Below, piece after piece: positions 1-36,884 of a stretch of 36,884 bases of DNA (positions within the stretch are counted from its first letter, which is position 1; each line of letters starts with the position of its first letter). Below the pieces are notes generated by a model. That model was given only the letters and a program-made list of their open reading frames with translations, did not search any database and was not told the origin of the DNA. A program made the position numbers and the translations under genes. Origin of the DNA: an uncultured Bacteroidia bacterium (GTDB taxonomy: Bacteria; Bacteroidota; Bacteroidia; Bacteroidales; UBA932). Location: assembly GCA_902789435.1 (NCBI GenBank), contig CADAOA010000020.1, positions 1-36,884 of the forward strand, written 5' to 3'.

Positions 1-243
1 GAATATAATAAAAAAGTACAATCTGCTATAAATCTTGAATACGATGCCGCCATAAAACATAAAGATGATGTGTTCTATAACGAAGAATTTAAGACTATTT
101 TAGATACATATATAAAACAGGCAGAAAATTATTGGCGATATGAAACAAAACCGAGGCAAAAAAGCCAAAACCAATCCGGACATAACCGTAAAACAATCCG
201 GATAGCGAATGGTTTATCAATAATGTCACAACAAGAACTATAG
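1..243 (+). CDS. Possible C-terminal end of a protein cut by the window edge
   Basis: Frame 1 is open from the first base to a TAG at 241-243, about 80 residues, and is the only open + frame over the first 94 bases. The first 45 or so residues are rich in Glu, Lys, Asp and Tyr and read like a real helical protein end. From position 95 on the frame lies antisense to the CPBP gene. The antisense of membrane segments naturally yields polar residues, so only the first 31 codons carry independent weight. I recognise no family. It may be real or chance. Confidence 0.3.
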   Translation, partial: EYNKKVQSAINLEYDAAIKHKDDVFYNEEFKTILDTYIKQAENYWRYETKPRQKSQNQSGHNRKTIRIANGLSIMSQQEL

Positions 244-757
244 TTGCCGTCAAGCTATAAGCCCCCTGGTAATTAACCAGATGTATCAGCCCAAAGACAA
301 TCGCTGACAAATAGAACATAACCGGGAACCTGGCACTTGTTATCTGCTTCTTTAGCAGTAACGTAAAAACAGATCCGCAAGCCAATGCGATAAGGCACCT
401 AAGAACAAGCCTGTCAGTAGAATAGATAACATTAACCATCAGCATCGACACTATACACCAGATAAAGCAGACTGATGATATGAAGATGGTCACCGTGTTT
501 CTTTTCAGCCATAGTCTAAAGGACAGTTCTTCAATCAAAGGGGGCACAATAAGAGCAAACCACAGCGGCAGAAATGCAGGCATTTTCCTGGTTTTTGATT
601 CAGGAATATCATCTCCAGTCAAATAATAGCCTAAGATTGAGACAACAATTGAAAGTATGTACAACAAGAAAAATAACAATATGGCAGACCATATTTTCCT
701 TGCCGGCAGCTTAAAATTCTCGACAGGAGCTTTCAAATATCTGATAAAGTCACGCAT
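95..757 (-). CDS. CPBP family intramembrane metalloprotease (Abi/CAAX-like)
   Basis: A 220-residue, very hydrophobic protein with about six membrane segments. The three CPBP signatures are all visible: EExxxR at residues 76-81 (Glu76, Glu77, Arg81), FxxxH at 155-159, and HxxxN at 206-210. These residues form the metal and catalytic site in Rce1-type proteases, so the protein looks active. Family members process prenylated proteins in eukaryotes; in bacteria they act in bacteriocin self-immunity, membrane stress or peptide maturation, and the substrate cannot be told here. The start is an ATG preceded by a good promoter at 799-828. The region looks more AT-rich than the rest of the window, which could mean an acquired gene. 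Only the uncertain partial frame at 1-243 lies next to its 3' end. Confidence 0.85.
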   Translation of the reverse strand: MRDFIRYLKAPVENFKLPARKIWSAILLFFLLYILSIVVSILGYYLTGDDIPESKTRKMPAFLPLWFALIVPPLIEELSFRLWLKRNTVTIFISSVCFIWCIVSMLMVNVIYSTDRLVLRCLIALACGSVFTLLLKKQITSARFPVMFYLSAIVFGLIHLVNYQGAYSLTATIVLVVTLLINHSLSGLFYGYVRIGFGFFASVLFHIANNFLPVLYMYLK

Positions 758-798
758 CTAAACAGACGTTTTGCCAATGGCATCATTCTTGAGTTGAA

Positions 799-828
799 CA
801 AAGGTAATAATAATTAAAACCGCACCAA
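799..828 (-). promoter_or_regulatory. Bacteroidota-type promoter of the CPBP gene
   Basis: On the - strand the -7 box TACCTTTG (806-799) matches TAnnTTTG exactly. A TTG at 828-826 lies 19 bases upstream as the -33 element. The predicted leader is about 38 bases. The -33 element overlaps the start codon of the divergent gene at 828. Confidence 0.65.
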
Positions 829-1691
829 TGCGAATAAAACTGATTCTTGCATTACTTGTTCTGCCTGTCTGCGCTCTGGCCCAGAAAAATTACAATATCC
901 AAGGCAGAATCATCAATGAAAAGGGCGAGGCCGTCGAATACGTGCAAGTCGGAATCCCCAAACTCAACATCGGCACAGTCTCCACCGTTGACGGACATTT
1001 CAAGATTACTGTTCCAGCCGATACTCTGGAATTCCACCACGTCTCCTATCAGGCTGCCCGCTTTCCGGTTACCACAGAAGCCGACGACCTGGTCATAGTT
1101 CTTCAGGAACTGGAACTCCCTCCGGTAGTGCTAATCGCGGGAGAAACGAAAGAAAAATACCTTGTCCGCCCAGGAAAAAACATTCTGGGGAATAAGGGCT
1201 CAATCAGCATCGTTCTGTCTACCAGAGAATTCAAGGGTGGTGAGCTAGGTTCTGTCGCCAGGACAAAAAAGAAATTCAAGATAAAGGATATCGAGTTTAC
1301 TGTCAGAGATAACTCTATACCCGACTGCGTCGCCTCCATCAACATATACTGCATCGAAGACAAAAATGAATCTTTTGTCAACGTGCTCAACAAGCCTATC
1401 TATTTCAACGTTCCGGTCTCAAAGACGCCTCAGAAACTTGTGGTTCACCCTTCAGAAACCGTCATGCTGGAGCCCGGGAAATACTTCATCGCTTTCCAGA
1501 TTGTCGGCTGCAATAAAGAGGCTCTTGAAGCCTACTTGGCCAAACCTGAAAAGGACCGTGGTATCAATGAAATGAAAATGACAACTGCCATTTACCTGAA
1601 AAACAGCTATCTCAGAGAAAACGCCCTAGGCAAAATGCAGCATATCCCAATCAACATCGGGATAGCGGTCAAAGGGCTGGAATATCAATAA
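828..1691 (+). CDS. Secreted protein with a carboxypeptidase-regulatory-like domain
   Basis: A 287-residue protein with a signal peptide (residues 1-18, cleavage likely after ALA). Residues 20-92 form a carboxypeptidase-D regulatory-like beta domain, with the usual pattern of an iterated GRI-N-GE-V-Y-V start followed by a G-T-S-T-D-G-F-like core and a V-L-E-style end. In Bacteroidota this domain usually begins TonB-dependent receptors, but here no plug or barrel follows. The remaining 190 residues are a beta-rich region without a family I recognise. The protein is probably periplasmic or surface exposed. It has no obvious operon partner and converges with the next gene, 11 bases away, with no terminator visible between them. 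I see no clear -7 box upstream. Confidence 0.75.
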   Translation: MRIKLILALLVLPVCALAQKNYNIQGRIINEKGEAVEYVQVGIPKLNIGTVSTVDGHFKITVPADTLEFHHVSYQAARFPVTTEADDLVIVLQELELPPVVLIAGETKEKYLVRPGKNILGNKGSISIVLSTREFKGGELGSVARTKKKFKIKDIEFTVRDNSIPDCVASINIYCIEDKNESFVNVLNKPIYFNVPVSKTPQKLVVHPSETVMLEPGKYFIAFQIVGCNKEALEAYLAKPEKDRGINEMKMTTAIYLKNSYLRENALGKMQHIPINIGIAVKGLEYQ

Positions 1692-1702
1692 ACGAAAAAA
1701 TG

Positions 1703-2197
1703 CTATTTACCTGTCATCGTGTATGACATGTAGCTAGAGTGCCCTATTTCATCATAGGTCTGGGCATCGTAAGCGACAAGGCGTACATAATAAGTGTGCT
1801 TGCCCTTCTTAGGGTGAAGATCAGAGCTATACATCCAGATGATTTTGTTATTGAGCACAAATTTGTCTGTCTTGTTCTTGTTTTTGAAGTTCTTTACCTT
1901 CTGGACAGGTAAACGCAAACGTCCCTCACCTCCTTCATCGTCATCCAGATACTCGTGTAGAGTGCCTTTGGGACTTTCAATTTCCATATAAATCTGGACA
2001 TCATGCTTCTTCATTCCCGTAAAATCGGCTGAGAAATGGCATACCATTGTATTCCTTCCGTTTTTGTCCTTCACGTTAAGTTCAAGACGGCAGTTCTTGA
2101 AAGTAGCTTTCTGCCCGTAAACTACATTGGGCTTCAAAGAGGAGAACAGAAATGCCATGATCATCATGACAACAGTAACTCTAAAGGTGCTTTTCAT
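1703..2197 (-). CDS. Secreted protein of unknown function
   Basis: A 164-residue protein. The start chosen is the ATG at 2197, which gives a clean signal peptide (about 28 residues, cleavage after VYG). The frame stays open further upstream, but that part reads through the tRNA-Cys gene and its terminator, so it is rejected. The mature part is rich in charged residues and beta strand, with a DDDEGGEGR stretch near the middle and a C-terminal half that resembles an immunoglobulin-like fold (for example HTYYVRLVAYD). I do not recognise the family. The gene lies just downstream of the tRNA-Cys terminator, so it probably has its own promoter; the only candidate is a weak box TATTTTTA at 2236-2229. 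Confidence 0.65.
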   Translation of the reverse strand: MKSTFRVTVVMMIMAFLFSSLKPNVVYGQKATFKNCRLELNVKDKNGRNTMVCHFSADFTGMKKHDVQIYMEIESPKGTLHEYLDDDEGGEGRLRLPVQKVKNFKNKNKTDKFVLNNKIIWMYSSDLHPKKGKHTYYVRLVAYDAQTYDEIGHSSYMSYTMTGK

Positions 2198-2211
2198 CTT
2201 TGTTTTGTTTT

Positions 2212-3501
2212 TTAATTGTTTTGGACAGTAAAAATAGGAAAAAGATTTAAAAGAAAACCCCTTCCGAAAATTTCTGGAAGGGGTTTGAGGTACCAAGCAG
2301 AATCGAACTGCTGTACACGGTTTTGCAGACCGTTGCCTAGCCACTCGGCCATGGTACCGGATTGGGAATGCAAATATAGCAAGTCAGATGGTTGAGTCAT
2401 TCTTGCGATTATCCTGACCTTGCGCTTTGCTATTGTCGCGGCGGAGAAGACAGCCAGGGCAAAGTCGTTTTTGTCGACAACCTGAGAGCAGCTGAAGGTG
2501 AAGACGATGCCGCCTGGGGCAACCTTTTCTATGGCCATGGAGTTAAGTTTCCTGTAGGCTCTCAGGGCGTTTGGCTTGGCGCTAAGATGCTTGGCAAATG
2601 CAGGAGGGTCAACGATCATAAGGTCGTATCTGCCCTTTTCGACAGTTCTGAGGTATTCTATGGCATCGGTGCAGACACAGTCGCAGTTTTGGGTGAATCC
2701 GTTGAGCTTGAGGTTGTTTTTGCAAGCGTCAATGGCAAGCTGGGAACTGTCTACAGAGCAGCATTCCACTGCTCCGCCACTCAAGGCGTAAACGGAAAAG
2801 CCGCCGGTGTAGCAGAAGAGGTTGAGAACTCTCCTGCCGTCTGAAAGCCGCCCGACCATGTTGCGGTTATCCCTCTGGTCCAGGAAGAAACCGGTCTTCT
2901 GGCCCTTTTCCCAGTCCACGAAGAACTTGCAGCCGTTTTCCTTAACCTCGATGCCGGTGGCATTGAAACCGTCTTTTTTGTAGAGATAGTCATCATCCCC
3001 CACGAAAGTGCCTATAGGAGTGGATTTGGAATAGATGGCGTCTATGTTGTCGTTGAAAACTGTCCTGATAGCCTCAGCGATTTCTTTTCTGCTGGCATAC
3101 ATTCCGGCGGAATGAGTCTGCATGACGGCCACTTTGCCGTAGATGTCCACAATCAAGCCGGGGAGATAGTCCCCTTCCCCGTGGACCAGACGGAAGCAGT
3201 CCGTCATACCCTCGTTAAGAGAGACGAGAGTCTTTAATCGCTGAATATAAGCTGCCTGAATCCTGTTCTGCCAGAAATAGGCGTCAATGGCGGAATCGCC
3301 CCAGACAAGCATCCTGACCATAATGGAGCCTTTCTGGAAATGGCCTTTACCCAAAAGAGAACCATCTTTTGAAACCACCTCAACCAAATCGCCGTTCTGG
3401 GGATCACCCTCAATCTTTGCAACAGCACCGGAGAAGACCCATGGATGAAATCGCTGAAGACTCTGGTCCTTGCCTTTTTTCAGAATGACTTTCTTTTCCA
3501 T
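2212..3501 (-). CDS. RlmI-like 23S rRNA (cytosine-5)-methyltransferase, abnormal 3' end
   Basis: N-terminal PUA domain (residues 1-80), then a Rossmann methyltransferase: SAM-binding NLFCYTGGFS (227-236), VDPPAF (297-302) and the catalytic cysteine in SCS (Cys338). This pattern marks the RlmI/class I rRNA m5C methyltransferase group. The family normally ends soon after a TQPADHP-like segment with a strand containing EYLKGL. Here homology stops at TQPSD (residues 369-373). The frame then continues with no stop through the tRNA-Cys promoter, the whole tRNA (from residue 382) and its terminator, to a stop at 2212. The last beta strand is therefore missing. The start ATG overlaps the stop of the exonuclease gene (TGATG), so translation is probably coupled. 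The gene may be functional with an odd tail, decaying, or affected by an assembly deletion. Confidence 0.8.
   Translation of the reverse strand: MEKKVILKKGKDQSLQRFHPWVFSGAVAKIEGDPQNGDLVEVVSKDGSLLGKGHFQKGSIMVRMLVWGDSAIDAYFWQNRIQAAYIQRLKTLVSLNEGMTDCFRLVHGEGDYLPGLIVDIYGKVAVMQTHSAGMYASRKEIAEAIRTVFNDNIDAIYSKSTPIGTFVGDDDYLYKKDGFNATGIEVKENGCKFFVDWEKGQKTGFFLDQRDNRNMVGRLSDGRRVLNLFCYTGGFSVYALSGGAVECCSVDSSQLAIDACKNNLKLNGFTQNCDCVCTDAIEYLRTVEKGRYDLMIVDPPAFAKHLSAKPNALRAYRKLNSMAIEKVAPGGIVFTFSCSQVVDKNDFALAVFSAATIAKRKVRIIARMTQPSDLLYLHSQSGTMAEWLGNGLQNRVQQFDSAWYLKPLPEIFGRGFLLNLFPIFTVQNN
2255..2287 (-). terminator. Intrinsic terminator of tRNA-Cys
   Basis: An 11-bp inverted repeat (AAACCCCTTCC with its complement) around a short loop is followed on the - strand by a T-rich run. 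It starts one base after the discriminator base of tRNA-Cys. Confidence 0.8.
2289..2359 (-). tRNA. tRNA-Cys (anticodon GCA)
   Basis: The - strand folds into a complete 71-base cloverleaf: acceptor stem GGTACCA with TGGTACC; D arm GCC/GGC; anticodon stem ACGGT/ACCGT with loop CTGCAAA (anticodon GCA); T arm AGCAG/CTGCT with loop TTCGATT. The discriminator base is U, as expected for tRNA-Cys. The CCA end is not encoded. The gene sits inside the 3' part of the methyltransferase reading frame and has its own promoter and terminator. Confidence 0.96.
2372..2379 (-). promoter_or_regulatory. -7 promoter box of tRNA-Cys
   Basis: TATATTTG on the - strand matches TAnnTTTG exactly and ends 12 bases before the tRNA 5' end. 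An ATG (instead of TTG) lies 19 bases upstream. The box overlaps the end of the methyltransferase coding frame. Confidence 0.6.
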
Positions 3502-4082
3502 CAGACAGACATAAGTTTAATATACATTTCCCTGCAGACCCAAGCATCTATGGCAGCGTATTTGAGCTGGGCGTCGGATAACTTGCTGCTTTCCCAATTG
3601 GAAAGTTGCTGAGACTTGGAGACTCTGATACCCAGAATAATAGCACTCATTTTGCGAACACTCTTTTCCTCTATGCCGAATTTCTCGGCGATGGTCTGGA
3701 GGTCTGCAAAGCCCCCGGCCTCGAACCGTGAGTACCAATTCAGGCCATGGATGTCGTCCCTTACTGCAGCTCCAACCTTGATAATGGAAGGGTCTGTCAG
3801 GATGGAGACCAGTTCCTGAGGCATACCAAGCTGCTGGAGACGGAATATATAGGCATTTTCTCCGGTGGAAAGCTGAAGCAGGGCTATGTGGTTCTTGGGA
3901 GCCCTGGCCACAAAGCAAGGCTTGGTTTCAGTGTCAAAACCAATCACCTTGGCTTCCCTCAGTGTCTTGATTGCATTGCGGAAAACCTGGTCTTCCCTTT
4001 CCACCACGGTAATCTCCCCGTGGAATTCAGCCAGTGGCAACTTCTCTATCTGCTCAGTTGCAATATGTTGAAGAAATGCCAT
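3501..4082 (-). CDS. 3'-5' exonuclease domain protein (RNase D-like, DEDD family)
   Basis: A 193-residue single-domain exonuclease. The Exo I motif FDTET (residues 49-53, Asp50 and Glu52), an Exo II segment AVRDDIHGL and the Exo III YAAIDAW (Tyr and Asp) give a complete DEDDy active site. The family includes RNase D and the exonuclease domain of WRN helicase. Without an HRDC domain, the substrate could be DNA or structured RNA. It starts at 4082, directly after the racemase stop codon (4083-4085), and its own stop overlaps the methyltransferase start (TGATG). It is therefore part of the operon purM, racemase homologue, exonuclease, methyltransferase. A role in RNA processing would suit the rRNA methyltransferase and tRNA beside it, but that is inference. 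Confidence 0.85.
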   Translation of the reverse strand: MAFLQHIATEQIEKLPLAEFHGEITVVEREDQVFRNAIKTLREAKVIGFDTETKPCFVARAPKNHIALLQLSTGENAYIFRLQQLGMPQELVSILTDPSIIKVGAAVRDDIHGLNWYSRFEAGGFADLQTIAEKFGIEEKSVRKMSAIILGIRVSKSQQLSNWESSKLSDAQLKYAAIDAWVCREMYIKLMSV

Positions 4083-5579
4083 TTATTTGATCTTTTCTTT
4101 GATTTTCTCGTAGGTGTAAGGCACGAGTTGCTGGATTCGTTTCAGATTGTCAGGATTAAGGTTATCCTTGCTGAAAGGAACCACTACAGTGGTAACGTCC
4201 TCGCTGCCAACGGCCCTTCCGTACTTGAATGCGTGGGTCAGCCCTCCGTTTTCCTCCAGATTCTTGCTCGGAACTCCGTATGAAGGAACGGAAATGAAAG
4301 CGTCAACCTGTCCCATCCTGGTTCTGAGAGCCATAAGCCTGTCCTCCCTGAGAGTCTTGCAGCACTCGATAGCTGTAAACACAGCCGGATCGATGAAAGT
4401 GAAATCATCGGCGATAAGATGGGCATACATAAGCTTACCGTTTTTGCGATAGGCCTTGATCTCGCTCAATGTCTTTTTCAGGGTATCCATAAGGAACGGA
4501 TAGTGAGTACATCCCAGAATGATGCTCTTCAGAGGAGCCTGTTCCTGAGACTGGCGAAGCTGCTCAAAAAGACTAACCAGATGGAACCTGGCATAATTGG
4601 CGGCTGAATTAAGCTGGAATTCAGTGAATTTCTTATTGACCTTCTTGTAAAGGATGGCATTGTCGGCATAGCAGAATTTGTAAACATCCAGAAGATCCTC
4701 CTTTATGTCAGCCGGTCCGTCGCCAAGCTTCGGCCCCCTATAGGTGTCCCTAGGTGCGGTGAGGGAAAGATCTACAAAATCTTTTTCCAGGTCGACAGCC
4801 TCGGCGAATCCAGCACCCTTCTGGTTGATAACCTGGATGAAGCCGTCATAAGCCCTTTCTTTCTTGACCTGCATTATGGTACGGCGGTAAGCGTCTGAAT
4901 CAATGGTGCCTATGGTTGCCATAACTCCCACGGCCAGAGAATCCCTCTTGCGACTGGAAATGATGTCGTCGAATGCTGCGTTAACTCCGGCGTTGATCAC
5001 TCCGATAACCTTTACTCCGGTCCCTGAAAGAGTCAGCAGATTCTTGATATCGTTGAGTCCATATGCGGTTGCGGTGTTGCAGGCTACCACTATGATCTTG
5101 CACCTTTGTTTCTGGCCTTTGGCGTACTTGTCGCTGCTGCGCTCATAGTATTTGTCGCCGAGGAGGAAAAGAGCGTCCTTTACGGCAAGCTCCCTCAGAT
5201 AATCCGCCTTACCTTCGGAAGAATATGTACCATACGGCATATTAGCTTGGTCTGCAAGATACTGGAAATCTTCACCACGGAAATCAGGAACTCCGTCAGC
5301 CTCCAGTTCCCCGTCAATGTTGTTCATATAGTCTGACTTGAGGATAACCTCCAGAACGGTGAGTCCGCCGGTTCCTGAATCAAACACTCCGATCGGCAGT
5401 TGGCTGCGCTCTTCATGTGCAGGGAACTTGTCAAAGTCGGCATACCAAATACTTGAAGGGTCACCGATAGCCTTGTCTGTTACAGGAATGGTTTCCACTA
5501 CTGGTTTTTTATCGTCTTTGCAAGAAGACAACGAAATAGTTGCCAGTGCAATTATAAGGAAAGGGAAAAATCGTTTCAT
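4083..5579 (-). CDS. Lipoprotein homologue of glutamate racemase (Asp/Glu racemase fold)
   Basis: The body is clearly of the glutamate/aspartate racemase family: GVFDSGTGGLTV (Asp67, Ser68), ACNTATA (Cys167) and LGCTHYPF (Cys357, His359) supply both catalytic cysteines and the usual acid and histidine. Two things are odd. The N-terminus from the ATG at 5579 is a lipoprotein signal peptide with lipobox LSSC (Cys20) followed by Asp-Asp, so the protein should be exported and lipid anchored. It is also 498 residues, against about 270 for MurI; roughly 60 residues precede the fold and about 80 extra residues separate the two cysteines. The frame opens 13 codons earlier, but the lipoprotein start is preferred. 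It follows purM after 22 bases. The substrate is unknown; D-amino acids in the periplasm are an inference. Confidence 0.82.
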   Translation of the reverse strand: MKRFFPFLIIALATISLSSCKDDKKPVVETIPVTDKAIGDPSSIWYADFDKFPAHEERSQLPIGVFDSGTGGLTVLEVILKSDYMNNIDGELEADGVPDFRGEDFQYLADQANMPYGTYSSEGKADYLRELAVKDALFLLGDKYYERSSDKYAKGQKQRCKIIVVACNTATAYGLNDIKNLLTLSGTGVKVIGVINAGVNAAFDDIISSRKRDSLAVGVMATIGTIDSDAYRRTIMQVKKERAYDGFIQVINQKGAGFAEAVDLEKDFVDLSLTAPRDTYRGPKLGDGPADIKEDLLDVYKFCYADNAILYKKVNKKFTEFQLNSAANYARFHLVSLFEQLRQSQEQAPLKSIILGCTHYPFLMDTLKKTLSEIKAYRKNGKLMYAHLIADDFTFIDPAVFTAIECCKTLREDRLMALRTRMGQVDAFISVPSYGVPSKNLEENGGLTHAFKYGRAVGSEDVTTVVVPFSKDNLNPDNLKRIQQLVPYTYEKIKEKIK

Positions 5580-5601
5580 ATCGCTGATATTATTTGATTT
5601 G

Positions 5602-6798
5602 CTAATAGTTGAATTCACCCATAGGACATTTGATGGTCAGGCGGGAAAGGGAAGGATCTCCTTTTTCAACCCGTCCGACCACACGTGCCGGGATGCCGAA
5701 ACTCTCTGATATCCTGATTATGTCCTGGGCTTCGGATTCTCCGGTATAGAATTCCAGACGATGACCCATGTTGAAGACTTTGAACATTTCTGCCCAAGGA
5801 GTTCCGCTCTCGTTCTGGATGGTGCGGAAAAGCACCGGAACAGGGAATAGGTTATCCTTAACAATCCTCACGTTGTCAATAAAATGCAAGATTTTGGTCT
5901 GAGCACCTCCGGTGCAATGGATCATACCGTGAATGCGGCTTCTCATCTTGTCCAGAACTGCCTTTACGACCGGGGCGTAGGTCCTGGTAGGAGAAAGCAC
6001 AAGCTTCCCGTAAGTAAGGCCCGTTTCAGGCTCTGTGTCTGTCAGATTGCGGGTTCCGCTGTAAACCAGTTCCTTAGGCATGGCCCCGTCATAGGATTCC
6101 GGATATTTCCAGCCGAGATACTTTGCAAAAACATCGTGGCGGGCGCTTGTAAGACCGTTGCTTCCCATACCACCGTTCCAGGTATCTTCATACTTGGCCT
6201 TTCCATCCGAAGCAAGGCCGACAATTACATCACCAGGACGAATGTTTGCGTTATCTATCACCTGGCTTTTACGTATCTTTGCAAATACCGTAGTGTCTGC
6301 TATGACGGTTCTTACAAGGTCTCCCACATCTGCAGTCTCACCTCCCGTAGGAATAAGGTTGACGCCAAACTCCTTCATCCTTGAAACAAATTTCTGGCTT
6401 CCGTCTATCAGCCTTTCAATGACTGCTCCGGGAATCAGGTTCTTGTTACGTCCGATTGTTGAACTGATGTAGATATTGTCAGTTATTCCAACGCACAGAA
6501 GGTCGTCGGTATTCATCACGATGGCATCCTGGGCTATGCCGTCCCAAACACTTAGATCCCCTGTTTCCTTCCAGTAGGCATAAGCCAGGGATGACTTGGT
6601 TCCAGCTCCGTCCGCATGCATTACACAGCACCACGGATCAGCCTCCCCGCTGGAATAGGCATCTTCTGTGATCTTGCAAAATGCCTTGGGGAACAAGCCC
6701 TTGTCCACATTCTTTATCGCTTTGTGGACATCTTCCTTCTGTGAAGATACGCCCCTTAGGGCATATCTGTCTGTACTTTGGTGATTGTCTGCCATCAT
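5602..6798 (-). CDS. purM: Phosphoribosylformylglycinamidine cyclo-ligase (AIR synthase)
   Basis: Catalyses ATP-dependent closure of FGAM to aminoimidazole ribonucleotide, step five of purine synthesis. The sequence has the Bacteroidota PurM pattern: RGVSSQKEDVHKAIKN near the N-terminus, HADGAGTKSSLAY in the nucleotide-binding region, GGETADVGDLVRT, GGMGSNGLTSARHD, and HCTGGAQTK in the second half. The length (398 residues) is normal for this branch, which is longer than E. coli PurM. The start is one of two adjacent ATGs (6798 or 6795); the frame remains open upstream into glnN but has no family similarity there. A -7 box TAAATTTG at 6812-6805 lies so close that the message would be almost leaderless. 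purD is also in this window (12899-14230) but in another operon. Confidence 0.95.
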   Translation of the reverse strand: MMADNHQSTDRYALRGVSSQKEDVHKAIKNVDKGLFPKAFCKITEDAYSSGEADPWCCVMHADGAGTKSSLAYAYWKETGDLSVWDGIAQDAIVMNTDDLLCVGITDNIYISSTIGRNKNLIPGAVIERLIDGSQKFVSRMKEFGVNLIPTGGETADVGDLVRTVIADTTVFAKIRKSQVIDNANIRPGDVIVGLASDGKAKYEDTWNGGMGSNGLTSARHDVFAKYLGWKYPESYDGAMPKELVYSGTRNLTDTEPETGLTYGKLVLSPTRTYAPVVKAVLDKMRSRIHGMIHCTGGAQTKILHFIDNVRIVKDNLFPVPVLFRTIQNESGTPWAEMFKVFNMGHRLEFYTGESEAQDIIRISESFGIPARVVGRVEKGDPSLSRLTIKCPMGEFNY

Positions 6799-6804
6799 AT
6801 TCTG

Positions 6805-6812
6805 CAAATTTA
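6805..6812 (-). promoter_or_regulatory. -7 promoter box abutting the purM start codon
   Basis: TAAATTTG on the - strand matches TAnnTTTG exactly. Only 6 bases separate it from the first purM ATG, so transcription would begin about 3 bases before the start codon. No TTG is seen at the -33 position, which lowers confidence. Confidence 0.5.
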
Positions 6813-6838
6813 ACAAAAAACCGACGGCATTCCTATAT

Positions 6839-9040
6839 CTAACGGAAAGACTGGAGCTCCCTGTACTTCGGCAGCGGCCAAAGTTCGTCATCGATTACCA
6901 TCTCCAGCTTATCTGCCTTCTCCCGGATCTTGGCCATATAAGGGGCCACGGTTTCAGAATAGGCCTTGGCCTTTGCCGGTATGTCCGCTATCTTGTTTGC
7001 TACCTTGCGGGCCTCCACCAGATCGTGAACGTCCTTGTGCAGGATATTGATGTAGCCGGAAATCTTCTCTATGAGATTCATCTGCATTGAACTCATTTCC
7101 ATGTAATTTTCAGGGAAGAGTTCCTTGATTCCCTGCACGTTCCTTATCAGTGAGTTCTGGAATGTGATAGCTGTTGGGATAACGTGATTTGTGACCAGAT
7201 CGCCGAGTACCCTGGCCTCTATCTGAAGTTTCTTGACATAAATCTCGTTAAGCACCTCGTAGCGGGCCTCGGCCTCACGGCGGGTCATTATGTCCAGAGT
7301 CTGGAAGAGGTCCGTGTTCTTCTTGACCTTATATTCCTCAAACGCAGACGGAACGCTGATGCTCTTGAGCCCTCTTCGGGCGGCTTCCTTCCTCCACTGC
7401 TCACTGTAGCCGTTACCCTCGAAGCGGATCTTTCTGCTCTCCACCAGGAACTGGCGGATGACCTTCATCATTGCCTTGCTCTCGCTCATTCCCTTCTCCA
7501 TATTATCCCCTACCAGATTCTTGAAACGGATGAGCTGCTCTGCCACAACCGCGTTCAATACGAAAATAGAAGAAGCGACATTTGCTGACGATCCAACTGC
7601 CCTGAACTCGAACCTGTTACCGGTAAAAGCAAAAGGAGATGTGCGGTTTCGGTCCGTATTATCCGGGAGGATTTCAGGTATCTGGTTGACTATGTGCATC
7701 TTGCTGCGAACCTTGATATCCTTGTCCGAAACTTTGGCAAGGCTATCGTCCGGAAGTTTCTCGATACTTTCCACCAGACGGGTAAGGGTTTCTCCGATGA
7801 AGATGCTCAGGACGGCAGGCGGAGCCTCGTTCCCGCCCAGACGGTACATATTGTTCAGCGATGCCACCGTGCTCATAAGCAGATGGTTGTGCTCATATAC
7901 GCCTCTGAGGACGCAAGAGAAGAAACACAGGAACTGAAGATTGGCCCTAGGGTTCTTACCAGGTTTGAGAAGATTGACTCCGGTATTTGTCACAAGGCTC
8001 CAGTTGCAGTGTTTTCCGCTACCGTTAACCCCGTCGAAAGGTTTCTCGTGGAAAATCACCCTGAGGTGATGTTTCTCCGCGATAGCCTTCATTATGATCA
8101 TCATCATCAGATTCTGGTCTGAAGATATGTTTGCCTGGCCGTAAACGGGAGCAAACTCAAACTGGTTCGGGGCCACCTCGTTGTGGCGGGTCTTCAGGTG
8201 AACGCCCAACTTGTATGCCTCGGTCTCGAAATCCTGCATAAAGGCCATCACCCTGCTTGGAATGGCTCCGAAATAATGATCTTCCAACTGCTGGTCCTTT
8301 GCCGCAGTATGGCCCAGAAGGGTGCGGCCGCAAGCTACGAGATCCGGCCTGGCACTGTAAAGAGCACTGTCCACAAGGAAATACTCCTGCTCGATACCAA
8401 GCTGAGGGATCACCTTCTCCACATTCTTGTCAAACATCCTGCACACAGCAACAGCCGCCTTGTCCAAAGCCGCAATGCTCTTCAAATGAGGAGTCTTCTG
8501 GTCCAGAGCCTCCCCTGTATAGGAAACGAATACCGTCGGTATACAAAGAGTCTTTCCTATTATGAATGCCGGAGATGTCGGATCCCAGGCTGTATATCCC
8601 CTGGCCTCGAAGGTATTTCTAAGTCCTCCGTTAGGGAAGCTGGAAGCATCCGGTTCCTGCTGGATGAGGGTGCTCCCCCTGAAGTTCTCGAACGAGCCCC
8701 CTCCAGCACTCTTTACCGGGTCTGAGAAGGACTCGTGCTTTTCCGCAGTGGCGTCCGTAAGAGGCTGGAACCAGTGAGTATAGTGGGTGGCACCCATCTT
8801 CACTGCCCAGTTCTTCATTCCAAGGGCTATCTGGTCTGCAACTTCCCTCTCCAGGGCGGCTCCGTTTTCCACAGCGTTCACTACGGCATTGTATGCCTGT
8901 TGGGAAAGATAAAGCTGCATCTTAGGAAGGTCGAACACATTCATTCCGAAATACTCGGATACGGGTCTGGGGTCTGCATAGAAACGTTCGGCCTGGTGAG
9001 TTGCACTCTCTGCCAGGGCTCTTGTACGGACATTACTCAT
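6839..9040 (-). CDS. glnN: Type III glutamine synthetase
   Basis: Makes glutamine from glutamate, ammonia and ATP. At 733 residues it is the long GSIII form typical of Bacteroidota and cyanobacteria, not GlnA. Recognisable segments are the N-terminal region from ALAESATHQAERFY to YFGMNVFD, HYTHWFQPLT, LIQQEPDASSFPNGG, the metal-binding GIEQEYFLVD, VAPNQFEFAPVYG, and GSGKHCNWS with the nucleotide-binding histidine region. The start ATG at 9040 fits the family; the open frame 24 codons upstream lies in the promoter region. A -7 box at 9099-9092 gives a leader of about 50 bases. It is followed after 40 bases by purM, so glutamine supply and a purine gene sit side by side. I see no separate nitrogen-control site. 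Confidence 0.97.
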   Translation of the reverse strand: MSNVRTRALAESATHQAERFYADPRPVSEYFGMNVFDLPKMQLYLSQQAYNAVVNAVENGAALEREVADQIALGMKNWAVKMGATHYTHWFQPLTDATAEKHESFSDPVKSAGGGSFENFRGSTLIQQEPDASSFPNGGLRNTFEARGYTAWDPTSPAFIIGKTLCIPTVFVSYTGEALDQKTPHLKSIAALDKAAVAVCRMFDKNVEKVIPQLGIEQEYFLVDSALYSARPDLVACGRTLLGHTAAKDQQLEDHYFGAIPSRVMAFMQDFETEAYKLGVHLKTRHNEVAPNQFEFAPVYGQANISSDQNLMMMIIMKAIAEKHHLRVIFHEKPFDGVNGSGKHCNWSLVTNTGVNLLKPGKNPRANLQFLCFFSCVLRGVYEHNHLLMSTVASLNNMYRLGGNEAPPAVLSIFIGETLTRLVESIEKLPDDSLAKVSDKDIKVRSKMHIVNQIPEILPDNTDRNRTSPFAFTGNRFEFRAVGSSANVASSIFVLNAVVAEQLIRFKNLVGDNMEKGMSESKAMMKVIRQFLVESRKIRFEGNGYSEQWRKEAARRGLKSISVPSAFEEYKVKKNTDLFQTLDIMTRREAEARYEVLNEIYVKKLQIEARVLGDLVTNHVIPTAITFQNSLIRNVQGIKELFPENYMEMSSMQMNLIEKISGYINILHKDVHDLVEARKVANKIADIPAKAKAYSETVAPYMAKIREKADKLEMVIDDELWPLPKYRELQSFR

Positions 9041-9091
9041 AATTTGTGTATTTTTTGGAAAAATTATCCAGATTTTTGCCTTAAGACTGTG

Positions 9092-9099
9092 CAAATATA
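9092..9099 (-). promoter_or_regulatory. -7 promoter box of glnN
   Basis: TATATTTG on the - strand is an exact TAnnTTTG match, 51 bases upstream of the glnN ATG. No clear -33 TTG is found 19-20 bases upstream, so an activator may be used; that is inference. Confidence 0.55.
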
Positions 9100-9141
9100 G
9101 GTATTTTCTCAAAAAATTACATTTACATCAAAGAAAATAAT

Positions 9142-9176
9142 AAAAAAAAGCCGGAAGAAATCTTTTCTCCCGGCTT
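9142..9176 (-). terminator. Intrinsic terminator after the aminotransferase gene
   Basis: On the - strand the stem AAGCCGG/CCGGCTT, extended inward by GAGAA/TTCTT, is followed by eight T residues. It lies 24 bases past the aminotransferase stop and ends the operon that begins near 14857. Confidence 0.9.
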
Positions 9177-9199
9177 CTCTTCTTTTCAGAGTGCTTGGA

Positions 9200-10396
9200 T
9201 TACTTCCTTCCAGGATAAACCTTCAGGCCTTCCTCCAGGCACTTGATGGCATGCTGGATGTCCTCAACCTTGAGAACATATGCGAGCCTTACCTCGTCGG
9301 TACCGGTGTTAGGGCTGGCGTAAAATCCTGCTGCAGGAGCAACCATGGTGGTTTCTCCGTTGTAATTGAATTCCTCAAGCATCCACTTTGCGAAGTTCTC
9401 TGCAGAATCAACCGGCAGGCGGGCGATGGTGTAGAATGCTCCCATAGGTTTAGGCGTGAATACTCCAGGAATCTTGTTGAGCATGTCGCACATAACGTCT
9501 CTACGATGGATGTACTCGGCCTTTACGGCTGCAAAGTACTCGGCAGGAGTGTCCAGTGCTGCCTCAGCGGCAATCTGCTCAACTGTAGGAGAACAAAGAC
9601 GGCTCATGGCGAACTTCATGATAGCTCCCATAACCTCCTTGTTCTTGGAAACGATGCAGCCGATACGTGCGCCGCACATGCTGTAACGCTTTGAAACAGA
9701 ATCGAGCAGCATAACGTTCTGCTCCAGGCCAGGAATCTGCATCGCTGAGAAATGAGGGTCGTCTGAATAGCAGAACTCCCTGTAAACCTCGTCGGAAAGC
9801 AGGAAGATATTGTGCTTCTTTACAATCTCACCGAGCTTGAGCATGCTCTCTTTTGAATAGAGGGTACCTGTAGGGTTGCCAGGGTTGCAGATCAGGATTG
9901 CCTTGGTCTTAGGAGTGATGTACTTGTCAAACTCCTCGATCGGAGGAACCTGGAATCCGTTGTCGATCTTGGTAGAAATAGGAACCAGCGTAACGCCTGT
10001 CTGGATGGCGAAGGCGCGGTAGTTAGTGTAGAAAGGCTCCATAACCACAACCTCGTCTCCAGGATTGCAGATTACTGTCATTGCAAACAGCACAGCCTCA
10101 CTGCCTGAAGTGGTAACGATGATGTCTGAAGCTTCTACGTCTATTCCGATCTTGTTATAATAGCCTGCAAGGCCCTTGCGGTAGCTTTCGATACCGGCCG
10201 AGTTGGCATAGGCAAGGTTGTTCAGGTGAATGTTGCGGATGGCTTCCATTACACATTCAGGAGAATCGATGTCAGGCTGTCCGATATTCAGGTGGAAAAC
10301 CTTCACGCCCCTTTTCTTTGCCGCCTCGGCATAAGGCACCAGCTTCCTGATCGGGGAAGCAGGCATTTCTATTGCTTTCTGTGAAAGAGTTAACAT
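9200..10396 (-). CDS. Pyridoxal-phosphate aminotransferase class I/II (aspartate aminotransferase-like)
   Basis: A 398-residue fold type I aminotransferase. Visible are NIGQPDIDSP at the N-terminus, SGSEA in the phosphate-binding region, NPGNPTG (171-177), the SDEVY cofactor-binding segment (Asp202, Tyr205) and SVSKRYSM with the Schiff-base lysine (Lys236). The C-terminal arginine region EVRLAY should bind the substrate carboxylate. The family exchanges amino groups between aspartate or other amino acids and 2-oxoglutarate; the exact substrate cannot be read from the sequence. It is the last gene before the terminator at 9142-9176, 42 bases after dacB, and is probably cotranscribed with it. 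Confidence 0.9.
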   Translation of the reverse strand: MLTLSQKAIEMPASPIRKLVPYAEAAKKRGVKVFHLNIGQPDIDSPECVMEAIRNIHLNNLAYANSAGIESYRKGLAGYYNKIGIDVEASDIIVTTSGSEAVLFAMTVICNPGDEVVVMEPFYTNYRAFAIQTGVTLVPISTKIDNGFQVPPIEEFDKYITPKTKAILICNPGNPTGTLYSKESMLKLGEIVKKHNIFLLSDEVYREFCYSDDPHFSAMQIPGLEQNVMLLDSVSKRYSMCGARIGCIVSKNKEVMGAIMKFAMSRLCSPTVEQIAAEAALDTPAEYFAAVKAEYIHRRDVMCDMLNKIPGVFTPKPMGAFYTIARLPVDSAENFAKWMLEEFNYNGETTMVAPAAGFYASPNTGTDEVRLAYVLKVEDIQHAIKCLEEGLKVYPGRK

Positions 10397-10438
10397 AATG
10401 TTGTATTTGTTTTATATAAGTTCTTTAATTCTCGGCGA

Positions 10439-11929
10439 TTAGTCTGCGCTTGCAAGGGAGTACATAAAGCCTTCCAGATGTTTCTGGATCTCTCTTGTAG
10501 GGCAAGAGTAGTTGTTTACAAGTATGGCGAATTTTATCAGTCCATGCTTAGGACCTGCATAAACATATCCGGCATAAGTCTTCACACAACTCAGGCTTCC
10601 GCTCTTGGCGTGAACTCCGGCTGCTATGTCCTGGTTGAATTTCTTCTTGTCTGTAAGCACGGTACGGAATGTTCCGACTCCAGGATAAGGCATTCCTCCT
10701 ACAAACTTCTCGAAGCAAGGCTGCTTCGCCATAACACTGTAGAAACTGCAGAAGAAATCAGGAGAAAGATAATTCTCGCGGCTAAGTCCACTGCCGTCAT
10801 CCTGGGTATAGCCCACGGTATTCACTCCAAGAGAGTCCAGGATCTTCTTGGCGGCTCTCTTGGCGGCTCTGTATGAACCGTCTCCGAACATCTGCTTGCC
10901 AAGCTGCTTGAAAAGGGTTTCAGCATAGAAGTTGTCGCTTACCAAAAGTGTCTGGGCAGTTATTTTCCAGAGTTCCGGAGAATAGACTGTAGCAATATCG
11001 GTAAGATCTGCATCCTGCACATCTTCGATTGGAAGGACTTCCGAACCAGAGATGGTAATTCCCTGAGAAACGGCAAAATCCCTGAATGCCGCACCGCAGG
11101 ACAGGTAAGAGTATTTGTTGGAGATGGTGCTGCGGATGGTGTCCCTGTCTACAGGAACACTTCCGGAAAACTTTCCAACCCTCGCAAGGTCTGAGCAGTT
11201 GTATTCAGACCAGTCGCCGCTCTTTGCAGGACCGGTTGTCAGGGCATTGATATATGTGAAGCCCGGGATCTGAGGGTAGAGAACCTTGATCTGAGGTTTC
11301 TCGCCTTCTTTCTTTCCAGGAATGATCCTTACGTTCTGGATATCCTGGTGGAAAGGAAGTCCGCTAGGAGCTGAACCGTAATCGTAGCCAATGTTTCCCC
11401 ATTCCCATGAAGAAGGGATGACCTCCCTGTCCAGATATCTGTCATCTACTATGATATTGCCTTCCACTTTTCTGATTCCCAGCTCTTTCATCGCTGAGGT
11501 CCATACTTCGAAGATTGAATCTATAGGATAAGCCATTCCGTCTTCGCTGCCAAGAGTAGGGTCTCCACCGCCAACTATCCAAAGGTCTCCATAAAGCACA
11601 CCGTCCTTTATTGTTCCGCTGTGCTTGAGCCAGGTAGAGAATTTGTAATCCTCTCCCAGATAAGCCAGAGCCATTCCGCAAGTTATTGTCTTGAGGGTAG
11701 ATGCGGTAAGTACAGGAAGATTGGAATTCCACTGGGCTACAACCTTCCCGTTTTTGTCAACAGCTTTGATTGCGGCAATTGCGTTCAGGTAATTAGGATC
11801 CTTCTTGAGCACTTTGTCAATGTACTCCTGAGGCGAGTAGGCCGATTTAGGAGCCTGAGCGGCGGCAAATACCGGAGACAGCAGGACTAACGTAGCGGCC
11901 AAAGCGAGAGTTGAGAAAATCTTTTTCAT
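10439..11929 (-). CDS. dacB: D-alanyl-D-alanine carboxypeptidase/endopeptidase (PBP4 type, peptidase S13)
   Basis: Trims peptidoglycan side chains or cuts cross-links in the periplasm. From the ATG at 11929 a signal peptide ends at about residue 24 (AAA-Q). The three penicillin-binding motifs are present: SxxK as STLK (77-80), SxN as SDN in VSDNFYAE, and KTG as KSG in HAKSGSLS. The 496-residue length fits PBP4, which has extra domains inserted between the first two motifs. The frame opens 28 codons earlier, but that lies over the promoter. A good promoter sits at 11950-11980 inside the end of the upstream DUF6427 gene, so dacB and the aminotransferase can be transcribed on their own. Confidence 0.93.
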   Translation of the reverse strand: MKKIFSTLALAATLVLLSPVFAAAQAPKSAYSPQEYIDKVLKKDPNYLNAIAAIKAVDKNGKVVAQWNSNLPVLTASTLKTITCGMALAYLGEDYKFSTWLKHSGTIKDGVLYGDLWIVGGGDPTLGSEDGMAYPIDSIFEVWTSAMKELGIRKVEGNIIVDDRYLDREVIPSSWEWGNIGYDYGSAPSGLPFHQDIQNVRIIPGKKEGEKPQIKVLYPQIPGFTYINALTTGPAKSGDWSEYNCSDLARVGKFSGSVPVDRDTIRSTISNKYSYLSCGAAFRDFAVSQGITISGSEVLPIEDVQDADLTDIATVYSPELWKITAQTLLVSDNFYAETLFKQLGKQMFGDGSYRAAKRAAKKILDSLGVNTVGYTQDDGSGLSRENYLSPDFFCSFYSVMAKQPCFEKFVGGMPYPGVGTFRTVLTDKKKFNQDIAAGVHAKSGSLSCVKTYAGYVYAGPKHGLIKFAILVNNYSCPTREIQKHLEGFMYSLASAD

Positions 11930-11949
11930 ATCGTTTCTGAAATAGAACT

Positions 11950-11980
11950 CAAATTTAATCTTAAACAATGAAATTACCAA
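11950..11980 (-). promoter_or_regulatory. Internal promoter for dacB
   Basis: On the - strand a TTG (11980-11978), a 20-base spacer and TAAATTTG (11957-11950) form a full Bacteroidota promoter. Most of it lies in the last codons of the DUF6427 gene. The leader to dacB is about 17 bases. Confidence 0.65.
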
Positions 11981-12902
11981 GTCTGGAAATAACCAGCGCG
12001 CACAGCAATACAACTATCTCGAACCTGAGGAAGGACCTGGCTCCAAACTGGGAAAAATAACGCGCCAGAAGAATTCCGGAAGGGCAGCATGCAAGCAACG
12101 CCACCGGATGCTCTGATGTGGAGGCAAAAAGAACGACTTCCGCCACGCATACTATCACATTGATTATCTGTATCTTAAGGGCATAAGCCTCAGCGATGCC
12201 GAATTCCCTCATCTTTCCTCCGATGAGGACAATGGCGTGGATCAGAATGAAAACCAGGCAGGCGACAAGGAACAGCATAGGGATGTCCAGGGAGAAGAAA
12301 TCGTAATAGACGGTTGTCATCGAGGCGAAAATGTCCTCAAGGGCAACCCTTAGATCATAACCTGCAAGAAATGCCGCTGAAAACAGCAGTATGTAAGGTA
12401 CCAGGAATCCTCCTGTAAATTTCAGAAGATTCCTCAGTGTGTCCGAAAGACCCGATGCCAGCATAAGGATAATCACCAGGATGGCTATCCATACAACCGG
12501 AGGGAAGAACATGGAAGACAGCGCCATCAGGAAAAACGCCGTAAAATACTGTTCGCTCAGAAGACAGAACTGTGCCCAAAGAAGAGCAATGGCCGCAATA
12601 TGTATGAAACTGGCACTCAGCGATCCCGGGCAGGCAAAGATCAGGGCGGCACTCATGAATACCGCCGTCAGCCTGTCTTTGTAGGATGGAATCACCGGTT
12701 CTGATATCATATATACGGTAACCAGAAGGACTATACAGAACACTATGCCCAAAGGCATTGTCCAGGTTTTATCCAGGGAGAAAAATGAGGCAGGAGAAAT
12801 CTTTATGAAAAAAGAAGTGACCAGAAGGAACACGGTTACAGCATAGAGGGCTAGCCTGTTATACCGCCCCATAACCACGAATTCCTTCAAGTTACCGCTC
12901 AT
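11961..12902 (-). CDS. Multi-pass membrane protein (DUF6427-like)
   Basis: A 313-residue protein made almost wholly of hydrophobic segments, about nine to ten, with short charged loops. It resembles the DUF6427 family, which in Bacteroidota often lies beside purD and wall genes. The match is from memory of the pattern and context and has no diagnostic residues. The ATG overlaps the purD stop (ATGA), so translation is coupled. A second ATG ten codons later is possible. The function is unknown; a role in envelope transport or polymerisation would be a guess from its neighbours, a deacetylase and PBP4. Confidence 0.75.
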   Translation of the reverse strand: MSGNLKEFVVMGRYNRLALYAVTVFLLVTSFFIKISPASFFSLDKTWTMPLGIVFCIVLLVTVYMISEPVIPSYKDRLTAVFMSAALIFACPGSLSASFIHIAAIALLWAQFCLLSEQYFTAFFLMALSSMFFPPVVWIAILVIILMLASGLSDTLRNLLKFTGGFLVPYILLFSAAFLAGYDLRVALEDIFASMTTVYYDFFSLDIPMLFLVACLVFILIHAIVLIGGKMREFGIAEAYALKIQIINVIVCVAEVVLFASTSEHPVALLACCPSGILLARYFSQFGARSFLRFEIVVLLCALVISRLGNFIV

Positions 12903-14230
12903 TTGCTTTCTGAATAACGGATTATGTCAAGACCGATATCTTTCCTGAAATACTTTCCCTCGAAATCGATCCTTTCCAGATGGGAGTATGCCAGACTGCG
13001 GCCCTCTTCCACGGTTTCCCTTACGGAGCCTGCGGCAGGAGTGTTTGAAGTCACCGCCAGAACCCTTCCACCGGAAGTAACCAGATTTCCTTCCTGAGGC
13101 TCGGACGTTCCGCTATGGAATACCTTGACAGGACCACTGTATGAATTGCTGAACAGTATCGGGTCTCCGGTTATAGGTTTACCTTTCTGATAGCTTCCCG
13201 GATAGCCTCCGCTTACGCAAACCACTGTAAGGGCTGCATCATCTGATATCTCTATCTTCTCCGTGTCCAGGGTTCCCTTTGCGCAGGCGCACAGATGGCT
13301 CAGCAGGTCAGAGTCTATCCTTGTCATCACCGCCTCGGTTTCAGGGTCTCCCATCCTGACATTGTACTCTATCACGTAAGGATCTCCACCACAGTTCATA
13401 AGACCTAGGAAAATGAATCCCCTGTATGGTATACCTTCCTCGGCGAGGCCTTTAAGCGTAGGTTCAATGATTCTTTTCCTGACTTTATCCTTAAAAGAGC
13501 CGTCCGCAAACGGAACAGGAGAAACAGCCCCCATTCCACCGGTGTTAAGGCCTGTGTCCCCGTCACCTATCCTCTTGTAATCCTTGGCCTCCGGAAGCAT
13601 CAGGTAACTCTTTCCGTCTGTAAGTATGAACATTGAAACCTCTATTCCACAGAGGAATTCTTCTATGACAACGGTAGATGATGCCTTGCCGAATTTTCCG
13701 CCCAGCATCTGACGTACTTCCTGACGGGCCTGAGGAAGATTATCGCATATAAGTACGCCCTTCCCCGCAGCAAGTCCATCTGCCTTAAGTACATATGGAG
13801 CTTTAAGGGTCTCGAGGAAAGCCTCGGCCTGATCCACCTGGTCTGAATTGAAACTGCGGAAAGCGGCTGTAGGTATGGCGTGTCTTGCCATAAATTCCTT
13901 GGCGAACTGCTTGCTGCCCTCCAGGGCCGCACCAGCCGCACCGGGACCGACGAACATAACGTTTTTCAGCTGGGGATCTTCTTCAAACCTGTCTCTGAGC
14001 CCCCGGACAAGAGGTTCTTCCGGACCTACCACAACAATATCCACGGCATTGTCCAGCACAGCCTTTTTAACTGCCTGGAAATCATTCGGGTCTCCTGCCA
14101 GGTTTGTTCCCACCTGGGCGGTTCCCGGGTTTCCGGGCATTGCAAACAGCTTATCACAATCCCAGCTCTGCCTTATCTTCCAGGCAATCGCGTGTTCGCG
14201 GCCTCCGCCGCCCAAAACCAAAGCTTTCAT
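12899..14230 (-). CDS. purD: Phosphoribosylamine-glycine ligase (GAR synthetase)
   Basis: Joins phosphoribosylamine and glycine with ATP, step two of purine synthesis. The 443-residue protein begins MKALVLGGGGREHAIAWK, the N-terminal nucleotide-like domain of GARS. An ATP-grasp domain follows, with VLKADGLAAGKGV, the conserved GDGDTGLNTGGMGA and MGDPETEAVM near the metal site, then the C-terminal barrel-like domain. The length is normal. It starts 15 bases after the polysaccharide deacetylase gene and overlaps the DUF6427 gene by four bases, so it sits mid-operon. Its start context GGCGATATG is shared with several other genes here. Confidence 0.97.
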   Translation of the reverse strand: MKALVLGGGGREHAIAWKIRQSWDCDKLFAMPGNPGTAQVGTNLAGDPNDFQAVKKAVLDNAVDIVVVGPEEPLVRGLRDRFEEDPQLKNVMFVGPGAAGAALEGSKQFAKEFMARHAIPTAAFRSFNSDQVDQAEAFLETLKAPYVLKADGLAAGKGVLICDNLPQARQEVRQMLGGKFGKASSTVVIEEFLCGIEVSMFILTDGKSYLMLPEAKDYKRIGDGDTGLNTGGMGAVSPVPFADGSFKDKVRKRIIEPTLKGLAEEGIPYRGFIFLGLMNCGGDPYVIEYNVRMGDPETEAVMTRIDSDLLSHLCACAKGTLDTEKIEISDDAALTVVCVSGGYPGSYQKGKPITGDPILFSNSYSGPVKVFHSGTSEPQEGNLVTSGGRVLAVTSNTPAAGSVRETVEEGRSLAYSHLERIDFEGKYFRKDIGLDIIRYSESK

Positions 14231-14245
14231 ATCGCCGAGTTACTT

Positions 14246-14857
14246 TTACAATTCTATCTTAGCAGAATGAAGTCCTTTGTCATAAATGGCCTGCAGGACC
14301 ACAGGAAGGGCCTCAAACAAGTTCGCCGAACATTTAATGGAATCGTGGAAGGCTATTATCGCTCCGCTTTCAAGATACGGAACCACATTCTTAATGCACT
14401 TCTGCCCGTTTACACGGCGGCTGTAATCCTTGCTGATTATGGTCCAGAGGATATGCCTGTAGCGCTCTGCCAGAACCTTTGCCTGATGCGGGCCTATCCG
14501 TGCGTATGGCGGGCGGAAAAGATTCGAATGAATAAGGTCTGAAGCTATGTCTATGTCTCTGACATAATCTCCCGTGCTCATCCCCCATCCCTTGACGTGG
14601 CTATAGGAATGATTGCCCACAGCATGCCCTCTGGCCTTTATTTCCTCAAAAAGTTCCGGGAACATTTCCACGTTCTTGCCAATGCAGAAGAAAGTTGCCT
14701 TGGCATTGTATTTGTCCAACTGGTCCAGAACCCACGGCGTGACTTCCGGGCGAGGACCGTCGTCGAAGGTCAGATACACCTCGTTCCTGTCGTTTGGAAG
14801 GTCCCATATAAAACTCGGGAACATCCTGCGGATGAATTTTGGAGGGTTGATCTTCAT
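14246..14857 (-). CDS. Polysaccharide deacetylase (NodB homology domain)
   Basis: A 203-residue carbohydrate esterase family 4 protein. The motifs are TFDDGP (30-35, catalytic Asp32 and metal Asp33), the metal histidines in HSYSH (His83, His87), RPPYAR, the tryptophan segment ILWTIISKDYS, and the final IIAFHDS with the catalytic histidine. It removes acetyl or formyl groups from N-acetyl sugars, such as peptidoglycan or a lipid-linked glycan. No signal peptide is present, so it may act in the cytoplasm or at the membrane face. The frame stays open upstream to 15448, but that part is antisense to the DUF4296 gene. A -7 box lies 18 bases before the ATG. It is the first gene of the purD-dacB operon. 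Confidence 0.92.
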   Translation of the reverse strand: MKINPPKFIRRMFPSFIWDLPNDRNEVYLTFDDGPRPEVTPWVLDQLDKYNAKATFFCIGKNVEMFPELFEEIKARGHAVGNHSYSHVKGWGMSTGDYVRDIDIASDLIHSNLFRPPYARIGPHQAKVLAERYRHILWTIISKDYSRRVNGQKCIKNVVPYLESGAIIAFHDSIKCSANLFEALPVVLQAIYDKGLHSAKIEL

Positions 14858-14867
14858 TTCTTCAGTA

Positions 14868-14897
14868 TTGATTGACAAAAATAATAAATTAACTTTG
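14868..14897 (+). promoter_or_regulatory. Promoter of the DUF4296 operon, almost touching the start codon
   Basis: TTG (14868-14870), a 19-base spacer and TAACTTTG (14890-14897) match the Bacteroidota consensus fully. The ATG at 14903 is only 5 bases further, so the mRNA should be nearly leaderless. The spacer contains the -7 box of the divergent deacetylase promoter. Confidence 0.75.
14876..14883 (-). promoter_or_regulatory. -7 promoter box of the polysaccharide deacetylase operon
   Basis: TATTTTTG on the - strand fits TAnnTTTG. It lies 18 bases before the deacetylase ATG. No -33 TTG is visible. It sits within the spacer of the opposing promoter, so the two would compete. Confidence 0.5.
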
Positions 14898-14902
14898 TGG
14901 GT

Positions 14903-15544
14903 ATGAACAAACAAAGCAAAATCTTGCATCATGTTGCGGTTGCAGTGGCCCTCATTGCCGTGATTCTGGCCTCCGGCTGCCGCAAAAAGGGTATTTTGTC
15001 CAAGAATGATGTCGCCGATATAATGTACAGTATGTTCGTGGTTGACGAATATGCCAAGAAATATCCGAACGTAAACAAGGCAGCCGATTCCCTGCTTCTG
15101 TACCAGCACATCTTCGACAAGTACGGATGTTCTCTTGAAGACTACCGCAATTCCATAAGATACTACATAGCAGACGAAAAGGCATATACCTACATCCTCA
15201 AGAGGGCCGTCCAGACCGCAAAGGACAGTTCCTCTGCGGCCAACAGGGAACTCACCAGGGAACGCCCACATGGAATTATCGTCAGGATACCTTATCTTTC
15301 CCCTGGCGTAGAGGTTCAGAAAGACAGATGGTGGGAAAGGTATCTGGATGGCAACTATCCTCAAAAGACCAGTTTTTACCAAGAGTTGAAAAGGATAATC
15401 AAGAATGCCGAGGAAGAAGAAAAAAGTCGCCAGAGCAAACTCAAGCACAGAAAGGATAAAGACAAGGAATCTGAAATAGTCCTGACCAAGGAGGCCGAAA
15501 AGGTCAGAAACGAGTTCCGGCGTAATCTTGATGAGGAAAAATAA
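14903..15544 (+). CDS. DUF4296 lipoprotein
   Basis: A 213-residue protein with a lipoprotein signal (hydrophobic stretch and lipobox ASGC), then an N-terminal region containing LSKNDVADIMYSMFVVDEYAK, YQHIFDKYGCSLEDYRNSIRYY and more helix. This helical core is the DUF4296 pattern, a Bacteroidota family of unknown function. The C-terminal 40 residues are highly charged (Lys, Glu, Arg) and probably form a helix. The ATG at 14903 is chosen: the upstream GTG at 14897 is formed by the end of the -7 box. Its stop codon overlaps the next start (TAATG). It is the first gene of a five-gene + operon. Confidence 0.8.
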   Translation: MNKQSKILHHVAVAVALIAVILASGCRKKGILSKNDVADIMYSMFVVDEYAKKYPNVNKAADSLLLYQHIFDKYGCSLEDYRNSIRYYIADEKAYTYILKRAVQTAKDSSSAANRELTRERPHGIIVRIPYLSPGVEVQKDRWWERYLDGNYPQKTSFYQELKRIIKNAEEEEKSRQSKLKHRKDKDKESEIVLTKEAEKVRNEFRRNLDEEK

Positions 15545-16743
15545 TGAGAATGAAAAAGTTTGCTGCTGATTTCGCGTTCACTCTTGACGGATCCGCCAAG
15601 CCTGTGGAAAGACCTCTAGTCGTCACCGACGAGGCTGGCAAGATACTGTCCGTGAGCCAGTATTCACAAGATGAACTAAGCGATGCCGAATACCATGAGG
15701 GAATCCTGATTCCCGGAATGGTAAATGCCCATTGCCACATAGAGCTTTCCCATCTTAAAGGAGCTTTCCGCCAGGCTACGGGGATGAGCGGCTTCATAAA
15801 CCAGATAAACGAGCTTAGGGAAAGCGTGGACGAGAAAGGCCGCTTCGAAGCCATGAAGGCGGAATTCGAGAACTTCTTCCGCCAGGGTGTGGTAGCAGTC
15901 TCTGACATCAGTAACTGCAATGAAAGCTTTCCTTTGAAAAAGGAGTATCGCGACAAGGTTTATTACAGGACTTTCGTGGAACTCTTCGGAACCGAGAAGG
16001 CAGACGCCGAGGCCATCCTGGAAGGAGGACAGAGAACGGCGGACCAGGCCACTGCTATGGGGCTGGAGGCTTCCGTGACCCCTCACTCCTGCTATACGAT
16101 GAGCCCTAAACTGCTTGAGATCACGGCGAAAAGAGGTCTTGAGAGCGGCAGCATCTCCTACCATAGCCAGGAAAGCCAGGAAGAAGAGGATATGATAATG
16201 AAAGGAAGCGGCGCCCTGTCGGACAACTATCACTCAAGAGGCCTTTCCACCCCGCCGGTCACTGGAACAACCGCCCTGGAATACTTCATAGACCGAATCG
16301 CCGAGAAAGAAGGAAAGGTAAAAGGCAGGATAAACCTCGTCCACAACGTGGTAATAAGCCAAAGGAGCATAGACAGGGCAAAAGAGGCCCTTCAGAGTCC
16401 TTTCTTCACGATTTGTCCACTTTCCAACATATTCATCCACAGGCAGCTTCCTCCAATTGACCTTATGAGGAAAAACAACCTTAAGATCTGCCTTGGAACA
16501 GACAGCCTGTCTTCCAACCTGATCCTGGATATGGTAAGGGAAATGGAATGCCTCCAGGAGAACTTCCCTGGTCTGGAACTCGGGGAAATCCTTGGCTGGG
16601 CCTGCTCAAACGGAGCCGAACTCCTTGGAAAGCAGGATAGTCTGGGAAGCATTGAAAAAGGCAAGACTCCAGGCATTGTTCTTTTGGAAAACGCGGAAGG
16701 ATTCCGCCTAAACGAAAACAGCAAGTCAACAAGACTGATATAA
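15544..16743 (+). CDS. Amidohydrolase (deaminase/chlorohydrolase family)
   Basis: A 399-residue metal-dependent hydrolase. NAHCHIELSHL holds the HxH metal pair (His63, His65); TPHSCYTMSP and SYHSQES supply the next histidine and the His-x-x-Glu segment of deaminases; GTDSLSSN carries the catalytic aspartate. The pattern fits the SsnA/MtaD/aminodeoxyfutalosine deaminase branch, which removes an amino group from purine or pterin-like rings; the substrate cannot be fixed from the sequence. A second ATG two codons later is an alternative start. It is translationally coupled to the DUF4296 gene (TAATG) and followed after one base by a radical SAM gene. Pairing a deaminase with a radical SAM enzyme hints at a nucleoside or cofactor route, which is inference. 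Confidence 0.85.
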   Translation: MRMKKFAADFAFTLDGSAKPVERPLVVTDEAGKILSVSQYSQDELSDAEYHEGILIPGMVNAHCHIELSHLKGAFRQATGMSGFINQINELRESVDEKGRFEAMKAEFENFFRQGVVAVSDISNCNESFPLKKEYRDKVYYRTFVELFGTEKADAEAILEGGQRTADQATAMGLEASVTPHSCYTMSPKLLEITAKRGLESGSISYHSQESQEEEDMIMKGSGALSDNYHSRGLSTPPVTGTTALEYFIDRIAEKEGKVKGRINLVHNVVISQRSIDRAKEALQSPFFTICPLSNIFIHRQLPPIDLMRKNNLKICLGTDSLSSNLILDMVREMECLQENFPGLELGEILGWACSNGAELLGKQDSLGSIEKGKTPGIVLLENAEGFRLNENSKSTRLI

Positions 16744-16744
16744 A

Positions 16745-17518
16745 ATGGCTACAAAACTTTTTGAATCTTTGATAGTCGGTCCTATCCACAGCCGCAGGCT
16801 CGGGTCTTCGCTCGGCATCAACCTGATGCCGGAGCACGGCAAGATCTGCTCATTCGACTGCATCTACTGCGAGTGCGGGTGGAACAAGGATCACGATCAG
16901 GACAAACTCCGGCCGATCGCAAAGCAAGTAGAACAGGCGCTCAAGGAAAGAGCCGAAGAACTTCATAGAGACAACATCAGGGTAGATTCCATCACTTTCT
17001 CGGGCAACGGAGAGCCTACCATCCATCCCGAGTTTGCCAAGATCGTGGACATTACGCTCCGCATCAGGGACGAATACCTCAAGGACGCCAAGGTTTCCGT
17101 CCTGAGCAATGCTTCAATGATCTGGAAAAAAGAGGTAAGGCAGGCTCTGATGAAAGTGGACAACCCTATCCTCAAGATCGACTCCACAGACAAGGATATC
17201 GTAAACGCCGTCAACCGTCCTGCCCCGGGCTACAGCCTGGATAAGACCATTGAAGACCTAAAGAAATTCAACGGAAACTTCATACTCCAGACCATCTTCT
17301 TCAAGACCATAGACTTCGACCTTACGGACAAAAAGCTCACGGAAGACTGGAGGAATCTTGTCAGACAGCTCAGGCCGAGGCAGATAATGATGTACACCCT
17401 GGACCGCGACACTCCAGCCAAAGACCTGAAGAAAGCAACAATGGAAGAGATGCGGGAGATCGCCCTTCCGCTCAAGGAAGAGGGATTTAACATAACCATT
17501 AACGGAGAAGCCGTATGA
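16745..17518 (+). CDS. Radical SAM protein (TYW1/COG0731-like Fe-S oxidoreductase)
   Basis: A 257-residue enzyme with the radical SAM cluster motif CSFDCIYC (Cys35, Cys39, Cys42) and the SAM-binding segment TFSGNGEPTIHPEF. The N-terminal VGPIHSRRLGSSLGINL and the later PILKIDS and NRPAPGYS segments fit the small COG0731 group related to tRNA-wybutosine enzyme TYW1. No extra cluster domain is present. It follows the amidohydrolase after one base, and its stop overlaps the dtd start by four bases (ATGA). The reaction is unknown; the neighbour dtd acts on aminoacyl-tRNA, so a tRNA-linked role is possible but unproven. Confidence 0.85.
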   Translation: MATKLFESLIVGPIHSRRLGSSLGINLMPEHGKICSFDCIYCECGWNKDHDQDKLRPIAKQVEQALKERAEELHRDNIRVDSITFSGNGEPTIHPEFAKIVDITLRIRDEYLKDAKVSVLSNASMIWKKEVRQALMKVDNPILKIDSTDKDIVNAVNRPAPGYSLDKTIEDLKKFNGNFILQTIFFKTIDFDLTDKKLTEDWRNLVRQLRPRQIMMYTLDRDTPAKDLKKATMEEMREIALPLKEEGFNITINGEAV

Positions 17519-17970
17519 GAGCAGTAATACAGAGAGTCAAGCATTGCAGCGTCACCATAGAGGGCAAGGTGAAGTCTTCCATCGGCAAGGGAATGCTGGT
17601 GCTGCTTGGCGTGGGAGAAGAAGACGGGGATGAAGACATAGCCTACCTGGTAAAGAAAATCTCCAACCTGAGAATCTTCGACGACCAGAACGGAGTGATG
17701 AACATCTCGGTAATGGATGACGGTGGAGACATCCTGGTTGTCAGCCAGTTCACCCTGATGGCCTCAACCTACAAGGGGAACCGCCCGTCCTATATCAAGG
17801 CTGCAAGGCCGGAGATTTCCATACCCCTCTACGAGGAATTCGTAAAGCAGCTCGGCATAGCCCTGGGAAAGGACATCCCTACCGGAGAATTCGGGGCAGA
17901 CATGAAGGTGGAACTTCTGAACGACGGCCCCGTAACTATTATTATGGACAGCAAACAGAGAAATTTCTAA
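17515..17970 (+). CDS. dtd: D-aminoacyl-tRNA deacylase
   Basis: Hydrolyses D-aminoacyl-tRNAs (and glycyl-tRNA-Ala), protecting translation. The 151-residue length is typical. It starts MRAVIQRVK; the catalytic SQFTL (77-81) and the cross-subunit Gly-Pro motif in NDGPVT (Gly138, Pro139) are both present. The start overlaps the radical SAM stop (ATGA), so the two are coupled. deoC follows after 13 bases. The D-amino acid theme recurs in the window (racemase homologue, PBP4), but those genes are in other operons. Confidence 0.97.
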   Translation: MRAVIQRVKHCSVTIEGKVKSSIGKGMLVLLGVGEEDGDEDIAYLVKKISNLRIFDDQNGVMNISVMDDGGDILVVSQFTLMASTYKGNRPSYIKAARPEISIPLYEEFVKQLGIALGKDIPTGEFGADMKVELLNDGPVTIIMDSKQRNF

Positions 17971-17983
17971 AAAACACAAGTAT

Positions 17984-18874
17984 ATGAAACTGACCGAAAA
18001 GTACAATCTGACAATAAACGCTGAAGAGCTCGAGAAAGAACTCGTCCAGATAAAGGAAAAGGCAAAGGCCAACTTCAATGAGGAAAACCTCAAGATCGCC
18101 CTTGGAGCCATAGACCTTACAAGCCTCCACACTTCAGACACCCCTGAATTCATCACAAAGTTCACCGATAAGGTAAACAAGTTCAAGGCACAGTATCCAC
18201 AGTATCCTCTTCCGGCATCGATTTGCGTTTATCCTAACTTCGCAAAGACCGTAAAGGGAACCCTCAAGGAAGAAGGAGTCGGCATTACCACGGTTTCAGC
18301 CTGCTTCCCTTCATCGCAGAGTTTTCTGGACGTAAAGGAGCTGGAAACCAGGCACGCCATTGAAGACGGCGCAACCGAGATAGACATCGTGCTTCCGCAC
18401 AGCTCTTTCGTCGCCGGTAATCTGGAAGAGACCAGAAAGGAAATCTCATCGCTGAGAAAGGTTACAGAAGGCAAGACTCTGAAAGTCATACTGGAAAGCG
18501 GTGCCCTGCAGACCGGATACCCTACCCTTCAGGAAGGAGTCGAGGCTATAGCCGAGGCATCCCTCCTTGCCCTTGAGGAAGGAGCAGACTTCATCAAGAC
18601 TTCTACCGGAAAGCAGGAGCCAAGCGCCACCCCTATTGCGGCTCTGGTTATGTGCAAATGCCTGAAAGCCTATATGGAAAAGACCGGCAAAAGAAGAGGT
18701 TTCAAGCCAGCCGGCGGAGTTTCTTCTTCAGAGGATGCAATACTCTATCTGACTATCGTTGAGCATACTATGGGAAGAGAGCAACTGACTCCAAAGTATT
18801 TCCGTATCGGAGCCAGCAGCCTTGCCAACAAGGTTCTCACCTCCCTTGAAGGCACCACTGTGAAGTTCTACTAA
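17984..18874 (+). CDS. deoC: Deoxyribose-phosphate aldolase
   Basis: Cleaves 2-deoxyribose 5-phosphate to glyceraldehyde 3-phosphate and acetaldehyde in deoxynucleoside breakdown. The 296-residue TIM barrel has the Schiff-base lysine in FIKTSTGK (Lys205), the partner lysine in FKPAGGV and the catalytic aspartate in EIDIVL (Asp134). It is somewhat longer than E. coli DeoC because of N- and C-terminal extensions, which is usual in this phylum. It is the last gene of the operon. Its stop TAA overlaps the stop of the opposing GH18 gene within the four bases CTAA, with no terminator hairpin visible. Confidence 0.96.
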   Translation: MKLTEKYNLTINAEELEKELVQIKEKAKANFNEENLKIALGAIDLTSLHTSDTPEFITKFTDKVNKFKAQYPQYPLPASICVYPNFAKTVKGTLKEEGVGITTVSACFPSSQSFLDVKELETRHAIEDGATEIDIVLPHSSFVAGNLEETRKEISSLRKVTEGKTLKVILESGALQTGYPTLQEGVEAIAEASLLALEEGADFIKTSTGKQEPSATPIAALVMCKCLKAYMEKTGKRRGFKPAGGVSSSEDAILYLTIVEHTMGREQLTPKYFRIGASSLANKVLTSLEGTTVKFY

Positions 18875-20124
18875 AAGAGGATTTCCTCAGCGACGGCGTT
18901 GATCAGTTTGCCACGGAAGGCTTCACTCCTTCCGGCATCTATGCAATACTCCCAGTACATTGCACCCAGCAGATGATGCTCTTTCGCAAACCGGCACTTT
19001 GCACGGATTGACTGCTCGTTTTCAAAGCCGTAAACAAGATTCCCTTCGGCATCTGCGATGTACGGAACCCAGGCAATTTCGTCCCAGACTTCCTGATACC
19101 CTTCTCCCGGCTCTCCAGTCTCCCAGAATTCTTTCTGGAACGGATAGTTCACTCCACCGCCGCTTTTGCCGTAAAACGGCATTCCAAGCACCAGCTTAGC
19201 TGGATCAAGTCCTGCCGCAATGTGCATCATCACAGCCTCTTCCGTAGTGCATTGCCCTGCAATCCTGCTCTCGACAGGATTCTCGCAACCTGTCAATTTA
19301 GAGGCAAACTGCCTGAAGTAATCGGCGTTGAGAATCACCGGAGTCTGGTACATCTGCCCGTATTGCTGGGCAACTGTAGAATCAGACGGATAGCCCAGAA
19401 AACCAAATCCCATCCTTAGGTTTCCGATAAGGCTGTCTCGAAGAAGCTCTGTCTCGAACCTCTTCAGCGGAGCATGGTGATACGGAGCCACAGCCATATC
19501 GTAACTCATTATGTTGTAGAAGTCTATATATGGATCAACGGCCTTGAAATCGATGAACCTTGCAGTGGATATGGTTGCAATTGTCAAGAGCTTGTCATCG
19601 CCGAGAGCCTCTCTTAGTTCTTTTACCCAAAGGGTGAAATTGTCAATGTCGGTAGGAGCTGAAGAAATGCCTGCCACACCGCTGGAAGGATATTCCCAGT
19701 CCAGGTCTATGCCGTCTATTCCGTAATCCTCGACAACCTTCTTGCAGGCAGCAACAAAAGCGTGCCTGTAGGCGGTGTCGGTGACCATCTCGCTGAAGCG
19801 GCCGCTCCCCCATCCTCCGATGGAAAGCTGCATGAAAACCTTCCTCTGTGCAGTCTTGTTATACTCGTTCTTCAGATCGGCGATCTCCTTGAACCGTGGT
19901 GGGTTCTCAATGCTCAAACCTGAAAATGTACTGTCTATCCTGCCGAAAGCATAATCAATGTGAGTGACCTTCCCGAAATCCGGAAGTGGCTTCCCCTGCC
20001 CTCCGCTGACATACGCCACTACCACCGGACCTTGTTTCCCGTTGTCAACTATAACGGAAGAATCTCTGCAACTGCCCATCAACAAGGCAACTGCAAGGAC
20101 AATGATTGTAAAAAGCCTGCACAT
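18871..20124 (-). CDS. GH18 family lipoprotein (chitinase / endo-N-acetylglucosaminidase-like)
   Basis: From the ATG at 20124 the 417-residue protein has a lipoprotein signal with lipobox MGSC (Cys19), followed by a GH18 barrel. The signature DGIDLDWE (137-144) carries the catalytic acid Glu144 and the assisting aspartates; SIGGWG is the strand 3 motif and MSYDM the strand 6 motif. It would cut beta-1,4-linked N-acetylglucosamine polymers (chitin, or glycan cores for the endo-GlcNAc-ase branch) at the cell surface or in the periplasm. No carbohydrate-binding domain is present, and no SusCD pair lies nearby. It follows another lipoprotein gene after 8 bases, downstream of pheT. The open frame extends further upstream but overlaps the preceding gene. 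Confidence 0.9.
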   Translation of the reverse strand: MCRLFTIIVLAVALLMGSCRDSSVIVDNGKQGPVVVAYVSGGQGKPLPDFGKVTHIDYAFGRIDSTFSGLSIENPPRFKEIADLKNEYNKTAQRKVFMQLSIGGWGSGRFSEMVTDTAYRHAFVAACKKVVEDYGIDGIDLDWEYPSSGVAGISSAPTDIDNFTLWVKELREALGDDKLLTIATISTARFIDFKAVDPYIDFYNIMSYDMAVAPYHHAPLKRFETELLRDSLIGNLRMGFGFLGYPSDSTVAQQYGQMYQTPVILNADYFRQFASKLTGCENPVESRIAGQCTTEEAVMMHIAAGLDPAKLVLGMPFYGKSGGGVNYPFQKEFWETGEPGEGYQEVWDEIAWVPYIADAEGNLVYGFENEQSIRAKCRFAKEHHLLGAMYWEYCIDAGRSEAFRGKLINAVAEEILF

Positions 20125-20132
20125 GGACCAGA

Positions 20133-20807
20133 TTAGTTTTGCTGATAATAAGTGATTGTGCGCTTGATGATAAAAGTATAGTCTCCCCACTTCTTGGTGC
20201 ACAACAGCCAGTTGCCCTTACTGTCAAAATCCGATAACTCGACAGTGTAAGGATCATTGTCTTCAACAGGTGCGAAATGAATGGATTCTTCCCGCTGAAT
20301 GCCAATCACTAAACCGGTGCTATCCCTCTGATAGGTAACTTCAGTGTAATTGCCCATCTGATTGGTAGTCGTATATGTAACTGGGGCCTGGAATCCTTCA
20401 CCATCTCCATAGGTCAGAACATTTATCCACGGGTCGTCTGACTCAAACGAGATGGTTTCTATCTTGTCCAGGCCATCATAAAGGATTTCAGCATTCTCCT
20501 TGTTTCCCCCGCTGCCAGTCCGTACAATTGAAGTGACTTTCCCGTTGGTGTCAAACTGTACGCAGACAGGAAGGACGTGTTCCCCCTGGTCATAATTCAC
20601 CGATTCAACCTTCCCGTAAAGGTCGAAGGTAGCCAGGTCCTGAGACAGGTATTCATGTTTAACAGCCTCAACAGGTTGTTCTACAACAGGTTCCTCAGCC
20701 TTTACCTCTGGTGTCGGGGCCTTGGAAGTTTCTTGTTTCTGTCCCTGTTTCTGTCCGCAGGCAGAAACAAGCAGCAGACAAGCCACTGCAAAAAAGATGT
20801 TTTTCAT
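20133..20807 (-). CDS. Lipoprotein of unknown function
   Basis: A 224-residue protein with a lipoprotein signal (lipobox VSAC, then Gly-Gln-Lys). A linker of about 35 residues rich in Pro, Glu, Lys and Val follows, then a beta-rich domain with repeated patterns such as FDTNGKVTSI, LYDGLDKIETI, YQRDSTGLVIGI and FDSKGNWLLC. These resemble the short strand repeats (YD or MORN-like) seen in many small Bacteroidales lipoproteins. I do not recognise a specific family. It begins 17 bases after the pheT stop and ends 8 bases before the GH18 gene, so the three are probably cotranscribed from the ftsY promoter. Confidence 0.8.
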   Translation of the reverse strand: MKNIFFAVACLLLVSACGQKQGQKQETSKAPTPEVKAEEPVVEQPVEAVKHEYLSQDLATFDLYGKVESVNYDQGEHVLPVCVQFDTNGKVTSIVRTGSGGNKENAEILYDGLDKIETISFESDDPWINVLTYGDGEGFQAPVTYTTTNQMGNYTEVTYQRDSTGLVIGIQREESIHFAPVEDNDPYTVELSDFDSKGNWLLCTKKWGDYTFIIKRTITYYQQN

Positions 20808-20824
20808 ACTATTTGTTATAAGAA

Positions 20825-23296
20825 CTATCGCAATTCAGCTCCGAACTTCTCCTTGAAAAGTCGGAGGAGCTTCTCCATAATGGCATCCACGGCCTTGTCT
20901 GTCAAGGTATTGTCAGGATCCTGGAGATAGAAGCTGATAGCATACTGTTTCTTACCCTCAGGAATCTTGTCACCGGTGTATACATCGAAGAGGACTATAT
21001 TCTTAAGCAGTTTCTTCTCAGCCTGGTAAGCGGCATTTCTGAGGTCTGCGAAGGATACCTGGTAATCCAGCAACAGGGCCAGGTCACGCTTAACTTCAGG
21101 GAATCTAGGAAGCTCGGTGAACTTGACAGAGTTCTTCTTGACCTTGTTCAGAAGGACATCCCAGGAGAATTCTGCGGCGTAAACCTTCTGCTTGATGCCG
21201 AACTTCTTGGCAAGCTTGTCCTTAATGGCTCCCATTGTAACTATCTCCTTGCCGCTAGACTTAAGCTTGTAAGAAAGACCCTCGGAGAAGATATCTGAAG
21301 GAGCTCCCTCATAATCAAGATCTTTGATCTCTATTCCGAACTTCTTCAGAAGGAGTTCCACATAGCCTTTCAAGGAGAAATAGTCTCCACTTACGGTCTG
21401 GCTTCTCCAGCTCTTGAGTCCTTCTCCGGTCACAAAGAGGGAGAGTTTCGGACGCTCGGTATAGGCCTTCAGTGTGCTTCTTTCCTCTTCAGGCTTAACA
21501 TAGTCCTTGTTGAAAGAGTAAACGTTGCCGAACTCGTAGAGCTTGAGCTGGGTCTCCTGACGGTTGATGTTGTAAGCCACAACTTCAAGACCATTGAGAA
21601 TAAGGGTCTGCCTCATACAGTTAAGGTCTGAAGAAAGCGGGTTGCAGATCATCACCAACTTATCCTGAGGATAGGTTTTGAGGTCTTCGTAATATGCGCT
21701 CTTGGTCAGGGAATTGTTCATTGTCTCCAGGAAGCCGTTGGCGGTAAGGGTCTCGCAGGCAGTCTTCCTGATCTTCTCCGGATCAGGATGCGGAGCCACG
21801 TTGACTGAGCACTTGAGGCTTCCAGGAAGAGGAACATTGTTGTAGCCCCAAATCCTGAGAACATCTTCCACAACATCGCACTCGCGGTAAACGTCCACCC
21901 TGTATGTAGGAACCTTTACGGTGCAGCCAGTCTCGGTCTCGTTTACGAATTCCATCTCCAGATATTCGAGGATCTGATGAATCTTCTCTTTCCCTATCTT
22001 GCAGCCCATAAGAGCCTCCATACGGGCATAGTCAAGTTCAACGACCTTCTTCTCGATTGGCTTGGAAATCACATCCTTGACCGGACCTACTATCTTTCCT
22101 CCGGCAAGTTCCAGAACCAGCATTGCCGCCCTCTTGAGAGCATATGGAACCATATTCGGATCGCATCCCCTCTCGAAGCGGAAGCTTGCCTCTGTCTTGA
22201 GGGTATGACGCTTGGAAGTCTTTCTCACGAATACAGGATTGAAGTATGCGCTCTCCAGGAAAACGGAAGTGGTACTGTCCTTCACGCCGCTGTCCTGACC
22301 GCCGAACACTCCGGCAATGCACATCGGACTCTCGGCATTGCATATCATAAGGTCCTGATCGCTGAGCTTGCGCTCCACCCCGTCGAGAGTAGTGAAAGGA
22401 GTCCCTTCCTTGCAGAAATCTACCACGATCTTCCGCCCCTTTACATAGTCCACGTCAAAGGCATGCATAGGATTGCCTGTCTCTATGAGGATATAGTTTG
22501 TTATGTCCACGATGTTGTTGATTGGACGGAAACCTACGCTGAGAAGCTTTTTCTTCATCCAGTCCGGAGACTCCTTTACGGTGATTCCCTCTATAGTAAG
22601 GCCACTGTATCGCGGAGCTCCTTCAGGTTGATTGACAATAACTTCTACGGCCCTGTCATTTTCTTCTCCCGCCTTGAATCCATCCACTGAAGGGAAGGTC
22701 AACACACCGCCAAGGTTATTGAGCCTGAGATAAGCGCTGAGGTCCCTTGCTACTCCGATGAAAGAAGCTGCGTCTATGCGGTTAGGAGTAAGGCCTATGG
22801 TGTAAACTGTATCTGTCTTGAATCCGAAATAATCCCTTGCCTTCATTCCCACAGGAGTATCCTCAGGAAGTACCATAATGCCGGCATGGTCGTTTCCAAC
22901 GCCCAGCTCGTCTTCCGCGCAGAGCATTCCAAAGCTCTCCACACCCCTGATCTTGGATTTCTTTATCTTGACATCCTGACCTCCGATAACCAGTTTGGTG
23001 TTTATGGTTGCAAGCATAACCTTCTGGCCGGCAGCAACATTTGGAGCACCGCACACAACCTGGAGAATCTCTCCGCTTCCATTGTCAACCTTGGTTACGT
23101 GAAGATGGTCAGAATCCGGATGCGGCTCACACTCCAGCACTTTGGCTGTAACCACACCTTCCAGGCCGCCAGGAATCTCTTCCACTATATCCTGGTGCTC
23201 AACTTCCAAACCTATGTTGGTCAAAATCTGCGCAACCTCATCTGGATTGAGGTTAAACTTGACATACTCTTTTAGCCAATTGTAAGAAATATCCAT
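20825..23296 (-). CDS. pheT: Phenylalanyl-tRNA synthetase beta subunit
   Basis: Forms the alpha2-beta2 synthetase with PheS, which is not in the window. The 823 residues show the full layout: N-terminal MDISYNWLKEYV; an OB-fold tRNA-binding domain (about 40-155, with KVLECEPHPDSDHLHVTKVD and CGAPNVAAGQKV); the B3/B4 editing domain (about 210-390, ending near ASFRFERGCDPN); B5; the catalytic-like core with ICNPLSSDLNCMRQTL; and a C-terminal ferredoxin-fold anticodon-binding domain (about 725-823, from FPEVKRDLALLL). It starts two bases after the ftsY stop. pheT separated from pheS is common in this phylum. Confidence 0.97.
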   Translation of the reverse strand: MDISYNWLKEYVKFNLNPDEVAQILTNIGLEVEHQDIVEEIPGGLEGVVTAKVLECEPHPDSDHLHVTKVDNGSGEILQVVCGAPNVAAGQKVMLATINTKLVIGGQDVKIKKSKIRGVESFGMLCAEDELGVGNDHAGIMVLPEDTPVGMKARDYFGFKTDTVYTIGLTPNRIDAASFIGVARDLSAYLRLNNLGGVLTFPSVDGFKAGEENDRAVEVIVNQPEGAPRYSGLTIEGITVKESPDWMKKKLLSVGFRPINNIVDITNYILIETGNPMHAFDVDYVKGRKIVVDFCKEGTPFTTLDGVERKLSDQDLMICNAESPMCIAGVFGGQDSGVKDSTTSVFLESAYFNPVFVRKTSKRHTLKTEASFRFERGCDPNMVPYALKRAAMLVLELAGGKIVGPVKDVISKPIEKKVVELDYARMEALMGCKIGKEKIHQILEYLEMEFVNETETGCTVKVPTYRVDVYRECDVVEDVLRIWGYNNVPLPGSLKCSVNVAPHPDPEKIRKTACETLTANGFLETMNNSLTKSAYYEDLKTYPQDKLVMICNPLSSDLNCMRQTLILNGLEVVAYNINRQETQLKLYEFGNVYSFNKDYVKPEEERSTLKAYTERPKLSLFVTGEGLKSWRSQTVSGDYFSLKGYVELLLKKFGIEIKDLDYEGAPSDIFSEGLSYKLKSSGKEIVTMGAIKDKLAKKFGIKQKVYAAEFSWDVLLNKVKKNSVKFTELPRFPEVKRDLALLLDYQVSFADLRNAAYQAEKKLLKNIVLFDVYTGDKIPEGKKQYAISFYLQDPDNTLTDKAVDAIMEKLLRLFKEKFGAELR

Positions 23297-23298
23297 AA

Positions 23299-24294
23299 TT
23301 AATCTTTTGTATTGTCAAACAATGAATCCACAAACTCTTCGCGGCTGAAAACCTTGAGGTTATCCACCTGCTCGCCCACACCTATGAATTTTACGGGAAT
23401 CTTGAACTGCTCAGCGATGCCGATGACAACGCCTCCCTTGGCGCTGCCGTCCAGTTTGGTGACAGCCAGGGAAGATATGTCAGTAGCCTTGGAAAACTCC
23501 TTTGCCTGGATCAGGGCGTTCTGCCCTGTAGATCCGTCAAGGACAAGCATGACATCGTGAGGAGCATCGGGGACAACCTTCTTCATCACGTTCTTTATCT
23601 TGGTCAGCTCGTTCATCAGACCCACTTTGTTATGAAGCCTTCCGGCAGTATCTATTATCACCACATCCATTCCCTTTGCAACCGCAGAACTTACAGTGTC
23701 AAAGGCAACTGCGGCGGGATCAGCTCCCATCTTCTGCTTGACGATCTCCACTCCGGCCCTCTGGGCCCAGATATCCAGCTGCTCCACTGCGGCGGCACGG
23801 AAAGTATCGGCTGCTCCGATCATAACCTTCTTGCCGGAAGACTTGAGCTGTGAGGCGATCTTTCCGATCGTGGTTGTCTTGCCCACTCCGTTTACCCCCA
23901 CAACCATCATTATGTAAGGCTTCTTTGAGAAATCAAACACCTTGCTGGAATCAGTGAAGGCGGAATCCACATACTCCTGGTCAGAGACCCCGGTTGTGGA
24001 AGAAACTGTCAGCATATCGGAGATTTCCTCCTTGAGAATCTCCATCACCTTGTCCGTGGTGACTCCCTTCTCACGGCGAACCCTCTCCTGAAGGCGGTCC
24101 ATAATCTTTGAAGTGGTGTCTATTCCCACGTCCGAACCGATGAGGGCTTCCTCAATACTCTCCAGAACCTCATCATCCACAACGCTTTTGCCCAAAAGGG
24201 CATCAGCCATCCTTGAGAAGAATCCCCTTCTGGTCTTGTGAAGGCCCAGGTCCAAAGACGAATCCGTTTTTTTCTTTCTAGAGAAAAGTCCCAT
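23299..24294 (-). CDS. ftsY: Signal recognition particle receptor FtsY
   Basis: GTPase that docks SRP-bound ribosomes at the membrane. The ATG at 24294 gives MGLFSRKKK, a basic start as expected for membrane contact; the long acidic A domain of E. coli FtsY is absent, giving 331 residues. The N domain covers residues 20-100. The G domain has G1 GVNGVGKT (133-140), the DTFRAAAVEQL segment, DTAGR, TKLDGSAKGG and GVGEQVDNL. The upstream TTG in the same frame is rejected. A -7 box at 24344-24337, just after the ribosomal protein terminator, gives it its own promoter. pheT follows two bases after its stop. Confidence 0.96.
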   Translation of the reverse strand: MGLFSRKKKTDSSLDLGLHKTRRGFFSRMADALLGKSVVDDEVLESIEEALIGSDVGIDTTSKIMDRLQERVRREKGVTTDKVMEILKEEISDMLTVSSTTGVSDQEYVDSAFTDSSKVFDFSKKPYIMMVVGVNGVGKTTTIGKIASQLKSSGKKVMIGAADTFRAAAVEQLDIWAQRAGVEIVKQKMGADPAAVAFDTVSSAVAKGMDVVIIDTAGRLHNKVGLMNELTKIKNVMKKVVPDAPHDVMLVLDGSTGQNALIQAKEFSKATDISSLAVTKLDGSAKGGVVIGIAEQFKIPVKFIGVGEQVDNLKVFSREEFVDSLFDNTKD

Positions 24295-24336
24295 ACAACT
24301 CAATGAATTAATCCGGCAAAACCGGAAAATAACTTA

Positions 24337-24344
24337 CAAATATA
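24337..24344 (-). promoter_or_regulatory. -7 promoter box of ftsY-pheT
   Basis: TATATTTG on the - strand matches TAnnTTTG and lies just beyond the terminator of the rpmB operon. The -33 position would fall inside that terminator hairpin; no TTG is seen there. The leader of about 39 bases contains a short CCGG/CCGG hairpin. Confidence 0.55.
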
Positions 24345-24347
24345 ATC

Positions 24348-24378
24348 AAAAAAGGGGATGACCGGATGGTCACCCCCT
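24348..24378 (-). terminator. Intrinsic terminator after the ribosomal protein genes
   Basis: An 11-bp stem (AGGGGGTGACC with GGTCATCCCCT, one G-U pair) with a four-base loop is followed by a run of T on the - strand. It begins 22 bases after the bL38 stop codon. Confidence 0.92.
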
Positions 24379-24400
24379 AACTTGCGCGATGGTCCAGAAT

Positions 24401-24568
24401 TTAGTTCTTCTTGCCTGCGAGGAACTCCTTCTCCTGTCCTACAGGAACAACAGCCTCTTCGAAATAGTAAGAACCGGTCTTCTTGCTTCTGACCATACGG
24501 ATACATTTAACAACATTCTTATTCTGAGACTTGTCGCCAGCGAACGTTGCAACCGCTTTCTTTGCCAT
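24401..24568 (-). CDS. Small ribosomal protein bL38 (DUF4295)
   Basis: A 55-residue basic protein: it begins MAKKAVATFAGDKSQNKN and ends EKEFLAGKKN, with the family core CIRMVRSKKTGSYYFEE in between. This is DUF4295, found only in Bacteroidota; from memory (not checked) it was identified as large-subunit protein bL38 in the Flavobacterium johnsoniae ribosome. Its place directly after rpmB and rpmG (17 bases from rpmG) and before a strong terminator supports a ribosomal role. At 168 bases it is easily missed by length-based gene calling. No zinc motif is present. Confidence 0.92.
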   Translation of the reverse strand: MAKKAVATFAGDKSQNKNVVKCIRMVRSKKTGSYYFEEAVVPVGQEKEFLAGKKN

Positions 24569-24585
24569 ATTCTAAACCTTTTTAA

Positions 24586-24768
24586 TTATTTAACTTCTCT
24601 GTGCAGCGTAACTCTCTTGAGGTAAGGATTGTACTTCTTACGCTCCAGACGCTGGTTTGTGTTCTTCTTGTTCTTGGTGGTGATGTAACGGCTCATGCCT
24701 GGAACACCGCTCTCCCTCTGCTCTGTGCACTCGAGGATAACCTGAACTCTGTTTTCTTTCTTTGCCAT
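24586..24768 (-). CDS. rpmG: 50S ribosomal protein bL33
   Basis: A 60-residue ribosomal protein. The core [21 protein letters not shown] and [12 protein letters not shown] is typical of bL33. The paired CxxC motifs of the zinc-binding form are absent, leaving one cysteine, so this is the zinc-free type. A strong Shine-Dalgarno sequence, AAGGAGG, lies 7 bases before the ATG and overlaps the rpmB stop codon. That is unusual in this genome, where nearly all other genes lack one. Confidence 0.96.
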
Positions 24769-24775
24769 AGCCTAA

Positions 24776-24782
24776 CCTCCTT
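24776..24782 (-). promoter_or_regulatory. Strong Shine-Dalgarno site of rpmG
   Basis: AAGGAGG on the - strand with a 7-base spacer to the rpmG ATG. It overlaps the TAA stop of rpmB. It is one of only two extended anti-SD matches in front of a gene in this window. Confidence 0.8.
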
Positions 24783-25023
24783 AAACGATGTCAATATAAC
24801 CATTATCCATAGCCTTCTTGAGCTCAGCCTCGAGGCCATTCTTGTTGATGTTGCGCATACCTGCGGCGCTTACCTTAAGGGTAACGAACCTCTTCTCGCT
24901 CTCCAGCCAGAACCTCTTCTCTCTCAGATTAACGGCGAATTCACGCTTGGTGCGCCTCTTTGAGTGAGAAACGTTGTTACCAATCATTCTCTTTTTACCT
25001 GTGATTTGACAAACCCTTGCCAT
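24781..25023 (-). CDS. rpmB: 50S ribosomal protein bL28
   Basis: An 80-residue basic protein starting [33 protein letters not shown], the bL28 signature, with [20 protein letters not shown] in the second half. It is the first gene of the bL28-bL33-bL38 operon, with its own promoter at 25063-25094, and is separated from rpmG by 12 bases. No Shine-Dalgarno sequence is present before its ATG, unlike rpmG. Confidence 0.97.
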
Positions 25024-25062
25024 AACTGTATCTTTTTATTTTATAATTTCAAAATCGGGGTG

Positions 25063-25094
25063 CAAATATGAGAAATATTTTTCTAATTCCCAAA
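25063..25094 (-). promoter_or_regulatory. Promoter of rpmB-rpmG-bL38
   Basis: On the - strand TTTG (25094-25091), a 20-base spacer and CATATTTG (25070-25063) match the consensus with one mismatch in the -7 box. The -33 element abuts the lepB stop codon. The leader is about 37 bases and A-rich. Confidence 0.6.
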
Positions 25095-26444
25095 TTAAAT
25101 GTTTCTTACAAACTTAAAAATGCGGTTCCATCTGATACTCTGAGGGAAACTGCGGTACCTGTCTCTTGAGAACCATATCAGGTACGGAGTACCTACTATA
25201 TGGTCTTCAGGAACAAAGCCCCAATACCTGGAATCCAGAGAATTGTGGCGGTTATCACCCATCATCCAATAGTAATCCTGACGGAAAGTATAGGTGGTGG
25301 TTTCCTGCCCGTTTATGAAGAATTTACCATCTTTTTCCTCCAGGGAATTATCCTCATAGGATGTAATAATTCTGCGATAGAGGGAGATGTTTTTATCATC
25401 CAAGGTGACAGTTGCCCCTGCCTGCGGAATCCATATCGGACCGTAGTTGTCCCTTGTCCAGCGGCGGAGAGTGTCGAACGGGAAAAGCATCAGAGGGGAA
25501 TCCGGATAATCCGGAGGATACACATCTATGTTTTCCTCGATCTTCAGGACTGCCGGGAAGCGGGAGAACTGAGCAGCCTCTTCTGCCGTCAGGGAAATGT
25601 CCGGATATCCCGGAAGTGACGGATCAAACTGGGAATCCTCAGGATTGATCCGCATATCGTCCAGGGTTATCTTGTTGATTGGATCTCCCTTTGTAATAAC
25701 GGTATAGGAGCTCTGGACAGAAGACCTCTGCGGTTCCTTCTTCCTGTTTACATAAACGGCACCGTCAATAACCTGAAGAGTATCTCCAGGAATAGCCACG
25801 CAACGTTTTACGTAATTGTCTTTCTTGTCCTTTGGACGCACGACCATAGGGCCGTAAGCATCCACGACAGCCTGTCTGTCACCTCCGTTCAGGCGCACCA
25901 TCTGATAATAGTCTGCCTGAGGAACCTGCTTCAGTACGGTATCTCCGTGAGGGAAAGAGAACACTACTATATCATAGCGCTTAACCTTCCCGAAACCTTT
26001 AAGTCTGCGGTACTTGTTCTGAATGAGAGTAGAATAGGATTCTCCGCCGAAAATCGAATTGTGGACCAGCGGAACCGAAAGCGGAGTCTGCGGAATCTTT
26101 GGACCATATGCTACCTTGGAAACAAAAAGATAGTCTCCGGTAAACAGTGTCTTTTCCATAGACGGTGAAGGAATGGTGAACGCCTCGAACCAGAATATCT
26201 TTATAACCATAGCCGCAACCACGGCAAAGATACCTGCGTCGAGCCAGTCCAGAAGAGTATCGGTGAAGTTACCCTTCTTCTCCTTCCGCCTCCAGAAAGC
26301 CCACTTGACCTTCTTGGTCACGTATAAATCGAAAATTACCGGCAAGCCCAAAAGCCACCAGTAATTTCCGAGCCATATGACCCACAAAAGGTAAAGCGTT
26401 CCCCAAAGGGCGAACTTAAACCATTTGTTCCGATAGAATCCCAT
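25095..26444 (-). CDS. lepB: Signal peptidase I
   Basis: Cleaves signal peptides on the outer face of the inner membrane. The 449-residue protein has two N-terminal membrane segments (about 10-40 and 68-88). The catalytic serine lies in IPSPSMEKTL (Ser95) and the general-base lysine in KRCVAIPGD (Lys213). Box E is the C-terminal GDNRHNSLDSRYWGFVP. The long stretch of about 190 residues between the lysine region and box E is a periplasmic insertion usual in Bacteroidota LepB. It starts 11 bases after rplT, so it may be transcribed with thrS-infC-rpmI-rplT; the start context GTGGATG is weak. Confidence 0.95.
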   Translation of the reverse strand: MGFYRNKWFKFALWGTLYLLWVIWLGNYWWLLGLPVIFDLYVTKKVKWAFWRRKEKKGNFTDTLLDWLDAGIFAVVAAMVIKIFWFEAFTIPSPSMEKTLFTGDYLFVSKVAYGPKIPQTPLSVPLVHNSIFGGESYSTLIQNKYRRLKGFGKVKRYDIVVFSFPHGDTVLKQVPQADYYQMVRLNGGDRQAVVDAYGPMVVRPKDKKDNYVKRCVAIPGDTLQVIDGAVYVNRKKEPQRSSVQSSYTVITKGDPINKITLDDMRINPEDSQFDPSLPGYPDISLTAEEAAQFSRFPAVLKIEENIDVYPPDYPDSPLMLFPFDTLRRWTRDNYGPIWIPQAGATVTLDDKNISLYRRIITSYEDNSLEEKDGKFFINGQETTTYTFRQDYYWMMGDNRHNSLDSRYWGFVPEDHIVGTPYLIWFSRDRYRSFPQSIRWNRIFKFVRNI

Positions 26445-26455
26445 CCACGGTCATA

Positions 26456-26800
26456 TTAGTCCAAAGACTTTACTACCTTCTCGAAAGCCTGAGGATTATT
26501 CATAGCCAGATCGGCGAGGACCTTGCGGTTGAGGCTTACATTGTTCTTGGCAAGCTTGCCGATGAACTGGGAGTAATTCAGACCGTAAGCTCTTACGGCT
26601 GCATTGATTCTCTGGATCCAGAGTACCCTGTAGTTTCTCTTCTTGTCCTTGCGGTCGTTGTAGGCGTGTGTCCAACCTTTCTCAAGGGTGTTCTTTGCTA
26701 CGGTGTAGACGTTAGCCCTTGCGTGGAAATTGCCTTTGGTCTGCTTTAAGATTTTCTTGCGTCTTGCTCTTGACGCTACAGAATTTACACTTCTTGGCAT
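26456..26800 (-). CDS. rplT: 50S ribosomal protein bL20
   Basis: A 114-residue basic protein: [25 protein letters not shown], then [27 protein letters not shown] and a C-terminal globular part, all standard bL20. It binds 23S rRNA early in assembly, and in other bacteria bL20 also represses its own operon through the leader RNA. It is separated from rpmI by an 84-base gap containing possible hairpins, a plausible control region. lepB follows after 11 bases. Confidence 0.97.
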
Positions 26801-26884
26801 AATTCATTGTTTTTGGAAGCCAGCGCTCTTCTCCAATAAGAGACTTGTTCTGCTGGACGTCCGGTTAATAATTTAGTTAACTCT
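26801..26884 (-). promoter_or_regulatory. Possible structured rpmI-rplT intercistronic leader
   Basis: This 84-base gap is long for a tightly packed operon. On the - strand CCAGC (26856-26852) can pair with GCTGG (26824-26820), enclosing a second hairpin CTCTT/AAGAG with a 7-base loop. bL20 is known to control its operon through leader RNA in E. coli and Bacillus. Whether this RNA is such a site is inference. Confidence 0.3.
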
Positions 26885-27079
26885 TTAAGAGAGAATCAGC
26901 TGTTTAACTCTCTTCTCGTCACTGCCTGCAATCACACCGGAGTAAGCAAGATTTCTCTTGCGCTTGGTGGTCTTCTTAGTCAAAATATGACTGTGGTAGG
27001 CATGACGCCTTTTGATTTTACCCGAGCCAGTAAGCTCGAAACGCTTTTTGGCACTGGACTTGGTCTTTAATTTTGGCAT
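26885..27079 (-). CDS. rpmI: 50S ribosomal protein bL35
   Basis: A 64-residue, strongly basic protein starting [31 protein letters not shown], the standard bL35 pattern, with a C-terminal KRVKQLILS. The ATG at 27079 lies four bases after the infC stop codon, in the classic infC-rpmI-rplT order. The open frame upstream overlaps infC and is not used. Confidence 0.97.
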
Positions 27080-27083
27080 ATCT

Positions 27084-27716
27084 TTACTTTTTTTTAATAG
27101 GTGCAATTATCATTGTCATCCTCTTTCCTTCAAGGAGTGGCATCTTCTCAGCCTTTCCGAACTCCTCAAGTTCCACTGCAAATCTCAGAAGGAGCTTCTC
27201 GCCCTGCTCCGAGAATAGGATCGAGCGTCCCTTGAAAAACACGTACGCTTTCACCTTGTTGCCTTCCTTGAGGAAGTTCTTGGCATGGTTCAACTTAAAC
27301 TGGAAGTCGTGCTCGTCGGTCTGCGGACCGAAACGCAGTTCCTTGATCTCAGTCTTGGCTGCGTTGGCCTTCATTTCCTTGGCCTTCTTCCTCTGCTGAT
27401 AGAGATACTTCTGGTAATCAACTATCCTGCATACAGGAGGGGTTGCGTTAGGTACGATCTCAACCAAATCGAGCTCCATTTCCTGGGCCATCTTCAATGC
27501 CTGAGCTATAGGGTAAACCTTCTGCTCCGGCACATTGTCTCCGACTACCCTGACTTCGGGTACTCTGATCTGCTCGTTGAAACGAGGGCCTTCTTCTTCC
27601 TTGCGGAAGTTTTTCTGCCCTTTCAAGCCCGGCTTCCCGGCTGGGGTTGCTGGCTTGTGGAACTGGTTCGTTCCCTGTGGCTTAAAACCACCGGAACGGG
27701 GTTTGAATGCTGCGAT
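27084..27716 (-). CDS. infC: Translation initiation factor IF-3, AUC start codon
   Basis: Binds the 30S subunit and checks start codon pairing. The family region runs from [17 protein letters not shown] through [35 protein letters not shown] to the C-terminal domain ([33 protein letters not shown]). No ATG precedes it in frame. The next stop upstream is TAG at 27722-27720, and AGGAGG at 27729-27724 stands 7 bases before an ATC codon at 27716-27714. AUC is therefore taken as the start, giving 210 residues. infC normally uses a rare start so that IF-3 limits its own synthesis. A TTG at 27626 is an alternative but would discard the Shine-Dalgarno site. The extra N-terminus of about 45 residues is rich in Pro, Gly, Lys and Phe. 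Confidence 0.9.
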
Positions 27717-27723
27717 ACGCTAT

Positions 27724-27729
27724 CCTCCT
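27724..27729 (-). promoter_or_regulatory. Strong Shine-Dalgarno site of infC
   Basis: AGGAGG on the - strand, 7 bases before the AUC codon at 27716. It fixes the infC start although no AUG, GUG or UUG is available there. Confidence 0.8.
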
Positions 27730-27746
27730 ATTTTAAGTTAAACATA

Positions 27747-29687
27747 TTATTCTGCAGGTTTAACCGGTTCTCCCAGTTCCTGCTTTATTTTCTCATTAAT
27801 CAGAGCAACGAATTCCTCCACCTTCATAACTCCAAGGTTTTCACCACCTTGCTTTCTTACTGCCACACATCCGCTCTCCATTTCCTTTTCTCCGACAACC
27901 AGCAGATAAGGCATCTTCTTAAGCTCGTTTTCCCTGATTCTCTTGCCTATAGTTTCGTTGCGGTCGTCTATGGAGGCGCGAATTTCGCAATTTTTTAGTG
28001 AATTGCAAACTTTTTTGGCAAAATCCACATATTTTTCCCCGACTGGGAGCACTACGCACTGGTCCGGAGTCAGCCACAGAGGCAGATTTCCGGCTGTATG
28101 CTCCAGCAGAACGGCTACGAATCTCTCCATAGATCCGAACGGAGCCCTGTGAATCATGATCGGGCGATGCTTGAGATTGTCCGCACCGGTATATTCAAGT
28201 CCGAATCTCTCAGGCAGGTTGTAGTCGACCTGGATGGTTCCCAGCTGCCACTGCCTTCCAATAGCGTCCTTGACCATAAAATCCAGTTTAGGACCGTAGA
28301 AAGCAGCCTCGCCATACTCAACCTTGGTCTTCAGGCCCTTTTCGGCTGCAGACTCGATGATGGCCTGCTCTGCCTTCTCCCAGTTCTCCTCGCTTCCGAT
28401 ATACTTTGAACGGTCTACCTTGTCGCGGAGAGATACCTGAGCGGTGTACTGGTCGAATTTCAGTGTCTTGAATATGTAAAGCACGATGTCTATAACCTTG
28501 CAGAACTCTTCCTTCAGCTGGTCCGGCCTTACGAACAGGTGGGCGTCGTCCTGGGTGAATCCGCGGACTCTTGTCAGGCCGTGCAGCTCTCCGCTCTGCT
28601 CGTAGCGGTATACGGTTCCGAACTCGGCGAACCTTAAAGGAAGATCCTTATAGGAACGTGGCTTGGTCTTGTATATCTCGCAGTGATGAGGACAGTTCAT
28701 CGGCTTGAGAAGGAATTCCTCGCCTTCCTGCGGAGTTGTAATCGGGCGGAATGAATCCTTGCCGTATTTTGCCCAGTGTCCGGAAGTTACATAGAGTTCC
28801 TTCTGGCCTATATGAGGAGTGATTACAGGAAGGTATCCGAGGAAGTTCTCCAGTCTGGTCCTGAGGGCTGCTCCCCTAGGAAGCCACAGAGGAAGACCGG
28901 CTCCGACCTTCTGGCTGAAGGCGAACAATTCCAGGTCTTTGCCCAGCTTGCGGTGGTCACGTTTCTTGGCCTCTTCCAATACCTTCAGGTACTCGTCCAG
29001 CATGCTCTTCTTAGGGAAGGTAATACCGTAGATTCGGGTGAGCTGCTTGCGCTTCTCGTCTCCTCTCCAGTATGCTCCGGCGATGGAAGTCAACTTTATG
29101 GCCTTGATCATTGCTGTGGACATGATGTGCGGTCCGCGGCAAAGGTCGGTGAAGTTTCCGTTAGTATAGAAAGAAATCGATCCGTCCTTAAGTTCCCCTA
29201 TCAGTTCTGTCTTGTACTCGTCTCCCTTGGCGGTGAAATAGTCAAGAGCTTCCTGCTTAGGAACTTCCCGGCGAACATACTGCTCGCCTGTGCGTGCCAG
29301 CTCCAGCATCTTGTCTTCCACTTTCTTGAGGTCAGCCTCGGTGAGGGTCTTGTCTCCGAGATCGACATCATAGTAGAAACCGCTGTCGATGGCAGGGCCG
29401 ATTCCGAACTTTATGCCCGGATAAAGGGCCTCCAGTGCCTCTGCCATAAGGTGAGACGAAGAATGCCAGAAAGCTTTCTTTCCTTCGTCGTCATCCCACT
29501 TGTGCAGACGGATGGACGCATCGTTTTCAATTGGTGTGCGCAGGTCAGTAACCTGGTCATTTACAGAGACAGACAACACCTCTGCCGCAAGACGGGGGCT
29601 AATGCTCTCGGCAATCTGATACCCCGAAATGCCTTTTTCAAATTCCTTTACACTCCCGTCAGGAAATGTAATCTTTACAATACTCAT
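27747..29687 (-). CDS. thrS: Threonyl-tRNA synthetase
   Basis: A 646-residue class II synthetase. It has a TGS domain (1-62), an editing domain with HSSSH (His75, His79), and a catalytic core with the zinc cysteine in [10 protein letters not shown], motif 2 [32 protein letters not shown], and motif 3 with [11 protein letters not shown]. The C-terminal anticodon-binding domain starts near VVLPVGEKY. It heads the thrS-infC-rpmI-rplT cluster; infC starts 30 bases after its stop. The promoter at 29750-29780 gives a leader of about 59 bases with one or two hairpins, so leader-based control is possible. Confidence 0.97.
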
Positions 29688-29712
29688 AGTGTATACCTTT
29701 AGTTAATTATCT

Positions 29713-29747
29713 CAAGTGCAATACCTAGCACTTGGCTTCAAATAGCC
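29713..29747 (-). promoter_or_regulatory. Hairpins in the thrS 5' leader
   Basis: On the - strand the leader starts near GGCT/AGCC (29747-29734, 6-base loop). Next comes a perfect 7-bp stem CAAGTGC/GCACTTG (29734-29713) with loop TAGGTATT. The loop shows GGT, an anticodon of tRNA-Thr, followed by A. E. coli ThrRS represses thrS by binding anticodon-like leader hairpins; the same role here is inference. Confidence 0.4.
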
Positions 29748-29749
29748 TG

Positions 29750-29780
29750 CAAATCTACAAAATTTAATATCTTTGCACAA
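29750..29780 (-). promoter_or_regulatory. Promoter of the thrS operon
   Basis: On the - strand TTG (29780-29778), a 20-base spacer and TAGATTTG (29757-29750) match the Bacteroidota consensus. It overlaps the divergent promoter of the DUF4199 gene. Confidence 0.7.
29768..29775 (+). promoter_or_regulatory. -7 promoter box of the DUF4199-GT2 operon
   Basis: TATCTTTG matches TAnnTTTG and lies 32 bases before the ATG at 29808. Only a partial -33 (CTG) is seen at 19 bases. The box lies within the spacer of the opposing thrS promoter. Confidence 0.6.
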
Positions 29781-29807
29781 CATACCAAGCCAAACTCATT
29801 GTCATTT

Positions 29808-30356
29808 ATGGAAGAAAACAAGGTTCAACCGGTAAGCAAGTTCAACACCGCAGCCATTGAAGGACTCAAACTGGCGGCTATCAGCATCATCTTCATGCTT
29901 ATTTCCTCACTGATACCTCAGAACACCACTGGAGGAATCCTAGCCATAATCCTTTCCCTCCTCAAGCTGGCGGCAACCATCACTTTCCTTTGGTTCGCAA
30001 TGAAGAAATACTCAGTCCGCAATGCAGCCGTAGAGGGTTTCACAACTTATGGTAAGGTTTTCTCTTTCGGATTCCTTACTTCGCTGTTTTCAGGCATCGT
30101 GCTTGCGGCTTTTACCTTCATCAACATGAAGTTCATAAGTCCGGAGATGACCGAAACCGCAAGAGAGGCGCTTTCTACCCAGCTTTCGGCCATACCTACC
30201 GTGGATTCAAGTATGATAGACATGATTTCCGCCAACCTGGAAGCCGTGTCATCCTTCGGAATGCTGTTCAACGCCTTGTTCTACGGACTAATTTGGTCCC
30301 TGATACTGGCGGCTTCCACAAAGGTCAACCCTGCTGGCAATTTCTATAACAACTAA
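29808..30356 (+). CDS. DUF4199 membrane protein
   Basis: A 182-residue protein with four predicted membrane segments (about 22-37, 43-64, 83-107 and 148-170) and a central polar loop. The layout, with a charged N-terminus and the later segment KYSVRNAAVEGFTTYGKVFSFGFLTSLFSGI, matches DUF4199, a Bacteroidota family of unknown function. The ATG at 29808 is chosen over the upstream TTG. The GT2 glycosyltransferase gene follows after eight bases. The same gene pair is, to my knowledge, common in Bacteroidales, so the two products may work together at the membrane. Confidence 0.85.
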   Translation: MEENKVQPVSKFNTAAIEGLKLAAISIIFMLISSLIPQNTTGGILAIILSLLKLAATITFLWFAMKKYSVRNAAVEGFTTYGKVFSFGFLTSLFSGIVLAAFTFINMKFISPEMTETAREALSTQLSAIPTVDSSMIDMISANLEAVSSFGMLFNALFYGLIWSLILAASTKVNPAGNFYNN

Positions 30357-30364
30357 GACCCAAT

Positions 30365-31363
30365 ATGGACATTTCGGTCGTAATAGCACTTTACAACGAA
30401 AAGGAATCGCTGAGAGAACTGGTTTCCGGAATCAGGGAGAATCTGGATGCCGCTTCCCTTTCCTATGAGATAATAATGGTCAGCGACGGAAGCACGGACG
30501 GTAGCTGGGAAGAGATTGAAGCCATCGCCTCCGAGGCCAACGCTGAAGGAAAGCAGATTATTCACGGAATCTGTTTCAGGCGCAACTACGGAAAGAGCGC
30601 CGCCCTGTACTGTGGATTCGAAGCCGCCCAGGGAGATGTTGTCATCACTATGGATGCCGACCTCCAGGACGACCCGAAAGAACTCCCTGAGCTTTACCGC
30701 ATGGTCAAGGAAGAGGGATATGACCTTGTAAGCGGCTGGAAAAAGAAAAGATACGACAACAAACTCACAAAGAACATCCCTTCAAAGATATACAATGCCA
30801 CCGCCCGTTGCGTGACAAAGGTCAAGCTCCACGACATGAACTGCGGGCTTAAGGCCTACAAGAATGAGGTGGTCAAGAACATCGAGGTCTATGGAGAGAT
30901 GCACCGATACATTCCGTTCCTGGCCAAGGAAGCCGGATTTACCAACATCGGAGAAAAGGAAGTCGCCCATCACAAACGCAAATTCGGAAAGAGCAAGTTC
31001 GGCCTCAACCGTTTCGTAAACGGTTATCTGGACCTGATGAGCCTTTGGTTCCTTCAGAAGTTCGGCAAGAAGCCAATGCACTTTTTCGGGGTATGGGGAA
31101 CTATAATGTTCCTGGTCGGCGGCATAATCGCCCTGTGGATAATCATCCGCAAACTCGTCCTACAGCACATGATGCAGAGCCAGCTCGACACCCAGGGATT
31201 CACGGAGATAAAGCTCAGGGCCGTAACGGACCAGCCGCTGTTCTACATCTCCCTTGTCGCCATAATACTTGGAGCCATGCTGTTTTTGACCGGGTTCATC
31301 GCAGAGCTCATAAGCCGCAACTCCACCCAGAGGAATACCTACAAGATTAAAAAACAATTCTAA
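30365..31363 (+). CDS. GT2 glycosyltransferase (polyprenyl-phosphate sugar transferase type)
   Basis: A 332-residue protein. The N-terminal GT2 domain has DISVVIALYNEKESL, a VSDGSTDGSW nucleotide-sugar loop, FRRNYGKSAAL, and the metal motif in MDADLQDDPKEL, followed by MNCGLKAYK. Two C-terminal membrane helices (about 238-260 and 290-318) place it in the DPM1/ArnC-like group, which transfers a sugar to undecaprenyl phosphate on the cytoplasmic face. The sugar is unknown. It is cotranscribed with the DUF4199 gene. Its stop TAA overlaps the stop of the opposing acyltransferase gene in the bases CTAA. Confidence 0.93.
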   Translation: MDISVVIALYNEKESLRELVSGIRENLDAASLSYEIIMVSDGSTDGSWEEIEAIASEANAEGKQIIHGICFRRNYGKSAALYCGFEAAQGDVVITMDADLQDDPKELPELYRMVKEEGYDLVSGWKKKRYDNKLTKNIPSKIYNATARCVTKVKLHDMNCGLKAYKNEVVKNIEVYGEMHRYIPFLAKEAGFTNIGEKEVAHHKRKFGKSKFGLNRFVNGYLDLMSLWFLQKFGKKPMHFFGVWGTIMFLVGGIIALWIIIRKLVLQHMMQSQLDTQGFTEIKLRAVTDQPLFYISLVAIILGAMLFLTGFIAELISRNSTQRNTYKIKKQF

Positions 31364-31893
31364 CGGCCTATAGGTCTGGCTGGAACGCCAGCCACCGTAA
31401 CTCCGTCGGGGACATCTTTCGTGACTACCGCCCCGGCCGCTATCGTTGCGTTATCGCCGATGGAAATGTCTCCTATCGCGATGCTGAGTGCACCGAATTC
31501 AACATTTCTCCCTATCCTTGGGGCTCCGGTATTGCCTCTCCCCTTGTTTCCTACCGTAACTCCCTGGCGGATATAGACATTTTCCCCGCATGTCGCCGGA
31601 TAGAAGACTATCCCGCCACCATGCGCAATCGTGAAATGTCTGGGAAGATGAAACTTGGAGGATATTTCTATTCCGTATTTTCTCCTGAGACGGTTAAGAT
31701 ACAGAAGATGAATGTAATAAAGAGGTCTCAGCACCTTTACTCCATGAAGCCAATAGCAGATCCTGTGATGGAAGATATACTTGAAAGGCGGCACAAAGAA
31801 AACATTGCGGAAAAAGGAACCGCAGTAGTTGGGATTATTGGCATCTTCCTTTAGTTCCCCGACAAGCATCCTGAATGTAAACCGGTCTTTCAT
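31360..31893 (-). CDS. Hexapeptide-repeat acyltransferase (serine acetyltransferase-like)
   Basis: A 177-residue enzyme. The N-terminal half is helical and basic. The second half is a left-handed beta helix with hexapeptide repeats (about 88-172), including HFTIAHGGGIVFYP, the NVYIRQGVTVGNKG segment, and a C-terminal IGDNATIAAGAVVTKDVPDGVTVAGVPARPIGR. This pattern is shared by CysE-type serine acetyltransferases and sugar O-acetyltransferases. The short N-terminus and the glycosyltransferase next door make a glycan O-acetyltransferase possible. A -7 box lies only 7 bases before the ATG. The gene is alone and converges on the GT2 gene. Confidence 0.85.
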   Translation of the reverse strand: MKDRFTFRMLVGELKEDANNPNYCGSFFRNVFFVPPFKYIFHHRICYWLHGVKVLRPLYYIHLLYLNRLRRKYGIEISSKFHLPRHFTIAHGGGIVFYPATCGENVYIRQGVTVGNKGRGNTGAPRIGRNVEFGALSIAIGDISIGDNATIAAGAVVTKDVPDGVTVAGVPARPIGR

Positions 31894-31900
31894 AGCTGGG

Positions 31901-31925
31901 CAAAATTATCTTTTCACCCGGATTC
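31901..31925 (-). promoter_or_regulatory. Promoter abutting the acyltransferase start codon
   Basis: On the - strand TAATTTTG (31908-31901) fits TAnnTTTG, with a TTG 17 bases upstream (ending at 31926), a shorter spacer than the usual 19-20. Only 7 bases separate the box from the ATG, so the message should be nearly leaderless. Confidence 0.5.
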
Positions 31926-31959
31926 CAAGGATGCCTAAAGACATAATTCTCAAATTGTA

Positions 31960-31988
31960 CGTGAAGATTTTCACGATTCCGGAATCGT
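31960..31988. repeat. Two overlapping inverted repeats before the 5'-nucleotidase gene
   Basis: CGTGAA-gatt-TTCACG (31960-31975) overlaps by three bases a perfect 16-base palindrome, ACGATTCCGGAATCGT (31973-31988). They lie in the divergent intergenic region, immediately upstream of where the -33 element of the nucleotidase promoter should be. No T run follows. A regulator-binding site is a reasonable guess. Confidence 0.6.
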
Positions 31989-32011
31989 AAATGATATTTG
32001 GACGATTTTAG

Positions 32012-32019
32012 TAAATTTG
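32012..32019 (+). promoter_or_regulatory. -7 promoter box of the 5'-nucleotidase gene
   Basis: TAAATTTG matches TAnnTTTG, 17 bases before the ATG at 32037. No TTG is found at -33; the palindrome at 31973-31988 ends there instead, which would suit an activator-dependent promoter. Confidence 0.55.
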
Positions 32020-32036
32020 TCAAGCAAAAGACCGTT

Positions 32037-33821
32037 ATGAAAAAGATATATTTACTGGCTCTGGCTATCGCCTCAGCGATGTTTTCAAGCTGCAGCGGGC
32101 CTAAGGACGGGGATTACACCCTGCATCTTCTCACCACAAACGATGTTCACGGAACCTGGTTCGACTCCACCTATACGGACGGAAACCAGAAAAAGTCCCT
32201 GATGGCCATAAGTCAAGTGGTCAACCGCTTCAGAGACAGCGTGGGAGCAGAGAATGTAATACTCATCGATGCTGGAGACTGTCTCCAGGGAGACAACGCC
32301 CCCTACTATTTCAACTATGTAGACACAGTGTCCCCTCACCTGTTTCCAAGGCTTCTGGAGTATATGAAATACGATGCGGTTGCAGTGGGCAATCACGACA
32401 TAGAGACCGGACACGACGTGTTTGACAGGGTGGCTGCCCAGATGGCAGAAAAAGGCATACCGTTCCTCGGCGGAAACGCCATCAAAGACAGCTGCCCCGT
32501 CTCTGAAGAAGACGGAGAAAAGACCGGATACAGTTTTGAGGACAGATATTTTCCTGTATACAAGATCGTTGAAAGAGGTGGGCTCAAGGTAGCTATCCTT
32601 GGTTATTCCAACCCTAACATGAAGGCCTGGCTGGACGAAAGCGTGTTCAGCGGAATCCATTTCGTGTCCCTGATTCCTCTGGTTCAGCAGGATGTGGACA
32701 AAGTCATCCAGAAGGAAAAACCCCAGGTTGTGATAGTAGCCATCCACTCCGGCACCGGAGATGGCAAGGGCAGCAGCTATGAAAGCCAGGGTCTGGATCT
32801 TCTCAACAGTCTCAGAGGAGTGGACTTCGTAGTCTGCTCTCACGACCACAGGCCTTATACAGCGCAGACGGACAGCATCTGCCTGATTAACTCCGGAAGC
32901 CATTCCAAGAACGTTGGCCACGGGCAAATAAACCTCAAGATCAAAAAAGGCAAGGTGGTGGAGAAAAAGGTGACATCCGAGAATATCGAATCCGACCTTA
33001 AGGACGTGGACACCGTGATGAGAAACATGTTCCGTCCTGAATTTTTGAAAGTCAGGGAGTTTACCCTCACCGAAGTGGGAACCCTTGACAAAGATATGGC
33101 AACCCGGGATTCATACCGCGGAATGAGTTTCTACATGAACCTCATCCATACGGTGGGGCTGGCTTCTTCCGGTGCGGACATCTCCATAGCGGCACCTCTG
33201 ACATACAACAAGACCATCAAAGCCGGCAGTCTGGTGTACAACGACCTGTTTACAATCTATCCGTTCGAGAACCAGATGTTCGTCATCACGATGAGCGGAC
33301 GGGAACTCAAAGACTATCTGGAGGCTTCCTACGACAAGTGGATAATGGCCGACTCTACCGGGCATCTGCTCAAGATCCAGCTCAGGGAAGATCCCCGCAA
33401 CAACCAGGAGGTCTGGTCTTTCGTTAACCGCTCATATAACTTTGACTCCGCAGCCGGAATCTATTATTCCGTGGATATAACGATGCCTACAGGGGAAAGA
33501 GTCAAAATACTGTCCATGGCAGACGGTACTCCTTTCGACATGGACAAAACCTACAAGGTTGCAATGACATCCTACAGGGCAAGCGGTGGCGGAGGACTGC
33601 TGGATGAAATAGGAATAGAGACGGACAGGATAGATGAGCGCATAGTCGCCAAGTACCCTGAATACAGGGACGTTATCTACAGGTACCTGCAAAAGCACAA
33701 GACTATCAAGGCCGACGAGGTATCGGACCGCAATATAATCGGCGGCTGGGAATTCATTCCGCGCCTGAAAGCAAGGAAACTCCTTGACCAGGATATGAAT
33801 CTATTATTCGGCGAAGATTAA
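32037..33821 (+). CDS. 5'-nucleotidase / 2',3'-cyclic phosphodiesterase family lipoprotein (UshA-like)
   Basis: A 594-residue lipoprotein (lipobox FSSC, Cys19; the ATG at 32037 is chosen for its signal peptide). The N-terminal metallophosphatase domain has LLTTNDVHG (Asp36, His38), DAGDCLQGD, the GNHD motif (Asn119, His120, Asp121), AIHSGTGDG and CSHDHRPY, a complete two-metal site. The C-terminal 5'-nucleotidase domain (about 350-560) carries the substrate-binding stretch around NDLFTIYPFENQMF and SYRASGGGG. The family removes phosphate from nucleotides, or sulfur-linked sugars, outside the cytoplasm for salvage. It stands alone, preceded by palindromes that may be operators, and ends two bases from the convergent lpdA. 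Confidence 0.93.
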   Translation: MKKIYLLALAIASAMFSSCSGPKDGDYTLHLLTTNDVHGTWFDSTYTDGNQKKSLMAISQVVNRFRDSVGAENVILIDAGDCLQGDNAPYYFNYVDTVSPHLFPRLLEYMKYDAVAVGNHDIETGHDVFDRVAAQMAEKGIPFLGGNAIKDSCPVSEEDGEKTGYSFEDRYFPVYKIVERGGLKVAILGYSNPNMKAWLDESVFSGIHFVSLIPLVQQDVDKVIQKEKPQVVIVAIHSGTGDGKGSSYESQGLDLLNSLRGVDFVVCSHDHRPYTAQTDSICLINSGSHSKNVGHGQINLKIKKGKVVEKKVTSENIESDLKDVDTVMRNMFRPEFLKVREFTLTEVGTLDKDMATRDSYRGMSFYMNLIHTVGLASSGADISIAAPLTYNKTIKAGSLVYNDLFTIYPFENQMFVITMSGRELKDYLEASYDKWIMADSTGHLLKIQLREDPRNNQEVWSFVNRSYNFDSAAGIYYSVDITMPTGERVKILSMADGTPFDMDKTYKVAMTSYRASGGGGLLDEIGIETDRIDERIVAKYPEYRDVIYRYLQKHKTIKADEVSDRNIIGGWEFIPRLKARKLLDQDMNLLFGED

Positions 33822-33823
33822 CC

Positions 33824-35257
33824 TTACAACACCTCTGCCGCGTCGCGGATGGCTTCACTCATCGTAGGATGAGGGAATACGGTGTTCTTCACCTGAGTGG
33901 CAGTTGCGCCAAGGTCCAGGGCCAGAACCATTCCGCCAATTATTTCCGTAACATCTGCTCCTATCAGATGGACGCCGAGGAGCTTGTCCGTATCGGCATC
34001 GCTGATGAGCTTGACGAATCCGTCTGTCTTGCCGGCGGCCGTAGCCTTTCCGGAAGCGGTAAACATGAACTTTCCGACCTTGTAGTTGATTCCCAGTTCC
34101 TTTGCCTTGCGCTCGGTCATTCCGCAAGAAGCTATCTGAGGAGTGGTATATGTTGCGCCAGGGATATGGTCGTAGTTAATCGGATGGAATTTGGCAGGTC
34201 TGCCCTCGGCATCAGTCTTTCCTTCATCCTCAGCGATGTGTTCCACACACGCAACAGCCTCAGCGGAAGCCATATGCGCAAGAGCTGGAGTAGGTATCAC
34301 GTCTCCGATGGCGTATATGTTGGCCACTCCGGTATGGTAGAAACTGTTAACACTGATCTTGCCGCGGTCTGTGGCGATACCGACATTCTCAAGGCCGAGG
34401 TCATCTGTGTTAGGAGCAACGCCAACGGCGCAGAGAACCCTTTCGACCTTAATCGTCTCCACTCCCTTCTTGCTCTCCACGGTAACGGTAACGTTTTCAG
34501 GATCTGAAGACTCCTTGTCTATCTCCACTCCGCATACCTTGGTGCTTACCATAACCTTCATTCCATCCTTGCGGAAAGAGCGGCTGAGCTGGGCGGATAC
34601 ATCGTCATCCTCCAGAGGAACTATGCGGTCCAGGAACTCGATCAGGTGAACCTGGCATCCCATAGCCATATAGAAGTCTGCCAGTTCGCTTCCGATTGCT
34701 CCGGAACCGATTACTGCCAGAGACTTAGGGAGGGTCTGAGGTACAAGCGCCTGCTTGTAGGAGATTATCTTCTCGCCGTCAAACGGAGCAAAAGGCAGAG
34801 CCTTCGGATGGGCTCCGGTGGCGATGATAATATATTTTCCTTCAAGCGTTTCATCTCCAACGGTTACGGTATGTTCGCCGGTAATGGTGGCCTTGCCGTT
34901 GACAACGGTAATCCTGTTCTTCTTGAAAAGGAATTCCACTCCCTTTCTCATCTTGTCTGCAACTCCCCTTTCCCTTTCAACGATCTTGGCAACGTCTGCC
35001 TTGAGGTCTTTGGTGCGCTCAGGGTCAGCGATATTGTCTCCATCGAAGGATATTCCGTATGAGGCAAGATGCTTGAAAGCCTGGAAAGTTTCAGCTGATT
35101 TAAGTAAAGCCTTGGTTGGGATGCAGCCCCAGTTGAGGCAGATTCCGCCAATTTCGGCTTTTTCCACAACAGCTACATTGAATCCATATTGAGCGGCCTT
35201 TACGGCGGCAACATATCCGCCAGGGCCTGAACCGATTACTATAATGTCGTATGTCAT
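33824..35257 (-). CDS. lpdA: Dihydrolipoyl dehydrogenase
   Basis: The E3 flavoprotein that reoxidises lipoyl groups of 2-oxoacid dehydrogenases or the glycine cleavage system. The 477 residues start with the FAD-binding IIVIGSGPGGYVAAVKAAQ. The redox disulfide lies in GGICLNWGCIPTK (about 37-49), followed by the NAD-binding VIGSGAIGSELADFY, the second FAD segment NIYAIGDV, and the C-terminal interface with HPTMSEA containing the catalytic histidine. It follows secA by 12 bases and is probably cotranscribed. No lipoylated partner gene is in the window. Confidence 0.96.
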   Translation of the reverse strand: MTYDIIVIGSGPGGYVAAVKAAQYGFNVAVVEKAEIGGICLNWGCIPTKALLKSAETFQAFKHLASYGISFDGDNIADPERTKDLKADVAKIVERERGVADKMRKGVEFLFKKNRITVVNGKATITGEHTVTVGDETLEGKYIIIATGAHPKALPFAPFDGEKIISYKQALVPQTLPKSLAVIGSGAIGSELADFYMAMGCQVHLIEFLDRIVPLEDDDVSAQLSRSFRKDGMKVMVSTKVCGVEIDKESSDPENVTVTVESKKGVETIKVERVLCAVGVAPNTDDLGLENVGIATDRGKISVNSFYHTGVANIYAIGDVIPTPALAHMASAEAVACVEHIAEDEGKTDAEGRPAKFHPINYDHIPGATYTTPQIASCGMTERKAKELGINYKVGKFMFTASGKATAAGKTDGFVKLISDADTDKLLGVHLIGADVTEIIGGMVLALDLGATATQVKNTVFPHPTMSEAIRDAAEVL

Positions 35258-35269
35258 ATCGCGATAAAA

Positions 35270-36884
35270 CTAAACAAGTCCTTTTCCGTGGCAGTTCTTG
35301 AATTTCTTGCCGCTTCCGCAAGGGCAAGGGTCATTCCTGCCGACTTTCTTCTCTACGTGTACAGGCTGGTTGCTTCTTTCCTGCCTTCCGGCTGCAGCTG
35401 CGGCCTCGGCACTACCGTCGTCCCTTCTCATACTCATACGGCTCATATCCGTCTTCTTGCGGCGGGCCTCCTGCCTGAGCTGGGCGTCATTTTCTTCCCT
35501 CAGATTGACCTGAGCCCTTACCAGGAATGATATCACATCCCTGCTGATGTTCTCAACAACGCTTGAGAAGAGGTTGTAGCCTTCGAATTTGTAGATAATC
35601 AGAGGATCCTTCTGTTCGTAGGTGGCATTCTGAACGCTCTGCTTCAGGTCATCCATATCCCTGAGGTGCTGCTTCCAGTGCTCGTCTATCTTAATCAGGG
35701 TTACGCTTCTTACCAGGGCCTTCTGGATTTCCTTGCCCTTGGTGTCCATTGCCTTTTTCATATTGACGATAAGGTTCAGCACCTTATGACCGTCAGTAAT
35801 AGGAATTGCTATGTTCTGGTAGGCGGCAGCCTGAGTTTCATATACTCTTTCAACTATAGGGAATGTCTTGGTAACCAGAGTCTCTCCCCTTCTTTCAATT
35901 ACCTCGGCGATTGCCTGCTCCAGAAGGTCGCTCATCTGGTTCTTGGAGCAATTGCGGAAGAACTCCTCGTCGAACTGAGGATCAATGGAAACCTGCTTGA
36001 TCATCTCCAGCTTGAATCCCTCGTAATCGTAATCATCCTTGCGGGAAGCCAGAGCCTCTGCAAAGTCGGCGATCATGTTCTGAAGGTCAACGTCCATCCT
36101 TTCTCCATTGAGGGCGTTGTTTCTGCGGGCATAGATCACAGTTCTCTGGGTATTCATCACATCGTCATACTCCAGAAGTCTCTTCCTGATGCCGAAGTTG
36201 TTCTCTTCAACCTTCTTCTGCGCCCTTTCCACGGATGAAGACAGCCATTTGTGCTGAAGTACCTCTCCGTCTTTCATTCCCATACGGTCCACGAGCTTGG
36301 CTATCCTGTCAGCTCCGAAGAGTCGCATAAGGTTGTCCTCCAGGGAAACATAGAACTCGGAAGAACCCGGGTCTCCCTGTCTTCCGGCACGGCCTCTGAG
36401 CTGGCGGTCCACACGGCGGCTGTCGTGTCTTTCAGTACCGATGATGGCAAGACCTCCTGCCTCGACAACTCCAGGACCGAGCTTGATGTCAGTTCCTCGT
36501 CCTGCCATGTTGGTTGCGATGGTGACAGTTCCCGGCTGACCGGCATTGGCAACGATTTCGGCTTCCTTGGCGTGAAGCTTGGCATTCAACACATTATGTG
36601 GTATCCTTCTAAGTTTCAGAGATTTGCTAAGCATCTCGGAAATCTCCACGGAAGTTGTACCCACAAGAACCGGACGGCCCTGGTTTCTCAGTTCCGTGAT
36701 TCTGTCTATAACGGCGTTGAACTTGTCTTTCCTTGTCTTGTAGATGAGGTCCTCCTCGTCTTTTCGGATAACCGGCTTGTTGGTAGGAATGGTTACTACA
36801 TCCAGCTTGTAGATCGACCAGAACTCTCCGGCTTCTGTCTCGGCGGTACCTGTCATACCGGCAAGTTTCTCATACATACGGAAG
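35270..36884 (-). CDS. secA: Protein translocase ATPase SecA (C-terminal half; start outside window)
   Basis: The motor of preprotein export through SecYEG. The window holds about 538 residues of a protein that is usually about 1,100 long in this phylum; the frame is open to the edge, so the true start lies beyond 36884. Visible are YEKLAGMTGTAETE, the second helicase domain with VLVGTTSVE, ATNMAGRGTDIKL and GTERHDSRRVDRQLRGRAGRQGDPG (the arginine finger), the scaffold and wing regions, and the two-helix segment near DEHWKQHL. The C-terminal zinc tail CPCGSGKKFKNCHG is intact and should bind SecB or ribosomes. An alanine-rich linker precedes it. Confidence 0.97.
   Translation of the reverse strand, partial: FRMYEKLAGMTGTAETEAGEFWSIYKLDVVTIPTNKPVIRKDEEDLIYKTRKDKFNAVIDRITELRNQGRPVLVGTTSVEISEMLSKSLKLRRIPHNVLNAKLHAKEAEIVANAGQPGTVTIATNMAGRGTDIKLGPGVVEAGGLAIIGTERHDSRRVDRQLRGRAGRQGDPGSSEFYVSLEDNLMRLFGADRIAKLVDRMGMKDGEVLQHKWLSSSVERAQKKVEENNFGIRKRLLEYDDVMNTQRTVIYARRNNALNGERMDVDLQNMIADFAEALASRKDDYDYEGFKLEMIKQVSIDPQFDEEFFRNCSKNQMSDLLEQAIAEVIERRGETLVTKTFPIVERVYETQAAAYQNIAIPITDGHKVLNLIVNMKKAMDTKGKEIQKALVRSVTLIKIDEHWKQHLRDMDDLKQSVQNATYEQKDPLIIYKFEGYNLFSSVVENISRDVISFLVRAQVNLREENDAQLRQEARRKKTDMSRMSMRRDDGSAEAAAAAGRQERSNQPVHVEKKVGRNDPCPCGSGKKFKNCHGKGLV

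Follow-up and report, generated by a model that had tools for sequence, protein, structure and literature searches.

Deletions at gene ends that run into a neighbouring gene give nonstop or extended products, and these are handled by tmRNA-SmpB. Proteins of the RlmI (YccW) family are 23S rRNA m5C1962 methyltransferases. The account of E. coli given in PMC11894153 describes deletion of most ribosomal methyltransferases as having no significant phenotype; it records ~45S particles in rlmI cells upon kanamycin, and also compares 50S abundance with the wild type without antibiotic. Promoter motifs of Bacteroides fragilis are presented in PMC7366714 as TTTG at -33 and TAnnTTTG at -7, and in its treatment of Flavobacterium johnsoniae the -33 motif was not identified. 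The window analyzed here is a contiguous stretch of 36,884 nucleotides. It encodes a protein that resembles the RlmI family over residues 3-373, with PUA-like N-terminal and SAM domains. Unlike the family, it is without the last 21 residues bearing the EYLKGL strand (the C-terminal segment YLKG[LF] and the last strand are missing), and its frame continues into a tRNA-Cys unit.

The methyltransferase frame and the tRNA-Cys unit

The minus-strand open reading frame 3501-2212 encodes 429 amino acids, with an ATG start at 3501 and a TAA stop at 2214-2212. Its parts and the adjoining features are collected in Table 1.

Table 1. Features at the methyltransferase/tRNA-Cys junction in window coordinates.
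Feature	Position	Strand	Basis
Upstream gene, 3'-5' exonuclease domain PF01612, overlaps methyltransferase start	3501..4082	-	ORF, Pfam
RlmI-like class I SAM methyltransferase, residues 1-373, end TQPSD	2383..3501	-	ORF, Pfam, NCBIfam, 3c0k similarity
Deletion junction, 76 bp absent, without junction microhomology	2382..2383	-	Alignment with L003, L032, L033, L004
In-frame run-on, 56 codons from promoter, tRNA and terminator plus TAA	2212..2382	-	ORF/sequence
Bacteroidota -7-type box TATATTTG of the tRNA-Cys promoter	2378-2371	-	TAnnTTTG consensus (PMC7366714)
tRNA-Cys, anticodon GCA, CCA not encoded	2287/2288-2358	-	tRNA call, cloverleaf
Intrinsic-terminator-like hairpin directly after the tRNA	about 2286-2255	-	Folding z-score
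164-aa gene following the tRNA unit, without a Pfam match at E 0.001	1703..2197	-	ORF, Pfam

Two Pfam domains, PF17785 (PUA_3) followed by PF10672 (Methyltrans_SAM), scored above their cut-offs. RlmI was the best NCBIfam model (query 2-373 covered), at 243.9 bits against an equivalog cut-off of 712, so the enzyme is called RlmI-like and its exact target base is left unassigned. Similarity to E. coli RlmI (3c0k) spans query 3-373, and in both the 3c0k and the NCBIfam comparison the family similarity breaks off at residue 373 (TQPSD). A preliminary description of this DNA had recognized the similarity up to TQPSD and placed the end of the D codon at 2384; the correct position is 2383. Its reading of the frame through promoter, tRNA-Cys and terminator to a stop at 2212 was confirmed on the sequence, and the tail of about 56 residues that it gave was counted as 56.

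The features of a tRNA-Cys gene are present, namely the GCA cloverleaf, the promoter -7 box and the terminator, the last being a strong hairpin followed by T's (z -3.74 for 2250-2290). The window shares its tRNA-Cys sequence with the loci L003, L032, L033 and L004 of related genomes. One tRNA-Cys copy was found by DNA similarity in the window's own assembly, which is 90.36% complete. An encoded CCA varies within the genus; it is present in L003, L033, L004 and L005 and not in the window (2285-2289). The missing CCA was considered as a second defect of the locus and was ruled out, as L032, L034 and L035 likewise do not encode it. A CCA-adding-type enzyme domain is present in the own genome, so the lack of an encoded CCA should be harmless.

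The exonuclease and methyltransferase genes probably form one operon. The site right after the tRNA-Cys terminator (window about 2200-2250) varies in the genus: in the window the 164-aa gene follows at once, genome G097 has a type ISP restriction-modification protein (PF18135) within about 7.3 kb of sequence at this point (L144:2260-9549), and genome G139 a YhcG/DUF1016 nuclease-type protein within about 3.6 kb (L145:9354-12957). The site is a possible insertion hotspot. Because G097 and G139 carry kilobases of other genes between the terminator and the next shared gene, a link between mobile insertion and the changed methyltransferase end was considered. It was rejected, since nothing connects an excision with the 76-bp deletion described below; in the stretch of G097, the 20 largest direct-repeat families (41 in all) are short imperfect pairs.

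The missing 76 bp

The nearest relative found was L003 (genome G097), whose protein is 95% identical to that of the window. In L003 the gene ends with TQPSD followed by HPVDICHPEGEYLKGLVLYVE and a stop, and the tRNA-Cys lies 34 bp further on. The window sequence equals that of L003 minus exactly 76 bp (L003 2614-2689), with flanks matching on both sides, which supports the deletion offered by the preliminary description as one of its two explanations. The missing 76 bp fall between TCTGAC and TTGCTATATTTG. L032 and L033 likewise carry 76 bp at this site and L004 carries 75 bp. In the alignment of window and L003, no base is repeated at the junction.

The lost stretch contains the codons HPVDICHPEGEYLKGLVLYVE, TAA, and a TTG located 19 bases ahead of the -7 box. 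As the comparison shows, a deletion of 76 bp would have removed the last 21 codons, the stop codon and the upstream element of the tRNA-Cys promoter, and the remaining methyltransferase frame would thereby have been joined to the tRNA-Cys unit. At the position 19 nt upstream of the -7 box the window has ATG, versus TTG in L003, L032 and L033. Across 50 tRNA-Cys upstream regions of relatives, TTG was present 18-20 bases ahead of TAnnTTTG in 42 and missing in 8. Since the -33 motif was not identified in F. johnsoniae, losing it need not silence the tRNA-Cys, which would presumably be transcribed from its own weakened promoter plus read-through from the operon.

That the frame stays open after the junction is unsurprising, because two of the three frames through promoter and tRNA lack stops. 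From base 2382 to the tRNA end this holds for the window and for all seven relatives tested (8/8 sequences); with the 76 further bases added, the relatives show none to two stop-free frames. Of the three frames over window 2382-2212, that of the methyltransferase has its sole stop at the very end, another contains two stops and the remaining one is stop-free. The stop-free frame belongs to the gene downstream, whose ORF (1703-2344) extends back across most of the tRNA.

Searches were made for the junction and for the lost sequence. With up to two mismatches allowed, the junction pattern was found in 1 of 39 genomes of the genus, the window's own. An exact search found it in none of the viral contigs, and the plasmid collection had no match to window 2100-3600. 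In the own assembly, searched at E 0.01, nothing matched bases 1-58 of the lost stretch. The remaining 18 bases fall inside partial matches to two other promoter-like places there, one of them a tRNA-Gly promoter. As 31 bases at the L003 tRNA-Cys promoter match (97%) a stretch ahead of this tRNA-Gly, another tRNA promoter was weighed as a donor for gene conversion; the idea was rejected because the sequence upstream of the tRNA-Gly match does not resemble the left flank of the junction.

The gap could also be an error of metagenome assembly or consensus, the organism itself having a normal gene end. The own genome is indeed an incomplete assembly (95 contigs, 90.36% complete, 2.06% contamination), and the junction is confined to it among the 39 searched. 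An overlap-based assembler, however, needs shared sequence to join two pieces. No microhomology exists at the junction, so that one or more reads would be expected to span it. In addition, C-termini were compared with those of G097 for all frames of at least 100 aa on both strands. The C-terminus differed in 18 of 43 rows (12 plus-strand and 6 minus-strand, the methyltransferase included), most of which were short or antisense; among the minus-strand frames of at least 300 aa with a counterpart in G097, 10 of 11 agreed at the C-terminus within 2 residues, the methyltransferase being the exception. An assembly error is thus considered unlikely. The arrangement is very probably a lineage-specific 76-bp deletion by which the gene end was lost and the frame fused to the tRNA-Cys unit, leaving a probably impaired enzyme and a gene that is probably heading for decay.

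Conservation of the remaining gene and of gene ends in relatives

Between the window and L003, residues 151-373 differ by 21 bases and 4 residues (dN 0.0077, dS 0.1265), and the remaining 373 residues as a whole show no clear sign of decay at the sequence level. Such a conserved core would mean either that the deletion is recent or that the protein is still in use.

Changes on the window and L003 branches were counted by parsimony as synonymous and non-synonymous. With L032 as outgroup, the counts were 27 and 16 on the window branch and 10 and 6 on the L003 branch; with L032 and L033, 12 and 10 versus 5 and 4; with L032, L033 and L004, 4 and 7 versus 3 and 1. Taken alone, the three-outgroup counts, which are small numbers, would point to a degree of relaxation along the window branch. 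Relaxed selection was nevertheless not accepted as their explanation. Thirteen of the 16 non-synonymous window-branch changes (outgroup L032) fall in alignment columns 39-96, where identity to L003 per 100-base bin drops to 79-93%, versus 95-100% in bins 2300-2900. Clustering of changes where local identity is lower is read as recombination and not as decay, and it suggests homologous recombination around the methyltransferase locus. Along window 2250-4200, identity to L003 shifts sharply: 100-base bins reach 95-100% over the 3' half of the methyltransferase gene, against 66-87% for the exonuclease gene upstream of it.

At 143 loci the 3' end was read; these comprise the window's own, 15 duplicates (no different, around the gene end, from loci already counted) and 127 distinct relatives. 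One of the latter, L082, was left out, its 3' end being cut by a contig end. The other 126, whose 3' ends are readable, without exception carry the normal YLKG[LF] segment followed by a stop, and EGEYLKGL is invariant among the 18 relatives of alignment A2. A tRNA-Cys lies downstream on the same strand in at least 52 of the 126, within 70 bp in 24 and never less than 25 bp from the stop. For loci of the genus, the corresponding values are at least 27 of 37 and, within 70 bp of the stop, 18 of 37. These neighbour counts are lower bounds, because the stretches reach only about 0.1-3 kb past the stop. Methyltransferase and tRNA-Cys are thus frequent neighbours, with a stop codon between them in each case seen. 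Genome G138 has two full methyltransferase genes (contigs C55 and C10; L033 and L089), each with its own downstream tRNA-Cys; they are 89% and 76% identical to the window protein, and the bin perhaps mixes two species.

According to the second explanation of the preliminary description, the fusion links methyltransferase output to tRNA processing: as a selected device, cleavage of tRNA-Cys by RNase P would produce a nonstop mRNA, and enzyme output would follow the processing of the tRNA. The close neighbourhood of the two genes in much of the genus, the conserved methyltransferase core and the presence of genes for both tmRNA (137 bits) and SmpB (180.7 bits) in the own genome would agree with such coupling. 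The arrangement itself, however, was in none of the relatives examined, in which a stop codon separates both genes, and the deleted segment holds many invariant residues. The alignment with relatives that had been proposed as a check shows the junction not to be conserved, and with it the link is left unsupported. Relatives with a normal gene end and a stop ahead of the tRNA had been named beforehand as evidence against the whole proposal; they speak against the linkage and leave the deletion unaffected. A coupling device is accordingly judged very improbable, and an ordinary deletion that damaged the gene is the likeliest reading, ahead of a new means of control.

Consequences for protein and message

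In the model of the relative's protein, the last strand occupies residues 386-393. Its block 391-394 has a mean pLDDT of 95, and block 381-390, which includes a loop, has a mean of 66 and lies outside the listed segments below 50. The 21 lost residues include this last modelled strand. For the run-on protein of the window, the model gives a pLDDT below 50 at residues 375-421, and a weak strand at 421-427 is located in a block (421-429) with a mean of 43; the tail in this model is biased, since the underlying alignment spread the last residues of relatives along it. From these models we infer that a run-on enzyme would be unstable or inactive, while strand 421-427 might conceivably replace the lost strand in part. 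As a sub-case of the deletion, the run-on protein could be functional, with part of the tail standing in for the lost strand. The low substitution rate in the core and the weak modelled strand would be in line with this, but the low pLDDT of the tail, its origin from promoter, tRNA and terminator sequence read in frame, and the invariance of the lost EGEYLKGL make it improbable. More doubtful still is a working enzyme for which RNase P chooses between a run-on and a tmRNA-tagged product, with tRNA-Cys derived partly from the operon transcript.

Two fates of the message can be envisaged under the preferred reading, a damaging deletion. Translation of the whole mRNA would give a protein without the conserved last strand and with a tail of tRNA-derived residues. 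Excision of the tRNA by RNase P would leave an mRNA without a stop, the product of which would probably be tagged by tmRNA-SmpB. With tmRNA and SmpB present, a nonstop message could be rescued, and both nonstop mRNA and ribosome rescue are plausible consequences of the fusion. By either route the enzyme would probably be impaired and the gene heading for decay.

Losing the methyltransferase seems tolerable, since a strong match is lacking in many family genomes. Some methyltransferase match is present in 117 of 119 family genomes, the own included; 24 of the 119 are without a strong one (best E above 1e-10, or none), among them all eight of genus g21. The genomes of g21 are 86-99% complete, whereas the other 16 include incomplete assemblies, and part of the 24 may therefore reflect missing data. 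Within the genus of the window, all 39 genomes have some match, which is only weak in G144 and G146.

Taken alone, the locus is of little importance, illustrating a recent deletion at a gene end next to a tRNA gene. It also calls for caution with automatic annotation, which may list a 429-aa methyltransferase with tRNA sequence for a tail. Should RNA data demonstrate it, the locus would offer a natural instance in which tRNA processing creates a nonstop message. Among the matches listed in the literature, there was no case of a tRNA gene overlapping a coding end with a nonstop mRNA; one may be in print. The lost stop codon and the entry of the frame into a neighbouring gene are shared with ordinary gene-end deletions. 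What sets this locus apart is the nature of the neighbour: with a tRNA there, the nonstop end may be made by RNase P.
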